A stretch of DNA of 62,280 nucleotides, from assembly GCF_900163755.1 (NCBI RefSeq), contig NZ_FUKI01000105.1, forward strand, positions 1-62,280, given 5' to 3'. Position numbers and translations under genes: made by a program. Below are positions 1-62,280 of the stretch, piece after piece. Every line of letters starts with the position of its first letter. The first letter of the stretch is position 1. Below the pieces are notes generated by a model, which had not been told where the DNA came from, did not search any database, and saw only the letters and a program-made list of their open reading frames with translations. Origin of the DNA: Crenothrix polyspora (GTDB lineage: Bacteria > Pseudomonadota > Gammaproteobacteria > Methylococcales > Methylomonadaceae).

Positions 1-107
1 TCGTTTACAAAAACGAAAATTATATGACATTTCATTGGCTTATTTTTTTGTCATGTACAGAGGGTTATTTATTAAAAGCGGGGCAAAAAATAATCATCTT
101 TAAAGTA

Positions 108-219
108 GGGCTACGAAATTTAATGCCGCACAGGTATTAAGTTTGTAGCCCTTATGAGAGGCGTGTAATTGGCGAGCCAAAATTTAGTCTGTGCCATAAA
201 TAAAGACTTTTGGCACAGA
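108..219. terminator. Hairpins downstream of rhlE
   Basis: Two inverted repeats follow the 3' end of the helicase gene, which is on the minus strand. The first has arms GGGCTAC/GTAGCCC at 108-114 and 145-151. The second has arms TCTGTGCCA/TGGCACAGA at 188-196 and 211-219. The second, closest to the stop codon, is the better candidate for a rhlE transcription terminator, but no clear U-tract is visible. The rest of bases 1-245 shows no gene. Confidence 0.4.
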
Positions 220-245
220 TTAGTGTTGTTATAAATCAATAAAAT

Positions 246-1556
246 TTAACGACTACGCGATGCTTGCGATTTAGAACGTTGCGGCCTTTTTGAATCACCG
301 TAATTATGGCCTGCACTTTTAGAGTTACGTTCATTAGGTTTGTTACTGTGTCGAAAATCTTTTTTACCTGTGGTTTTAGCGGGTGCGTTTTTCTTAGGAG
401 AATCCATCACTTTTAGTGATACCGTTTCATAACCAGTATCTGCTACACGCGGTATTGTACGCTTTAAGAGCTTTTCAATATCCGCCAACTGATGCGCTTC
501 TTCAGGGCATACCAACGACAAAGCTTCGCCTTTAGCGCCTGCACGGCCAGTACGGCCAATGCGGTGAATGTAATCTTCTGGCACTTGTGGTAAATCATAA
601 TTAATGACATGCGGCAAATCATCAATGTCTAAACCACGCGCGGCGACATCGGTTGCTACCATGACAGTGGCTTTGCCAGTTTTAAAAAATTCCAGTGCTT
701 TGTTGCGTGCGCCCTGGCTTTTGTCGCCGTGCATTGCTGTACTGCGAATGCCGTCCTGAATAAGTTGTTTTTCTAAGCGATCTGCGCCGTGCTTGGTGCG
801 TACAAAAACCAATACTTGCTGCCAGTTATTACTACCAATTAAATACGATAATAACGCCCGTTTGTCTTCTTTCTTAATACCGTAAACGCGCTCACTGATG
901 TTGTCCGCCGTGGCATTTTGTTTGGCGACTTCTACTGAAACAGGGTTGTTGAGGACAGTTGCAGCCAGTGTTTTAATGTCATTAGGCACGGTGGCCGAGA
1001 ACAGTAAACTTTGTCGCTGTTTAGGTAATAAATTCATAATCTGGCGTATTGCCGGTAAAAATCCCATGTCCAGCATACGATCCGCTTCATCTAGGATCAG
1101 TATTTCTACTTGGCCAAGATTGACGTTTTTTTGCATAATATGATCGATTAATCGACCTGGAGTCGCAACAATAATATCGCAGCCTTTACGTAAATTACGG
1201 GTTTGCATCATAATGCTAGCACCGCCGACAATGACTTCGGCACGCAATGCTAAATGTTTGCCGTAAATGTTTACGTTGTCGTGTACTTGTGCTGCTAACT
1301 CACGGGTCGGCGTTAAAATAATAGCGCGTACGGGGGGGGCTTTATGCAGTGTTTTTGTAGTTTCTGTTAGACGCTGTAACATGGGAAGGGTAAAGCTGGC
1401 GGTTTTTCCCGTACCCGTTTGTGCGCCTGCCAGTACATCTTTACCTTGCAATATCAGCGGAATAGTTTGTTGTTGTATAGGGGTAGGCGTGGTGTAGCCT
1501 TGTTCGGCGACGGCTTTTAAAATCTCTGGAATTAATCCAAGTTGTGCAAAAGACAT
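246..1556 (-). CDS. rhlE: DEAD-box ATP-dependent RNA helicase RhlE
   Basis: A 436-residue DEAD-box RNA helicase that unwinds RNA duplexes using ATP, usually in ribosome assembly or RNA decay. The Q-motif region is followed by Walker A (AQTGTGKT, about residues 45-52), PTREL (83-87), TPGR (132-135), DEAD (156-159) and SAT (187-189). The second RecA domain carries the HRIGRTGR motif. From about residue 375 the protein continues as a Lys/Arg/Ser/Asn-rich basic tail typical of RhlE-type helicases and thought to bind RNA. The gene stands alone, with 477 bases separating it from acnB upstream. RhlE is the best subfamily fit from the short N-terminus and basic tail; a closely related DEAD-box subfamily such as SrmB is possible. 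Confidence 0.93.
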
Positions 1557-2033
1557 GTATGAAAATCTCTGTGGGTTAAAAGGGGTGAGAATAGTAATGC
1601 GTAATAATGCAGACTGTGCTGTAAAGCTGCGATAGGCATTTGATGTATAAAATTCGGAAATAATATTGAATTAAGTAATACTCTGTTCGGTAGGGTGGTT
1701 GTTCAGCTCCCTCTTTTAAGGTGTTTTTTCAAGTAAAGAGGAGGGGGTTGTTTAGTAACGTGTTGATAGTTGAGTGAGGCGGTTAAGGAGGCGTTAACCG
1801 TAATCCAGCATAATGGTTTTGAGAAAATGTTGGGTTATTTTATTACTAACCCAGCCTACACCGATATATCACAACTTATCCTGATTAAAAATACTGTAAA
1901 TAGGAGTTTATAGCTTTCTTAGCACTGCTTATTATTGTGTGCTAGGCTTTAGCTGCAAAAATTAGGCTAAAGCCCTGTCACACAGGTGAAAAATATTTTG
2001 ATTAACTGCTCATTTAAACAGCGCTTCGTTAAG
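1557..2033. other. Intergenic region between acnB and rhlE
   Basis: This stretch has no convincing open reading frame. It holds the rhlE upstream region and, at 1945-1974, a hairpin with 9-bp arms GGCTTTAGC/GCTAAAGCC that could terminate acnB transcription running leftwards. Nothing else is recognised. Confidence 0.5.
1945..1974 (-). terminator. Hairpin downstream of acnB
   Basis: A perfect 9-bp inverted repeat (1945-1953 and 1966-1974) with a 12-base loop lies about 60 bases past the acnB stop codon. Its position suggests a terminator; the U-tract on the minus strand is poor. Confidence 0.4.
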
Positions 2034-4583
2034 TTAACTATTTTTTTGGTAACTTTCCATCTGATTAAAGTTGAGATAGCGATAAGTATCATCTGCCGTC
2101 GCGCTAATCTGGTTAGCATACTGCATATATTCATCAAATGTCGGAATTTTACCTAAAATTGAACACACCGCCGCCAATTCTGCTGACGATAAGAATACAT
2201 TAGCACCATTACCCAAGCGATTAGGGAAGTTACGTGTTGAGGTAGACACCACCGTAGCGCCTTCTTTCACCCGTGCCTGATTGCCCATGCACAGCGAGCA
2301 GCCCGGCATTTCCATACGCGCACCGGCCTTGCCAAACGCCCCGTAATAACCTTCTTCGGTTAGCTGGTTTTGATCCATTTTGGTGGGTGGTGCAATCCAA
2401 AGACGGGTGGGTAATTCGCCAGTCATTTTGTCCAGCAATTTCCCAGCGGCACGGAAATGGCCAATATTGGTCATGCACGAACCTAAAAAAACTTCATCTA
2501 TGTGTGTACCTGCCACTGCCGACAGCGGTTTGATATCATCAGGGTCATTTGGACACGCAAGCAGTGGCTCTTTAATGTCATCCATATTAATCTCGATAAC
2601 TTCAAAATACTCGGCATCGGCATCGGCTTCCAGCAGTACAGGCGTAGCCAACCAGTCTTCCATGTGTTTGATGCGGCGCTCAATGGTGCGCACATCGCCG
2701 TAGCCTTGCGTTATCATCCATTTTAATAAAGTGACATTGGAGCTGAGATACTCACGGATCGGTGCTTCATTTAAACGAATGGTACAACCGCCAGCAGAAC
2801 GCTCAGCCGAGGCATCGGACAGTTCAAACGCTTGCTCAACTTTTAAATCAGGTAAACCTTCAATTTCTAAAATTCGGCCAGAAAACACGTTCTTCTTGCC
2901 TTTTTTGTCCAGCGTCAACAAGCCGCGTTTTAAGGCTTCGTAAGGAATGGCATTGACCATATCGCGCAAGGTAATGCCTGGCTGCATTGTGCCTTTAAAG
3001 CGCACCAATACGGATTCCGGCATATCCAGCGGCATAACGCCGGTAGCCGCCGCAAACGCCACCAAACCGGAACCGGCTGGAAACGAAATGCCGAGCGGAA
3101 AACGGGTATGTGAATCACCGCCCGTACCCACGGTATCGGGCAACAACATGCGGTTGAGCCACGAATGAATAATACCGTCGCCAGGGCGCAGCGACACGCC
3201 ACCGCGATTCATGATGAAGTCCGGCAAACTGTGCTGCATGGCGACATCTATTGGCTTGGGGTAAGCAGCGGTATGGCAGAACGATTGCAATACTAAATCA
3301 GCAGAAAAACCCAGACAGGCCAGGTCTTTCAATTCGTCGCGGGTCATCGGGCCGGTGGTATCTTGTGAACCAACGGTGGTCATATACGGTTCGCAGTAGA
3401 TATTGGGTCGTACACCGGTTACACCGCAAGCTTTACCGACTATTTTCTGCGCCAGCGTAAAGCCTTTGCTGCTGGCCGCCACATCGCCCGCACGCTTGAA
3501 AACCGTCGAGGCACTCAAGCCTAGCAGCTTGCGGGCACGGTCTGTTAACGCACGACCGATAATTAACGGAATACGGCCACCGGCGCGGACTTCATCTAAT
3601 AATATGTCGGTTTTAAGTTCAAATGCGCAGACTTCTTCACCGCTGTCATGGCGTTTTACCACGCCTGCATAAGGATAAATGTCGATCACATCGCCCATCG
3701 CCATCGCACTTACGTCGCACTCAAATGGCAATGCGCCAGAATCTTCCATCGTATTAAAAAAGATTGGGGCAATCTTGCCGCCAATACACACGCCGCCTTC
3801 GCGCTTGTTGGGGATATAGGGAATGTCATTACCCATAAACCACAGCACCGAATTAGTAGCTGATTTGCGAGACGAACCCGTGCCGACCACATCGCCGACA
3901 TAAGCAATCGGAAAGCCTTTTTGCTTGAGTTCGTTGATTTGCTGCTCGGCATTAGTAATGCCTTCGCGGGGCATTTTCAGCATGGCTTTGGCGTGTAGTG
4001 GAATATCAGGCCGCGACCAGGCATCCGGTGCGGGAGATAAATCATCGGTATTGGTTTCGCCAGTGACTTTAAACACGGTGACGGTCAATCGTTCCGGCAT
4101 GACCGGCTTATTGGTAAACCATTCGGCATCCGCCCAGGATTGGATGACTTGCTTGGCATAAGCGTTGCCCGCTTCGGCTTTTTCCTGTACATCGTGGAAA
4201 GCATCGAAAATCAGCAAAGTGTGCGAGAGTGCTTTAGCGGCAATCGTGGCCATTGCAGGGTTATCCAATAGCTCGATGAGTGGCGCTACGTTGTAACCAC
4301 CGAGCATGGTGCCCAGTAATTCGGTGGCGTATTCTGCGTTTAAAATAGGCGAACTGACTTCACCTTTGGCAACCGCTGCTAAAAATCCAGCTTTAACATA
4401 AGCGGCTTCATCAACACCGGCGGGAATGCGGTTAGTCAATAAATCCAGGATAAAATTTTCTTCACCAGTAGGTGGCTGTTTGATGAGTTCGACTAATGCG
4501 GCGGTCTGTTCTGCATCAAGGGGTTTAGGTACAATGCCTTCGGCGGCGCGTTCGGCTACGTGGTTGCGGTATTGTTCTAGCAT
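2034..4583 (-). CDS. acnB: Bifunctional aconitate hydratase 2 / 2-methylisocitrate dehydratase (aconitase B)
   Basis: Aconitase B interconverts citrate and isocitrate in the TCA cycle and often also dehydrates 2-methylisocitrate. The start is the ATG reading [16 protein letters not shown], as in other AcnB proteins, with GAGGA a few bases upstream; a TTG one codon earlier is unlikely. The 849-residue length fits AcnB. Order: HEAT-like N-terminal domain, swivel domain ([19 protein letters not shown]), then the catalytic domains. The [4Fe-4S] ligands are visible: Cys in [11 protein letters not shown] and two in [10 protein letters not shown]. The NAD-type isocitrate dehydrogenase that uses its product is encoded upstream on the same strand, separated by a higBA module on the other strand. 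Confidence 0.97.
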
Positions 4584-4645
4584 CAATAAGAATCCTCAAA
4601 TAAAAAAATCATACAGTGATTACAAGGAAATAAAGTTCTTTGTGA

Positions 4646-4766
4646 ATATCTCATATTGAGATATGATTGTTTCATCTATCTTTAGCTGAGATAGAAATAC
4701 AACAATAAATATAAAAATCGGCATTTTTGAATAGTAGAATACAAGTGGCTACAGCGCATCTCAATA
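4646..4766. promoter_or_regulatory. Dyad-rich acnB/higBA intergenic region (possible HigA operators)
   Basis: The divergent region between acnB and higB carries a perfect 8-bp palindrome with a 3-base spacer (ATATCTCA-TAT-TGAGATAT, 4646-4664). About 10 bases on is a second dyad, CTATCT...GAGATAG, and near 4760 a half-site CATCTCAA. The shared TCTCA/TGAGA half-sites suggest binding sites for a dimeric repressor. HigA, encoded just downstream, is the obvious candidate. This is inference from spacing and symmetry only. Confidence 0.4.
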
Positions 4767-4825
4767 GGAAATAAATATGAATCCTACCTATACAAATTAT
4801 TTTTCACAACCCTCAAGGATGCTAA

Positions 4826-5131
4826 ATGGCGCATATTATTTCCTATTCGCTTATCAATTCTTTCAGCAAAATACACCCTGATGCAAAATCGTCACTTGAT
4901 ACCTGGTATCAATTAGTTAGAAAAAATAATTTTACTAACTTTCTTGAAGTCAAAGCACTTTTTCCGAGTGCCGATGTGGTTAAAAGTAAGAATAGTGATT
5001 CGCTAACGGTATTTAATATTCAAGGGAATAATGTACGCCTAATCGCAGCCATTCATTATAACCGGAACAAAATATATATCCGTGACATCCTAACCCATAA
5101 CGAGTATGACAAAGGAAAATGGAAGTCATAA
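4826..5131 (+). CDS. higB: HigB-type mRNA interferase toxin
   Basis: A 101-residue RelE-superfamily toxin of the HigB type, expected to cleave mRNA at the ribosome. The pattern fits: N-terminal helices (INSFSKIHPDAKSSLDTWY), a central ADVVKS...VFNIQGNNVRLIAAIHY strand region and the C-terminal IYIRDILTHNEYDKGKW. An AAGGA motif lies upstream of the ATG. The toxin gene comes first and the antitoxin follows after 19 bases, the usual higBA order. The pair is on the strand opposite the flanking acnB and isocitrate dehydrogenase genes, as expected for an inserted module. Confidence 0.88.
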   Translation: MAHIISYSLINSFSKIHPDAKSSLDTWYQLVRKNNFTNFLEVKALFPSADVVKSKNSDSLTVFNIQGNNVRLIAAIHYNRNKIYIRDILTHNEYDKGKWKS

Positions 5132-5150
5132 TGGCAACTAGAGGTAGTTT

Positions 5151-5552
5151 ATGAACAACACCCTGCAATCAATGCAAAACAACTGGCAACCTATAGCTCC
5201 ATTGGTTTCAGTGCCTTACACCGAGGCGGAATATCAAGCGCGTCTTGCTTTACTAAACGATTTAATCGATGAAGTGGGCGAAAACGAACAACACCCACTG
5301 GCTTCATTGCTGGATATAGTGGGCATGGTTGTTTCAGACTACGAACAAACCCACTATCCAATACCTATATCCACACCGCAAAACATATTGGCGTATTTAA
5401 TGGCCGAACACCAGCTAAAACAAAGCGATTTGCCAGAAATAGGTAGCCAGGGCGTTGTCTCAGAAATTTTACGTGGCAAGCGCCAATTAAATACACGGCA
5501 AATTCAGATACTGTCAAAACGCTTTAGTGTTTCTGTAGATGTGTTTTTTTAA
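5151..5552 (+). CDS. higA: HigA-type antitoxin with C-terminal HTH
   Basis: A 133-residue antitoxin expected to bind HigB and repress the operon. The first 90 or so residues form an acidic helical region that likely contacts the toxin. The C-terminal part (HQLKQSDLPEIGSQGVVSEI, then LRGKRQLNTRQIQILSKRFS) is an XRE-like helix-turn-helix. An AGAGGTAG sequence precedes the ATG. The ORF ends about 75 bases before the 3' end of the convergent isocitrate dehydrogenase gene. Confidence 0.88.
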   Translation: MNNTLQSMQNNWQPIAPLVSVPYTEAEYQARLALLNDLIDEVGENEQHPLASLLDIVGMVVSDYEQTHYPIPISTPQNILAYLMAEHQLKQSDLPEIGSQGVVSEILRGKRQLNTRQIQILSKRFSVSVDVFF

Positions 5553-5628
5553 GCAATTGGTTCACCCACACTCAGTTCCGAGTGGAGTGAACCAGCTTTT
5601 AATTGCTCAGGCTAAAAGTGAGTTACTA

Positions 5629-6642
5629 TCAATTACCCATCGCCGCCACAATAGCATCACCCATTTCTTTAGTGCCGCAGGTAGACTGTGGATTTAAATC
5701 CGGCGTAACAAACTTGCCTTCCCGCACCACTTTTTCTATAGCCGTTTGCACCCGTTTAGCCGCATCAAATTCGCCCAAATGGTTTAACATCATCACGCCT
5801 GCCATTACCACAGCGGCAGGATTAGCCAGATTTTTGCCGGTAATATCTGGCGCACTGCCATGTACCGCTTCAAATAAGGCGGCATCATCACCAATATTAG
5901 CGCCTGGAATCAAACCTAATCCACCCACCAAACCGGCTGTTAAATCCGATAAAATATCGCCGAACATATTGGTGGTCACCACCACATCAAATTGTTGCGG
6001 GTTCATCACCATGTGCATACAGGCGGCATCGACTATCTTTTCATCAAACTGGATATCAAGGTAACGCGCTGCAACCTCACGCGCAACATCCAGAAACAAA
6101 CCCTGGGTAAATTTTAAGATATTGGCCTTATGGCAGACGGTAACTTTCTTGCGATTATTGTCGCGGGCGTATTTAAACGCATACTCGATAACACGCAGTG
6201 AACCGGTGCGAGTGACGACCGCCAAACTTTCGGCAATGTCTTTTTTAGGGGTTAAATAATGTTCCAGGCCGGAATACAGGCCTTCGGTGTTTTCGCGGAC
6301 GATGACAATATCGACATTATCATAACGGGTTTTAACACCGTCCCAATTGTTGGCGGGGCGCACATTGGCGTATAACTCGTATTTTTGCCGTAACGCGACG
6401 TTAATGCTTCTAAAACCGGTGCCCACCACGGTGGTTAATGGGCCTTTAAAAGCAATGCGGGTTTTATCGATGGATGCCATTGTCGCATCGGGTAGCGGCG
6501 TACCGAATTGCTCAAAAGCACTCAAACCCGCAAAAGCTTCTTCCCAGTAGATTTTTGCGCCAGACGCATTAATCACTTTTACCGCCTCATCCATAATGGA
6601 GGGGCCTATACCATCACCTTTAATTAACGTAACCGCGTGCAT
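5629..6642 (-). CDS. NAD-type isocitrate dehydrogenase (isocitrate/isopropylmalate dehydrogenase family)
   Basis: A 337-residue beta-decarboxylating dehydrogenase. The N-terminus reads LIKGDGIGPSIMDEAVKVI. The substrate loop VRENTEGLYSGLEHY has the Ser of isocitrate-specific enzymes rather than the Leu-rich pattern of isopropylmalate dehydrogenases. The metal-binding region TTNMFGDILSDLTAGLVGGL and the nucleotide region EAVHGSAPDITGKNLANP are present. The short length matches bacterial NAD-dependent isocitrate dehydrogenases, not the roughly 415-residue NADP-type Icd. Role: isocitrate to 2-oxoglutarate, directly after AcnB in the TCA cycle. A homoisocitrate dehydrogenase cannot be fully excluded, but the acnB neighbourhood supports isocitrate. 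Confidence 0.85.
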   Translation of the reverse strand: MHAVTLIKGDGIGPSIMDEAVKVINASGAKIYWEEAFAGLSAFEQFGTPLPDATMASIDKTRIAFKGPLTTVVGTGFRSINVALRQKYELYANVRPANNWDGVKTRYDNVDIVIVRENTEGLYSGLEHYLTPKKDIAESLAVVTRTGSLRVIEYAFKYARDNNRKKVTVCHKANILKFTQGLFLDVAREVAARYLDIQFDEKIVDAACMHMVMNPQQFDVVVTTNMFGDILSDLTAGLVGGLGLIPGANIGDDAALFEAVHGSAPDITGKNLANPAAVVMAGVMMLNHLGEFDAAKRVQTAIEKVVREGKFVTPDLNPQSTCGTKEMGDAIVAAMGN

Positions 6643-6775
6643 TCATATCTCCGTAGACTAAAAAACAGATGCAAGGTAATGGGTTTTACCTGTCATCTTC
6701 ACGTAAATTATAGTGCTTTAGTGCTACGATTAGCTATACAGCGTGTTAAATAGTCGTGCTAGGGGGGGCAAAAAG

Positions 6776-6801
6776 CAGGAACGGGTAAAACCGCGTTCCT
6801 G
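6776..6801. terminator. Hairpin downstream of the Cys-rich secreted protein gene
   Basis: Inverted repeat CAGGAACG/CGTTCCTG (6776-6783 and 6794-6801), located past the stop of the minus-strand gene at 6853 and before the isocitrate dehydrogenase start. It could end transcription of the former. Confidence 0.35.
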
Positions 6802-6852
6802 TGAGATGGAATTAAAAACTACGTAGCATTTGATAAACAAAAAGATTGCGCT

Positions 6853-7368
6853 TTATTTGGTTTTGCAAATACCCGAACAATCAGCGCCGCCGTTATTAGG
6901 GTTGCAGGTATCGTTTGGATCGTCGACACAGACTTGATTAGTTGGGCAGGCTAAACCTGCAATACCGCCACACATAACAGGTGGTGGCGTGGTTTTAGTG
7001 CAGCTTGGTGTGGCACTGACATTAATAAAAGTGCCTGTTTTTGGATGGATAGCGCGCAAGTTACCAATAAATTTATTAAACGATTTAGAGGTTGAACTAA
7101 ATCCAGCTTCTGCACACGCAGACAAGCCGCCTTCAATAAAAATCGGTCCACCTTTTTTAGGTGCTTTGACGATAAACACATCAACAACACCAGATGCCAG
7201 CGCATCGCCACTCAAACGACGAACTTTTCCGATAGCGTTGCCATCAACACCACGCCCATCGGAACCAATATTGATATTTATAGCGTTTACAGGATTGTTT
7301 TTTGCAAACGCATGCGAACTAATCGCTAAAATTGCAGCTATGAAAATAGCATAAAACCATTTAAACAT
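6853..7368 (-). CDS. Secreted protein with C-terminal Cys-rich (CGGxxGxxC...DCSGIC) module
   Basis: A 171-residue exported protein. A signal peptide (MFKWFYAIFIAAILAISSHA, cut near AFA) leads into a domain of about 90 residues of unknown function containing two Cys. The last 40 residues form a compact Cys-rich module, starting CGGIAGLACPTNQVC and ending GGADCSGICKTK. This spacing recurs in secreted bacterial and fungal proteins and is probably disulfide-bonded. Function is unknown. The 5' flank contains a strongly structured segment described separately. It has a GGAGAG motif just upstream of the ATG. Confidence 0.75.
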   Translation of the reverse strand: MFKWFYAIFIAAILAISSHAFAKNNPVNAININIGSDGRGVDGNAIGKVRRLSGDALASGVVDVFIVKAPKKGGPIFIEGGLSACAEAGFSSTSKSFNKFIGNLRAIHPKTGTFINVSATPSCTKTTPPPVMCGGIAGLACPTNQVCVDDPNDTCNPNNGGADCSGICKTK

Positions 7369-7769
7369 TGTTACTCTCCTCTCAAAAAATCAAAAACAAA
7401 AAAGAGCAGCTCCAAACTACACAACTGATAACACGTCAGCACAGTCGCTAAAGATAGCACATACAAAGTCAAGCAGTTCGCTTTGTATGTTGGAGCTACT
7501 TAAACTAATTGTAGTGGTAACGCCGGTGTAAGTGTATGGGTGAATAGTTATAAAATCTGTGAACTATTCACCTTTTTTATCGGTAATATTACCTTTACAT
7601 AGCAAGTATATTTTTGTAGCGTAGCGATCAAACAGGCTATCACTTACCAATAGCGCTGAAGTTTAACGGTGGATTGATTGCATTTGTAAGTACCAATGAT
7701 ACGATACGCATGTCAGCTTTAAAAAATGTTGTAATGATGCATCACACAAAAGCTAAACAGGGTTTTATT
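7369..7769. other. Gene-free region with nested inverted repeats and a terminator-like hairpin
   Basis: No gene is seen here. Bases 7408-7497 can fold into a long structure: outer arms AGCTCCAA/TTGGAGCT (7408-7415 and 7490-7497) and inner arms CATACAAAG/CTTTGTATG (7460-7468 and 7481-7489). Further right, arms at 7539-7549 and 7562-7572 (GGTGAATAGTT, then AACTATTCACC) are followed by a run of T, as in a rho-independent terminator on the plus strand. No plus-strand gene ends here, so a small RNA is conceivable. Confidence 0.4.
7539..7578 (+). terminator. Orphan intrinsic terminator-like hairpin
   Basis: An 11-bp stem with a short loop, followed directly by TTTTTT on the plus strand. It has no protein gene upstream on that strand, so it would terminate either read-through or an unannotated RNA. 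Confidence 0.45.
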
Positions 7770-8102
7770 ATGAAAGCTTATGACGCTGTACGACATCAAT
7801 TATTTGAAATGCTGGAAGAGCTTGACGAGCGGTTGAGTAAAATCACTGAAGATGTTCAGGACGTTGATATTTCATTAGGTAAAGATTTAGCGCAACAAGC
7901 CGAAAGTGGTGAACTGGCAGAGCGTTTAAACGACTCTGTTCAGGTAAAACGAGCAATGATTACACAGGCGCTTGCCCGCATAGATAACGGGGAATACGGC
8001 ATTTGTGAACTGTGTGGCGATAAAATCGATTATGAACGCCTAAGCGTCATTCCACATGCCAGTATGTGTATTAAATGCGCTACTCAGCCGGCGGGTTGCT
8101 AA
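7770..8102 (+). CDS. DksA/TraR family C4 zinc-finger protein
   Basis: The reading frame opens at a TTG at 7674, but the ATG at 7770 gives MKAYDAVRHQLFEMLEELDE, a better start for a DksA/TraR-type helical hairpin, and a 110-residue protein. The C-terminus carries a four-cysteine zinc finger (CELCGDKIDYERLSV, then MCIKC; CxxC-17-CxxC). Such proteins bind the RNA polymerase secondary channel and tune transcription, often with ppGpp. The coiled-coil tip shows acidic residues (EDVQDVDISLGKD). It is shorter than true DksA (about 150 residues), so it is more likely a paralog than DksA itself. Alternative ATGs at 7710 and 7735-7740 are in frame or nearby and not excluded. Confidence 0.85.
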   Translation: MKAYDAVRHQLFEMLEELDERLSKITEDVQDVDISLGKDLAQQAESGELAERLNDSVQVKRAMITQALARIDNGEYGICELCGDKIDYERLSVIPHASMCIKCATQPAGC

Positions 8103-8167
8103 AGCCATTTATTAGCTTAATTGATAGTATGTTACCATTAGCGTTCTGGCGTTTATAATCACTCTGT

Positions 8168-9175
8168 ATGACTTCATCCACTAAACCTACACAACTAATT
8201 GATCGTTTTGGCAGGGCTGTTACCTATTTAAGAATTTCCATTACCGATCGTTGTGATTTTCGTTGTGTGTATTGCATGGCCGAAGACATGACATTTTTGC
8301 CGCGTCAGCAGATATTATCACTGGAAGAAATCTATACGCTGGCAAAAGCGTTTACTGAATTGGGGGTGACTAAAATTCGGATAACCGGTGGTGAGCCGCT
8401 GATTAGAAAAGGTGCGCTAACGCTATTGCAGCAGCTAGGCAGTATGAGCGGTTTGCATGAGCTGGTATTGACTACCAATGGATCGCAGCTTGAAACTATG
8501 GCGGTGGCATTACGTCAAGCAGGGGTAAAGCGTCTTAACATCAGCTTAGACACGCTGGATGCTGACAAATTTAAAGCCATTACCCGCACTGGCGATTTAC
8601 ATCAGGTGCTGCGTGGTATTACAGCTGCACAAGCGGCGGGTTTTGAACGTATTAAACTCAACGCGGTTATTTTAAAAAACAGGAATCATCAAGAAGTCGT
8701 CGAGTTGGTTCAGTTTGCAGTTGATCTGGGTATCGACATTAGTTTTATAGAAGAAATGCCTTTGGGTGTGGTTGATCAGCACAATCGCTCTGAAGCGTAT
8801 TATTCCAGCGATATGATTCAGGCAGATTTGGCTGAAAAATTTTCTTTACTGGCCAGTACAGAAAAAACCGGTGGCCCCTCGCAGTATTTTAAAGTCGCAG
8901 GTACACAATCCCGTGTCGGCTTTATTTCGCCACACAGTAACAATTTTTGCAGTACTTGTAATCGTGTACGGCTTACTGTGGAAGGTCGATTATTACTGTG
9001 TTTGGGCAACGAGCATTCTGTTGATTTAAAAAACTTATTACGTGCCAAGCCTAATGACACAGTGGCTTTAAAACAGGCTATTGTGGATGCTATGCGGATT
9101 AAGCCCGAAAAACACGAATTTAACATTCATGAACAGCCGGTTATATTGCGTTACATGAATATGACCGGTGGATGA
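8168..9175 (+). CDS. moaA: GTP 3',8-cyclase MoaA
   Basis: A radical SAM enzyme that converts GTP to 3',8-cyclo-7,8-dihydro-GTP, the first step of molybdenum cofactor synthesis. It has 335 residues, normal for MoaA. The N-terminal [4Fe-4S] cluster ligands are C29, C33 and C36 in DRCDFRCVYCM. The C-terminal second cluster ligands are in FCSTCNRVRL and LLLCLG. The protein ends in the double Gly (MNMTGG) needed for activity in this family. It lies about 65 bases after the DksA-like gene. No other moa genes are in the window. Confidence 0.97.
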   Translation: MTSSTKPTQLIDRFGRAVTYLRISITDRCDFRCVYCMAEDMTFLPRQQILSLEEIYTLAKAFTELGVTKIRITGGEPLIRKGALTLLQQLGSMSGLHELVLTTNGSQLETMAVALRQAGVKRLNISLDTLDADKFKAITRTGDLHQVLRGITAAQAAGFERIKLNAVILKNRNHQEVVELVQFAVDLGIDISFIEEMPLGVVDQHNRSEAYYSSDMIQADLAEKFSLLASTEKTGGPSQYFKVAGTQSRVGFISPHSNNFCSTCNRVRLTVEGRLLLCLGNEHSVDLKNLLRAKPNDTVALKQAIVDAMRIKPEKHEFNIHEQPVILRYMNMTGG

Positions 9176-9316
9176 TATATGTTAGACAATAATGCGCTGC
9201 GTTATTAACGTTTACGACTGACAACGTAGCCACCGGATAACGTTTACTGAGTATTTTAGGCGGCGTGATTGTAATGCTTTACTGATTTTGCATCTCGTGG
9301 CTATACTGTGTATCTT

Positions 9317-10474
9317 ATGCTAAAAAAGTCTGCTGTATTTACAGCGCCCCGTTCGCAAGAATCTTCTGGACTGCTGTTGGCATGTTATCAAGATAAAGTA
9401 GCTAAACAGCATATTCACGCTAATGCCGCGCAACTTAATACTTTGCAGTTTTTGCAAAATTTACTGAATAATTTACTGCTTAATATTGCTTACGAACACG
9501 CATCTACTTTAGAAAAATTATGGTTTAAACGGCCAGAAGCGTGCAAAAGTTTGTATATTTTTGGTGGTGTTGGACGCGGCAAATCTATGCTGATGGATTT
9601 GTTTTATCAGGCTTGCCCAATCTTACAAAAACGCCGCGTGCATTTTAGTGCTTTTATGATGGAAGTGCATGCGTTTACCCATCAGTGTCGTCAGCAACAT
9701 ATTTCCGATGCGTTACCACGCTTGGCAAAACAAATTAGAAATTCCGTACGGGTATTGTGTTTTGATGAGTTTCACATCACTGATATTGCCGATGCGATGA
9801 TTTTAGGCCGATTATTTACGGCGTTGTTCGAGTTAGGGGTGATTGTGATTATTACTTCAAATCGTCATCCAAACGATTTATACCAAGGCGGTTTGCAAAA
9901 AGAACAATTTTTATTTTTCATTAAAGTTTTAGAAAATGCAGCGGATATTGTCGAGCTTAGCGCTTTGGAGGATTTTCGCTTACAGCAAGCAAGCACACAT
10001 AAAATCCACTATTGTTTTCCGTTAGATGCTTATGCTAATGCCTTTATTCAACACCATTTTGACAGTTTGACGTTGTGTGCGCCCAGACAATCGGTAGTAT
10101 TGGAGATATGGGCACACCACATTACTTTGGAAGCCGTGCATAAAGGTATTGCACTCAGTTCTTTTGATGAGTTGTGTGTGCAATCTTTGGGTTCGGCGGA
10201 TTATATAAAAATAGCCAGTTTGTTTCACACCGTGATTATTGCCAATATTCCTAAATTAACCGTTGCCATGCGTAATGAAGCCAAGCGTTTTGTGAGTTTG
10301 GTCGATGCGCTTTATGAACACAAGGTGACCTTGATTTGCAGCTCAGCCGTACCCATTATTGAAATTTATACCGAAGGTGATGGTTCGTTTGAATTTGAGC
10401 GCACGGTGTCACGATTGATTGAGATGCAATCGGCGCGTTATTTACAAACAGCACTGTCAAGTCGTCAATTATAA
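9317..10474 (+). CDS. zapE: Cell division protein ZapE / AFG1-like ATPase
   Basis: A P-loop ATPase of the AFG1 family, which in Proteobacteria acts at the Z-ring during division. The ATG at 9317 (MLKKSAVFTAPRSQ) is preferred over the GTG at 9308. Walker A is FGGVGRGKSMLMDLFY, Walker B is VLCFDEFHITDIADAM, and the sensor region reads IITSNRHPNDLY. The 385-residue length is normal. It is alone on the plus strand with no operon partner. Confidence 0.93.
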   Translation: MLKKSAVFTAPRSQESSGLLLACYQDKVAKQHIHANAAQLNTLQFLQNLLNNLLLNIAYEHASTLEKLWFKRPEACKSLYIFGGVGRGKSMLMDLFYQACPILQKRRVHFSAFMMEVHAFTHQCRQQHISDALPRLAKQIRNSVRVLCFDEFHITDIADAMILGRLFTALFELGVIVIITSNRHPNDLYQGGLQKEQFLFFIKVLENAADIVELSALEDFRLQQASTHKIHYCFPLDAYANAFIQHHFDSLTLCAPRQSVVLEIWAHHITLEAVHKGIALSSFDELCVQSLGSADYIKIASLFHTVIIANIPKLTVAMRNEAKRFVSLVDALYEHKVTLICSSAVPIIEIYTEGDGSFEFERTVSRLIEMQSARYLQTALSSRQL

Positions 10475-10723
10475 AGGCGACATTTTTTACTATCAAAAGG
10501 CGTGCTTATGTTGGCTTACTGCTAACACCTAAGCCAAACTACACTTCATCTGTTATCAATCGAGAATAAAACGCTATATATAAAATTAAAGGGCAAGGTA
10601 TTTTTTATTTTATTACTGGTGATTATATATTTTTCAAATGATTAAAGAAAAATCGGTTATTTGAAAAGCTATTTAATTTGTTGTCAGTATTGTTATCTAA
10701 AAATAAAAAACCATGAGAAATTT

Positions 10724-12340
10724 ATGTATTCCTTTAATGCAACACCCTGTTTTAATTTTTTTCGGTTCATTCGTGCTGCGGCATACTATTTGACTTTATT
10801 TTTTATTAGTCAGCTTAGCTTAGCCGCTAATTTGGTGCAAATTGAAAATGCTAAGCCAGGTTTTGCGGAGTGGGATGATTTTTATGCGCCGAGCAATGTA
10901 CATGATATGGAAGGTTACGCAAATAAAGAGTCTGTTAACCCAGGTGACAGTATTGCCTTTTATGTTAACGCTAACCCACGTATTGATGCCAACTTTAAAT
11001 TAGCCGTGTATCGCTTAGGCTGGTATGGCGGCGCAGGTGCCAGACGGGTTGTTACACCGGTTGTAATCATCAGTAAATCCCAAAATATACCTGCATCCGA
11101 CAAGGTGACCGGTATGGTTCAGGCTAATTGGGTTAAATCTTATGAGCTGATAGTGCCGAAAACCTGGTTAAGCGGTATTTATGTGGTTACTGTCATTGGT
11201 AATACATCTAAAAAAGGACAATATATTCCTTTTGTTGTCAGAGAGATTAACCGTAATTCAGATTACTTGTTTCAAGTCGCTACTCTGACGTGGCAAGCTT
11301 ATAATGCCTGGGGGGGGAAATCTTTGTATAGCTATAATTCTAACGCTGTACCGGTTGCATCCGATACTGATCTTACCGATGATGCGCATATTCCTGCGCG
11401 GAAAGTATCTTTTAACCGGCCCTATGATGACTGGCAAGGCTTAGGGTTATTGACTGCTTGGGAGATAAAGATGTTGTTTTTTTTAGAGCGCGAAGGCTAT
11501 GATGTGACTTATCAAACTGACACCGATTCTCATATTGGCAATGGCGGCTTACTGAATCATAAGGCTTTATTGTCAGTAGGGCATGACGAATATTGGACGA
11601 AGTCTATGCGCAATAATTTTCAAACGGCTCAAAATCACGGTATCGGTTTAGGATTTTTTGGTGCCAATACGGCTTTTTGGCAGGTTAGATTAGAGTCTGC
11701 CAGCGCCCCTTTGGTGACCCAAAAATACCGTACGCTTGTTGGTTATAAAGAGTATGCTGAAACAGAAGACCCTTTGGCAACCAATGTTAGTACCATAGAT
11801 GATAATTTGGTCACCTCGCTGTGGCGAGATGAGCGGTGGGCAAACAGTCCTGAAAATGAGCTGGTGGGTATTATGTACAGTTTTTGGCCAGTTAATGGCA
11901 ATGTTATCACCACTAAAACCGACCCCAAGCTTGCTAATGGCAAGCCATCACATTGGATTTATACCGGCACTGGGCTTGGCGTTGGTGCTGTTTTTAAAGG
12001 TTTGTTAGGTTATGAGGCAGACAGGGTATTTAATAACGGCAAAACGCCGGCTAATTTGCAGATTGTTGCTAGCTCGTCGGTACCAACCAATGCGGTTGAG
12101 TACCCTGAATTTGCCTCCAGTAGTGTAAGTCAGCCAAAAGCACACATGACGGTTTACACTAAACCTTGCACACTGACACCGTGCAACAACCCCGTTTCAA
12201 CTGTTTTTGCAAGCGGCACTATGCAGTGGGTTTGGGGTTTAGACAGCTATTTAAGAACTGTCAATCTTGAAAATCGCTTGGTAAAAAAAATTACCCGCAA
12301 TGTGCTGGCGCGACTGATCAGTGCGCCGTTACCCAAGTAA
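10724..12340 (+). CDS. Secreted N,N-dimethylformamidase beta subunit-like protein
   Basis: The ATG at 10724 starts a signal-peptide-like N-terminus (MYSFNATPCFNFFRFIRAAA, hydrophobic to about residue 38, cut near SLAANL); the TTG further upstream is unlikely. The mature part is about 500 residues. It begins with an Ig-like strand domain (GDSIAFYVNANP, YRLGWYGGAGARRV) and continues into a domain resembling the C-terminal part of the dimethylformamidase large subunit (SVGHDEYWTKSMRNN, GIGLGFFGANTAFWQVR). True dimethylformamidase is a cytoplasmic iron amidohydrolase with a small subunit; none is encoded here and this copy is exported. The actual substrate is therefore unknown. The call rests on motif recognition. 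Confidence 0.72.
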   Translation: MYSFNATPCFNFFRFIRAAAYYLTLFFISQLSLAANLVQIENAKPGFAEWDDFYAPSNVHDMEGYANKESVNPGDSIAFYVNANPRIDANFKLAVYRLGWYGGAGARRVVTPVVIISKSQNIPASDKVTGMVQANWVKSYELIVPKTWLSGIYVVTVIGNTSKKGQYIPFVVREINRNSDYLFQVATLTWQAYNAWGGKSLYSYNSNAVPVASDTDLTDDAHIPARKVSFNRPYDDWQGLGLLTAWEIKMLFFLEREGYDVTYQTDTDSHIGNGGLLNHKALLSVGHDEYWTKSMRNNFQTAQNHGIGLGFFGANTAFWQVRLESASAPLVTQKYRTLVGYKEYAETEDPLATNVSTIDDNLVTSLWRDERWANSPENELVGIMYSFWPVNGNVITTKTDPKLANGKPSHWIYTGTGLGVGAVFKGLLGYEADRVFNNGKTPANLQIVASSSVPTNAVEYPEFASSSVSQPKAHMTVYTKPCTLTPCNNPVSTVFASGTMQWVWGLDSYLRTVNLENRLVKKITRNVLARLISAPLPK

Positions 12341-12381
12341 AACACGGATGATACAGGTTGTACTGATTGATACGGATAAAA

Positions 12382-12512
12382 TACAGCGTTTTCACAGTTC
12401 AATAGTGACAGCGTAACCGTTCGCACTGAGCTTTTGTCGAAGTGTGCCGTTCATGCTTCGACAAGCTCAGCACGAACGGTGGCTGTAACTGTCCTAAGTT
12501 AAAAACGCTGTA
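12382..12512. repeat. Palindromic 129-bp-family element, copy 1
   Basis: Starts TACAGCGTTTTCACAG and ends TTAAAAACGCTGTA. Its inner arms are CTGAGCTT(TT)GTCGAAG and CTTCGACAAGCTCAG around a 13-base loop. This copy is 131 bp because of a two-base insertion in the left arm. It lies between the amidase-like gene and a small lipoprotein gene. Confidence 0.9.
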
Positions 12513-12598
12513 TATAAAATTCGTATCATCGGTTATGTGCTGTCATCTGTGTTTTATCTATTGCCGTATTAGCATTTACTGCGTTGTTATCAACAGCG

Positions 12599-12724
12599 TT
12601 ATAACAGGGTAATCTGTGTTGACGTGGCGTTAGTCGGTTTTTTAGGGCCTTGGCCTTGGCCGTCGCAGGCTGTTAAAGTGGCAATAGTAAATAGGATTAA
12701 CAGCAATGGACTAACGATTTTCAT
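12599..12724 (-). CDS. Small lipoprotein (41 residues)
   Basis: A very short exported protein, MKIVSPLLLILFTIATLTAC, with a canonical lipobox LTAC at residues 17-20. It is followed by a short hydrophilic tail rich in Gly, Pro, Thr and Gln. The ATG at 12724 is preceded by AAAGAGAA, a good ribosome binding site. The longer frame upstream lacks such a signal. Function is unknown. It is loosely reminiscent of small lipoproteins such as LptM, but the diagnostic residues are missing. Confidence is moderate because of the length. Confidence 0.55.
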   Translation of the reverse strand: MKIVSPLLLILFTIATLTACDGQGQGPKKPTNATSTQITLL

Positions 12725-13038
12725 AGTTTTCTCTTTGGGTATAAGTAACAACATATCTATCCAAAAAAGTTTGAACAGACAGCGTGGCCTTTTATTGGCT
12801 TGTAGCCATTGTGGCATGATTATCTGTCGTTGTCTTGAACTGTGCCAATAAAACAGTGCATTAGTCTTATTCTAAAAAGCATCAGCTTTAACGTAGAGTT
12901 GGTGTAAAATCACTTTGGCGGCTTTTGAGTGAGGGTGGCAATGTTGATAATGCTACTTTTTTGGATTAAAAGTCTGCTTTCATGTCAGTGTTACAGAAAT
13001 AATCGCAATAACTTTACATACACACATAAGGATTAACC
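12725..13038. other. Intergenic region, nothing recognised
   Basis: Separates the divergent small lipoprotein and DUF3597 genes. Apart from the ribosome binding site AAGGATT before 13039, I see no gene, repeat or clear promoter. Confidence 0.4.
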
Positions 13039-13413
13039 ATGAGTATATTTAGTTCCATTCTTTCAAAATTGGGTATTGGTAGTGCGGAGGCTGCGGAAGC
13101 GCCTGGTGCAGTTGATCCTGCTGTTGCGGCTATTACTGCGACTGCTATTAGTGAAGTTGATGTCGTTTCTAAATTGGAAGGATTGGCATCTTCTCATGCG
13201 GAAAAACTGAATTGGCGCGTGTCGATTGTTGATTTATTAAAGTTGCTAGGAATAGACAGTAGCTTGGCTGCTCGTAAAGAACTTGCCACAGAATTGGCTT
13301 GTCCTGCTTCAACAATGGGTGATTCAGCGCAAATGAATATGTGGTTGCATAAGGCTGTCTTGCAAAAATTGGCGCAAAATGGCGGCAATATTCCGGCTGA
13401 TTTGTTGGATTAA
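13039..13413 (+). CDS. DUF3597 domain-containing protein
   Basis: A 124-residue protein with the DUF3597 pattern: the short N-terminus MSIFSSILSKLGIG, an Ala-rich linker, then a helical domain (VDVVSKLEGLASSHAEKLNW, SIVDLLKLLGIDSSLAARKE, ending GGNIPADLLD). The domain resembles peptidoglycan-binding or LysM-associated folds in some family members, but no function is established. It has no signal peptide. AAGGATT precedes the ATG. A strong hairpin follows directly. Confidence 0.85.
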   Translation: MSIFSSILSKLGIGSAEAAEAPGAVDPAVAAITATAISEVDVVSKLEGLASSHAEKLNWRVSIVDLLKLLGIDSSLAARKELATELACPASTMGDSAQMNMWLHKAVLQKLAQNGGNIPADLLD

Positions 13414-13422
13414 TATGCTATA

Positions 13423-13453
13423 GACCTGGCAGGTTTTTAAAATCTGCCAGGTC
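13423..13453. terminator. Bidirectional terminator hairpin (CTGGCAGG type)
   Basis: A perfect 10-bp inverted repeat GACCTGGCAG/CTGCCAGGTC (13423-13432 and 13444-13453) with an A/T loop and T-rich flank. It lies between the convergent DUF3597 and PH-domain genes. Its sequence resembles the hairpin at 20948-20980, so it may be a dispersed repeat as well as a terminator. Confidence 0.65.
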
Positions 13454-13465
13454 TTTTGGTTGGTG

Positions 13466-14089
13466 TTAGTGCGCGATATAACGCTCAAAGACAGCACTAA
13501 AATCGTAGTGTTGTATTGTTTGTCGGCGTGTATTGTAATGGCTTTCCACTTGTTGTACGGTTTGGCAGATGATATCGGGTAGGCTTAACACTACCTGCTC
13601 CGGCAATTCGCGTAGCACAAACATTTTACAGATGGCTTCGTGACTTTGTTGCAAGGTTGCCATGTATTTTTGGATGTCTTTGCACTTTTCAGAAATGGTA
13701 AACAGGGTTTTGTAGAGATCTCGGATTTGCTCCATCTGCTTTTTGTCGATGTCGATAGAAATTTCTTGTTCGCCGTATTTAAACTTAAGTTCCGCATCCA
13801 GATCAATCGTGCCCGCCGTTTCAATGCGCACATGGCTAATGGGGTAATGCTTATAAAGATAGCGGTTTAAGGTTTTTTTCTTACTGGCGGCAATGTTGCC
13901 GTCCAAATGGATAAAAGCAATATTGGTAAAACAGTATTCATCAGACTTGGATTTGATGACCACAAAGATTTTCTCGTTGTCTTCCTGAAAAACATATTCA
14001 TCAATATCGGTCTTATCAAAATCTTTGGCTTCAATGATTTTGCCAATATCACTCAAACCAAATACGTCAGCAGCTATATTCTTAAACAT
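13466..14089 (-). CDS. PH domain-containing protein (bacterial PH, YvbH-like)
   Basis: A 207-residue cytoplasmic protein. The N-terminal 125 residues match the bacterial pleckstrin-homology domain family: MFKNIAADVFGLSDIGKII, then KSDEYCFTNIAFIHLDG, then ISHVRIETAGTIDLDAELKF and the SIDIDKKQMEQI helix. The C-terminal 80 residues are helical and may mediate oligomerisation. The role in the cell is unknown; homologs are suspected in stress responses. It lies just downstream of mdh on the same strand, with 46 bases between them. Confidence 0.82.
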   Translation of the reverse strand: MFKNIAADVFGLSDIGKIIEAKDFDKTDIDEYVFQEDNEKIFVVIKSKSDEYCFTNIAFIHLDGNIAASKKKTLNRYLYKHYPISHVRIETAGTIDLDAELKFKYGEQEISIDIDKKQMEQIRDLYKTLFTISEKCKDIQKYMATLQQSHEAICKMFVLRELPEQVVLSLPDIICQTVQQVESHYNTRRQTIQHYDFSAVFERYIAH

Positions 14090-14135
14090 GTTTTTTATCT
14101 CCGGTGAGCTATAAGCCTAAGTTTAGCTGCTGCAA

Positions 14136-15116
14136 TCAACTTAACAAGTGTTTTATAGCGCTCCGTTCTTCTTTTAATTCCGTTTCTGTTAGCTGCATTT
14201 TTTGGCGGCTGAAATCGTTAATATCCAGTCCTTGTACAATGCTCACTTTGCCATTGCTTATAGTCACAGGATAAGAATACATCAAACCTGGCTCGATTCC
14301 ATAACTGCCATCTGAATAAATTCCCATACTGACCCATTCGCCTTCAGACGTTCCTACTACCCAGCTACGCATGTGATCGACTGCTGCATTAGCCGCAGAA
14401 GCTGCGCTGGATAGTCCACGCGCTTTAATAACCGTAGCACCCCGTTGTTGTACGGTAGGGATAAACGTATTTTCAAACCAATTATGATCGACTAACGATA
14501 ACGCACCCTGATCTTTGACTTTAGCATGCTGAATATCAGGGTATTGCGTACCGGAATGGTTGCCCCAAATAATGACATTTTTAACCTCGGTGACTAATAC
14601 ATCACATTTTTCTGCCAGTTGGCTTAAGGCACGATTGTGATCCAGCCGCGTCATACAACTGAAATTTTCCGGCTTTAAATCCGGTGCATTGCTCAGGGCA
14701 ATTAAGGCATTAGTATTAGCGGGATTACCAACGACCAGCACTTTTACAGTGCGGTTGGCGACTTCATTTAACGCTTTGCCTTGTACCGAAAAAATCGCCG
14801 CGTTGACTTGCAACAAATCTTTGCGTTCCATGTCAGCGCTTCTGGGTCGTGCGCCAACTAAAAACGCATAATCGACATCTTTAAACGCGATTTTAGGGTC
14901 ATCAGTAATGATAACTCCGTGCAAGATAGGGCTGGCGCAATCTTGTAATTCCATCACCACGCCTTGTAAAGCGGGCAGGGCAGGGCTAATCTCAAGCAAA
15001 TGCAAAATTATAGGTTGATCCTTGCCCAAAAAGTCGCCCGCTGCCAAGCGAAACAACAACGAATAACTGATTTGTCCTGCTGCGCCGGTAACCGCTATAT
15101 GAATAGGTTGTTTCAT
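14136..15116 (-). CDS. mdh: Malate dehydrogenase
   Basis: NAD-dependent malate dehydrogenase of the cytosolic-type group, 326 residues, interconverting malate and oxaloacetate. The nucleotide-binding loop is [20 protein letters not shown]. The substrate-binding Arg lies in [14 protein letters not shown] and in [14 protein letters not shown], and the catalytic His is in [13 protein letters not shown]. It is needed by both the TCA cycle and, in methylotrophs, the serine cycle. It is transcribed divergently from mtdB, with 226 bases in between. Confidence 0.97.
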
Positions 15117-15342
15117 TTGCTTGCCTTATAGGTATGATTTTTGTTTTTAGCGGCCTTAGAGTGACGATACGAAATATGGTGTCGCTGTACAGCTTAGGCT
15201 TTTTAAGTGTTCGTTACCCAATCATAACGAAAACGCACAGGTAGGTGCAAATCTATCTGAGCTTGTGCGGTATTTGCGGCTATCTCGGTTATAATTGCTT
15301 TACTTTAATGGATTACATGCGAATTATATACCCCGACCCCAC

Positions 15343-16200
15343 ATGAAAAAACTGCTCTTCCAATTTGATACCGATAACCATCCTTCTTCTTTTGATAGCG
15401 TCGTTGCTTATGATGGCGGCGCAGATCATGTCATTGGCTACGGCGGCTTAACGCCTGATAATATTGCCGCGTTAGTAGAAGGCACAATTTTTACCCGCGC
15501 ACCTAAAGATAAAAAGAATACCGCCATTTTTGTCGGTGGCAGCGATATGGTGGTGGGGCAGTTGCTGTTAAAAGCCGTGCAGAGGCAGTTTTTTTCTGGC
15601 TTTCAGGTGTCGGTCATGTTGGACAGTAATGGTTGTAATACCACAGCGGCGGCGGCAGTGGCCAAATTGGCGACCAGTGGCTCATTAGTAGGTAAAAAAG
15701 CGGTGGTGTTGGCGGGAACAGGGCCTGTTGGTCAACGTGCGGCGGTTATGTTAGCTAAAGAAGGCGCACAGGTTACAATAACAGGACGCAGTTTGGCGCG
15801 TGCCGAACACGCTTGTCAGGCGATGTCTGAACGTTTTGGTGTGGCTTTGCATGCTATTGAAGCGGTCGATAATGCCGCCAGGGCTGTGGCGATTGACGGC
15901 GTACATATTGTCTTGGCCACGGGTGCTGCGGGCATATCTTTGTTATCTCCTGAGCAATGGCAAAACCACCCGACTTTGGAATTAATCGCTGATGCCAACA
16001 CCACGCCACCACTGGGTATTGGCGGTGTGGATATGATGGACAAAGGTGTTGAACGGCACGGTAAAATTGTTTGGGGTGCGTTGGGGTTTGGTGCGCTAAA
16101 GCTGGCTGTGCATCGTGCCTGTATTGCCAAGTTATTTGAGGACAATAAACAGGTGTTGGATGCTGAGGCTATTTTTGCTTTGGCTAAGGAGATGGCTTAA
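15343..16200 (+). CDS. mtdB: NAD(P)-dependent methylene-tetrahydromethanopterin dehydrogenase MtdB
   Basis: Oxidises methylene-H4MPT to methenyl-H4MPT in the tetrahydromethanopterin pathway that carries formaldehyde to formate in methylotrophs. The ATG at 15343 (MKKLLFQFDTD) matches known MtdB starts; the TTG upstream is rejected. Markers are VAYDGGADHVIGYGG, MLDSNGCNTTAAAA, the Rossmann loop VVLAGTGPVGQRAAVML and LGIGGVDMMDKG. The 285-residue length fits. An MtdA-type enzyme would differ in these positions. This gene is the strongest sign in the window that the host is a methylotroph. Confidence 0.93.
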   Translation: MKKLLFQFDTDNHPSSFDSVVAYDGGADHVIGYGGLTPDNIAALVEGTIFTRAPKDKKNTAIFVGGSDMVVGQLLLKAVQRQFFSGFQVSVMLDSNGCNTTAAAAVAKLATSGSLVGKKAVVLAGTGPVGQRAAVMLAKEGAQVTITGRSLARAEHACQAMSERFGVALHAIEAVDNAARAVAIDGVHIVLATGAAGISLLSPEQWQNHPTLELIADANTTPPLGIGGVDMMDKGVERHGKIVWGALGFGALKLAVHRACIAKLFEDNKQVLDAEAIFALAKEMA

Positions 16201-16238
16201 GCTTACAAATCTCATTACATTAATCTGGGTATGCCACC

Positions 16239-16337
16239 ATGAAATTTATAATTACGATTGATAGGGACGAGGATGGTGTATGGATAACGGAATATCCGTC
16301 TATTCCTGGCTGCTTAATGCTTGATTTTCGTCAATAA
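16239..16337 (+). pseudogene. Truncated HicB-family antitoxin remnant
   Basis: A 32-codon frame, MKFIITIDRDEDGVWITEYP followed by SIPGCLMLDFRQ and a stop. It matches the N-terminal strand-loop-strand of HicB/UPF0150 antitoxins, which normally continue into a helix with Gly-x-Ser/Thr...EA. Here the frame ends right after the PGC motif. No hicA toxin is nearby. Its stop overlaps the gckA ATG (TAATG). It is most likely the eroded end of a lost toxin-antitoxin module, though a short expressed peptide cannot be excluded. Confidence 0.6.
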
Positions 16338-17686
16338 TGATAAATACAGCGATAGGCTCACTCAGACGGCATGCACTTGTCTGCTTTAAAATAGGCGTAG
16401 AAGCGGCTGAGCCTTATCTGGCAGTAAAACGTCATATGCTGACGGATGGCAATCGATTCGGATTGATATTGGCGGATGGCAGTCAGCGATATGGCACTTG
16501 GCCAAAAGTGCATGTGATTGCTTTTGGCAAAGCGGCCTGTGCAATGGTTAAAGCTGCCAGGGAGGTTATCCCTGTCCATTTGTTGGCTTGCTGTATCGCG
16601 GTCACCAATGATGATAATGTCATCGCTTTGGATGGGATTGAGTTATTAGCCGCGTCCCACCCGTTACCGGATGAGCGTGGTTTTAAGGCGGCACAAATCT
16701 GTGCAGAAATCGCCGAAGCCGCACAAAAAGATGAATTGGTGCTGGTATTAATCAGCGGTGGCGGTTCGGCCTTATTGCCTTATCCGGTTAAGACGGTGTC
16801 TTTGCAAGACAAGATTGCCGCCACGGATTTATTATTGGCCAGCGGTGCAAGTATCAACCAAATGAATTGCGTGCGTAAGCATTTGTCGCAGCTGAAAGGT
16901 GGCGGTTTGGCCAAGCTGGCGTATCCTGCGGATGTGCATGCGTTGATCTTGTCGGATGTATTGGGCGATGATATTAGTGCCATAGCCAGCGGCCCAACAG
17001 TGCCAGATGAAACCACCTATGCGGATGCGCTTTCGATACTCGAATCTAAAAATTTAGCGGATAAAATTCCCGCCAACGTAAAGCGGCATTTGGAACACGG
17101 ACGTGACGGCCAAATTGCCGAAACACCCAAATCGGGTGACGAGGTATTTGCTCACGCATCGCACACGCTGATAGGCAGCAATGCCCTCAGTGTTCATGCC
17201 GTGATGCAAGCTACTCAAGCGAATGGCTATTTTATGTTGTTGTACAGTGATCATCTACGCGGCGAAGCACGGGATGAAGCCGAAAAACTGGTGCTGTTTG
17301 CCAAAAAAACCATTTGCTCTATGGGTGAGCCGCTGGCCATTATAGCGGGTGGCGAAACCACTGTAACATTAAAAGGTAATGGCAAAGGTGGGCGCAATCA
17401 GGAAATGGCGCTGGCTTTTGCCATCAGCGCACAGCACCACAATTTACCCGGTAACTGGGTATTTTTAAGCGGTGGCACCGATGGCCGCGACGGTCCCACA
17501 GAGGCTGCCGGTGGCATGGTGGATTCAGGTACAATACAACGCATGATCGCCGCAGGCATCAATCCAGGTGAGTTGCTCGACAATAACGATTCCTACGTGA
17601 CGTTAAAAACTTCACACGACTTACTGATGACCGGCGCCACTGGCACCAACGTGGCCGATTTACAGATACTGCTAATCCTACCGTAA
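16337..17686 (+). CDS. gckA: Glycerate 2-kinase (GckA, MOFRL family)
   Basis: Phosphorylates D-glycerate to 2-phosphoglycerate, the serine-cycle step feeding enolase. The 449 residues split into the N-terminal GCK domain (HVIAFGKAACAMVKAAREV, AASHPLPDERGFKAA, LVLISGGGSALLPYP, MNCVRKHLSQLKGGG) and the C-terminal MOFRL domain (IIAGGETTVTLKGNGKGGRN, SGGTDGRDGPTEAAGG). The first ATG overlaps the stop of a HicB remnant; the N-terminus SLRRHALVCFKIGVEAAEP fits the family. glyA follows after 33 bases, so mtdB, gckA and glyA may form one transcription unit. Confidence 0.93.
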   Translation: MINTAIGSLRRHALVCFKIGVEAAEPYLAVKRHMLTDGNRFGLILADGSQRYGTWPKVHVIAFGKAACAMVKAAREVIPVHLLACCIAVTNDDNVIALDGIELLAASHPLPDERGFKAAQICAEIAEAAQKDELVLVLISGGGSALLPYPVKTVSLQDKIAATDLLLASGASINQMNCVRKHLSQLKGGGLAKLAYPADVHALILSDVLGDDISAIASGPTVPDETTYADALSILESKNLADKIPANVKRHLEHGRDGQIAETPKSGDEVFAHASHTLIGSNALSVHAVMQATQANGYFMLLYSDHLRGEARDEAEKLVLFAKKTICSMGEPLAIIAGGETTVTLKGNGKGGRNQEMALAFAISAQHHNLPGNWVFLSGGTDGRDGPTEAAGGMVDSGTIQRMIAAGINPGELLDNNDSYVTLKTSHDLLMTGATGTNVADLQILLILP

Positions 17687-17719
17687 CCCCTACTAATTGC
17701 ATGCTTTTCAGGAGATAAA

Positions 17720-18973
17720 ATGTTTAACAAAATGATGACAATTGCCGGTTTCGATGATGAATTATTCGAAGCGATGGAAGAAGAGCGCCAACGTCAGGAA
17801 GATCATATCGAACTGATTGCCTCGGAAAACTACGCCAGCCCCCGCGTGTTAGAGGCGCAAGGTTCGCAGCTGACCAATAAATACGCCGAAGGTTACCCCG
17901 GCAAGCGCTATTACGGTGGCTGCGAATTTGTCGATAAAGCCGAACAACTGGCTATTGACCGTGCCAAAGCCCTGTTTGGTGCGGATTATGCCAACGTACA
18001 GCCGCATTCGGGTTCACAGGCTAATATGGCGGTGTTTATGGCCTTGGTGCAGCCGGGCGATACCATTTTAGGCTTGAGCCTGGCCAGTGGCGGGCATCTG
18101 ACCCACGGCGCGAAACCGAATTTTTCCGGTAAAATCTACAATGCAGTGCAATACGGTTTAAATCCAGAGACCGGCGAAATCGACTATGAACAGGTTGAAG
18201 CCTTGGCCTTGGAACACAAGCCTAAAGTGATTGTGGCGGGTTTTTCTGCCTACTCACGGGTGTGGGATTGGCAACGTTTTAGAGACATCGCCGATAAGGT
18301 CGGTGCGTATTTGTTTGTTGATATGGCACATGTGGCGGGCTTGATTGCGGCGGGTGTGTATCCGAATCCGGTGGCGATTGCCGATGTTGTAACCACAACC
18401 ACGCATAAATCGTTGCGCGGGCCGCGTGGCGGTTTGATTCTGTGTAAAAGCAATCCTGAGTTGGAAAAGAAGTTTGATTCCAATATTTTTCCTGGCATAC
18501 AGGGCGGGCCGTTGATGCATGTGATTGCAGCCAAGGCGGTGGCCTTGAAAGAAGCCATGCAGCCTGAGTTTAAGGTGTATCAAACGCAAGTGATTAAAAA
18601 TGCCCAGGCGATGGCGGCGGTGTTTATGGCGCGGGGCTTTGATGTGGTGTCGGGTGGCACGGATAATCATTTGATGCTGGTGTCGTTGATTCATAAGGGT
18701 ATTACTGGAAAGGCGGCGGATGCGGCGTTGAGTAAGGCGCATATCACGGTCAATAAAAACGCGGTGCCGAATGATCCGCAATCGCCGTTTGTAACCAGCG
18801 GTATCCGCGTGGGTACGCCTGCGGTGACCACACGCGGCTTTATGGAAACGGATGTGATTGAGGTGGCGGGCTGGATGTGTGATGTGATGGAAAATATGGA
18901 AGATGATGCATTGATTGCAGCGGTGCGCGAGAAAGTGAGTGCGCTGTGTAAGCGATTTCCGGTGTATGGTTAA
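17720..18973 (+). CDS. glyA: Serine hydroxymethyltransferase
   Basis: PLP enzyme that interconverts serine plus tetrahydrofolate with glycine plus methylene-tetrahydrofolate; in serine-cycle methylotrophs it is the entry point for C1 units. It has 417 residues, the standard size. Visible markers are the N-terminal [34 protein letters not shown], the His/Asp of [18 protein letters not shown] and the PLP-lysine motif [14 protein letters not shown] near residue 230. A ribosome binding site (CAGGAG) precedes the ATG. Confidence 0.97.
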
Positions 18974-19059
18974 ATCGGCCAGTAATTTTTCAAGTTCAAT
19001 TAATATGATATTGGGATGGGGGGCAATGGATTGTGGCAACTTGAAGTAAATCACTACGA

Positions 19060-20115
19060 ATGAAAAAACCAACATTTAAGCAAAAAATACATTATCTTAG
19101 ACGTTTAAAGAGGATTTTAAAAAGACACCGTAAAAAAAGTATCGGAAGATATACCAAAAAATCAATTTCAAATTTACCGGTGCTAAGTGCCCCCCATACG
19201 CTTAGCATTAGTAAAAATAGTAGTAGGAATCAACTGTTAAAATTAATTAATGATATTGGCCGTCACGTTATTGTCTTAGAAAAAGACATTTGCATTAGTC
19301 TTAAAAATATCGAACAATTGAAGCCGAGTGCTACATTGTTGTTTATTGCGGAAATAGATCGCTTCATCAAGTTAAAAAAGCCTGATGTAAAAATAAAATG
19401 TGAATTTCCAATTAATAGAAAAGTCAAACAAGTTTTCAAAAAACTTGGATTTTTTAAAATGTTAGGAAAACAATGTAATGTGGCTACTTCCCATGCCAAT
19501 AATATTCAATACTGGCAGTTCGCTTCGGGTTTACAAGCAGAAGGTGAAAAAACCGAGGCTATTTTGGATAAGTATGATGGGAAAATTACAGAAGCACTTA
19601 ACAGTAAGTTGTACGTTGGATTAACAGAGGCCATGCTTAATTCGCATCAACATGCGCACTTGATGCCAAGAAAAGATAATTTAGATAACAATATAACTGT
19701 AAAAAATTGGTGGATGTTATCTCAAGAAAAAGATGGCGTTTTATATGTTGCTTTTTGTGATTTAGGTGTTGGAATTCCTGAAACAATCCCAATAAAACAC
19801 CCTATTCTATGGAAAAGAATTTTACTGCAAAAACCAAGTGATAGTTTAATTGTTAAAGAAGCAACCGCATTAAAAAAGACAAGTACAAATAAGCAAGGGC
19901 GAGGTCATGGATTAAATCAAATGATTAACTCCATTACTAATGAATTAAATGGAAGAATAAAAATTTATAGTAATAGAGGTGTTTACACTTCTTCTGGAAA
20001 GAATTCTATGGAAGATTTTAAAGGTTCAATTCATGGAACAATAATTGAGTGGACTATTCCTATTCAGAGGCAAGAAGGAAAAAATTATGAGCAAATCAGT
20101 AATTACCATAGCTAA
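19060..20115 (+). CDS. STAS-like plus HATPase (GHKL) ATP-binding protein
   Basis: A 351-residue protein with a very basic N-terminus (about 30 of the first 35 residues are helical and Lys/Arg-rich). A STAS-like region follows (IGRHVIVLEKDICISLKN, PSATLLFIAEIDRFIKL) at about 60-135, then a GHKL ATPase domain. N-box: E190 and N194 in LTEAMLNSHQHAH. G1 box: D234, G236 and G238 in FCDLGVGIPE. G2 box: G280, G282 and G284 in QGRGHGLNQM. There is no histidine-phosphotransfer domain, so it resembles anti-sigma-type serine kinases or MutL-like ATPases more than a sensor kinase. It is AT-rich compared with glyA. Its last 29 bases overlap the next gene. Confidence 0.75.
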   Translation: MKKPTFKQKIHYLRRLKRILKRHRKKSIGRYTKKSISNLPVLSAPHTLSISKNSSRNQLLKLINDIGRHVIVLEKDICISLKNIEQLKPSATLLFIAEIDRFIKLKKPDVKIKCEFPINRKVKQVFKKLGFFKMLGKQCNVATSHANNIQYWQFASGLQAEGEKTEAILDKYDGKITEALNSKLYVGLTEAMLNSHQHAHLMPRKDNLDNNITVKNWWMLSQEKDGVLYVAFCDLGVGIPETIPIKHPILWKRILLQKPSDSLIVKEATALKKTSTNKQGRGHGLNQMINSITNELNGRIKIYSNRGVYTSSGKNSMEDFKGSIHGTIIEWTIPIQRQEGKNYEQISNYHS

Positions 20116-20410
20116 AGACTTCAGTCGTTATCCAGCTGGTAGATATTTATCAGATGGGCCTTGCAGTGGTACAAAGTTTAGAGAGGAGTTTTTAATCGAT
20201 ACATTAAATCGAAATCAACACGCAGATATTATATTTGATGGAGCAAGAGGTTACGGTTCATCATTTTTAGAAGAAGCATTCGGTGGTCTTGTAAGATTGG
20301 GGTTTAGTAAATCAAAAATTCTTGAGGCATTTACATTTATATCAAACAACGATCCAACTATTCCAGATGAAATCATAGATTATATCGATGAAGCAGAAGA
20401 AGAGAAGTAA
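20087..20410 (+). CDS. STAS-like domain (DUF4325) protein
   Basis: A 107-residue protein starting MSKSVITIAKDFSRYPAGRY. It has the DUF4325 pattern: a conserved RYLSDGPCSGTKFREEFL segment, then ADIIFDGARGYGSSFLEEAF and GGLVRLGF. The DUF4325 fold is STAS-like (anti-sigma-antagonist type). The ATG at 20087 has AGAAGGA upstream and lies inside the preceding ATPase gene, suggesting translational coupling; the longer frame from 20045 has no such signal. The acidic tail (DYIDEAEEEK) is followed immediately by the start of the next gene. A partner-switching role with the ATPase is inference. Confidence 0.78.
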   Translation: MSKSVITIAKDFSRYPAGRYLSDGPCSGTKFREEFLIDTLNRNQHADIIFDGARGYGSSFLEEAFGGLVRLGFSKSKILEAFTFISNNDPTIPDEIIDYIDEAEEEK

Positions 20411-20845
20411 ATGGTATCTGAAAAATGCCAATTTATTACTTATGCGCTGGTAATCGCTGGATGGTTTTTTGTTGATTGGCGTAACAACAAAAGGGAATTG
20501 AGAAAAGAAAAACGATCGTTAATTGATAGAACTCATGTTGATATCAATTCAATTGAAAGTAAAGCTGTTGAGTATCATCAAGGCGCACATAATAATGAGC
20601 AACTTAGTAAGGAAATAAAAATATTACTTGATCGTCTTATTAAAGTTATTACTCGTGAAAAATTGATTTCAAATAATAACTTTAGAAAATATTCTGATTT
20701 TAAGAGGGCTATAACACTTAATAACTTTGATTCGTCAAGCTATATTTGCCAGCCAGATAATAGCGAATTACTGGATAAAATATACTCAACAAAAGACAAT
20801 CTTGTTCATGAAATAGAAATGAAATTTAGTAATGATTTCAGGTAA
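20411..20845 (+). CDS. Membrane-anchored protein of unknown function
   Basis: A 144-residue protein starting on the base after the previous stop codon. One N-terminal transmembrane segment (ITYALVIAGWFFVDW) is followed by a Lys/Arg/Glu-rich cytoplasmic helical region (RNNKRELRKEKRSLIDRTHV) and a mixed C-terminal part with no recognised motif. The gene is AT-rich like its two upstream partners. The tight spacing suggests the three products act together, with this one tethering the complex to the membrane; that role is inferred only from order and topology. Confidence 0.65.
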   Translation: MVSEKCQFITYALVIAGWFFVDWRNNKRELRKEKRSLIDRTHVDINSIESKAVEYHQGAHNNEQLSKEIKILLDRLIKVITREKLISNNNFRKYSDFKRAITLNNFDSSSYICQPDNSELLDKIYSTKDNLVHEIEMKFSNDFR

Positions 20846-20898
20846 TGTGTAAATTTTTTGGGATAAAATTTGTGGGATCAAAGAAGCAAAGGAGAAAC

Positions 20899-20943
20899 AT
20901 GATTACCATCTTTAAAACCGAACAATTAGTTGTTAGTGATTAA
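20899..20943 (+). other. Short ORF with strong ribosome binding site
   Basis: A 14-codon frame (MITIFKTEQLVVSD) preceded by an ideal AAAGGAGAA seven bases before its ATG. It is followed by a perfect hairpin. It may be the start of a truncated gene left after a rearrangement, or a translated small ORF; no homology is recognisable. Confidence 0.25.
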
Positions 20944-20947
20944 TTAT

Positions 20948-20980
20948 CGATCTGTCAGATTTTAAAAATCTGACAGATCG
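20948..20980. terminator. Perfect 16-bp hairpin (CTGTCAG type)
   Basis: Arms CGATCTGTCAGATTTT and AAAATCTGACAGATCG occupy 20948-20963 and 20965-20980. It lies between the three-gene ATPase unit and the convergent tachylectin-like gene, so it would act as a bidirectional terminator. Its design resembles the hairpin at 13423-13453. Confidence 0.6.
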
Positions 20981-21026
20981 GAGTATGTGTAATTACTGTT
21001 ATTAATTTAAATTAAAATGTCTGATG

Positions 21027-21926
21027 TTAATTTATAGCCAAACCACTCATAATTACTCGGCCTGCATCTGTAGCGGGTATCGGAGCCCAAGTGTCTTTGC
21101 CGGTTAGCCAACCAGTATGCCTGTGCCAAAGTAGATCACCTTTGGCGGTTATGGCATAAATAATGCCATCGCCACCGGTGAATACTTGTCGATAACCTTG
21201 CCAGTTATAGCCGACCACGCTGTGTACACCGGCATTAACCCAATTATCGGTGCCGGTTAAGCGGCCGTCGTGTCTGTGCCAACGTAAACGACCAGATGGC
21301 ATAATAGAATAAATAACGCCATTGCCGCCGGAAAATACCTTGAGTACGCCTACCCAGCCTTTGCTAACCTGCTTACCACTGTCGGCTGTCCATTTGGCAG
21401 TGCCATCAAGCCAGCCTGTGTGGCGAAACCAGAGCATTTTTCCATCGGTTGTTATGGCGTAAATAATGCCATCACCACCTGAAAAAACATGGCTGTATTT
21501 ATTCCAGCCGTTGCCGATGATTGATAATTTATTGCCGTTAGTCCAAACTTGGCTGCCGTTAAATCGACCGTCATGGCGCGACCAGAGTAATTGACCTTTA
21601 TTGTTTATAGTGTAAATGATGCCATCGTCACCTGAAAACATTTTGGTGTTAAGTAGATTTTTGCTGGTTGCTTTGTCGCCTACAACTTTAGATGCGCCAA
21701 AATTGACCCAGCTGTCTGCGCCGGACATGCGACCCGTGTGTTGCAGCCAGTGCAATGTACCGTTTTTGGTCGTGACGTAAATGTCACCATCGCCATCGGC
21801 AAATGCGGCATAAGCAGGTTGAATAGCGTGTGCCGGTAAGGTTAATCCACTTAAACACATAAACATGCATAATAAGAATGGCGTAGCTTTGTTACAGCGA
21901 TTGATCAAAAAATAAATAGATTTCAT
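21027..21926 (-). CDS. Secreted tachylectin-like beta-propeller protein, copy A
   Basis: A 299-residue exported protein. The signal region ends SGLTLPAHA. The mature part is about six imperfect repeats of about 45 residues, each with a pattern like FSGGDGIIYAITTDGKMLWF followed by RHTGWLDG...W. This matches the tachylectin-2 type five- or six-bladed propeller, whose blades bind N-acetylated sugars in known lectins. A sugar-binding role at the cell surface or outside the cell is likely but unproven. A paralog of equal length follows upstream on the same strand, 235 bases away. Confidence 0.8.
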   Translation of the reverse strand: MKSIYFLINRCNKATPFLLCMFMCLSGLTLPAHAIQPAYAAFADGDGDIYVTTKNGTLHWLQHTGRMSGADSWVNFGASKVVGDKATSKNLLNTKMFSGDDGIIYTINNKGQLLWSRHDGRFNGSQVWTNGNKLSIIGNGWNKYSHVFSGGDGIIYAITTDGKMLWFRHTGWLDGTAKWTADSGKQVSKGWVGVLKVFSGGNGVIYSIMPSGRLRWHRHDGRLTGTDNWVNAGVHSVVGYNWQGYRQVFTGGDGIIYAITAKGDLLWHRHTGWLTGKDTWAPIPATDAGRVIMSGLAIN

Positions 21927-22161
21927 TTTTAGGGTTCCAAAATAAACGTGAACAATGAAGTTAGTGCATTTTTGTAACGTGAAATGAGTTTTGGTATTGT
22001 GATACCGTAGTCAACTATACTTTATTTTGTAAATCAGGCATATAAATAAATGTTGTAAAGTATTCTGACTGTGGGGTGTGCTTAAAAAATATACTGGATT
22101 GATAACGGCGGATCAGTTAACTAATCCGCCGCTCGCTGCACTCAGCGGATTGGTAAATACT

Positions 22162-23055
22162 CTAACGTAAGGTTTGGCCTGCTGCCACAACCCTACCAGA
22201 ATTCATGGCTGGAGCAGGTGTCCAAGATTCTGCACCGGTTAACCAGCCGGCATGTCGATGCCAAACAAAGTCACCGTTAGCGGTAGTGCCATAGATAATG
22301 CCATCACCGCTGGAGAACACTTGGTGAAAGTTTTGCCAGTTAAAACCTATGGTTCTTTGCGTACCGTTATATGTCCAGTTATTAGCGCCTGTTAATCGGC
22401 CAAGATGCCTGTGCCAGCGCAGTCGTCCATCTTTGAAGATGGAATAAATGATGCCATCGCCACCGGAGAATATTTTAAGTGTTCCCTGCCAGCCTTTACT
22501 GATTTGTTTACCACTGTCATTTGCCCATGCGTTGGAGCCATCTTGCCAGCCGGTATGTCGAAACCAGTGCATTTTACCTGTGTTGGTAATGGCATAAATA
22601 ACACCATCGCCGCCGGCAAAAATATGTTGATAATTTTGCCAACCGTTATTGATTACCGTCATTTTATCACGGTTAATCCATTGCTGGTTGTCAGGAAATT
22701 TAGTGTCATAGCGAGACCATAATAATTGCCCAGCACTGTCAACCATGTAAATAACCCCATCGGTACTGGGAATAACTTTGGTTGTGAACCAGTCATTTAA
22801 GATAGCCATACTGCCTACGATTATTGGTTTTTGGCTAGTGGCTAACAGCGTGCCAACCATGCGATCATTATGTCGAAACCAGCGTAGCTTGCCATCATTG
22901 GCAATAGTGTAAATGTCGCCTTGGCGGTCGCCAAATGCCGCATAAGAAGATTGGCCAGCATGAGCCGGTGAGATAAAAGCAATCAGGTAGAAAAATAGTA
23001 GCAAGAGTGAGGCGACCTTGGCGTTAGCGTCGCTCGAATTGTTTGGGTGTTTCAT
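22162..23055 (-). CDS. Secreted tachylectin-like beta-propeller protein, copy B
   Basis: A 297-residue paralog of copy A with the same architecture. The signal peptide ends FISPAHAGQS, then about six blades follow the FAGGDGVIYAITNTGKMHWF, RHTGW pattern. Blade order and length agree with copy A along the whole protein, so the pair arose by tandem duplication. The first two blades are the most divergent. Each gene has its own A/T-rich upstream region, so they are probably transcribed separately. Confidence 0.8.
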   Translation of the reverse strand: MKHPNNSSDANAKVASLLLLFFYLIAFISPAHAGQSSYAAFGDRQGDIYTIANDGKLRWFRHNDRMVGTLLATSQKPIIVGSMAILNDWFTTKVIPSTDGVIYMVDSAGQLLWSRYDTKFPDNQQWINRDKMTVINNGWQNYQHIFAGGDGVIYAITNTGKMHWFRHTGWQDGSNAWANDSGKQISKGWQGTLKIFSGGDGIIYSIFKDGRLRWHRHLGRLTGANNWTYNGTQRTIGFNWQNFHQVFSSGDGIIYGTTANGDFVWHRHAGWLTGAESWTPAPAMNSGRVVAAGQTLR

Positions 23056-23280
23056 TTAAGGACTCATAAAATTAATTGTTACTAATGGAGCTACAAATAA
23101 ATTAGATTGAGAAATTAATTTATTTTACTTCTTTGTAGCTGAAAGCATTATACTTTGTTATGTAAAATAAAAAGACAATTATTTTGTTAGTAGTTGTAAT
23201 TTTAAGTTATTTTAAATAAAAGTAGTGTAAAGCTATTTTAATGCATTATCGCAACTGAGTGTGTGTGACAGCCTTTGGAA

Positions 23281-24612
23281 ATGGATACCATGAATGCCAT
23301 GAGTCTTTTATCGTCTATAGCAAGGCAAATTAGCGGGCACAGCGTATCGCGCTTAATCGTGGCTTACAGTGGCGGTGTGGATTCGCATGTGTTATTGCAT
23401 TTGTGCGCATCGGACGCGCAGTTAAAAGACAAGCTTACCGCCGTCTATGTGCATCACGGCTTGCAGCCTCAAGCAGAAGCTTGGGCAGAGCATTGCCAAC
23501 ACAGTGCGCAAGCCTTGTCTGTTAATTTTAAAGTGTTACGGGTTAATGCCATGCCGCAACCCGGTGAAAGCCCCGAAGAAGCCGCTCGCAATGCAAGGTA
23601 CTCGGCACTAAAAGATTTGATCGCGCCAGATTGTGCTTTGTTAGTTGCCCAACACCGAGAAGATCAATTGGAAACTGTACTCTTGCAATTGTTCCGTGGT
23701 GGTGGTTTGCGTGGCTTGTCGGGCATGCCGGAGTCTATGGTTTTTGGTTTAGGCGTTATGCTACGACCTTTGTTAAATATAGCCAAGCAAGATATTATGG
23801 ATTATGCCCGTACGCATCAGTTACAGTGGATTGAAGATCCCAGTAACGCGCACAGCGATTATGATCGTAACTTTTTGCGTAACGCTATTGTGCCGTTATT
23901 AAAACAGCGCTGGCCCGCGTTGGATAAAACTGTTTCGCGTTCTGCTGTACATTGCGCCAGTGCTGAAACTATGCTGGGGCACATCGCACAAACATGGTTT
24001 TTAACAGTATTTAATGTCGATGACAACACGTTATCGCTACAGCGCTTACTTGCGTTTGAGACTGCACAGCACGCGCATATTATACGTGCGTGGTTTCAGC
24101 ACTTAGGCTTAAAAATGCCTGCACAGGGTTTTGTCACACGAATTTTAGTGGAAGTCGTTGGTGCGCGGCAAGACAGCGAGCCGTTATTAACAGGGCAGGG
24201 CGTTAGTATTCGGCGTTACCGCGATAAGCTGTATTGTTTAAAGCAAATGCAGCCTGCTGTATTGGTCGATATGCGTTGGCCTAAAGGTGCGGTATCGGTA
24301 CTTATGGCTAATAAGCAATGGCTATCGTGTATGCCTGCCACGCAGGGTATTGCTGAAGAAAAATGGCTTAATGCCACGGTAGTGATTAAATTTCGTGGCG
24401 GCGGTGAGAAAATCGCCTTACCTAAGCGTGAGGGTCGCCATGCACTGAAAAACTTATTTCAGGAAGCCGGTATCCCCCCGTGGCAACGGGCTGCAATACC
24501 TCTGGTGTATCTGGATGATAAACTCGCTGCCGTAGGCGATAAATGGATTAATGCGGAATTCTACACTGAGAATGAGGCCGCATTGCGTCTGGTATTGCAG
24601 AGACAGGATTAA
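23281..24612 (+). CDS. tilS: tRNA(Ile)-lysidine synthase TilS
   Basis: Modifies cytidine 34 of the tRNA-Ile that reads AUA codons to lysidine, using ATP and lysine. The PP-loop is YSGGVDSHVLLHL near residue 25. Other family features are VYVHHGLQPQAEAWAEHC, ESPEEAARNARYSAL, AQHREDQLETVLLQLFRGGG and IEDPSNAHSDYDRNFLRN. The C-terminal substrate-recognition domain ends FQEAGIPPWQRAAIPLVYLD. The ATG at 23281 is chosen over the TTG two codons upstream; ATGs at 23290 and 23299 are also possible. A strong hairpin terminator follows. Confidence 0.95.
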   Translation: MDTMNAMSLLSSIARQISGHSVSRLIVAYSGGVDSHVLLHLCASDAQLKDKLTAVYVHHGLQPQAEAWAEHCQHSAQALSVNFKVLRVNAMPQPGESPEEAARNARYSALKDLIAPDCALLVAQHREDQLETVLLQLFRGGGLRGLSGMPESMVFGLGVMLRPLLNIAKQDIMDYARTHQLQWIEDPSNAHSDYDRNFLRNAIVPLLKQRWPALDKTVSRSAVHCASAETMLGHIAQTWFLTVFNVDDNTLSLQRLLAFETAQHAHIIRAWFQHLGLKMPAQGFVTRILVEVVGARQDSEPLLTGQGVSIRRYRDKLYCLKQMQPAVLVDMRWPKGAVSVLMANKQWLSCMPATQGIAEEKWLNATVVIKFRGGGEKIALPKREGRHALKNLFQEAGIPPWQRAAIPLVYLDDKLAAVGDKWINAEFYTENEAALRLVLQRQD

Positions 24613-24646
24613 TAACCGAGTCTGTTCGACAGATGAAAAATCACAC

Positions 24647-24676
24647 CGGCTTAAATTATGGCCATAATTTAAGCCG
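24647..24676 (+). terminator. tilS terminator hairpin
   Basis: Perfect 14-bp arms CGGCTTAAATTATG/CATAATTTAAGCCG (24647-24660 and 24663-24676), 34 bases after the tilS stop and followed by ATTTTGTG. It is a convincing terminator separating tilS from pyrG. Confidence 0.7.
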
Positions 24677-24738
24677 ATTTTGTGCGGTTTGGTAAATAAA
24701 TCCTGAAACATCATGACGAATATCGTAATGTCGATTAA

Positions 24739-26423
<1,685 letters not shown>

Positions 26424-26424
<1 letters not shown>

Positions 26425-27257
26425 TGAAATTATGTGGTTTTGAAGTAGGCTTAGACCAACCCTTTTTTTTAATAGCTGGGCCGTGTGTTATAGAAAGCGA
26501 GCAACTGGCTATTGATACGGCAGGTTATCTTAAAGAGCTGACCACCGCTTTAAACATCCCGTTTATCTATAAATCTTCGTTTGATAAAGCGAACCGCTCA
26601 TCACACGAAACCTTTCGGGGTTTGGGTTTTGAGACAGGCTTGAATATCTTAGCGAAAGTTAAGCAGCAGATTGGTGTGCCAGTTTTAACTGATGTACATG
26701 AAGATACGCCGCTTGCAGAAGTGGCATCGGTAGTGGATGTGATGCAAACCCCCGCGTTTTTGTGTAGACAAACTAATTTTATTCAGGCTGTTGCTGCGCA
26801 AGGCATTGCGGTCAACATTAAGAAAGGTCAGTTTTTAGCGCCGTGGGATATGGTGCATGTGGCCAACAAAGCCAAAGCCACCGGCAATCAACAAATTATG
26901 GTGTGTGAACGTGGTGTGTCGTTTGGTTATAATAATCTGGTGTCGGATATGCGCTCTTTGGCGGTGATGCGTGATACCGCGTGCCCCGTGGTGTTTGATG
27001 CCACGCATTCGGTACAGCTGCCCGGTGGACAAGGTACGCACTCAGGCGGACAACGCGAGTTCGTCCCCGTATTGGCAAGAGCAGCGGTAGCAGTGGGTAT
27101 TGCAGGGCTGTTTATGGAGACGCATCCTAATCCCGCAGAAGCCAAAAGTGACGGGCCCAATTCGTGGCCATTACACAGAATGCGAGAATTGCTAGAAACG
27201 CTCATGGCTTTAGATAATGTGGTTAAACGCCAGCCATTCATTGAAACAACCTTGTAA
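26424..27257 (+). CDS. kdsA: 3-deoxy-8-phosphooctulonate (KDO-8-P) synthase
   Basis: Condenses arabinose 5-phosphate with phosphoenolpyruvate to make KDO-8-P for the lipopolysaccharide inner core. It has 277 residues. Motifs are [78 protein letters not shown] and [12 protein letters not shown]. The residues around the metal site suggest the metal-independent class (Asn rather than Cys at the first metal position), judged from [18 protein letters not shown] only loosely. It overlaps pyrG by one base. Confidence 0.97.
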
Positions 27258-27281
27258 TGTGAGTGGTGCTATAGTGGTGTC

Positions 27282-27890
27282 ATGATGAAAATTACGCAAT
27301 TATCCCAGCTTGATTTAACCGCTAATTACAGTTATGCCGATTATTTGACGTGGCAGTTTGCAGATGCGGTAGAGTTAATTAAAGGTAAAATACAGTTAAT
27401 GTCACCTGCACCGAATGTTAAGCATCAACGGCTTTCATGGCAACTCAGCGGGACTTTATTTAATTACTTTAGTCATAAATCGTGCAGTGCTTTTTCGGCA
27501 CCGTTTGATGTGCGCTTGTACGACCGTAAAAAATCTTTGTTGGCCAATAAAGACATCACCACGGTTGTACAGCCCGATATTTGTGTGATTTGCGATAGCA
27601 GCAAATTGGATGAACAGGGCTGTAACGGTGCGCCGGATTGGATTATTGAGATTTTATCGAAAGGTAATTCTAAAAAGGAAGTAAATACTAAGCACGCGCT
27701 TTACGCAGAAAGCGGTGTAAAAGAGTATTGGCTGGTCTATCCTTACGAGGAAGTTATCCAGCAATTTGTTTTACAAGGTGACGAAACTGCTTATCAATTA
27801 ATTAACAGTTATGCCGATGATGATCGAGCCATCTCGTTTGTATTTCCTGATTTAGTGATTGATTTAGCCACTTTATTTAAAGACAGTTAA
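27282..27890 (+). CDS. Uma2-family PD-(D/E)xK endonuclease-like protein
   Basis: A 202-residue protein of the Uma2/DUF820 family. Family marks are the N-terminal YADYLTWQFADAVELIKGKI, SPAPNVKHQRLSWQLSGTLF, VVQPDICVICDSSK, then the core motif GAPDWIIEILSKGNSKKEVN and YAESGVKEYWLVYP. These proteins have a restriction-endonuclease fold but an unknown target. The gene lies between kdsA and eno, which are often close neighbours in this class, so it may have been inserted. ATGs at 27282 and 27285 are adjacent; either could start the protein. Confidence 0.87.
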   Translation: MMKITQLSQLDLTANYSYADYLTWQFADAVELIKGKIQLMSPAPNVKHQRLSWQLSGTLFNYFSHKSCSAFSAPFDVRLYDRKKSLLANKDITTVVQPDICVICDSSKLDEQGCNGAPDWIIEILSKGNSKKEVNTKHALYAESGVKEYWLVYPYEEVIQQFVLQGDETAYQLINSYADDDRAISFVFPDLVIDLATLFKDS

Positions 27891-27944
27891 TGTCATCCCT
27901 TATTTTTAAAGTGTGCGTAGGCACAGAATGTTTTTATTTTTTAA

Positions 27945-29246
<1,302 letters not shown>

Positions 29247-29304
29247 AGTAAGTCAAAAAACGAGGGGAATTCAAGCGTATTTCCTCTCGTTTATTCAAGA
29301 GACT

Positions 29305-29574
29305 ATGAAAATTTTGATTCCTATTATGCTGTTGTTTATTTGTATTCTTCAATACCGATTATGGGTTGGTGATGCCAGTATTGCACAGATTAAATTGTAC
29401 CAGCAACGGCTTGATGAACTAAAGCTTCAGGTTACCGAGAAACAAGATCGCAATTATGCGCTATATGCTGAAGTTTTAGATTTGCGAAAAGGTCAAGAAG
29501 CGATTGAAGAGCGTGCGCGGGATGAGTTGGGAATGATTAAAGCAGATGAGACATTTTTTCAGGTAATTGAATAG
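29305..29574 (+). CDS. ftsB: Cell division protein FtsB
   Basis: A bitopic inner-membrane protein of the FtsQLB divisome complex. The ATG at 29305 gives 89 residues: one transmembrane helix (MKILIPIMLLFICILQYRLW) then a periplasmic coiled coil (IKLYQQRLDELKLQVTEKQD, LDLRKGQEAIEERARDELGM) ending IKADETFFQVIE, a typical FtsB tail. The longer frame starting inside eno is rejected. The eno-ftsB order is conserved in Gammaproteobacteria; the ispD gene that often follows is absent here. Confidence 0.93.
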   Translation: MKILIPIMLLFICILQYRLWVGDASIAQIKLYQQRLDELKLQVTEKQDRNYALYAEVLDLRKGQEAIEERARDELGMIKADETFFQVIE

Positions 29575-29662
29575 TTACTGAAATTTTTTGTTGGTATGTT
29601 TTTATAGCGGGGATTATTGTTATAGCGATGTAGGTTGTTAATTATTTATGAATTTAATAACC

Positions 29663-30316
29663 TTATTTTTTTTTACGTAACAGGCCTAGTCCCGTTAAGC
29701 TTAAACCAACCAAGCCCATTAAAGCCGGTTCTGGTACGTTCCCTGCGTGATTATCCGTGGCTATGCTTACTGCATCAAGGCTTAAGTCAGCACCGGATGC
29801 GCCATTAATTTCTAACGCAAGAGTTCCTCCGCTATTAATCGCGCTCAGTTGTAAGGGTGTCATTTCGAATGATAAAGACTCGTTTTTAGTGTTGGCAGCA
29901 ATATTAAAATGTGCTAGCTCAGCGTTATTAAATAAAAACTTTAATGTGCTGGGTATTTCATTCGCTTCAAAAACAGTAAAGCCCAGGTCAGCAGTTGTTG
30001 CTCCTGTTAATAAGCCTTCTTTAATAAGCCAAGATACCGTAAAGATACTCTGTGTATCTTTGCTGCTGTGCAGAATAAGGTTTCCATCAGCCATATTTAG
30101 CCCACTTTGGTTTTGGCTACTTATTGACAGTAAGTTGTGGCTAATTGTGCGTGCTGTATTTATAACAGATACAGCGCCGTCGTTCGCTGTTGTGTCTGCG
30201 ACTGAATTGGGGTAACTAGTAAAATTATCAATGTTAATTATGCTTGCATAAGATGGCGTGTTTATCATCAATCCTGAGGCAAACACTGTCATAGCAAGCA
30301 TCTTGCTGGTGGTCAT
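29663..30316 (-). CDS. PEP-CTERM sorting-domain protein
   Basis: A 217-residue exported protein with an N-terminal signal peptide (MLAMTVFASGLMINTPSYA) and a C-terminal PEP-CTERM tripartite signal: VPEPALMGLVGLSLTGLGLL followed by RKKK. Such proteins are processed by exosortase/EpsH-type enzymes and are linked to exopolysaccharide production. The central part is a beta-rich domain (TVFEANEIPSTLKFLFNNAE, GTLALEINGASGADLSLDAV) of unknown function. No exosortase gene lies in this window. Confidence 0.88.
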   Translation of the reverse strand: MTTSKMLAMTVFASGLMINTPSYASIINIDNFTSYPNSVADTTANDGAVSVINTARTISHNLLSISSQNQSGLNMADGNLILHSSKDTQSIFTVSWLIKEGLLTGATTADLGFTVFEANEIPSTLKFLFNNAELAHFNIAANTKNESLSFEMTPLQLSAINSGGTLALEINGASGADLSLDAVSIATDNHAGNVPEPALMGLVGLSLTGLGLLRKKK

Positions 30317-30898
30317 TAGGTGGACTCCTTAATGTTAAGCAGATAACACGTAAGTCATGTTACATGCCACACATAAAATAAGCAATTAATATGCCATTTA
30401 TTTAGCCTGTTGTTTTGTATTGTATTTATTAACGCGGGTAGCTTCTTTATCGCCATGCTATGTAAAAAATAATGACATTTTATGGGGTATAAGTGATCTA
30501 GTTGATGTTATATCGCGATAACAGAATATTTTATTGAATGGATATTATGTTTTGACGGTCTTATCTACATAAAAATCAATTTAGTATACGTATTTTTTTG
30601 GCAGAAATTTGTGCATATTCATCATCAATAATGCTTTAAAAAATATATTTTCAGTAGGCTTGTGTTTTTAACTGACTGATCTTGAATCGCTAGGTGCTAT
30701 TGAGAGGCGACCATGAAAATCGATCTTGGTTTTTATAGTATTAATGACTTTCTCTTATAGTAGACTTTGGTTGTTATGTAAAATAAGCAGACACTTATAG
30801 GTTGGGTGATCTAAATGTCAGTAGCGGTGTATGCATTTTAATGATTTTTTGGCATAGAAATGTATTGATAAATAATAACTCAGAAATATTTTAACATT

Positions 30899-30967
30899 TT
30901 TTAAGAAAATTTGACGACGCACGATTTTCTAATAGGGGTCAAGACATCGAGCAAAATTTTCTTAAAA
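30899..30967. repeat. A/T-rich inverted repeat with 14-bp arms
   Basis: TTTTAAGAAAATTT at 30899-30912 is perfectly complementary to AAATTTTCTTAAAA at 30954-30967. The loop of 41 bases contains GATTTTCTAATAGGGGTCAA. It may be a remnant mobile element or a folded RNA; no gene is associated. Confidence 0.5.
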
Positions 30968-31061
30968 TTTTTAAAAAATGCATGGGTAGAAAAAGCTATC
31001 CACGCATATTTAATTTATTGGGCTATCCAATTAAGGCGGGACAAAGTGTACTGTTATTGGC

Positions 31062-31095
31062 GTAGGTTGGGGCGACGATAGGAACCCCAACCTAC
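31062..31095. repeat. REP-like hairpin GTAGGTTGGGG
   Basis: Perfect 11-bp arms GTAGGTTGGGG/CCCCAACCTAC (31062-31072 and 31085-31095) around a 12-base loop. Its compact GC-rich palindrome in an A/T-rich spacer is typical of dispersed REP elements, though only one copy is present in this window. Confidence 0.65.
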
Positions 31096-31328
31096 AAATC
31101 GTATCCCAGCTTAAATGGGTCGTCATTTATCGTACTCGCCGCAATTCACTACCCATCTTGATGTTCTGTTATGAAAATTGAAAATTGCTGCATTTTATGA
31201 GAATGCACCTCAGGGTAATTACCCTTAAGGTAGTTGAATTGTAGGGTGATTTCGCATGCGTAATAGTGGGTAGAAAAGCGTTGCCCACCCGATCATTTTA
31301 AAGCAGATATTTTTTAAAGGGAATAAAA

Positions 31329-32480
31329 ATGAAGCACCTAAAAATAACAAGTCATAAGCGTTACATGTATACGCTGATTTATGCACTACTATTGTTGCCT
31401 TCTTTGAAGGTTAATGCTATGGCCATTAACGCCAAAGATGCTGAGGTATCGGTCAGCAAAAATACCTTGATATTAAAGCATGTCCATTCAGCGACATACG
31501 ATTACACGTTTAATTTGCGCTGGAATGCCAAAACCAATACGTGGGAAACGCAATCTTATGTAATTGATACCGGTTATGGTTGGAGGTCGGAAGAAAGATT
31601 ACCCCATAGTTTTAATTCAGCGGCATCAGTGGTTAACGGCAATAAACTCTATATCGTAAATACCATGAATATTGATATTTACGATACGCGAAACAAAACC
31701 TGGGAATACAATGATATTGACGAAATCAATGACAACCCTTTTAGTCAGGTACGTGCCGCCTTGGTTGCAGGGAATATCTATATTTTTAAATTAAAGACGG
31801 ATCATTTTTTAACGGATACCTCAACACCAGAAGTGTGGAAATATAATCTTGCTGATAGTTCAATCTCAAAATTAAATATTCCGTTTATACCTGATCTACG
31901 TGACTCCAGCCAAGCCGTGGTCTATAACAATAAAATTTATTTTTTTGGGGGGTATTTCGAGGTGGGTGCAGCACTTCAAAACCAACAGTCAACAATTTGG
32001 CTATTTGACCCGTCGAAATTAGCCTTTAGCAAAAAAGCCGATATGCCCGATAGCCATTTCAGCGCCGCTGCGACGGTTTTAAATGACAAAATTTATATTT
32101 TTGGTGGTCGCTATTATATGTCTAACAACTTTCATGGCGGAGCGAGGAGTTATGGTATCAGTATCTATAACCCTAAAACCGATAAATGGGAGGTTTGGAA
32201 TGCTTATAATGCACAGCTGTCAATGTCTCATCATAGCCCAGAGGATTTATCATGGGTTAGCGCAAACCCGCTCAAAGGAAAGATTATTGCTACCACTGGT
32301 AGCGCAACGTGTATTTTTGATCCGGTGAGCAAAAAAGTAAGCTATCAAACACCTATGCCACTATTGCACGGATACCGTATGACAGGGGCTGTAGTAGCCG
32401 ATAAGCTTTACATCGCTGGCGGCTCTGATGAACCACGTCGTTTTGATTCGTTCAAGCCTAATTTAGCCACGCTCCCTTAA
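31329..32480 (+). CDS. Secreted kelch-repeat beta-propeller protein
   Basis: A 383-residue exported protein. The signal region is YTLIYALLLLPSLKVNAMA. Kelch-type blades are visible: FNSAASVVNGNKLYIVN, DSSQAVVYNNKIYFFGGYFE, FSAAATVLNDKIYIFGGRYY and RMTGAVVADKLYIAGGSDE, spaced about 50-60 residues. They form a beta-propeller, usually a protein- or sugar-interaction platform or, in some enzymes, a galactose-oxidase-like fold. No copper-radical motif is evident. Function unknown. A good AAAGGGAAT precedes the ATG. Confidence 0.82.
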   Translation: MKHLKITSHKRYMYTLIYALLLLPSLKVNAMAINAKDAEVSVSKNTLILKHVHSATYDYTFNLRWNAKTNTWETQSYVIDTGYGWRSEERLPHSFNSAASVVNGNKLYIVNTMNIDIYDTRNKTWEYNDIDEINDNPFSQVRAALVAGNIYIFKLKTDHFLTDTSTPEVWKYNLADSSISKLNIPFIPDLRDSSQAVVYNNKIYFFGGYFEVGAALQNQQSTIWLFDPSKLAFSKKADMPDSHFSAAATVLNDKIYIFGGRYYMSNNFHGGARSYGISIYNPKTDKWEVWNAYNAQLSMSHHSPEDLSWVSANPLKGKIIATTGSATCIFDPVSKKVSYQTPMPLLHGYRMTGAVVADKLYIAGGSDEPRRFDSFKPNLATLP

Positions 32481-32551
32481 TACAATTACATACCCATTCC
32501 GGTTTTATCTGGCTTCCTTTTGTTGTCTAAACACAATGCCAGTCAGTTACA

Positions 32552-34105
32552 TTAGCGCACCAACAAATCTGCTCCCAACCAGTCAACCACAAAGCGCCGG
32601 TAATATTCAGATTTTTTGGTTTGCAACGATTCAATGGGATTAAAGTCGTCAGTTAAGACAATGCCTTGCGCATTGTCCAGCTTAAATACCCGATGTGTTA
32701 ACCAAGCTATTTGTTCACTGTTCAAGCTTTTTGGCGCTAGATTAATAGCGTTTTGGCTGGCCAAAAAGATAAAATCGTTAAAATCTTTGCCCGGCTCAGA
32801 GACAAACACTGTTTGCTGTGGAAACACTTGAGCAATGGTTTTACTGACCGATGCTAAAGCCATATTTTTGTCTTTACTGGAAAATGCGACAAAATTGACG
32901 GCTAAAATACCTTGGTCAGTCAGCAGGCTACGTAACTGCTCTAATACTTCTACGGTTAACAAATGCGCGGGTTCAGTGCCGCCAGTAAAGCAATCGTGAA
33001 TGATTAAATCGTATTTGCCTTGTAAGCGTCTTATTTCATAACGCGCATCGCCAATAATGGCTTTGCCGGTGGCTTTAAAGCCAAAATAATCGCTGGCGGC
33101 TTGTGATACCGCAGGGTCAATCTCCAAGGTATCCGTTTCGATGCCGTATTGGTCGTGCAATACCTTGGCCATGTGGCCGGCACCTAAACCGACAATCAAC
33201 GCACGTTTCATATCAGGTTTTATCGCCGGAATTAAACCGACAATATCTTGATACGTTAGCAGCGTTTGGCCGGTGCGCAGACTGGCCGCGCCAATAGTTG
33301 ACGCATCTGAGGTTAACAAGCGGAAATTTTTCGCAGGCTGATCAATCACCCGTACCCAGCCGTACAGGCTTTCTTGCTCGGATTGGATTGTAAAGCTATC
33401 GCCGCCACGGTAGGCATGTCCTGCGCCAACCACTTTAGGCAGCAAGCATAAGCCAATCACTAACAAACCAATACTGGGCAGCATAGACGCTGAGCTGGTT
33501 AAAACTTTTTTCTCATACAGCGCGATCAGTACCGCTAAAATCAACAAGACCACACCAACACCGATTAATATCTGCCGTGAACCGACCATCGGGAACAGAA
33601 AAAAGCTCAGTACCAAGGTGCCAACCACGCTACCCAATGTGCTGACGGCATAGATTGAACCCGAACTTGAACCCACACCATCCAGCCTAGCCGTGGATAA
33701 TTTAATGGCAAACGGACTGACCATGCCTAAAAAAGTCAAACTCGGCCAAAATAAGGCCAGCGCACTGACAAACGCACCTAAACGCAAGCCTAAAGAATCG
33801 GTTGCCAGCAATACGGGGCGCGTAAACCAGGGAATTAACAGTGTCAAAATCGCAGCCAGGGCAATAATAAGCGATAAACCCACACGTTTAGCTCGATCTG
33901 CCCAGTAACCACCGATGTAATAACCCATTGCCAAAGCAATCATGGTGACAGAAATAAGTGCTGACCACACGTAAAGACTGGCACCGTAAAACGGTGCAAT
34001 CAACCGCGTCCCCAGTAGTTCTATGACCATTACCGACGCGCCGGTGATAAAGACAATGAAAAAAATGATAGCGCGACTGATGGTTTTTGGTGGGGTATCG
34101 TTCAT
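32552..34105 (-). CDS. Fused membrane / spermidine synthase-like protein
   Basis: A 517-residue inner-membrane protein. The N-terminal 220 residues hold about six to seven transmembrane helices (AIIFFIVFITGASVMVIELL, then WSALISVTMIALAMGYYIGG). The C-terminal half is a Rossmann-like spermidine-synthase fold: GLGAGHMAKVLHDQYGIETD, LEIDPAVSQAASDYFGF, IHDCFTGGTEPAHLLTVE. These fused proteins are common, but whether they make polyamines is unclear. The gene ends close to the kelch gene with which it converges. Confidence 0.85.
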   Translation of the reverse strand: MNDTPPKTISRAIIFFIVFITGASVMVIELLGTRLIAPFYGASLYVWSALISVTMIALAMGYYIGGYWADRAKRVGLSLIIALAAILTLLIPWFTRPVLLATDSLGLRLGAFVSALALFWPSLTFLGMVSPFAIKLSTARLDGVGSSSGSIYAVSTLGSVVGTLVLSFFLFPMVGSRQILIGVGVVLLILAVLIALYEKKVLTSSASMLPSIGLLVIGLCLLPKVVGAGHAYRGGDSFTIQSEQESLYGWVRVIDQPAKNFRLLTSDASTIGAASLRTGQTLLTYQDIVGLIPAIKPDMKRALIVGLGAGHMAKVLHDQYGIETDTLEIDPAVSQAASDYFGFKATGKAIIGDARYEIRRLQGKYDLIIHDCFTGGTEPAHLLTVEVLEQLRSLLTDQGILAVNFVAFSSKDKNMALASVSKTIAQVFPQQTVFVSEPGKDFNDFIFLASQNAINLAPKSLNSEQIAWLTHRVFKLDNAQGIVLTDDFNPIESLQTKKSEYYRRFVVDWLGADLLVR

Positions 34106-34139
34106 ATTATTAGACTAGTGATTGAGAGTGAAAAAATGG

Positions 34140-34268
34140 TGCAGCGTTTTCACAGTTCAATAGTTACAATGTAACCATTCGCACTGAGCTTGTCGAAGTG
34201 TGCCGTTCATGCTTCGACAAGCTCAGCACGAACGGTGGCTGTAACTGTCCTAAGTTGAAAACGCTGTA
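34140..34268. repeat. Palindromic 129-bp-family element, copy 2
   Basis: Starts TGCAGCGTTTTCACAG and ends TTGAAAACGCTGTA, with the inner stem CTGAGCTTGTCGAAG/CTTCGACAAGCTCAG. It is 129 bp and lies between the spermidine synthase-like gene start and the ApbE gene end. Confidence 0.9.
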
Positions 34269-34277
34269 TGTGTTTAC

Positions 34278-34355
34278 TTCCCCCTTTGAAAAAGGGGGAT
34301 TGAGGGGGATTTATTTAAAAAATTTTCCCTAACCTCTCTTTTTCAAAGCGGGGGA
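34278..34355. repeat. Inverted repeat CCCCCTTTGAAAAAGGGGG
   Basis: Two related arms: TCCCCCTTTGAAAAAGGGGG at the left and, in inverted orientation, TTTTTCAAAGCGGGGGA at the right, separated by an A/T-rich centre. Each arm is itself hairpin-prone. It directly follows copy 2 of the 129-bp element, so two repeat families are adjacent. Confidence 0.65.
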
Positions 34356-34399
34356 CTGAATAATTACAAAAAATGTAAGTGCTTATTCAGATAATGTGT

Positions 34400-35296
34400 T
34401 TAACAGCGCAATGACCCACCCGTATTACCGTGTACATCCACCCACAGATACGGTAAACCCAGGCTTTTTAGCCATGCAGGGCCTTGTTCTTCTTTAAGCA
34501 TGGCGATAGTGGAAGCGCTGCCTGCCACCACACAAAAATCGCCGACTACGCTAACCGATGCCAAATGGCGTACCGGCCAGCCGGTTTTAGGGTTGAGCAC
34601 ATGGCCGTAACGTATGCCCTTGATTTCAATACAGCGTTCGTAATCGCCACTGCTGGCCAAGCCACCTTTACGCAAGGCGAGGGTGTGCATTACTGCGTCT
34701 TTGTCGCGTGGATGGCGAATGCCCACCCGCCACGGCTCTCCGTCAGCACGCGGGCCAATGATTTTAATATCACCGCCTAAATTGATTACGCCGTGGTGTA
34801 CACCGGCAGCCCAACACAAACTGGCGACACGATCCACAGCGTATTCTTTGACTACGCCGCCAAAATCAATTTCCATACCGGCGAGCGGGAAGTTTAATAC
34901 GGGCGCTTGCCAGCTCAGCTTATGCCAACCGACTTTAATCAGTAAGGCTTCAATCTCTTGGGCGTTGGGTAATTGCTGGGTATTAAAGCGCCAGGCTTTG
35001 CGTAAAATACCGGAGCTAATATCGAATAAACCATCGCTTTGCTGATAACAGGCGCTGGCATAATTGAGCAAGCCTGCGGTTTCTTCATCAACGCTAATTG
35101 AACCACCCACCGCTGCAACACGGTTAATCTCACTTAAAAAACTGTCGGCGCGATAACGTGAATAGCGTTGCTCTAAACGCTCTATATCGGCAATAGCCAC
35201 GCTGGCAACGTGTTCTGCGTGGCTGTGCGTTACAGCAAACAGCTGTATCTCACAGGGTGAACCCATTGCATTAAAAGTACGCTGGTAAAATATCAT
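34400..35296 (-). CDS. apbE: FAD:protein FMN transferase (ApbE family)
   Basis: Transfers FMN from FAD to a Thr or Ser of extracytoplasmic proteins. The start is the ATG at 35296 (MIFYQRTFNAMGSPCEIQLF), with GATAGGG upstream, not the longer frame that runs into the previous gene. Family motifs are RYRADSFLSEINR, MEIDFGGVVKEYAVDRVA, VINLGGDIKIIGP, EPWRVGIRHPRD, LASSGDYERCIEIKG and HVLNPKTGWPV. The usual C-terminal Ala-Asp-Ala-x-Ser-Thr reads AGSASTIAML: the metal-binding Asp is replaced by Gly. No lipoprotein signal is seen. It ends a minus-strand cluster; the two DUF3570 genes upstream encode its likely substrates. Confidence 0.92.
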   Translation of the reverse strand: MIFYQRTFNAMGSPCEIQLFAVTHSHAEHVASVAIADIERLEQRYSRYRADSFLSEINRVAAVGGSISVDEETAGLLNYASACYQQSDGLFDISSGILRKAWRFNTQQLPNAQEIEALLIKVGWHKLSWQAPVLNFPLAGMEIDFGGVVKEYAVDRVASLCWAAGVHHGVINLGGDIKIIGPRADGEPWRVGIRHPRDKDAVMHTLALRKGGLASSGDYERCIEIKGIRYGHVLNPKTGWPVRHLASVSVVGDFCVVAGSASTIAMLKEEQGPAWLKSLGLPYLWVDVHGNTGGSLRC

Positions 35297-35318
35297 TACC
35301 CTATCGCCAGTAGTAACA

Positions 35319-37901
35319 TCAGAACATATAACTCCAGTTTGCCGATAGTGCGCCATCGCGCTCTACTTGGTAGCCATTCACATCGTCATGTACCGGCTGT
35401 AACCACTCAAAACTCAGGCGATTGCCTTGTAAATCGCCACTGGGTACGCTGGCGCTTACGCCAAAACCGACATCCCAAAAACGGCCACCGTAGTTAGCGG
35501 TCGCATCTTCTGTGCCGCCCCAGGAACGTGGCGTGCCATCAAAGCTTTCGCCGCCATCGCCAAGATGTGCGCCATTAAATTCGCCTTTAACGGTACCTTG
35601 TACGCTATAAACACCGCGCAAAGACGCTGCTAGCCAGCTGTTCAGCTGATAACCGCCCCAGGCTGTGGCCTGAAATAAATCACCGAAAGCAAAGCCAGAG
35701 GTATTTTTGCTGGCTAAACGTTTAGTACCACTGAGTTGAGCACCCCACGACCACTTGTCGGCTTCTCCGGTATAGGTTAATGCCGGTTTGAAATCCCAGG
35801 TACCACTGCCCAGCTGCATACCGTAATGAATAAATACATCACCCAGTTTATGCGCGTCTCTGAGTTTTATACCCACATCGCCGGTAGGTACACTGATGCC
35901 TAAGCTCAGGTTGATACGATGGCCTTTGCTAGCGAAGAGTTTGCCAATGGCATAAAGTCCGGTATCGCCTATACCACCGGTACTGTGACCACCGCTGTGT
36001 TGATGCGGATTAGGGTCTTCATCAGCACCGGTAACTTCGCGCATGTTCATTGACATATCAACAAACTGCGGCATTAACATGAGTGTCAGCCAATCGGTCG
36101 GTGCAACCATAAGATCAAGCATGTGCATGTGCATGGTCATATAGGTGGGTGTACTGGCGCACGGGTGATTTTTGCAGCCCAAACTGGCGATGTCCAAATC
36201 ACGGGCGACACTGTCGCCGTGCAAGCTAGCACCGGCCTGATTCGCGTACATATAGCGATAGCCGACCATGACATCACCGGCCTTGTGCAGAATATGGTCA
36301 AACATAATACCGGCAGGCGCATGAGCGCCATGTGTGCTGTGTCCTGTGTGATGACTGTGTTCGCTGTGCGTACTGGCCAGCGCATCCAAATTAACTTTCA
36401 TAGCTGCATTGGCGACATAGTAATTAAAGTCGGCATAACTGCCTTCGCCGCCACCGCCCAATTTTAACGCACCGGCATGGCTGTAATATTCAAAGCCGAC
36501 TTCAAAATTAACGCCTTTGGCAAATTGTTTGCTGAGGGTTATGCCGCCGCTGAGTGTGCCATAGGCGGATAAGCGGTGATCGCTGGCATAATTGCTGGGC
36601 AACGTGCTGGCATCTAGCCTGCCATTGTCGGGTAAGCGCTGCTGGGTTAAAAATAAGGGCTGATAAAAATCCGCTGCACTTTGCGAGTAATACCTGAATT
36701 TAGGCGTTATTGTCCAGCCGTTACTGAGTGGCTGCACCCAATCGACATCGAAGGTGTGTGCGTTAATACCCCAGTCGTCATGAAAAAACCGGTAATCAAC
36801 ATGCACAGCGGCATCTAGGCCGTCGATGTGCTGTACGTAACGCAGATTTTCTGTCCATTGATTGCGCTCATCCGGTCGTTGCTCACGCAATACCGCATAC
36901 GTGCCATTGTAATTGCCATCAGGGCGCACGGCGCTAGGATCAACAAATGCAAAGGTGACGGCCTTATAAGGGTTTTCCATAAAGCCGCTGCTGTAGGTGT
37001 AGCCCACATTGAAATTGACCAGCGCATTTTTATTAATAATCTGGGTTAAGCCCAGGTGGGTTGACCAGTCTGTTTTATTGGCAATCAACACATTAGCATC
37101 CACATCGCTGTGAATCAGCTTATCCAGCTGGGAATTGTTGCTGCTGTAATAGGTCTGCGCATCATGATCCAATAACGCCTGGGTATGGCTGTTGGTATAG
37201 CTGACGCTGGCACTGACGCTGGTTAGTTTTTGATTAAAATCCCAGCGGCCACCGACATTGCCAAAACGCGATTCGTAATCATTTTCAATAGAAAGGCCGC
37301 CGCCAATATGCACAGCGGCGGTGTCCCAATCGTAACTGATTTTAAAATCACTTTGCTTGCGGGTTTCTGGCGAGGCATAAGACAGGGTATGCACCAGACG
37401 TGTATCGCTACCGATGACTGTGGAATCAGGATTGGCGGGATCACTGAGGCTAACGGGGTTAAAGTGTTTATCAAAAATGCCAGCGCTTGCACCAATTAAC
37501 GGTGATGCGCCAGAGTGAATATCGTTATCAACACGCAGGCGGTTACCTTGGCGTACCACCGGTGCTGTGGTAATGGGCGTAGCGCCCGACCACGTATCTT
37601 GGGTGTAATTAAACGCGAATTTAATGCGCTCAGACAGTTTAATGTTGGCATTACCTTGCAAGGTGTCGACTTCAATGGGGTTAAACTGACTTTTGGCGTT
37701 AAACAGCTGGCGCTTGCCTTCTTGATAGTGGCCGTATTGAAAGCTGACTTCATCATCGCCCGCATACGCGGGGAGTGCAATAAGGCCAGGCAACAGTAAC
37801 GCAGCGGCCATTAGGGCGTGCAGCGACAAATTTGCGGAGCGCTTGTTAAGCTGTCGTTTGAGAAGCGTTTTGCCAACCGGCATAAAGTGTCGGCACGGCA
37901 T
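35319..37901 (-). CDS. DUF3570 outer-membrane barrel with ApbE flavinylation motif, copy B
   Basis: An 860-residue exported protein; the signal region is LMAAALLLPGLIALPAYA. The N-terminal 480 or so residues fit DUF3570: strand-rich, ending in aromatic residues. At D102-T108 it has DTWSGATP, an exact D-x-x-S-G-A-T, the known FMN-attachment consensus. A His-rich stretch lies at about residues 510-527 (HSEHSHHTGHSTHGAH) and a Met/His-rich one at about 585-617 (MTMHMHMLDLM). The C-terminal portion has further transmembrane strands and ends LSANWSYMF, typical of outer-membrane barrels. It is a tandem paralog of the next gene upstream. Its ATG overlaps that gene's stop (TAATG). Confidence 0.85.
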   Translation of the reverse strand: MPCRHFMPVGKTLLKRQLNKRSANLSLHALMAAALLLPGLIALPAYAGDDEVSFQYGHYQEGKRQLFNAKSQFNPIEVDTLQGNANIKLSERIKFAFNYTQDTWSGATPITTAPVVRQGNRLRVDNDIHSGASPLIGASAGIFDKHFNPVSLSDPANPDSTVIGSDTRLVHTLSYASPETRKQSDFKISYDWDTAAVHIGGGLSIENDYESRFGNVGGRWDFNQKLTSVSASVSYTNSHTQALLDHDAQTYYSSNNSQLDKLIHSDVDANVLIANKTDWSTHLGLTQIINKNALVNFNVGYTYSSGFMENPYKAVTFAFVDPSAVRPDGNYNGTYAVLREQRPDERNQWTENLRYVQHIDGLDAAVHVDYRFFHDDWGINAHTFDVDWVQPLSNGWTITPKFRYYSQSAADFYQPLFLTQQRLPDNGRLDASTLPSNYASDHRLSAYGTLSGGITLSKQFAKGVNFEVGFEYYSHAGALKLGGGGEGSYADFNYYVANAAMKVNLDALASTHSEHSHHTGHSTHGAHAPAGIMFDHILHKAGDVMVGYRYMYANQAGASLHGDSVARDLDIASLGCKNHPCASTPTYMTMHMHMLDLMVAPTDWLTLMLMPQFVDMSMNMREVTGADEDPNPHQHSGGHSTGGIGDTGLYAIGKLFASKGHRINLSLGISVPTGDVGIKLRDAHKLGDVFIHYGMQLGSGTWDFKPALTYTGEADKWSWGAQLSGTKRLASKNTSGFAFGDLFQATAWGGYQLNSWLAASLRGVYSVQGTVKGEFNGAHLGDGGESFDGTPRSWGGTEDATANYGGRFWDVGFGVSASVPSGDLQGNRLSFEWLQPVHDDVNGYQVERDGALSANWSYMF
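37578..37598 (-). other. Predicted FMN-attachment site, DUF3570 copy B
   Basis: Codons for Asp-Thr-Trp-Ser-Gly-Ala-Thr; the final Thr (T108) would carry FMN. The match to the ApbE target consensus Dxx(S/T)GA(T/S) is seen directly in sequence; attachment itself is inferred. Confidence 0.75.
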
Positions 37902-40537
37902 TAGAACATATAGTTCCAGCTGGCCGATAGTGCGCCATCGCGCTCTACTTGGTAGCCATTAACATCATCCTCTACTGGTTGCAACCATTCAAAACTCAAG
38001 CGATTACCTTGTAAATCACCATTGGGTACTACTGCACTTAAGCCAAAACCGACATCCCAGAAGCGTCCGCCATAATTGCCGGTATAATCTTGAGAGCCGC
38101 CCCAAGGTCGCTCTTCCGCGCTATCACCAAAGTGCGCGTTATTAAATTCTCCTTTAACTTTGCCCTGTACCGTGTAAACACCGCGCACCGATGCCGATAG
38201 CCAAGGGGTTAGGTTATAACCACTCCAGGCCGTTGCCTGAAATATATCGCCAAAAGCAAAACCAGACGCATTCTTGCTTTCCAGACGTTTAGTACCGCTG
38301 GCTTGTGCGCCCCATGACCAGTTATTTAACGCGCCCGTGTAGGTGAGTGCGGGTTTAAAGTCCCAAGTACCGCTGCCTAGCTGCATACCGTAATGGATGA
38401 ACAAGCCCCCTAAACCGTGGGTATCGCGCAGTTTTATACCGACATCGCCGGTGGGCGCACTGATGCCTAAGCTGAGGTTAATCTGATGCCCTTGTTTGTT
38501 GAACAAGTTGCTAATCGCGTACAGGCCGGTATCACCGACCCCACCTGTGTTATGGCCTCCCGAATGGCTGTGGGCATTAGGATCTTCTGGTGCGCCGTTA
38601 AGTTCGCGGGTGCTCATGTTCATATCGACAAACTGCGGCATGAGCATTAAGGTAAGCCAATCGCTAGGTGCAAACATGAGGTCAAGCATGTGCATGTGCA
38701 TGGTCATATAACTTGGTGCGCTGCTACAAGTGTTATTGGCGCAGCCGTGCTGAATAATAGCCGAATCTTTAGCAATACTGTTACCGTGTAATATATTGCC
38801 TGATTGATCGCTGTACATATACCGATAGCCTACCATGACATCACCGGCGTTATGCAGGACATGATCAAACATAACCCCAGCGGGCGCTGCATGTTGGTGT
38901 GTCGTGTGTTGGTGGTGTTTTGCGTGATGATTTGATTCGCCGAGTGATGTGGCAAGGCTATCCAGATTCACTTTCATACCGGCATTGGCCATATAGTAAT
39001 TAAAGTCGGCATAAGCACCTTCACCGCCACCGTCTAATTTTAATGCACCGGCATGGCTATAATATTCAAAGCCGACTTCAAAATTAACCCCTTTAGCAAA
39101 TTGCTTGCTGAGTGTAACGCCACCGCTGAGTGCGCCATAACCGGATAAGCGTTGATCGCTGGAATAATTGCTGGGCAAGCTGCGTGGGTTTAACGCATTG
39201 TATTTTTTGGCGGTATCAAGGCCATCTGCGCCTAAAGCATGAGAGCCAGGTAAACCTTGTTTAGACAAAAATACCGGCTGGTAAAAATCCGCTGCACTTT
39301 GCGAGTAATAGCGGAATTTAGGGGTAATCGTCCAGCCGTCACCCAATGGTTGCCCCCAGGTTAGCTCAAAGGTATGGGCGTTAATACCCCAATCATCAGA
39401 GGAAAACCGGTAATCTACATGCAATGCTGCGTCCAGCGGTGCAATATGTTGCACGTAGCTTAAACTGGGTGTCCATTGATTGCGTTCGTTGGGGCGTTGC
39501 TCAAACAATGCCGCGTAATTACCATTAAGATTTTTATCAAGGCGATGCTGATTGTCTGAGTTAGGATCGACAAATATAAAAGTAACTGCCTTATAGGGGT
39601 TTTCCATAAAGCCGCTGCTGTAGGTATAGCCTAAGCCTATATTGATCAGTGCATGTTTATTGATAATTTGCGTTAAACCTACATGCGTCGCCCAATCTTC
39701 ACGGTCGCCGCTTAGTGTATGACCACCGTCGCTAGTGTTTTGAATTTGATCTTTAAAGGGGAAGGGTTTGTAATGGTAGTAATCATAAGCTGCGTGATCT
39801 AGCAGCGCTTGAGTATGGCTGTTGGTATAACTAACCCCAGCACTGACACTGGTGTGTTTTTTGTTAAAATCCCAGCGTCCGGCCAGATTGCCAAAGCGCG
39901 ACTCATAATCATTTTCGATAGAAATGCCGCCACCAATATCTAACGCTGCATTGTCAAAGTCGTAGCTGAGCTTAAAGTCACCTTGCTTACGTGTTTCTGG
40001 TGACGCATAGGATAGGGTGTGTGCCAAACGGGTATCTTTACCTATCACGTTAGCGCTGGGGTCACCTGGATTATCGGTTTTAAGTGGATTAAAATTTTTA
40101 TCAAAAACACCGGGTGTCGCCTGTATCAAAGGCGACGCGCCGGTATTAATAGTCTCGCCTTTCCATCGATTGCCATTTCGCGCGAGCGGTGCCGTGGTAA
40201 TGGGCGTTGCACCCGACCAGGTATCTTGGGTGTAATTAAACGCAAACCGAATGCGATCCGCCAACTTGATTTTGGCACTGCCTTGTAAGCTGTCTACTTC
40301 AATTGGGTTAAGTGTGCTTTTGGAATCAAATAACTGCCGCTTACCTTCCTGATAATGGCTGTATTGAAAGCTAACTTCTTCATCGGCGGCAAAAACAGGG
40401 GGTGCTATTAACCCAGGTAATGCTAAGGCGGCAGCGGTTAAAGCCTGTAACGATGCACTGGTTGATCTTACTGATTTTGTTTTTGTAATACTTAGCCTAG
40501 TAACAGCCACATCCACCGCCTTCCGCACTATTTCCAC
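37901..40537 (-). CDS. DUF3570 outer-membrane barrel with ApbE flavinylation motif, copy A
   Basis: An 878-residue paralog of copy B, collinear along its length. The frame begins at a GTG at 40537, but a GTG at 40510 with GGAAGG eight bases upstream is a likely true start; both overlap the end of the DUF4266 gene. The signal region is LTAAALALPGLIAPPVFA. D105-T111 is DTWSGAT. A His-rich stretch (NHHAKHHQHTTHQH) lies at about 530-550 and MTMHMHMLDLM at about 609-642. Cysteines occur in HGCANNTCSS. The C-terminus is LSASWNYMF. The role is inferred: flavin- and metal-carrying outer-membrane protein. Confidence 0.85.
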   Translation of the reverse strand: MEIVRKAVDVAVTRLSITKTKSVRSTSASLQALTAAALALPGLIAPPVFAADEEVSFQYSHYQEGKRQLFDSKSTLNPIEVDSLQGSAKIKLADRIRFAFNYTQDTWSGATPITTAPLARNGNRWKGETINTGASPLIQATPGVFDKNFNPLKTDNPGDPSANVIGKDTRLAHTLSYASPETRKQGDFKLSYDFDNAALDIGGGISIENDYESRFGNLAGRWDFNKKHTSVSAGVSYTNSHTQALLDHAAYDYYHYKPFPFKDQIQNTSDGGHTLSGDREDWATHVGLTQIINKHALINIGLGYTYSSGFMENPYKAVTFIFVDPNSDNQHRLDKNLNGNYAALFEQRPNERNQWTPSLSYVQHIAPLDAALHVDYRFSSDDWGINAHTFELTWGQPLGDGWTITPKFRYYSQSAADFYQPVFLSKQGLPGSHALGADGLDTAKKYNALNPRSLPSNYSSDQRLSGYGALSGGVTLSKQFAKGVNFEVGFEYYSHAGALKLDGGGEGAYADFNYYMANAGMKVNLDSLATSLGESNHHAKHHQHTTHQHAAPAGVMFDHVLHNAGDVMVGYRYMYSDQSGNILHGNSIAKDSAIIQHGCANNTCSSAPSYMTMHMHMLDLMFAPSDWLTLMLMPQFVDMNMSTRELNGAPEDPNAHSHSGGHNTGGVGDTGLYAISNLFNKQGHQINLSLGISAPTGDVGIKLRDTHGLGGLFIHYGMQLGSGTWDFKPALTYTGALNNWSWGAQASGTKRLESKNASGFAFGDIFQATAWSGYNLTPWLSASVRGVYTVQGKVKGEFNNAHFGDSAEERPWGGSQDYTGNYGGRFWDVGFGLSAVVPNGDLQGNRLSFEWLQPVEDDVNGYQVERDGALSASWNYMF
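40205..40225 (-). other. Predicted FMN-attachment site, DUF3570 copy A
   Basis: Codons for Asp-Thr-Trp-Ser-Gly-Ala-Thr; T111 would be flavinylated. The amino acids are identical in copy B while some third codon positions differ, consistent with selection on the protein motif. Confidence 0.75.
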
Positions 40538-40721
40538 CTGCCGCGCCTTCGCGGCTATTATAATTATGTTGACTCAAACTGCTGTGCAAAACGCTTGCAT
40601 CCAAGGCCATGTGTGGCTTGGCTAAGTTGCCGCGTTCCCAGGGTTGTACGCTGGTGCAGCCCAGTATACCAAAACAGCTAATACACAATAATAACACGGG
40701 CAGATGGTGTCTCATTTTCAT
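40497..40721 (-). CDS. DUF4266 small lipoprotein with C-terminal CGCY tail
   Basis: A 74-residue lipoprotein. The signal sequence MKMRHHLPVLLLCISCFGIL ends in the lipobox ILGC. The mature part begins CTSVQPWERGNLAKPHMALD, the DUF4266 signature, continues through LHSSLSQHNYNSREGAAGGN and ends SAEGGGCGCY. The C-terminal Cys-Gly-Cys could bind metal or form a redox disulfide. AAGGAAACCT precedes the ATG. It overlaps the following DUF3570 gene. A small partner of DUF3570 with no known biochemical role. Confidence 0.85.
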   Translation of the reverse strand: MKMRHHLPVLLLCISCFGILGCTSVQPWERGNLAKPHMALDASVLHSSLSQHNYNSREGAAGGNSAEGGGCGCY

Positions 40722-40768
40722 AGGTTTCCTTAGCGGTTAACGTTACGGAACAGCAGGTACTGGCTTTA

Positions 40769-41269
40769 TTACTCTGCTAATAATTGCGCGACTTTGTCTT
40801 CAAGGTCTTGGGTTTCACCGGCACGAAAGCCCAAATGTACGTAACGAATAATGCCTTTTTTATCAATTAGAAAAGTAGATGGCATAGCCTCAACGCCAAA
40901 GCCCGTTGCACACTGTTTGCTCGCATCTGCTGCTACGCTAAATTGTGCCGGATGGCTTTCGATAAAGGCTTTTGCGTCGTCGACATTTTCATCGACATTA
41001 ATGCCAATAATCTGCAAGCCCTTATCCTTATAAGTGTCATTTAATACATTTAGATACGGAAACGATTTAGCACACGATCCACACCAAGAAGCCCAAAAGT
41101 CTACATACACCACTTTACCTTTAAATTGCTGTAAGTCGTAAGTTTGGCCGCCGTTTAATGTGCTTAACACACACGCAGGTAATGGTTTATTGATGTCTTC
41201 GGCATACACTGTGAAGGCTGCTGTTAGCGTTAAAAAAATGCCAAATCTTGTTAATATCCGTGCAATCAT
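40769..41269 (-). CDS. TlpA-type thioredoxin-like exported protein
   Basis: A 166-residue periplasmic thioredoxin-fold protein. It has a signal peptide (LTRFGIFLTLTAAFTVYA) and the active site YVDFWASWCGSCAKSFPYLN, with a WCGSC motif. The cis-Pro segment reads GVEAMPSTFLIDKKGIIRYV. Such proteins reduce disulfides in partners such as cytochromes or copper proteins. Its place just before DUF4266 and DUF3570 suggests it keeps Cys residues of the cluster, for example the CGCY tail, reduced. Confidence 0.9.
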   Translation of the reverse strand: MIARILTRFGIFLTLTAAFTVYAEDINKPLPACVLSTLNGGQTYDLQQFKGKVVYVDFWASWCGSCAKSFPYLNVLNDTYKDKGLQIIGINVDENVDDAKAFIESHPAQFSVAADASKQCATGFGVEAMPSTFLIDKKGIIRYVHLGFRAGETQDLEDKVAQLLAE

Positions 41270-41417
41270 TACTTGCCTTCTTAGTGTTATGTCAATATTA
41301 CCAATGCCAAACGGGATTGGGGTAGCGATTTTGCACCATGATACCGATTAAATCACGCTAAACCAACCCACAACAACAGCGCTAAAACCGTGCTGTTGTT
41401 TTTATCATATCTAATGC

Positions 41418-41861
41418 TCAGTTATTTTGTAGCTGTGTAGGCTCAGGTTGTTCGGTATGTGCCCCTGTTAGGGTTTGGCAATGTACATCGAGTACGTAAT
41501 TAATAGCGCCAGCGCCACTTTTATCGACTAAAACGGTATAAACGCCATCGCCTGCAATGGTTTTTGCCAATGGGCTATAAGCGGCATTGCCACCGACAGC
41601 ATCTGTGCTGTGAGAGGCCACCTTGCCTTTAAAAGCTTGTACACTCACCAGCGGTGTTTTTTTTGCCGCTTTTACACGAGTGACCAGTTGCGCGGTTTTA
41701 CCCGCAGCATTGGGTTTGCAAGTAGTTTGAAAAGCATCAACTGCACCCGCAGCAGCACCAAGTGAATCAGGAATGGTATGTGCTAAAGCCATGTCAGCAT
41801 AATTTAGCGCTGCTAAAAGTGCAGCAGTGGTGATAGTGTTTTGTAAAGTTAACTTTTTCAT
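41418..41861 (-). CDS. Small secreted protein with predicted mature N-terminal His, copy 2
   Basis: A 147-residue protein. The signal peptide MKKLTLQNTITTAALLAALN continues to ADMALA, and cleavage would leave HTIPDSLG, so His would be residue 1. Two Cys (FQTTCKPN and VHCQT) could pair in a disulfide. Strands such as TPLVSVQAFKGKVAS and GVYTVLVDKSGAGAINYVLD suggest a beta sandwich. AAGGAGAAGCAAC lies before the ATG. It is a paralog of the next gene upstream. No named family is recognised. The N-terminal His recalls histidine-brace copper proteins, which is inference. Confidence 0.7.
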   Translation of the reverse strand: MKKLTLQNTITTAALLAALNYADMALAHTIPDSLGAAAGAVDAFQTTCKPNAAGKTAQLVTRVKAAKKTPLVSVQAFKGKVASHSTDAVGGNAAYSPLAKTIAGDGVYTVLVDKSGAGAINYVLDVHCQTLTGAHTEQPEPTQLQNN

Positions 41862-41954
41862 GTTGCTTCTCCTTACGTTAAAAAATCAGCATTCATACTA
41901 AAAATCCAGTGACAGCACCACAACAGTACTGTCACTGGTGTAATAAATTAAAGC

Positions 41955-42404
41955 TTATTGATTTTGCGTTTGCTTTGGTTCGGTTTGGCCGCTGTGCGTA
42001 GCTTTTGCGGTTTGACAATGAGTTTCGAGTACATAGTTCATCATACCTGCACCCGTTTTAGATACTGAAACGGTATAAGCGCCTTCGCCACCGGCTTTAA
42101 TAATGCCATCTGGGCTGTATACCGCATCACCGTTTATTTTATCGGTTGTGTTAGACGCTAACTTGCCTTTAATCACTTTAACACTGACTAAAGGGCCTTT
42201 TTTGGTAACACCTTTAACTTTAGTCAAAAATTTGCCTGTTGCACCAGCGGCATTTTTTGAGCATGTTGTTGTAAAGACATCAACTGCGCTCGCTTTTATG
42301 CCCAGTGAACCAGGAACAGTGTGCGCTGAAGCAAGGCCAGTAAAACTCATGGCTGCCAAAAGCGCTGTTGTGCTAATAATGCGCTGTAATACTAATTTTT
42401 TCAT
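41955..42404 (-). CDS. Small secreted protein with predicted mature N-terminal His, copy 1
   Basis: A 149-residue paralog of copy 2. The ATG at 42404 (MKKLVLQRIISTTALLAAMS) aligns with it, and the ATG four codons upstream is less likely. Cleavage after LASA gives mature HTVPGSLG. Conserved features are His1, FTTTCSKN, KKGPLVSVKVIKGKLASNTT, GEGAYTVSVSKTGAGMMNY and ETHCQT. It has no recognised family. Tandem duplication with copy 2 is clear from the leader, the ribosome binding site region and the C-terminal Gln-rich tails. Confidence 0.7.
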   Translation of the reverse strand: MKKLVLQRIISTTALLAAMSFTGLASAHTVPGSLGIKASAVDVFTTTCSKNAAGATGKFLTKVKGVTKKGPLVSVKVIKGKLASNTTDKINGDAVYSPDGIIKAGGEGAYTVSVSKTGAGMMNYVLETHCQTAKATHSGQTEPKQTQNQ

Positions 42405-42570
42405 GTTGTTTCTCATTACGTTAAAATTAACGCTAAATTAAAAAATACCCAGGTTTTTATCCTAAAGCCATCGGCATAAACAAACGAAAATTGTTATTTT
42501 CGTTTGTTTCTTTGATTTCCGTTATTCCAAAAAGCCAACGGAGAAGCTTTTATATTCGCTGGCTAAATGA

Positions 42571-43491
42571 TTACTGTGCTTTTTCCGTGCTTAGGGTTTC
42601 CAATTTTAATGCGGCTAAAGAACGCACGTTTTCATCTTTATCGTGCAGTGCCTGTTGTAATAAAGCGGTATTATTGCCTGCACTGTCCACCGCCATGATG
42701 CGTACTTCAACAGCGTCATCGTGCATAGCGGTTTGTAAAGCAGCTTCGGTGCCTTCTTCGTTGCGATGGGCAAAACTAGAGATGGCTTGTGCTCGCACAT
42801 CAGGATTGCTGTCAGATAACGCGGCTTCTAAGGTTGCTCTAATAGCAGGATCACCGGGTTTTTCGGCTAATAATCCCCCGATACCTTGGGCGCGTTCAGC
42901 AGGATCTTTCGATTGTGTCATTTTAAGCATGGCAGTGGTTTGTGCCGCCTCTTCAGCTTCTACATGGTTTTGTTGTTTGCGCAGCGCCTGTAATTGATCT
43001 TGTTGATTTAATACTGTTGTTTCGCAGTCTGCGGAGCTTACCGACGGCGAGATAGCCTCAAATTTTGCACCTAACACCCAAACTTCTTCCAGGGTGTTTT
43101 TAGGTGTATGCCACACCGTGTTATGTGGGTAACGGAAGATCAAGTCGGCTTTGTGGTTAAGTACACATTCCAAAATATGTCTTAAGGTTGCCCCTACGCA
43201 CGTTGCGGTAACACGGCCTTCGGGCAACACTGAATAATGAATGGGCACACCGGTGGTTTTGGTTATTTTATCAAGCACCTGTGCTAAAGGTGCTTGTCTG
43301 GCTTCTAATTGCAATGCTGTTGTTGTTTCTGTGGAGATGGTTAAGTTGACACTTGCATCACTAGCAAATACCACGCTAGATGTTATGTACAACACACACG
43401 CCAAACCCAGCTTAACTAACGTCTTAGTAGGTGGGCTGATTTTTGTCAATAAAGCAGGCTGATTATTTTTAAATAACATATTTTTTAACAA
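42571..43491 (-). CDS. Exported protein with STN-like and HEAT-repeat domains
   Basis: A 306-residue exported protein. After an N-terminal hydrophobic signal or anchor (LGLACVLYITSSVVFASDAS), residues about 50-115 resemble the secretin/TonB short N-terminal domain (LEARQAPLAQVLDKITKTTG, PIHYSVLPEGRVTATCVGAT). The C-terminal 110 residues form HEAT-like helical repeats (SNPDVRAQAISSFAHRNEEG, DAVEVRIMAVDSAGNNTALL, KDENVRSLAALKLETL). STN domains usually sense signals in TonB-dependent receptors; pairing with HEAT repeats suggests a scaffold. It starts the minus-strand cluster. Confidence 0.72.
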   Translation of the reverse strand: MLKNMLFKNNQPALLTKISPPTKTLVKLGLACVLYITSSVVFASDASVNLTISTETTTALQLEARQAPLAQVLDKITKTTGVPIHYSVLPEGRVTATCVGATLRHILECVLNHKADLIFRYPHNTVWHTPKNTLEEVWVLGAKFEAISPSVSSADCETTVLNQQDQLQALRKQQNHVEAEEAAQTTAMLKMTQSKDPAERAQGIGGLLAEKPGDPAIRATLEAALSDSNPDVRAQAISSFAHRNEEGTEAALQTAMHDDAVEVRIMAVDSAGNNTALLQQALHDKDENVRSLAALKLETLSTEKAQ

Positions 43492-43987
43492 GCATTAATT
43501 GTGCCATAATCGAAATAGAGTGATTTTATAAAAATATTTCATAAGTACTTAATATGTTGATATTTTTTCTTGAATGTTGTGAAGGCTTTTTGTGTCGGTA
43601 AAAGTGGTTTTATACATTTTATACTGTGATTTTAAGATAAAAAACCGTAAATCATCCGGTTGTTTACTGGATTTATGAAGAAATACGAAAAAATAGATTA
43701 TGTAACTAATTGAAATTATATATAAATATAAAAAACAGGTTATATGCCACATAAAAAATACGTTAAATAACATAGTTTAATAAAAATATTGCTACCTCTG
43801 AGTGCAATAACAAAATAGTTAAGGAACGCGCACGAAATAACTTGAGCAAGTTCATGCTTCGACAGGCTCAGCACGAACGGTGGTGGCGTTTAAGTTGTTC
43901 AAGTTATTTCATGCACGTTCCTAAACCTTGTTTGTTGAAACATTTTCTGAAATCATTCGCTTTTATGAACCTTACTTGGAAAATCTT
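43492..43987. other. A/T-rich intergenic region with a repeat element
   Basis: The left 300 bases are very A/T-rich and lie upstream of the divergent STN-HEAT cluster, so they probably contain its promoter. A 74-codon frame here has the composition of chance translation and is not called. The right part carries the repeat at 43821-43922. Confidence 0.4.
43821..43922. repeat. Inverted-repeat element with half of the TCGACAGGCTCAG core
   Basis: The terminal arms AGGAACGCGCACGAAATAAC (left, from 43822) and its near-complement ending at 43922 match at 22 of 24 positions. The inside holds only one arm of the core (CATGCTTCGACAGGCTCAG, then CACGAACGG). The element differs from the 129-bp family in its ends but shares core sequence. 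Confidence 0.7.
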
Positions 43988-44428
43988 ATGACCAAACCTG
44001 TCACACCCTTATTGGCCGCCGATACCATTATCGAATTAACCGATTATCCCAATCGCCCCATTGTGTTAATTGAGCGTGCCTACCCACCGTATGGCTGGGC
44101 TATTCCTGGTGGTTTTGTGGATGTGGGTGAACGCATTGAACACGCGGCGGTGCGCGAGGCGCAAGAAGAAGTCGGGCTAAAGGTTGCGCTAATGGCTTTG
44201 CTTGGGCTTTATTCAGACCCCAGTCGTGACGCGCGTGGCCATACTGTCACCGCAGTTTACGTGGCAGTAGCGTCAGGATCGCCTGTGGCTGCGGATGACG
44301 CAAAGAACTGTCAGATTTTTAATATTGATGCCTTGCCTGAGCAATTGGCATTTGATCACGCGCAAGTGTTAATGCACTACAAAGCTTTTCGAGCAACAGG
44401 TCAGGTTACACCGTTACCGATAATGTGA
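43988..44428 (+). CDS. Nudix hydrolase
   Basis: A pyrophosphohydrolase that splits nucleoside diphosphate-linked substrates. The ATG at 43988 (MTKPVTPLLAADTIIELTDY) is the sensible start; the longer frame begins at a TTG. The Nudix box GFVDVGERIEHAAVREAQEE, continuing VGL, has the full GX5EX7REUXEEXGU pattern. The protein is 146 residues. The N-terminus and the YPPYGWAIPGGFVDVG segment resemble ADP-ribose pyrophosphatase-type enzymes; the substrate is not certain. No operon partner. Confidence 0.93.
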   Translation: MTKPVTPLLAADTIIELTDYPNRPIVLIERAYPPYGWAIPGGFVDVGERIEHAAVREAQEEVGLKVALMALLGLYSDPSRDARGHTVTAVYVAVASGSPVAADDAKNCQIFNIDALPEQLAFDHAQVLMHYKAFRATGQVTPLPIM

Positions 44429-45062
44429 GTGTAAAACATCAGGTTAATACTGTGATAATCAATGGTTGTTGGATTTCTTTACACTGCAATCACTGGTATA
44501 GGGTGATTATTCGATAAAAATGTCAATATAAACAACGTTTATAACGTGTTTTTAAAGATACTCTGCTTTTTAAATACTATAGATCTGTAGATGAATAACT
44601 TTCGTTTTTAAATTAAAAAACAATTTAAAATCAATGTATTGATTTCTATTTAGATAAAATTATTTATTTGGATGTCTGTATGTGTCAAAAAAACTAACAG
44701 CTTTGCTATGTTGCAGGCAATATTTCTGAATAATTTTTTTATAAATCATTAATTAATAACGTCATATTTTTTAGGCATACCTATTGCTAACAGCTTTCTT
44801 AAGTGTCTTAAGCTGATTTTTGAAAAATATACCCTGGTCTCGCTGTAGATTAGAAACGCGAAGTTTTCGCGTTTTAGGGTAGGTTGTTCGTCGAAAATAT
44901 TCTGGGGGCACTGGCAATATAATAAAGCCAGCTCACAGTTAAACAGGGCAAAAATACAACTAAGTCACCCAGCGGCAAGTCGCTCAGGTATTTTCATTAC
45001 TGTATTTTGTCTCGTTTAAGCCAGAAGCCGGTAAGTCTAACTAACCGTGACGAGAAAGAGTT
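44429..45062. other. Intergenic region with structured leader before the kinase-fold gene
   Basis: No gene is visible. The left half is A/T-rich. A hairpin with arms AAACGCGAA/TTCGCGTTT lies near 44854-44873. Then arms AAAATAC/GTATTTT (44951-44957 and 44988-44994) enclose AGCG/CGCT (44971-44974 and 44981-44984). These look like a folded 5' leader ahead of the gene at 45063. No known riboswitch consensus is met. Confidence 0.4.
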
Positions 45063-46250
45063 ATGTCCCTATTTCGCAGTAACAAAATGACGATAATTAC
45101 CAAAGCCAAGCTTATTTTAACTATAAGTTTGATCTTTGTGTTGACGGATACAGCAGTAAACACTGCGCAAGCCAATGTTATAAAACAAGCACCGATTATT
45201 GCCAAGCTACAAAAACTAAAGCCACCGCAGGTGTTATCTAAAGAAACTAACAAATGGATGAAGCGCTGGGTGGGTACAAATCTTGAAGCGGATGGTTTTG
45301 AGTTTTACGAACTTTCAGGTGCAACGTCAATTAATCTAAAAGTCCATAAAATAGACCCTACTGATTTAGAGGATGGCTATCAAGCTTATGGTACATTCGT
45401 TACGCGCGGTGGATCGGCTAATTTTGATATTGAACTGGCGTATTACAATTTGGCAGCAATTCTTGGCCACGACGATATTATTCGCCCAGTGGTTCGGTAT
45501 TCTTTAGGTGCAAAAGCCACCGCTGCCTTCAAAACATTATTAGAAAAAGATCGCCTTACCATAACCGATATTAACGCTAGGCGTTTGGTGCGAATTGATC
45601 GGATTTTAACCAGAATTGCAACAACACCTTCGCTACTGGGGTGTTTAAAAACTAAAAAACATGACAGCTACGCTGAATATAAATCTATTGCAGATATTTC
45701 TCGTGCCGCGCAAGGCGATCCAATAAAAAATAACCCGATTATTGCCGCTTTGCAAGCGTCTAATCCACAGCCGGTTGCTAACAAAAAAATTACGCTTCAA
45801 GCGGGATATACGGGTGATCTTCTGCAATTAGCGCGTGAATATTCGATTGTTATGACATTGGATGTTATTTTTCAACAATGGGATCGTTACAATAATGTCA
45901 ATGTTGGCTTGGCAAAAGACAGTGCCAATGTTGCGCATTTTTATATGACAGACAGCGGTGGTGCAGATATGTCGGATTATTTACCGAGTATAAAGCGTAA
46001 TTTGAGTTATTTTAATCGTTACGACCGTAAAACCATTGCCAAACTCAAGCAGTTATATCTTTTCTTAAATAATCCGGCACAGGGTTTTTTGGGCTATACA
46101 GATGCTGAAGCTTTTGTTGTTGATCTTGGTTTATACAGCGAATTTAAACCTGCCGAGTACGTTAGAATGTTGAAGCGAAACTTGCAATTTCTTCTTGCCA
46201 AGGTGTCTTTGACTACGCGTGAGTACGGCATCAATGCGTATCTTCCTTAG
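45063..46250 (+). CDS. Secreted kinase-fold protein (FAM20C/HipA-like pattern)
   Basis: A 395-residue exported protein of no family I can name with certainty. The signal peptide (TKAKLILTISLIFVLTDTAV) is cut near AQANV. The following motif order suggests a protein kinase-like fold: K93 in INLKVHK (ATP-binding Lys), E124 in FDIELAYYNLAAILG (helix C Glu), D274 in QQWDRYNN (catalytic loop) and D297 in YMTDSGGAD (metal loop). This resembles FAM20C-type secretory kinases and HipA/PI3K-like folds. ATP outside the cytoplasm is a problem, so the protein might be inactive or modify something else. GAGAAAGAG precedes the ATG. Confidence 0.62.
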   Translation: MSLFRSNKMTIITKAKLILTISLIFVLTDTAVNTAQANVIKQAPIIAKLQKLKPPQVLSKETNKWMKRWVGTNLEADGFEFYELSGATSINLKVHKIDPTDLEDGYQAYGTFVTRGGSANFDIELAYYNLAAILGHDDIIRPVVRYSLGAKATAAFKTLLEKDRLTITDINARRLVRIDRILTRIATTPSLLGCLKTKKHDSYAEYKSIADISRAAQGDPIKNNPIIAALQASNPQPVANKKITLQAGYTGDLLQLAREYSIVMTLDVIFQQWDRYNNVNVGLAKDSANVAHFYMTDSGGADMSDYLPSIKRNLSYFNRYDRKTIAKLKQLYLFLNNPAQGFLGYTDAEAFVVDLGLYSEFKPAEYVRMLKRNLQFLLAKVSLTTREYGINAYLP

Positions 46251-46340
46251 TATAATGTCAGTAATTTGTCGTAAGAGACGTAAAACTTAACGTCTCTCTA
46301 CGGCATGGTTTTTTCGCGGTAATTATTTTATAGTTTGAGT

Positions 46341-47273
46341 TCAGGAAAATGGTGATTGGTCGCCTAAAAATTTCTTTTTACGCAGTAGTTTTTTAGCCGC
46401 TTTTTGTTCACGAATAACCATTACTTCAAGAAGTTCTTTTTCCATCATTGCTGGGGTTTCCAGGCTGATTTTACCCAATACACCGGCGCGTAATTCAGTC
46501 AGGAATATTTTGGCCACCCTGTCCATTTCAACCGCCCCACCGGTACGTAAACAACCGCGTTGCGTACCAATTTCCACCAACAAAGCATGTTCGCTGTCAG
46601 GTAGTGTTTCCAGTTGAAAACGCTTCATGAGTGCATCTGAGTAATATTGCAGTAAATACTCAGCCGCCGCCATCGCAACGTCTAAATGATCTATCGCCGT
46701 GTCTTTAATTGCGCCGGTAATAGCCAAGCGATAGCCACTGTGGCGATTTTCAATATTCGGCCATAACATGCCAGGTGTATCCCATAACACAATATCTTCA
46801 CCAATGTTAATACGTTGCTGACCTTTGGTAATTGCCGGTTCGTTGCCGGTTTTAGCAATCAAACGCTCGGCTAAAATATTAATCAATGTTGATTTGCCGA
46901 CATTGGGAATCCCCATAATCAGTACTTGCGTGCGTTTATTAGCTGCCGACACGTTCGGGTGCATTTTGTGGCATAAGTCGATAAGTTGACGTATTTTTTC
47001 AGGGTGATCGCTGCTCACCGCTAAGGTTTTTATGCCTTGCTCTTGTTCTAAATAAGTTTGCCATTGCGCGGTTATTTCGGTATCCGCTAAATCGCTTTTG
47101 GTGAATACTTTAATGCAGGGCTTATTGCCACGCAATTCGGCCAATAAAGGGTTTTGGCTACTAAACGGAATACGCGCATCAATCACTTCAATGATGATAT
47201 CAACGTTCGGCAGCATTTCTTTCATTTCTTTGCCTGCTTTGCACATGTGCCCAGGATACCACTGAATTTGCAT
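46341..47273 (-). CDS. Ribosome biogenesis GTPase YlqF/RbgA
   Basis: A circularly permuted GTPase of 310 residues for large-subunit ribosome assembly. The motif order is G4 (FTKSDLAD) before G1 (GIPNVGKSTL) and G3 (LWDTPGMLWP), the hallmark of the YlqF/YawG family. The N-terminus IQWYPGHMCKAGKEMKEMLP is typical, and the C-terminal helical domain is about 90 residues. It is monocistronic and converges with the kinase-fold gene. Confidence 0.93.
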   Translation of the reverse strand: MQIQWYPGHMCKAGKEMKEMLPNVDIIIEVIDARIPFSSQNPLLAELRGNKPCIKVFTKSDLADTEITAQWQTYLEQEQGIKTLAVSSDHPEKIRQLIDLCHKMHPNVSAANKRTQVLIMGIPNVGKSTLINILAERLIAKTGNEPAITKGQQRINIGEDIVLWDTPGMLWPNIENRHSGYRLAITGAIKDTAIDHLDVAMAAAEYLLQYYSDALMKRFQLETLPDSEHALLVEIGTQRGCLRTGGAVEMDRVAKIFLTELRAGVLGKISLETPAMMEKELLEVMVIREQKAAKKLLRKKKFLGDQSPFS

Positions 47274-47819
47274 AGGTTTTTGTGTGTATTTTAGCTAGGG
47301 TAGGGGGTCAATTTTTTACGATTGAAATGATAAGTTAGTGGTTAGTATGCCGTATGTTGCTACACAACGGTCAATGAATCTTCTTATTGTCGCGTTATTT
47401 CACACCATCATACAACGGACGCATGCGAGTATGTTTGTTATTAATGGATCTATTATCAATGCGCCGCAAAGCAGTTGCTTTTATTTGTTGCGTAACAGCA
47501 AAAGCCTAGGCAGGCTGTAAATATCAGACTAATATCGTATGTAAATTTTCTTAAATAATACGATGTTATAATACGGAAATGTATTATGATTTTGATTGAT
47601 AGCGTTTTATATATAAATGCGACAGAGAATTTTTGTTAGCAATTAACTTTCTACTTGAATTTCATTCAGCTTGCGTTCATACTATTGTTGTATTTTAACA
47701 CAATCTGTTGCTTATTTGTATAAACGCAACAGGCGCACTTAATCCGCAAAAATACACTGCTGACGGATTGGTTTTTTAAAATGCTATTACGCAAGTAGCA
47801 AATAAACGGAAGAGGCATC
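47274..47819. other. Intergenic region upstream of the DUF481 gene
   Basis: No gene is credible here. A 60-codon frame at 47338-47520 looks like chance. The stretch is A/T-rich with TATAAT near 47567, a possible -10 element. A good ribosome binding site, GGAAGAGG, precedes 47820. Confidence 0.4.
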
Positions 47820-48863
47820 ATGAAACAAAGACAAACCTTACAATTAGTAACCCTGGCTTTGTGCGCTTTTACGGCTCACGCTGATGAAGTTTTATTAAAA
47901 AATGGTGACAAAATCACCGGCGAAGTCCTGAGTAAATCAGGATCAGTGTTGGAAATGAAAACCGATTACGCTGAAAAAGTGGTTATTAAATGGGATGCTG
48001 TTGAAACGTTAAATTCAAGCAAGCCTATGCTGGTTACCCTTAAAAATAAACAAGAGTTTACTGGCTTAGCGGGTAATAGCGAAAATAACAGCATGACGTT
48101 AAAAACAGATGGTGTTTATCAATCGCAGCCGATTCCACTGACTGAAATCAAAGAAATCAATAAAAAATTCTTCAGTGGTATGGCGAATGTCGGTGGTGGG
48201 CTTTCTGCGGGTAACACCACGCGCCAATCGTATCATGGTGATGCAACAGTTACGGTACGTGGTCGTGATGATCGGGTCGTTTTGGGTGGATTGTATAATT
48301 ACGCCGACAATGAAGACCAGGTGACCAAAAAGAATTCTTTAAATGCACGTAATTGGCAGGTGTTTGGTAACTACGCACATTTCTTTAGTGATAAATGGTA
48401 CGGTTATGCTAATGCCTTGCTGACTAACGATCGCTTACAAGATATAAAATTGCGTTCGGCCTTCGGTGTGGGCGCGGGTTATCAATTTTTCACATCAGAT
48501 GATCTTAACTTATCATTAGAAGCGGGTCCTGCTTATGTGAATGTTGATTTTTATGATCAAAGTCTGGTTTGCACACAAATACCTAAAAGCCTGTGCGCTT
48601 TAAAAGATCAAAGTGGCATAGCCGGACGTTGGGCAGTTAACTATGACCAATTTGTGTTTAACCGTGCAGTACAATTATTCCATAACCATGAAGGCCTGGT
48701 GGATGGTTCATTGTTTGTACGTAGTCGCACGGGTTTCCGTGTGCCGATTTGGAATGGCATACAATTTACTAACGAAGTACAGGTGGATTACTTCAGTAAA
48801 CCTGCCCCAGGTCGTGAATCAGTTGATACACGCTACTTGTTTAGTGTGGGTTACGGCTGGTAA
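47820..48863 (+). CDS. DUF481 family outer-membrane beta-barrel protein
   Basis: A 347-residue exported protein resembling YdiY/DUF481. A signal peptide (LQLVTLALCAFTAHA) precedes an N-terminal small domain repeated twice (EVLLKNGDKITGEVLSKSGS, VTLKNKQEFTGLAGN). The barrel then follows (GGGLSAGNTTRQSYHGDATV, ARNWQVFGNYAHFFSDKWYG, AFGVGAGYQFF) and ends YLFSVGYGW with a terminal aromatic. The role of DUF481 barrels is unknown; acid induction is reported for E. coli YdiY. Two extra Cys occur in LVCTQIPKSLCALKD. Confidence 0.85.
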   Translation: MKQRQTLQLVTLALCAFTAHADEVLLKNGDKITGEVLSKSGSVLEMKTDYAEKVVIKWDAVETLNSSKPMLVTLKNKQEFTGLAGNSENNSMTLKTDGVYQSQPIPLTEIKEINKKFFSGMANVGGGLSAGNTTRQSYHGDATVTVRGRDDRVVLGGLYNYADNEDQVTKKNSLNARNWQVFGNYAHFFSDKWYGYANALLTNDRLQDIKLRSAFGVGAGYQFFTSDDLNLSLEAGPAYVNVDFYDQSLVCTQIPKSLCALKDQSGIAGRWAVNYDQFVFNRAVQLFHNHEGLVDGSLFVRSRTGFRVPIWNGIQFTNEVQVDYFSKPAPGRESVDTRYLFSVGYGW

Positions 48864-48898
48864 TTTACATACTAATTCTGTTGGGTGTTGCAAAGACC

Positions 48899-49027
48899 TA
48901 CAGCGTTTTCACAGTTCAATAGTTACAGCGTAACCGTTCGCACTGAGCTTGTCGAAGTGTGCCGTTCATGCTTCGACAAGCTCAGCACGAACGGTGGCTG
49001 TAACTGTCCTAAGTTGAAAACGTTGTA
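48899..49027. repeat. Palindromic 129-bp-family element, copy 3
   Basis: Starts TACAGCGTTTTCACAG and ends TTGAAAACGTTGTA. It is 129 bp, between the DUF481 gene and the 3' end of mtaB. It is in the same orientation as copies 1, 2 and 5. Confidence 0.9.
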
Positions 49028-49098
49028 CGAGGTTTTAAGAAACTTGTAGGTCTTGTATTTGTCAAAAATATACCCGACCTATCAAGATTGACTGCGTG

Positions 49099-50394
49099 CT
49101 ATGCCCAGTTAATTAGTTGTCCTGTTAAATAATCATCAGTTAGCTGTGTTAATTTTACGCTGGCTAACTGATTTTCTAATGTATCAGCGCTCTTTATGAC
49201 CGCCGCCACTCGAAGATAATTAGGCGTATAACCAAATACGCGCTTTTGATTTTCGTCGCAAACTTCGCTGTAGCCTTCCCACAACACCGAAAATTCCTGG
49301 CCAATATTATTTTGGTAGAAGGCCTGTTTTAAGGTGTTGGCTATTTCATGCAACTGTTGGCTACGTTGCTTTTTGGTCTGGCTGTCCACTTGATTGGGCA
49401 AGGTGGCCGCTTTAGTGCCGTTGCGAATGGAATAGGTAAAGATATGAATATGGCCAAAGCCAATGTGCTGAATAAAATCGACACTTTGCTGCCATTCTTC
49501 TTCGGTTTCGCCAGGAAAACCGACGATAATATCGGTGGTGATATTAAAATGTGGAATGCGCTGACGTAATTGCTGCACGATGTCGGCAAATTCTGCGGTT
49601 TTACAGCGCCGTGCCATTCTGCGCAGTACCGAATCCGCACCGCTTTGCAGTGGCAAATGCAAATGTGGCATTAAGCGTGGGTTGTTAAACAGTTCAAAAA
49701 ACTCGGCGGTAAATTCCCACGGTTCAAGTGATCCTAAACGCAGTCTTGGAATGTGGGTGCGTTGTAAAATAGCCTTAATTAAATCACACAGTGTATAGCC
49801 CAAATCGCTACCATAGCCGCCTAAGTGTACGCCGGTAAGAATAATTTCATTGATACCCTGTGCGTGTAGCGTGTTAATGTCTGCAATAACGAGATCAATC
49901 GACCGACTGATTTCTTCGCCACGGGCAATGGTAACAATGCAAAACGTGCAGCGGTAACGACAACCGTCTTGCACTTTAACAAATGCGCGTTGCCTGCCAC
50001 GGGTAAATAAAGACGATTCTCCGGGATCTGATGACATTTCTGGCATGGTTTCCATGCTCAGTTCGGTTAAGGAACGCTCGACTAATTGAGCTTTATCGGC
50101 ATTACGCACCACCATGTCCACGCCCATAATGGCAGCGGCCTCCGCTTCATCTAAGGTAGCATAACAGCCACTGATCACCAGTTTGGCCTTGGGATTGTCG
50201 CGGTGAACACGGCGTATTAAATTGCGCGATTTTCGCGCTGCATCATGGGTAACCGCGCAAGAATTAATAACGATAAGATCGGCTGCTTGTGCTTGTTGGG
50301 TAATGTGATGACCCGATTTTTGAAAGTCGTGTGCCCAGGTTTCCAATTCAGCTTCATTCAGGCGACAGCCGAGCGTTTTAAGGTGTACTAACAT
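49099..50394 (-). CDS. mtaB: tRNA t6A37 methylthiotransferase MtaB
   Basis: A radical SAM enzyme that adds a methylthio group to t6A37 of tRNAs reading ANN codons. The start is the ATG at 50394 (MLVHLKTLGCRLNEAE); the longer frame upstream does not belong. The N-terminal cluster Cys lie in LGCRLNEAE, VINSCAVT and VISGCYATLD. The radical SAM motif is CRYRCTFCIV. The C-terminal TRAM domain ends LTDDYLTGQLINWA. Length 431. It is the MtaB/YqeV type rather than MiaB or RimO, judged from the shorter N-terminal region and TLGCRLN motif. Confidence 0.92.
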   Translation of the reverse strand: MLVHLKTLGCRLNEAELETWAHDFQKSGHHITQQAQAADLIVINSCAVTHDAARKSRNLIRRVHRDNPKAKLVISGCYATLDEAEAAAIMGVDMVVRNADKAQLVERSLTELSMETMPEMSSDPGESSLFTRGRQRAFVKVQDGCRYRCTFCIVTIARGEEISRSIDLVIADINTLHAQGINEIILTGVHLGGYGSDLGYTLCDLIKAILQRTHIPRLRLGSLEPWEFTAEFFELFNNPRLMPHLHLPLQSGADSVLRRMARRCKTAEFADIVQQLRQRIPHFNITTDIIVGFPGETEEEWQQSVDFIQHIGFGHIHIFTYSIRNGTKAATLPNQVDSQTKKQRSQQLHEIANTLKQAFYQNNIGQEFSVLWEGYSEVCDENQKRVFGYTPNYLRVAAVIKSADTLENQLASVKLTQLTDDYLTGQLINWA

Positions 50395-50690
50395 GAATGG
50401 TATGAAAAATCCGCATGCAAAAAGAGTCGCTATTATAGCACTTGCCAAGCTTTGGTGACTTGGCAATGCTGTGGATTTGAATGGAGTTGCTGCACGGAGA
50501 GGAAAAGCCAGCTATTGCGTGTTAAATTTAACTGTATGGCGCTTGTTACTGAAAGAGGAAAAGGCCGTAGGGCTGGTACGGCCTTTAATTGTGATAAACG
50601 TCAACCTAAGGAGTCCGCCAAAGAAACTATCTACCACGACTTAATTATGGCACACATTAAAAATTAGTATTGTGAACTAAGTCACAAAAA
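50395..50690. other. Spacer between purB end and mtaB start
   Basis: Contains the purB terminator hairpin and the mtaB upstream region. A 71-codon frame here is not credible. Confidence 0.4.
50560..50586 (-). terminator. purB terminator
   Basis: Perfect arms AAAGGCCGTA/TACGGCCTTT (50560-50569 and 50577-50586) with a 7-base loop. On the minus strand the stem is followed by TTCCTCTTT. It lies about 105 bases past the purB stop. Confidence 0.6.
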
Positions 50691-52067
<1,377 letters not shown>

Positions 52068-52092
52068 TTATTTATGTGTTGATTGATATTGA

Positions 52093-52221
52093 TACAGCGT
52101 TTTCAACTTAGGGCAGTTACAGCCACCGTTCGTGCTGAGCTTGTCGAAGCATGAACGGCACACTTCGACAAGCTCAGTACGAACGGTTACGCTGTAACTA
52201 TTGAACTGTGAAAACGCTGTA
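52093..52221. repeat. Palindromic 129-bp-family element, copy 4 (inverted)
   Basis: The only copy in the opposite orientation. It starts TACAGCGTTTTCAACTTAGG and ends GTGAAAACGCTGTA, with the inner stem GAGCTTGTCGAAG/CTTCGACAAGCTC. It is 129 bp, between purB and mnmA. Confidence 0.9.
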
Positions 52222-52291
52222 GTGCCCCGCAGAATAGACACTTTGATGCGTAATGGTGGGCAAAAAATTTGATAGTCATGTACTAAGCCGG

Positions 52292-53383
52292 TTATTGATT
52301 TGTTTTTGATTCAATAATGCCGCCACCTAAACATAGCTCGCCATCATAAAACACCACGGATTGTCCTGGTGTAATTGCTCGTTGTGGCTCATCAAAAACG
52401 CAGCGCACCCGATCATTCGACAATGGCGTAACAGTGCAGGCTTGATCGGCTTGGCGATAACGAGTTTTTGCGTAGCAGCGCAGCACCTCTGTGAGTGGCT
52501 GATTATTGCACCAGTCCAGTTGATTGGCTTCCAAAGTATTATGCAGCAGTAACGGATGGTTATGGCCTTGGCCGACGATTAAGCGATTAGTGGTCAAGTC
52601 TTTATTCAGTACATACCACGGCTCATCGGGTGCATCTTTAACGCCGCCGATCCCTAAACCTTGGCGCTGGCCAAAGGTGTAATACATCAGGCCATGATGC
52701 TGGCCAATAAGCTGTCCGTCGGGGCTGCGCATTTCGCCAGGCTGGGTGGGTAAATAGCGTTGTAAAAACTCGGTAAATTTGCGCTCGCCAATAAAACAAA
52801 TACCGGTACTGTCTTTTTTCTTATGATTATCAAAACCCGCTTTTGTCGCCAAGGCGCGAATTTCTGGTTTGTGCAAATGGCCAATCGGAAACAGTGTGCG
52901 TGATAGCTGCTTTTGCGCCATCGTGTACAAAAAATAGCTTTGTTCTTTATTGGGATCTAAGCCTTTGAGTAAAAAGTATTTGCCATTTTCTTCAGCGACA
53001 CGGGCATAGTGGCCAGTGGCGATGAATTCTGCGGCTAAATCTTCAGTCGCGTAGTTTAAAAACGCTTTAAATTTAACGTGTTTATTACAGAGAATATCGG
53101 GATTTGGCGTGCGCCCGGCTTTAAATTCTGATAAAAATACCTCAAAGACTTCATCCCAGTATTCGCTGGCAAAATTAACCGTTTTTAGTGTTATGCCGAG
53201 TTTGTCGCAGACTTGCTGTGCATCGGCCAGATCTTGCATGGCGGTGCAGTATTCAGTGCCATCGTCTTCTTCCCAGTTTTTCATGAACAAGCCGGTAACA
53301 TCATGGCCTTGTTCTAATAATAACAGGGCGGTGACAGAAGAATCCACGCCACCGGACATGCCGACTATAATGTTTTTACGCAT
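52292..53383 (-). CDS. mnmA: tRNA-specific 2-thiouridylase MnmA
   Basis: Thiolates U34 of tRNA-Lys, -Glu and -Gln. It has 363 residues. The PP-loop is [16 protein letters not shown]. The two catalytic Cys lie in [18 protein letters not shown] and [16 protein letters not shown]. Other markers are FATGHYARV-like [14 protein letters not shown] and [13 protein letters not shown]. It overlaps the upstream nudJ gene by eight bases, so the two are likely co-transcribed. The next gene on this strand is purB. Confidence 0.97.
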
Positions 53384-53837
53384 GGTGATTATTGAGTAAT
53401 GATTTCAGCATACTGAGTGGAAAGCGTTGGCCGTTCAGGTATTCATCCATACATGACAGCACTAGGGGGCTGCGACAGCGTGATTGCTGGGTAAAAATTT
53501 CATCACGGGTTAACCAATGGGTGGCGATAATGCCATCATCCAGAGCTTGCAAGGGATTGTGGCTGTGGCATTGGCCAGAAAAGCAAAAACGCATGTAGGT
53601 GGGGGAGTTAGGATTAAGTCGCCACAGTTGCACGGAAATAATCGCCTCTGGTTCAAAATGCCAGGCGGTTTCTTCGTTAACTTCGCGCTTAACAGCGGCA
53701 AGCAAGTCTTCGTGTTCTTCTAGATGGCCGGCGGGTTGATTAAATTGCAGGCCGCTGGAAGTTTCTTCTTCAACAAAAAGAAAACGATCACCGCGTTGGA
53801 TGATGGCGGCGACAGTGACGTGTGGTTTCCAAACCAT
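53376..53837 (-). CDS. nudJ: NudJ-type Nudix phosphatase
   Basis: A 153-residue Nudix enzyme; NudJ hydrolyses nucleoside di- and triphosphates and HMP pyrophosphate. The N-terminus [20 protein letters not shown] is typical. The Nudix box [20 protein letters not shown] has all acidic residues, but the Gly of the final EExG is Ala (EETAW). The position just before mnmA matches E. coli nudJ-mnmA, which supports the name. It overlaps mnmA by eight bases. Confidence 0.9.
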
Positions 53838-54076
53838 TCAGGTGTTCCGAGTGAATAAAAAGGCTATTCTACTGGATTTAACGGTATTATGGCTGCAAAG
53901 ATTTAACAGATGATCTGTTTCATAAAACAGTCACTTGTCTACTTTATAACAATGCGCATCACTGCCCGCTTGCAGGATGCAACTGGGTGAGCGGTTAATT
54001 TTCTTATGCACAAGGCCTTGAAATATTCTTACATTAGCATTATGTTAAGGCCTAGAATACTATTTTACAGGGAATT

Positions 54077-54400
54077 ATGTCCGATTTTGATCCATACAGA
54101 GACGACGATAACGATTTGTCGATTCAGCTGGCTGAGCCTAAGCTCAAAAAGCCGCCGTTGTTTAAAGTCATTTTGTTAAATGATGATTTTACGCCGATGG
54201 ATTTTGTCATTGAAATCTTAATGCAGTTTTTTGCTATGCCCAAAGAAAAGGCGACGCAAGTGATGTTACAAGTCCATACACAAGGCGTGGGAGTGTGCGG
54301 TACGTATTCCAAAGATGTTGCAGAAACCAAGGTTTATATCGTCAATGAGTATTCAAGACAGCATCAGCATCCCTTGCTGTGCTCAATGGAAGAACTGTAG
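54077..54400 (+). CDS. clpS: ATP-dependent Clp protease adaptor ClpS
   Basis: Delivers N-degron substrates to ClpAP. It has 107 residues: an unstructured N-terminus (MSDFDPYRDDDNDLSIQLAE), then the core with KPPLFKVILLNDDFTPMDFV, whose NDD and Met residues form the N-terminal-residue pocket, then HTQGVGVCGTYSKDVAETKV. clpA begins 12 bases after its stop codon. Confidence 0.97.
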   Translation: MSDFDPYRDDDNDLSIQLAEPKLKKPPLFKVILLNDDFTPMDFVIEILMQFFAMPKEKATQVMLQVHTQGVGVCGTYSKDVAETKVYIVNEYSRQHQHPLLCSMEEL

Positions 54401-54411
54401 TCGGAGAGTGT

Positions 54412-56682
54412 ATGTTAAGTAAAGAGCTGGAAGTTACCCTGAATATGGCCTTTAAAAAAGCCTACGATCAGCGCCACGAGTTTATTACCGTTGAGCATCT
54501 GCTGCTGGCATTAACCGATAATGCCTCCGCAGAAGTCATTATGAAAGCCTGTGGCTGCAATCTTAAAGTGTTACGCATGCAGTTGGAGCAATTTATTGAT
54601 GAAACCATTTCCCTGATACCCGATGGCATACACCGTGAAACCCAGCCTACTCTGGGTTTTCAGCGTGTGTTACAGCGTGCGGTTTTTCATGTGCAAGCAT
54701 CTGATAAAAAAGAAGTGTCGGGCGCTAATTTATTTGTGGCATTGTTTAGCGAGCAAGATTCGCATGCGGTGTATTTATTAAATAAACAAGATGTTTCCAG
54801 GCTGGACGTGGTGAATTATGTCGCACACGGCATATCCAAAAACGAACAGGATCAGTCATCCGCACCTGAGCAAGCTGCCAAAATGAACCCTAATGACCCA
54901 GAAGCGTCCAGTACTCCTTTGGAAAAATACGCCACTAATCTTAATGACGAAGCCTTAAAAGGTAAGATTGATCCGCTCATTGGCCGCGAGGCCGAAGTGG
55001 AGCGCACCATACAAATCTTATGTCGCAGGCGTAAAAACAACCCGTTATTGGTGGGTGAGGCCGGTGTCGGCAAAACCGCCATTGCCGAAGGTTTAGCCAA
55101 GCGCATTGTGGAAGAAAGTGTGCCCGAAATTTTGCGTAGCAGCGTGATTTATGCGCTGGATTTGGGTGCCTTGGTGGCCGGTACCAAATACCGGGGCGAT
55201 TTTGAAAAGCGCTTGAAAGATTTGGTGAATCAGCTAAAAAATGAACCGGATTCAATTTTATTTATCGACGAAATCCATACTATTATTGGTGCAGGTTCGG
55301 CCTCTGGTGGTGTCATGGATGCGTCCAATTTAATTAAACCCATTCTGGCCTCAGGTCAGTTGCGCTGTATCGGTTCTACGACCTATCAAGAATATCGCGG
55401 TATTTTCGAGAAAGACCATGCGTTAGTACGTCGCTTCCAAAAAGTGGACGTGCTTGAGCCTTCTGTGGAAGAAACCATCCTTATTTTAAAAGGCCTTAAA
55501 TCGCGCTTTGAAGAGCATCATGATGTGAAATACTCGCCAGAAGCCTTGCGGGTTGCGGCAGAATTATCCGATCGCTATATTACCGACCGGCATTTGCCTG
55601 ATAAAGCCATTGATGTAATTGATGAAGCCGGTGCAAGACAGCGCATGAAACTGGTGTCTGAGCGTGTGCCGGTGATTGATGTGACCGAGATTGAAGATAT
55701 TGTTTCCAAAATGGCCAGAGTACCGGCTAAATCGGTGTCGTCGAATGAAGTGGATAAGCTGGGTAATCTGGACAAAAATCTCAAGATGTTGGTGTTTGGT
55801 CAAGACGAGGCTATTTCTGCGTTAACGTCAGCTATCAAGCTGTCGCGAGCGGGTTTGCGGGAAGCCCAAAAAACCATCGGCGCATTTTTGTTTGCAGGCC
55901 CTACCGGTGTCGGTAAAACCGAAGTAACGCGACAATTGGCTAAGGTGCTGGGCGTAGAGTTAATTCGTTTTGATATGTCTGAATACATGGAACGGCATAC
56001 GGTATCACGGTTAATTGGCGCACCACCAGGTTACGTGGGCTTTGATCAAGGCGGGTTATTGACCGAGCAAGTCAATAAGCATCCGTATGCGGTGTTGCTG
56101 TTGGATGAAATAGAAAAAGCTCACCCTGATGTGTTTAATTTATTATTGCAAGTGATGGATCACGGCACGCTAACCGATACCAATGGCCGCAAGGCGGATT
56201 TCCGTAATATCATCATGGTAATGACTACCAACGCAGGGGCGGCAGAAGGCAGTCGTGCTTCCATTGGTTTTACCCAGCAAGACCATGTGACGGATAGCTT
56301 GAAAGTCATCGAAAGAACTTTTTCACCGGAGTTTCGTAACCGTTTGGATACGATTATTCAGTTCAAACCGCTGGATATTGCCATTGTGGGCTCTGTGGTC
56401 GACAAGTTTATCTTTGAGCTGGAAGCGTTGCTGGCCGATAAAAACGTCACCCTCAGCCTAGATACCGATGCCCGTTTGTGGCTGGCCGAGCACGGGTGTA
56501 GTCCAGAAATGGGGGCAAGACCGATGGCAAGATTGATCCAGGAAAAAATCAAAAAGCCACTGGCGAACGATTTGCTGTTCGGTAAATTAGTGCGCGGCGG
56601 TAATGTGCGTATCTATGTAGAAAACAATGAGCTCAGCTTGGATATAGAAAATAATGAATTAATTGTTTCTGAAAACGGTTAA
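54412..56682 (+). CDS. clpA: ATP-dependent Clp protease ATPase subunit ClpA
   Basis: AAA+ unfoldase partnering ClpP. The start is the ATG at 54412 (MLSKELEVTLNMAFKKAYDQ), not the upstream in-frame ATG inside clpS. The 756 residues comprise an N-domain (about 1-145), a first AAA+ domain (Walker A LLVGEAGVGKTAIAEG, Walker B SILFIDEIH) and a second (Walker A FLFAGPTGVGKTEVTRQLAK, Walker B VLLLDEIEKAHPD). An IGF/L-type ClpP loop is expected near IGFTQQD. The cluster clpS-clpA-infA is common in Gammaproteobacteria. Confidence 0.97.
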   Translation: MLSKELEVTLNMAFKKAYDQRHEFITVEHLLLALTDNASAEVIMKACGCNLKVLRMQLEQFIDETISLIPDGIHRETQPTLGFQRVLQRAVFHVQASDKKEVSGANLFVALFSEQDSHAVYLLNKQDVSRLDVVNYVAHGISKNEQDQSSAPEQAAKMNPNDPEASSTPLEKYATNLNDEALKGKIDPLIGREAEVERTIQILCRRRKNNPLLVGEAGVGKTAIAEGLAKRIVEESVPEILRSSVIYALDLGALVAGTKYRGDFEKRLKDLVNQLKNEPDSILFIDEIHTIIGAGSASGGVMDASNLIKPILASGQLRCIGSTTYQEYRGIFEKDHALVRRFQKVDVLEPSVEETILILKGLKSRFEEHHDVKYSPEALRVAAELSDRYITDRHLPDKAIDVIDEAGARQRMKLVSERVPVIDVTEIEDIVSKMARVPAKSVSSNEVDKLGNLDKNLKMLVFGQDEAISALTSAIKLSRAGLREAQKTIGAFLFAGPTGVGKTEVTRQLAKVLGVELIRFDMSEYMERHTVSRLIGAPPGYVGFDQGGLLTEQVNKHPYAVLLLDEIEKAHPDVFNLLLQVMDHGTLTDTNGRKADFRNIIMVMTTNAGAAEGSRASIGFTQQDHVTDSLKVIERTFSPEFRNRLDTIIQFKPLDIAIVGSVVDKFIFELEALLADKNVTLSLDTDARLWLAEHGCSPEMGARPMARLIQEKIKKPLANDLLFGKLVRGGNVRIYVENNELSLDIENNELIVSENG

Positions 56683-56686
56683 TCGG

Positions 56687-56905
56687 TTAACGCATGCGGA
56701 ACGAGATGCGCCCCTTGGACAGATCATAAGGGGTCATTTCTACTTTAACGCTGTCGCCGGTTAAGATGCGGATGTAATGTTTGCGCATTTTGCCGGAAAT
56801 ATGTGCGGTAACAATGTGACCGTTTTCCAACTGTACGCGAAACATTGTATTAGGTAAGGTATCAATAACCTTGCCTTCCATTTCAATTTGATCTTCTTTA
56901 GCCAT
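56687..56905 (-). CDS. infA: Translation initiation factor IF-1
   Basis: A 72-residue S1-like OB-fold protein binding the ribosomal A site during initiation. The start is the ATG at 56905 ([20 protein letters not shown]); the longer frame is wrong because IF-1 always begins close to here. The sequence [20 protein letters not shown] and the end [10 protein letters not shown] are standard. It converges with clpA with only four bases between the stop codons. Confidence 0.97.
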
Positions 56906-57204
56906 GTGTATTCTCTTTAAGTGATTTAGACTCGCCCATTGTACCATAAGGTTGTTATTAACTATAGAAGTGTGTGGCGCAATTAATAATTCAGAACGTA
57001 GCAGAATCAAGCATAAATCAATCGATTGCATTTATTTAACTTAAAACGGCACAAAAATTGGTAATACTGAAATAAGTTAGGCTACCGGTTATTTGCTAAC
57101 CCAGTATTGACAATTATTGAATCTTGTTGGAGTTGAGAAAAACATTTAACTCAAGCTGTATTCCAATAGTATTTATTCGTCACACAACACAAGAGGGCAG
57201 TTCA

Positions 57205-57957
57205 ATGGAAAAGCAATTATCTTATTCAATGGCCATATTAGGATTGTTGCTCGCCTTGGGCATGTCTGGCGCAGCATTTATTTTGGGTGTACAGGCTAAA
57301 AAAGCCGTGTCTGCGCAACAATCGGTATCGGTAAAAGGCTTAGCAGAAAAAGCTGTGCAAGCGGATAATGCTGAATGGACAGTAACCGTGTCGGTAAGCG
57401 CTGAGAATTTTGCCCAGGCACTGGCTAATTTACGTCAGGAACGTCCTGGCCTGGATATGTTTTTGGTTAAGCACGGTTTGGATAAAACCAGTTGGCAAGA
57501 AGGCGCTGAAGCAGTTACGCCGCACATGATTGATGTGCCGTTAGCCAATGGGGGCACGCGTTCGGAACAAAGAGGCTATGATGCCAGCCAAAGCATTGTG
57601 GTAACGACTAAAGATTTAATTAAAGTAACTGCCGCCAATAAAGACATTTTGAGCGTACAGGCGACTGGAAAGCCTTTTACTGCCGGTGCGCCGCTGTATT
57701 TGGTCAGTAACCTGGAAGACGTTAAAATGTCACTGATCGGTGCTGCCACTGAAAATGCCCGTAATCGCGCTAAAGAATTTGTTAAGCATGACGGTGTAAA
57801 TGTGGGTGTAATGCGTTCCGCATCACAAGGTGCGTTTTATATATTGCCACCAGGAGGTACGTCGGATGGCGATGATTACGGTGGTACGTATGATAAAACC
57901 ACTATCAATAAAACTGCCAAGGTGGTTGTTACTATCGTCTATAACATCGAACAATAG
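57205..57957 (+). CDS. SIMPL (DUF541) domain protein
   Basis: A 250-residue membrane-anchored or exported protein. The ATG at 57205 (MEKQLSYSMAILGLLLALGM) is preceded by AAGAGGG. One N-terminal hydrophobic helix leads to the SIMPL domain: SVSVKGLAEKAVQADNAEW and TVTVSVSAENFAQALANLRQ. The C-terminus ends TINKTAKVVVTIVYNIEQ. SIMPL proteins are periplasmic or outer-membrane proteins, some linked to oxidative stress or kinase signalling in other systems. Function here is unknown. Confidence 0.87.
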   Translation: MEKQLSYSMAILGLLLALGMSGAAFILGVQAKKAVSAQQSVSVKGLAEKAVQADNAEWTVTVSVSAENFAQALANLRQERPGLDMFLVKHGLDKTSWQEGAEAVTPHMIDVPLANGGTRSEQRGYDASQSIVVTTKDLIKVTAANKDILSVQATGKPFTAGAPLYLVSNLEDVKMSLIGAATENARNRAKEFVKHDGVNVGVMRSASQGAFYILPPGGTSDGDDYGGTYDKTTINKTAKVVVTIVYNIEQ

Positions 57958-58050
57958 TGTTTTTGGCAAGTGGTGAAAAACATCCTATCTATTTTTAAAC
58001 CTAAAGGCTGGTGTCTAACGTATGCTTAAAACTTTAAGAGAGCCCACACA

Positions 58051-59139
58051 ATGACTTTACCGATTCAAGATTATGCCTTACTCGACGATGAAGAGTGCGA
58101 TGCCCGCATCCGTGCTGCTAAAACTAAGTTGGGTAAGCGCTGTGTAATACTGGGTCATCATTATCAACGTGATGAAGTGTTTAAACATGCTGATTTTGTT
58201 GGAGATTCTCTGCAATTATCACGCGATGCTGCTAAAGCAGATGCTGAATACATCGTGTTTTGCGGTGTGCATTTTATGGCGGAAGTGGCCGATATTTTGT
58301 CGAGGCCAGAACAAATTGCCATATTGCCCGATTTGGCGGCAGGGTGTTCGATGGCCGATATGGCCAATGTGATCAAAGTGCAAAAATGCTGGGATGAGTT
58401 GTCGCAAGTGCTGGATGCTGACAATACCATTACGCCGGTTACTTATATTAATTCTGCGGCCGATTTAAAAGCATTTTGCGGTAAACACAATGGTATTGTT
58501 TGTACGTCGTCTAATGCCGAAAAAATACTGAACTGGAGCTTTGCCCAACGCGAAAAAGTGTTGTTTTTTCCCGACCAGCATTTAGGCCGTAATACCGGCC
58601 ATCGCATGGGCATTCCGTTGGAACAAATGGTTAGTTGGGATTTTACTAAGCCTATGGGTGGCTTAACTGAGCAACAGATTCGTGATGCCAAGATCATCCT
58701 GTGGAATGGGTATTGTTCGGTACATCAGGCATTTAAAGCGGAGCAAATTGATAATTTTTTAGCCAAATACCCAGAAACCAAAGTAATAGCGCATCCAGAA
58801 GCGCCGTTTGAAGTTTGTCAAAAAGCGGATTTTATTGGCTCAACCACCTATATCTTAAAGACTGTGCGTGAGGCAGAGCCCAATACACGCTGGCTGGTGG
58901 CGACGGAATTAAATCTGGTTAACCGCTTGCATGAAGAATGTAAGGTAGACGGCAAGAACGTACATTTTATGTCACCAACATTGTGCATGTGTTCCACCAT
59001 GTTCAGAACTGATCCGCAGCATTTGGCGTGGGTGATGGAAAATTTAGCGGCGGGTTATGTGATTAATCAAATTTCTGTGCCGCCAGAAGAAGCTAAGTTG
59101 GCTAAAAAAACCTTGGATAATATGCTGATGGTCAGTTAA
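58051..59139 (+). CDS. nadA: Quinolinate synthase NadA
   Basis: Makes quinolinate from iminoaspartate and dihydroxyacetone phosphate, in NAD synthesis. The 362 residues hold three internal repeats with the [4Fe-4S] ligands: Cys in EYIVFCGVHFMAEVADI, Cys in the AHPEAPFEVCQKADFIGST area or nearby, and Cys in MSPTLCMCSTMFRTD. Other markers are VILGHHYQRDEVFKHADFVG and LFFPDQHLGRNTGHRMG. nadB and nadC are not nearby. Confidence 0.96.
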   Translation: MTLPIQDYALLDDEECDARIRAAKTKLGKRCVILGHHYQRDEVFKHADFVGDSLQLSRDAAKADAEYIVFCGVHFMAEVADILSRPEQIAILPDLAAGCSMADMANVIKVQKCWDELSQVLDADNTITPVTYINSAADLKAFCGKHNGIVCTSSNAEKILNWSFAQREKVLFFPDQHLGRNTGHRMGIPLEQMVSWDFTKPMGGLTEQQIRDAKIILWNGYCSVHQAFKAEQIDNFLAKYPETKVIAHPEAPFEVCQKADFIGSTTYILKTVREAEPNTRWLVATELNLVNRLHEECKVDGKNVHFMSPTLCMCSTMFRTDPQHLAWVMENLAAGYVINQISVPPEEAKLAKKTLDNMLMVS

Positions 59140-59195
59140 TGTTCATTAAAATTGCCAGAGCTACATAATTGGCAATTCTCTAAAACGCTCTGTGC

Positions 59196-59232
59196 AAAAA
59201 GCCTTGGTGGATATATCTACCGAGGCTTTTTT
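59196..59232 (+). terminator. Intrinsic terminator of nadA
   Basis: AAAAAGCCTTGGT and ACCGAGGCTTTTTT pair with one G-U, around a short loop, and end in a T run. It stands between convergent nadA and dsbB, and could serve both. Confidence 0.8.
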
Positions 59233-59260
59233 CGTTAACGCCACCTAAAAAACCACTGCC

Positions 59261-59773
59261 TTAATAGCGTGATGTTTTAGGATTCCAGATTTGCACAAGA
59301 CTCAATATTGCCAACGCTAAAAAAGCCAGTAACGTCCACTCTGGAATACTAAAGCCTAACAAAGTCCAATCTATTTTGGCGCACTCTCCCGTGCCATTTA
59401 ACATGAGTTTTAAGGTATTAGAGATTGGAAAGTTTTGAAAAACAAATTCTAAGCCGGGGCTACATTCGGGGACTTTATCGGGCGGTAAATGTTGTAACCA
59501 AATATGTCGCGCTGAAATACTTGCGCCGCATAACGCGATAATTGCGCCTAAAATTGCATAAACGGTGATGCCGGTTTGTTTGGGATTGTGTATTGCCGCA
59601 ACCAAAAAACTTATGCCGGTTAAAAAAATAGCAATACGTTGTGAAATACACAGCGGACAAGGCTCCAGCTTTTCTGCAAATTGTAAGTATGCACCTGCCA
59701 TTAATAAACAACAGCAGCTTAAAAAGCCCATAAAAAAGCATCCTCTTGGATTAAAAGGTATTAAATTTAACAT
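59261..59773 (-). CDS. dsbB: Disulfide bond formation protein DsbB
   Basis: An inner-membrane protein that reoxidises DsbA and passes electrons to quinone. The start is the ATG at 59773 (MLNLIPFNPRGCFFMGFLSC) giving 170 residues. Four transmembrane helices are expected. The first periplasmic loop has the redox pair in LEPCPLCISQR; the second has VPECSPGLEF and GTGECAKIDW. The C-terminus ends WTLLAFLALAILSLVQIWNP. No dsbA is adjacent. Confidence 0.94.
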   Translation of the reverse strand: MLNLIPFNPRGCFFMGFLSCCCLLMAGAYLQFAEKLEPCPLCISQRIAIFLTGISFLVAAIHNPKQTGITVYAILGAIIALCGASISARHIWLQHLPPDKVPECSPGLEFVFQNFPISNTLKLMLNGTGECAKIDWTLLGFSIPEWTLLAFLALAILSLVQIWNPKTSRY

Positions 59774-60013
59774 TTTTGGATCTCTGGGAATGTAATGATC
59801 ACAGTCGTGATAGATAAACAAACGTTATCTGAAGAATTATATGTGTGGGCTGAGTGTGTTAGCGACACAAGAAACGTCAGATTATACTGTGCGATTATTG
59901 TTAGCGGTATTAAAATAATTCAATAATGCTCGATGATGTATTTACAGCGCGGCGTAAGTTTTTGGGCTCTAACTGGGTGAAAAATTTTCAAGGTCTCGCA
60001 TCGGAATCCTTAA

Positions 60014-60106
60014 CTGATGTTACGCAGGCAAACGAAGAATCAATGACTTACAAAGCAAAAAATAACTGTAAGTTATTGATAGTTCGTAGTCGGTGCGTAA
60101 CATCAG
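60014..60106. repeat. Inverted repeat CTGATGTTACGCA
   Basis: Perfect 13-bp arms CTGATGTTACGCA/TGCGTAACATCAG at 60014-60026 and 60094-60106. The outer bases AATCCTTAA (left) and ATCCTTAA (right) also recur, but as direct copies. It could be a small non-autonomous transposable element remnant. Confidence 0.6.
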
Positions 60107-60126
60107 ATCCTTAATAAAAAGAGTCA

Positions 60127-60261
60127 CCCACTTAAGGCGGGACAGTTTCAGCTTAAGCCGTTCGTGGTGAGCCTGTCGAACCATGATTGGCTTAACCGTC
60201 CACCTTTCGACAGGCTCAGGACGAACGGTTAAGCCTTACACCGTGCCTCGCTTAAGTAGGT
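60127..60261. repeat. Inverted-repeat element with TCGACAGGCTCAG core, CACTTAAG ends
   Basis: The terminal arms CCCACTTAAGGCGG and CCTCGCTTAAGTAGG are imperfectly complementary. The core is CCGTTCGTGGTGAGCCTGTC (from 60158) and GACAGGCTCAGGACGAACGG (to 60228). It is related in core to the 129-bp family but with different ends. Confidence 0.7.
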
Positions 60262-60293
60262 AGTCATAAAAAGGATTCCGACTAAGCGATGTT

Positions 60294-61715
60294 TTACTTA
60301 GCTGTAACCTGTACATCAATGCGTCGGTTTTGTTGTCTACCTTCCGCGCTATCATTGCTGGCAACAGGATGATCACTGCCATAACCTTCACCTACTAAAC
60401 GGGCTTTATTAATACCCGCTTTAATTAATGCATGGGTAATAGTGCTGGCACGATCAGAAGAAAGTTTTTTATTGGATTTGGCATTACCGGTGTTATCAGT
60501 ATAGCCGCCAATTTTTATTTTAACCGCTGGAAAAGCTTTGAGAATTTCGGTAATGTTGGTCATTTGTACGTTAGATTCTGGTTTTAACGTCGCCTTGCTG
60601 GTGTCAAAAGTAAGACCGTCCATTGTAAACCATTTATCTTTGTCTATTTTTGTACTTTTATCATTAATAAAAGCAAATAATTTGCTTTCCATGCTATTTG
60701 CAGGAGCTTTTAGCTCAAAACCAGAGGATAGTTTTTGCTCAAAGCCACTGGCCACATTATCAGGTGTTGCTATAACCGGTGGTGTTACTGCCGTCACGGG
60801 TGGTGTAACAGCGGTCGCAACCGGTTCTACTGCCGCTACAGGTGCAGGTGTTGTATCTGTGCTAGGGGCAGAAATTGCCACAGGTGGCTCTGTAGCAACC
60901 GTTTTATTAAGATTTTTCCATATTCCCCAGCCTAATGCAAAAATAGATCCTAAGATGAGCCAAGGTAAAAATTTACCGAAAATACCCTCGTCTTCATCTT
61001 CTTGAATAGGTGCAGGTGGCGGTATTATTTTGCGTTCTCTAATAATGGGAGCTAAGTAAGGCTCTACTCTACTTTCTTCCTGAGCAGGCGTAGTGTGTGC
61101 CTTATGTTGAATATTTTCATTAACAGTACGTACGGTAGATGATTCTGTTGTGCTATGTAACGAGGCGGCGGTAGCAGCACTTACGCCAAAAATACCTGCT
61201 AATCCACCTGGAATAAGATTTTTTAAAAAGCCTCCTTGCTCACCTAAAAGAGAGACTAAACCCGCTGGGCTGGTAATTTGTTGTGATTTTAGTGCCTTGC
61301 CTATAATAGCAAAAACAACTGGCATCAATAAGCCTAATAAAGAACTAGAAGCTGTTTTACTAATGCCGCTAGCATTAGCAACCACATTGGCAATGTCTTT
61401 TGATTGATTGCCAAATATCGAGTTTAAAAGCCCCGACCCTGCATTCATGAGCTTTGTGGTAACATCGCCCCCCAATAGTTCGGCACCCAAATTACTCAGT
61501 AAGCTGCTATCTTGATTTTGAGTTAATAAATTATAAAGAATGCCCGCGCCTTGAGAATCTGAGCTTTTATGTATTAACCCTGAGAGCAGTGAAGGGAGCG
61601 CACTACCTAATGCTGAGCCGGTATTTTTAGGTGATTCGCCAATAAAGTTGGATATTTTTGAGACTACATCCTCGGTTAAGTGGGCATTTAATAGTTCTAG
61701 TAAATTTGTGGACAT
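60294..61715 (-). CDS. DUF937-OmpA fusion membrane protein
   Basis: A 473-residue protein. The ATG at 61715 (MSTNLLELLNAHLTEDVVSK) has an AGGAGATAT just upstream. The N-terminal 200 residues are a DUF937/YidB-like region (SALGSALPSLLSGLIHKSSD, LSNLGAELLGGDVTTKLMNA, SSLLGLLMPVVFAIIGKALK). A transmembrane helix (FLPWLILGSIFALGWGIW) lies near residue 260, then a Pro/Thr/Ala/Val-rich linker with repeats of TPPVTAV. The C-terminal OmpA-like domain (LTFDTSKATLKPES, GGYTDNTGNAKSNKKLSSDR, GEGYGSDHPVASND, QQNRRIDVQV) binds peptidoglycan. It probably tethers an assembly of unknown function to the cell wall. Confidence 0.88.
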   Translation of the reverse strand: MSTNLLELLNAHLTEDVVSKISNFIGESPKNTGSALGSALPSLLSGLIHKSSDSQGAGILYNLLTQNQDSSLLSNLGAELLGGDVTTKLMNAGSGLLNSIFGNQSKDIANVVANASGISKTASSSLLGLLMPVVFAIIGKALKSQQITSPAGLVSLLGEQGGFLKNLIPGGLAGIFGVSAATAASLHSTTESSTVRTVNENIQHKAHTTPAQEESRVEPYLAPIIRERKIIPPPAPIQEDEDEGIFGKFLPWLILGSIFALGWGIWKNLNKTVATEPPVAISAPSTDTTPAPVAAVEPVATAVTPPVTAVTPPVIATPDNVASGFEQKLSSGFELKAPANSMESKLFAFINDKSTKIDKDKWFTMDGLTFDTSKATLKPESNVQMTNITEILKAFPAVKIKIGGYTDNTGNAKSNKKLSSDRASTITHALIKAGINKARLVGEGYGSDHPVASNDSAEGRQQNRRIDVQVTAK

Positions 61716-62280
61716 GCAATATCTCCTCATTAGTCTTTTGTATGACACAGTTTAGCGTGGTGTCGAGGGGGTAATTTAACAACATATTGCTGCTTTGTTA
61801 ATGAAAAATGTTCCCTATATGTGTTAAATATAGCATAGGGAACAGAGTGCGATTGTCGACTTTGAGGCTGCGAATGTCAACAATAACTCGTGGTAATCCT
61901 ATAATCAATAAAGTAAAACCGCTGTTTTTAAGATAGCTCAAGTGTGTTAAATTAGCTAAAAAATGAATATTAACAAAGGCTAGTGCGTATCATTTTGGTT
62001 GCTATTTAAAGCGCGTTATCCTTGACAAAAACACGAACCCTGCTAGCAATAAATTTGTGTGTTTTGTACTCAATAGTCTGGTTTAGGTTATCTAGCGCCG
62101 TAGTTGATGGTATTTTAAGCGGTATTTTTTAAGCAGGATGCGTTGTAATGTAACGGTGAGAATTAGGTTATTGCCAAGCCAGCCTACTCTATACAGCGTT
62201 TTCACAGTTCAATAGTTACAGCGTAACCGTTCGCACTGAGCTTGTCGAAGTGTGCCGTTCATGCTTCGACAAGCTCAGCA
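61716..62280. other. Gene-free end of the window
   Basis: No gene is seen. A promoter for the DUF937-OmpA gene is expected near 61750-61850 but is not identifiable. The last 89 bases are a truncated copy of the 129-bp element. Confidence 0.45.
62192..62280. repeat. Palindromic 129-bp-family element, copy 5 (cut by the window end)
   Basis: Starts TACAGCGTTTTCACAG and runs through the first stem and loop into CTTCGACAAGCTCAGCA, where the window stops. About 89 of 129 bp are visible. Confidence 0.9.

Follow-up and report, generated by a model that had tools for sequence, protein, structure and literature searches.

Flavinylation of DUF3570 proteins by ApbE is a published idea and is not new here. 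Meheust et al. (2021; PMC8238504) reported that a DUF3570 protein of Chlorobium luteolum is flavinylated by its own ApbE in E. coli, that this is abolished only when both serines are changed, at two [S/T]GA[S/T] sites, and that the protein is mostly found in the insoluble pellet. In the same study the VIT1 ferrous-iron transporter was tied to some DUF3570 clusters (25 clusters). The passages of that paper concerned with DUF3570 describe neither a barrel nor an ApbE devoid of a signal peptide. A review lists the Asp of the catalytic centre among the conserved residues of ApbE and gives secretion as typical of most characterised members (PMC12052999).

We have analysed a stretch of 62,280 nucleotides from Crenothrix polyspora (contig NZ_FUKI01000105.1), referred to below as the window, in which two long DUF3570 genes, copies A and B, lie upstream of an apbE gene (Table 1). 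A preliminary description of this DNA had drawn attention to an ApbE target motif in copy B, regarded as an outer-membrane barrel protein, and had placed apbE 22 bases downstream of it.

Results

The DUF3570 locus and its motifs

Both DUF3570 copies exceed the gathering cut-off of 25 for PF12094, and the window ApbE passes that of 25.6 for PF02424. Translation of the reverse strand confirmed the heptad DTWSGAT in copy B. The preliminary description had overlooked a second site in the same copy, DIHSGAS, as well as the heptad of copy A. The window has 52 non-overlapping frames with a length of 100 aa or more, and D..[ST]GA[ST] occurs in two of them, which are copies A and B; when copy B was shuffled 20,000 times, at least one match was obtained in 1.1% of the shuffles and at least two in 0.015%. 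With Met21 of the longest frame taken as the start of ApbE, the 22-base gap holds, and the ApbE of a relative (L070) does start at the matching position; the longest frame itself, however, overlaps copy B by 38 bases.

Table 1. Features of the DUF3570 locus, in window coordinates. Residue numbers marked mature refer to copy B after removal of the signal peptide.
Feature	Position	Strand	Remarks
ApbE	34400..35356	(-)	PF02424 247.1 bits, E 2.8e-73; no signal peptide; probable start 35296
ApbE Gly279	34520..34522	(-)	aligned with catalytic Asp285 of V. cholerae ApbE
ApbE Glu171	34844..34846	(-)	aligned with Gly of the usual KGY element
DUF3570 copy B	35319..37901	(-)	860 aa; signal peptide about residues 1-47 (by eye); PF12094 410.5 bits
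Predicted barrel 2, copy B (mature 497-813)	35322..36272	(-)	structure model and fold comparison
Met-rich strands of barrel 2 (mature 541-571)	36048..36140	(-)	nine conserved Met (95-100% of 85 sequences)
His-rich linker, copy B (mature 459-496)	36273..36386	(-)	partly of low confidence in the model
Predicted barrel 1, copy B (mature 1-458)	36387..37760	(-)	structure model and fold comparison
Candidate flavinylation site 2, copy B	37503..37523	(-)	DIHSGAS, residues 127-133; target S133 (mature S86)
Candidate flavinylation site 1, copy B	37578..37598	(-)	DTWSGAT, residues 102-108; target T108 (mature T61)
DUF3570 copy A	37901..40537	(-)	878 aa (longest frame); PF12094 406.5 bits
Candidate site 2, copy A	40133..40153	(-)	TINTGAS; without Asp
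Candidate site 1, copy A	40205..40225	(-)	DTWSGAT, residues 105-111; heptad identical to copy B
DUF4266 small lipoprotein	40497..40721	(-)	C-terminal end GCGCY; PF14086 76.8 bits; lipobox by eye
Thioredoxin-like (Redoxin) protein	40769..41269	(-)	PF08534 104.9 bits
Small secreted protein, copy 1	41418..41861	(-)	predicted N-terminal His
Small secreted protein, copy 2	41955..42416	(-)	predicted N-terminal His

In 39 of 79 loci the genes for the thioredoxin-like protein, DUF4266, long DUF3570 and ApbE follow each other in this order, and all four are present in 45, these counts including many loci that are interrupted by contig ends. Methanotrophs and Nitrosomonas are the organisms in which the long form was found. 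Plasmid searches aimed at other phyla yielded only Vibrio and Hymenobacter, and one of two Hymenobacter records was inspected. Across the phylum an apbE gene is kept beside DUF3570.

The preliminary description had proposed an alignment of the DUF3570 family, with attention to members next to apbE. Five positions of the heptad, D, W, G, A and T, proved to be invariant in all 85 of the long relatives aligned, and in a wider set the exact motif is carried by 17 of the 21 DUF3570 proteins that have an ApbE at a distance of up to 4.5 kb, compared with 3 of the 7 that have none. At position 4 of the motif, Ser is present in 42 of 46 long forms that have ApbE just downstream and in 17 of 33 that do not (P = 1.3e-4 by Fisher's test, which ignores kinship; six contig-edge cases were set aside). 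Exceptions to the motif that adjoin an ApbE are DTLTGSS (L152), ETMGGAS (L163), DFIGGGS (L205) and DYYSSAS (L168), and two short DUF3570 proteins without a nearby ApbE carry D..SSAS.

A model of copy B with two barrels

Copy B is modelled (pLDDT 88, pTM 0.82) as two outer-membrane barrels in a single chain, with 16 and 12 strands by our reading. The model supports the outer-membrane barrel assumed in the preliminary description, each half matching known barrels with Z >20: residues 1-456 superimpose on the BamA barrel (Z 21.7, rmsd 3.6, 289 residues aligned) and residues 484-813 on the COG4313 protein 4rl8_C (Z 23.2, rmsd 2.7, 253 aligned). On one side of barrel 1 all seven turns comprise only 2-5 residues, and the site loop (58 to 89) is located on the opposite side; in L202-L204 this loop contains about 300-370 additional residues. 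Against this choice of sides, two loops assigned to the outside (160-161 and 329-332) are also short and fixed, and a third (430-444) hardly varies. The parity of strand 3 directs D55, W57, G59 and T61 to the lumen. From this arrangement we infer that the target Thr lies at the outer end of strand 3 of barrel 1 and faces the lumen.

In barrel 2 the parity script was ambiguous with respect to the Met residues, since Met scores as hydrophobic, and its output turns the Met-bearing face of strands 2 and 3 towards the lipid. The positions of D549 and of L558/L560/L562 hint that the Met residues may instead face the lumen. With E values of up to 10 allowed, no Pfam match was obtained for the C-terminal halves, and a search of PDB sequences with the long-form profile returned only FapF (E 0.18-0.3) and crystallins (0.76-0.77). 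Taken together, the conservation of the motif and the barrel support part of the earlier reading, which had missed both the second barrel and the features of ApbE described below.

ApbEs of DUF3570 loci mostly lack a signal peptide and have Gly at the conserved Asp

In each of 65 ApbEs compared from DUF3570 loci, Gly occupies the position of the conserved catalytic Asp and Glu that of a conserved Gly, and the catalytic Ser and His (Ser241 and His257 of V. cholerae ApbE) are retained in all 65. The Asp and the Gly are kept in 31 of 31 control ApbEs. A hydrophobic N-terminal extension is present in 2 of the 65 and in 29 of the 31 controls, a set built on the 30 loci with the highest profile scores in 200 genomes and therefore biased to conventional ApbEs. 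Two controls, L190 and L200, have kept the Asp although they have no hydrophobic extension. Among the ApbEs of the cluster (45 of 79 loci with all four genes) no convincing signal peptide was found. The ApbE frame of Hymenobacter does carry one. In a quick tree the DUF3570-linked ApbEs group apart, with an SH-aLRT of 98. With Gly in place of an Asp that the review gives as conserved, they are putative FMN transferases.

Small neighbours and the copper question

Methanotrophs and Nitrosomonas are known for their copper monooxygenases, and methanotrophs and nitrifiers need copper for these enzymes. A copper role of the long form is no more than suggested by the data. In the family of the small secreted neighbours, column 1 is His in 62 of 73 sequences, given the predicted cleavage site, and H1, H100 and H108 covary, all three being present in 57 of the 73 and all absent in 10. 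The yardstick for these columns was the histidine brace, in which the His at the N-terminus is joined by another His. In fold comparisons this family comes closest to collagenase-type, subtilase and C2-like folds (Z up to 10.7), with no copper protein among the best 50 listed. Near this operon no recognised copper gene was found, and a literature search on copper uptake together with flavins gave no match.

Two candidate links to copper were rejected. A DUF1775/YcnI copper chaperone was considered as a neighbour, and 0 of 39 aligned members of a recurrent 300-aa family match it at E up to 0.1; a DUF1775 match in the window's own genome (L007:9131-10027) has an E of 0.0018 and is below the cut-off for that profile. 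Nor does the long form clearly track the monooxygenase (PF02461) within the order, an AMO match being present in 51 of 59 long-form genomes and in 120 of 151 overall. Among the relatives there are at least 59 long-form genomes, identified by eye from frames of 840-1060 aa, and 8 have no AMO match. In a sample of the phylum, AMO was above the cut-off in 2 of 2 long-form genomes, one of which is the window's own, versus 0 of 27 other genomes with DUF3570.

Discussion

A proposed mechanism

The explanation that we favour combines cytosolic flavinylation, export, a route for electrons from thiol to flavin and a role in copper metabolism, and we give it, as a whole, slightly better than an even chance. 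FMN would be attached covalently to the Thr of site 1 in copies A and B, and probably also to the Ser of site 2. Most likely the cognate ApbE works in the cytosol and modifies the precursor while it is still unfolded, because this ApbE carries no export signal, and flavinylation would then probably precede export. The modified precursor would next be exported and inserted into the outer membrane, which would put the flavin close to the outward end of barrel 1 and facing the lumen. Electrons might pass from the periplasmic thioredoxin-like protein to the Cys-x-Cys tail of the DUF4266 lipoprotein, from there to the flavin and finally to an acceptor on the outside of the cell. For methanotrophs and Nitrosomonas, copper reduction and uptake may be the purpose, the Met-rich second barrel providing a path for the metal. 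To our knowledge, there is no precedent for a chain that bears FMN being exported by Sec.

A point against the model is the step that it requires from a periplasmic thiol to a flavin at the outer rim.

A more specific claim is that the signal-less ApbEs are a distinct subfamily with a relocated active-site carboxylate, that the barrels are flavinylated in the cytosol before export, with FMN ending up at the outer cell face, and that the form of methanotrophs and ammonia oxidisers, in which the barrel is fused to a second one lined with Met, is a thiol-to-flavin conduit for the reduction and uptake of copper; this full combination we consider unlikely to be correct.

Alternative explanations

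The same protein and chemistry may deliver electrons to iron or another oxidant instead of copper, which is quite possible, if short of probable. The association of VIT1 with 25 DUF3570 clusters (PMC8238504) speaks for such an acceptor. So does the finding that no known copper gene was identified beside the operon. The nine near-invariant Met residues of barrel 2 speak against it. The three-His set of the small neighbours and the reputation of the hosts as copper-monooxygenase organisms likewise favour copper. Flavinylation might also be of the ordinary periplasmic kind, taking place after export and carried out either by a lipoprotein ApbE encoded elsewhere in the genome or by the window ApbE, which would then leave the cytosol by a route that is not recognised. 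The window genome does encode an ApbE of lipoprotein type (L009:7091-8131), its two short DUF3570 proteins both have no ApbE within 4.5 kb, and most characterised ApbEs are secreted (PMC12052999). But an ApbE has been retained within the cluster in 45 of 79 loci, none with a convincing signal peptide, and two FMN_bind proteins of this genome are other candidate substrates of the lipoprotein ApbE; we regard modification in the periplasm as unlikely.

That the signal-less ApbE is no longer an FMN transferase for DUF3570, being inactive or acting on free FAD or another cytosolic protein, is an idea that the Gly at the catalytic Asp in 65/65 proteins naturally raises. It appears rather improbable given that Ser and His are kept in the same 65, that Glu is at one fixed position in all of them and that the gene remains beside DUF3570 across the phylum. 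Finally, the motif may be conserved for the structure of the barrel rim, the long form not being flavinylated at all. Although D, W, G, A and T are indeed invariant even in long forms without a nearby ApbE, flavinylation at such sites has been shown for a short relative (PMC8238504), Ser at position 4 accompanies an adjacent ApbE, and two short forms without a nearby ApbE have D..SSAS, and we consider a purely structural role very improbable.

If, as we favour, flavinylation precedes export, a second branch has to be added to the description of ApbE as an enzyme that acts outside the cytosol on exported targets, and a chain with bound flavin must be able to pass through the export machinery. 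With a flavin on the outward side of the barrel, electrons would have a haem-free path across the outer membrane. A clean test of the ApbE mechanism is provided by the Asp-to-Gly and Gly-to-Glu differences, and the copper link, if true, bears on the supply of copper to the monooxygenases of methanotrophs and nitrifiers.

Comparison with known systems

With the DUF3570 proteins of ApbE/DsbD-type clusters (PMC8238504), copies A and B have in common PF12094 and two [S/T]GA[S/T] sites, and ApbE, a thioredoxin-like protein and DUF4266 also occur in both settings. However, the copies measure 860-878 aa as against about 420, so that the domain is present but is not the whole protein, and the locus is set apart by the second, Met-rich barrel, the two tandem copies and the lack of DsbD. 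The window ApbE resembles the FAD:protein FMN transferases of PF02424 in its profile match and its catalytic Ser and His, but differs in having no signal peptide, a Gly at the position of Asp285 and a Glu in the KGY element. The cytosolic ApbE of Klebsiella pneumoniae also has no signal peptide, but its target is a soluble fumarate reductase (PMC12052999), whereas the partner here is a predicted exported outer-membrane protein. Residues 484-813 share the 12-stranded fold of the COG4313 channel (PMC4493636) and of FapF, with Z of 23.2 and 22.5, respectively; barrel 2 is distinguished from both by the missing Pfam match, its many methionines and its fusion behind another barrel. The MtrCAB porin-cytochrome conduit is likewise an outer-membrane barrel with redox cofactors, a flavin being proposed for ours. 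Chain B of the Mtr complex (6r2q_B) is the first Foldseek row for copy B (E 9.3e-14), but with a TM of only 0.26-0.31 and an rmsd of 9.2 over 298 residues, and where MtrCAB employs haem, the DUF3570 system would use flavin and thiols.

Flavinylation motifs in the two DUF3570 proteins

The preliminary description had identified an exact ApbE target motif in copy B, the second of two tandem DUF3570 (PF12094) genes, and the minus strand at 37578-37598 indeed translates as DTWSGAT, residues 102-108 of its frame. The available text of a review (PMC12052999) gives the target as D-x-x-[S/T]-G-A-[S/T]. The window contains 52 non-overlapping frames of 100 aa or more, and the pattern D..[ST]GA[ST] matches two of them, DUF3570 copies A and B. 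Copy A has the identical heptad (site 1) at residues 105-111. Copy B has an additional exact match, DIHSGAS (residues 127-133), and at this second position (site 2) copy A reads TINTGAS. When copy B was shuffled 20,000 times, at least one match arose in 1.1% of the shuffles and at least two in 0.015%.

Features of the window
Feature	Coordinates	Strand	Remark
Thioredoxin-like protein	40769-41269	-
DUF4266 lipoprotein	40497-40721	-	C-terminal GCGCY
DUF3570 copy A		-	precedes copy B
DUF3570 copy B	35319-37901	-
ApbE	34400-35356	-
Small secreted family, two copies	41418-41861, 41955-42416
Secreted protein	42571-43491
Neighbouring, similar repeat proteins	21027-21926, 22162-23055		probably secreted

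That DUF3570 is a flavinylation target of ApbE, the central proposal of the preliminary description, is correct but is a rediscovery, since the main idea is already in print. According to the accessible portion of Meheust et al. 2021 (PMC8238504), 228 flavinylation-associated DUF3570 proteins have two conserved [S/T]GA[S/T] motifs each; the mostly insoluble protein of Chlorobium luteolum is flavinylated in E. coli by the cognate ApbE, and flavin is abolished only by replacing both serines. Also described there are gene clusters that combine ApbE and DUF3570 with a thioredoxin-like protein and DUF4266; some include DsbD, and 316 lack it.

Profile searches of the organism's own genome (3.92 Mb) found four DUF3570 proteins, two ApbEs and three DUF4266 matches. 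The remaining two DUF3570 proteins are short (428 and 405 aa), carry DIVAGAS and DVVAGAS, and sit in thioredoxin-DUF4266-DUF3570-DsbD clusters, which are adjoined by two similar one-CxxCH proteins (L007:3833-4747 and L008:2677-3573, loci of this genome). The N-terminus of the second ApbE is hydrophobic and ends in Cys, which by eye looks lipoprotein-like, and the two proteins of this genome that match FMN_bind are substrates this enzyme could serve.

Distribution and conservation

PF12094 is present in 86 of 151 genomes of the same order and in 29 of 398 drawn across the phylum; two relatives, G019 and G044, show family expansion, with 10 and 9 DUF3570 matches. A scan of named genomes, with the 80 top-ranked of 572 confirmed candidates kept, gave 78 distinct loci, which are part of a larger set. 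The record titles of these best 78 name 13 Nitrosomonas, one Methylotenera and 59 methanotrophs, the other five giving proteobacteria only. With the window added, the long DUF3570 form is found in 77 of 79 loci, the other two being cut by a contig end. All four cluster genes occur in 45/79, many contigs ending inside the cluster, and the standard order within the distance limits set in 39/79. A locus in genome G093 (L206) looks decayed; a thioredoxin-like frame is left, and DUF3570 and ApbE are matched by short overlapping frames only.

In 85 aligned long forms, heptad positions 1, 3, 5, 6 and 7 are D, W, G, A and T in all 85; position 2 is T in 80, and position 4 is S in 64, G in 20 and A in 1. 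At site 2, Ala is conserved in 84 and Ser/Thr in all 85. Ser occupies heptad position 4 in 42 of 46 proteins with ApbE just downstream versus 17 of 33 without (six contig-edge cases set aside), a difference whose significance the p-value overstates, because the sequences are related. In a wider set the motif is exact in 17 of 21 proteins with ApbE within 4.5 kb versus 3 of 7 without; the four ApbE-linked exceptions are at L152, L163, L168 and L205.

A predicted two-barrel protein

Copy B was modelled with AlphaFold2 from the 85-row alignment as the mature protein, in which T108 becomes T61 (pLDDT 88, pTM 0.82). In VIA-align, its first half matched BamA (residues 1-456; Z 21.7, rmsd 3.6, 289 aligned), the polysaccharide secretin 4y25 (1-459; Z 20.2) and OmpG (1-458; Z 18.7), and its second half matched COG4313 4rl8_C (484-813; Z 23.2, rmsd 2.7, 253 aligned) and FapF (475-813; Z 22.5). 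We read the model as two barrels, of 16 and 12 strands, joined by a His-rich, partly low-confidence linker. A single 28-strand barrel is unlikely because each half matches a closed barrel.

In the model T61 lies at the end of strand 3. When the 85 sequences are mapped onto barrel 1, all seven turns on one side have 2-5 residues; the opposite side has eight loops, of which five, the site loop (58 to 89) among them, differ widely in length; of the other three, two are short and constant and one is nearly constant. In three long forms of 1081-1231 aa (L202-L204) the site loop carries about 300-370 extra residues, beginning some 9-31 residues past DxY[ST]GAT. In outer-membrane barrels the long-loop side usually faces out, and by this rule the site is likely to lie on the outer side. 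Strand parity, a reading of topology, would direct D55, W57, G59 and T61 to the lumen.

A signal-less ApbE with an altered active site

In the window ApbE and its relatives the N-terminus is the start of the catalytic domain. We compared 65 ApbEs encoded at DUF3570 loci with 31 controls. The 65 consist of 47 from the named loci and the window, 17 from the phylum-wide sample and one from a Vibrio plasmid; the controls are the lipoprotein-like ApbE of the own genome and the 30 ApbE loci that scored highest in 200 phylum genomes. The catalytic Ser and His are retained in all 96. Two positions separate the sets without exception: one is Asp in the 31 controls and Gly in the 65, the other Gly in the controls and Glu in the 65. 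The replaced Asp corresponds by spacing to V. cholerae Asp285 (Ser-16-His-28-Asp in the own-genome locus L009 versus 241-257-285 in the review). A hydrophobic N-terminal extension is present in 2/65 versus 29/31; in the two exceptions (L073 and L120) the longest ApbE frame extends upstream into the DUF3570 gene. In a quick tree one branch parts the two groups (SH-aLRT 98), though long branches meet there. From these sequences we infer that a carboxylate has shifted across the active site and that the enzyme would work in the cytosol.

The ApbE frame of a Hymenobacter plasmid (L168) has a signal peptide, so the signal-less trait may not reach Bacteroidota. This ApbE is split over two frames (4748-6111), by sequencing error or decay, and a DUF4266-like frame there lacks the Cys-x-Cys end.

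Does the long form serve copper?

We favour a role of the long form in copper handling. Nine Met in two strands of barrel 2 are kept in 95-100% of the 85 long forms, and two further residues, M498 and M648, in all. The small secreted family lies beside the operon in 66/79 loci; of 73 aligned members, 62 have a predicted N-terminal His, and H1, H100 and H108 covary: 57 members have all three, 10 have none and 6 have one or two of them. It models as a beta-sandwich (pLDDT 98); no copper protein was among the closest folds, and neither window copy nor that of L076 matched Pfam. Against copper, no recognised copper gene was found near the operon, the long form shows no clear association with the monooxygenase family PF02461 within the order, and the available text of PMC8238504 links DUF3570 to iron.

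Two other families adjoin the operon. One, secreted and of about 300 aa (L084:2889-3779 and relatives; 48 members, 41/79 loci), has a conserved predicted N-terminal His as well as conserved Cys, and 39 members scanned gave no convincing Pfam or NCBIfam match. The other, that of 42571-43491, occurs in 39/79 loci, and its relative in L088 matches HEAT repeats.

Proposed order of events and known systems

What is new within these searches is the form with two barrels, the probable placement of the site toward the outside, and an ApbE that is both divergent and signal-less. The accessible parts of PMC8238504 and PMC12052999 describe neither DUF3570 as an outer-membrane barrel nor its ApbE as signal-less, and a literature search of titles and abstract starts, with most subscription papers outside its reach, found no report of a flavinylated outer-membrane beta-barrel among the papers listed. 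Together these three features lead to the prediction that FMN would be put on the DUF3570 precursor before export. A flavinylation motif can be only seven residues (PMC12052999, available text), which, with the flavinylated, mostly insoluble C. luteolum protein, fits modification of an unfolded chain.

Cytosolic ApbEs are described in the same text, but their partners are soluble, whereas the partner of the window ApbE models as an outer-membrane barrel. The DUF4266 C-terminus is CGC[YNF] in 77/77 frames of the surveyed loci, which, with the thioredoxin-like protein, suggests that a thiol relay leads from these two proteins to the flavin, much like the one Meheust et al. proposed for DsbD clusters.
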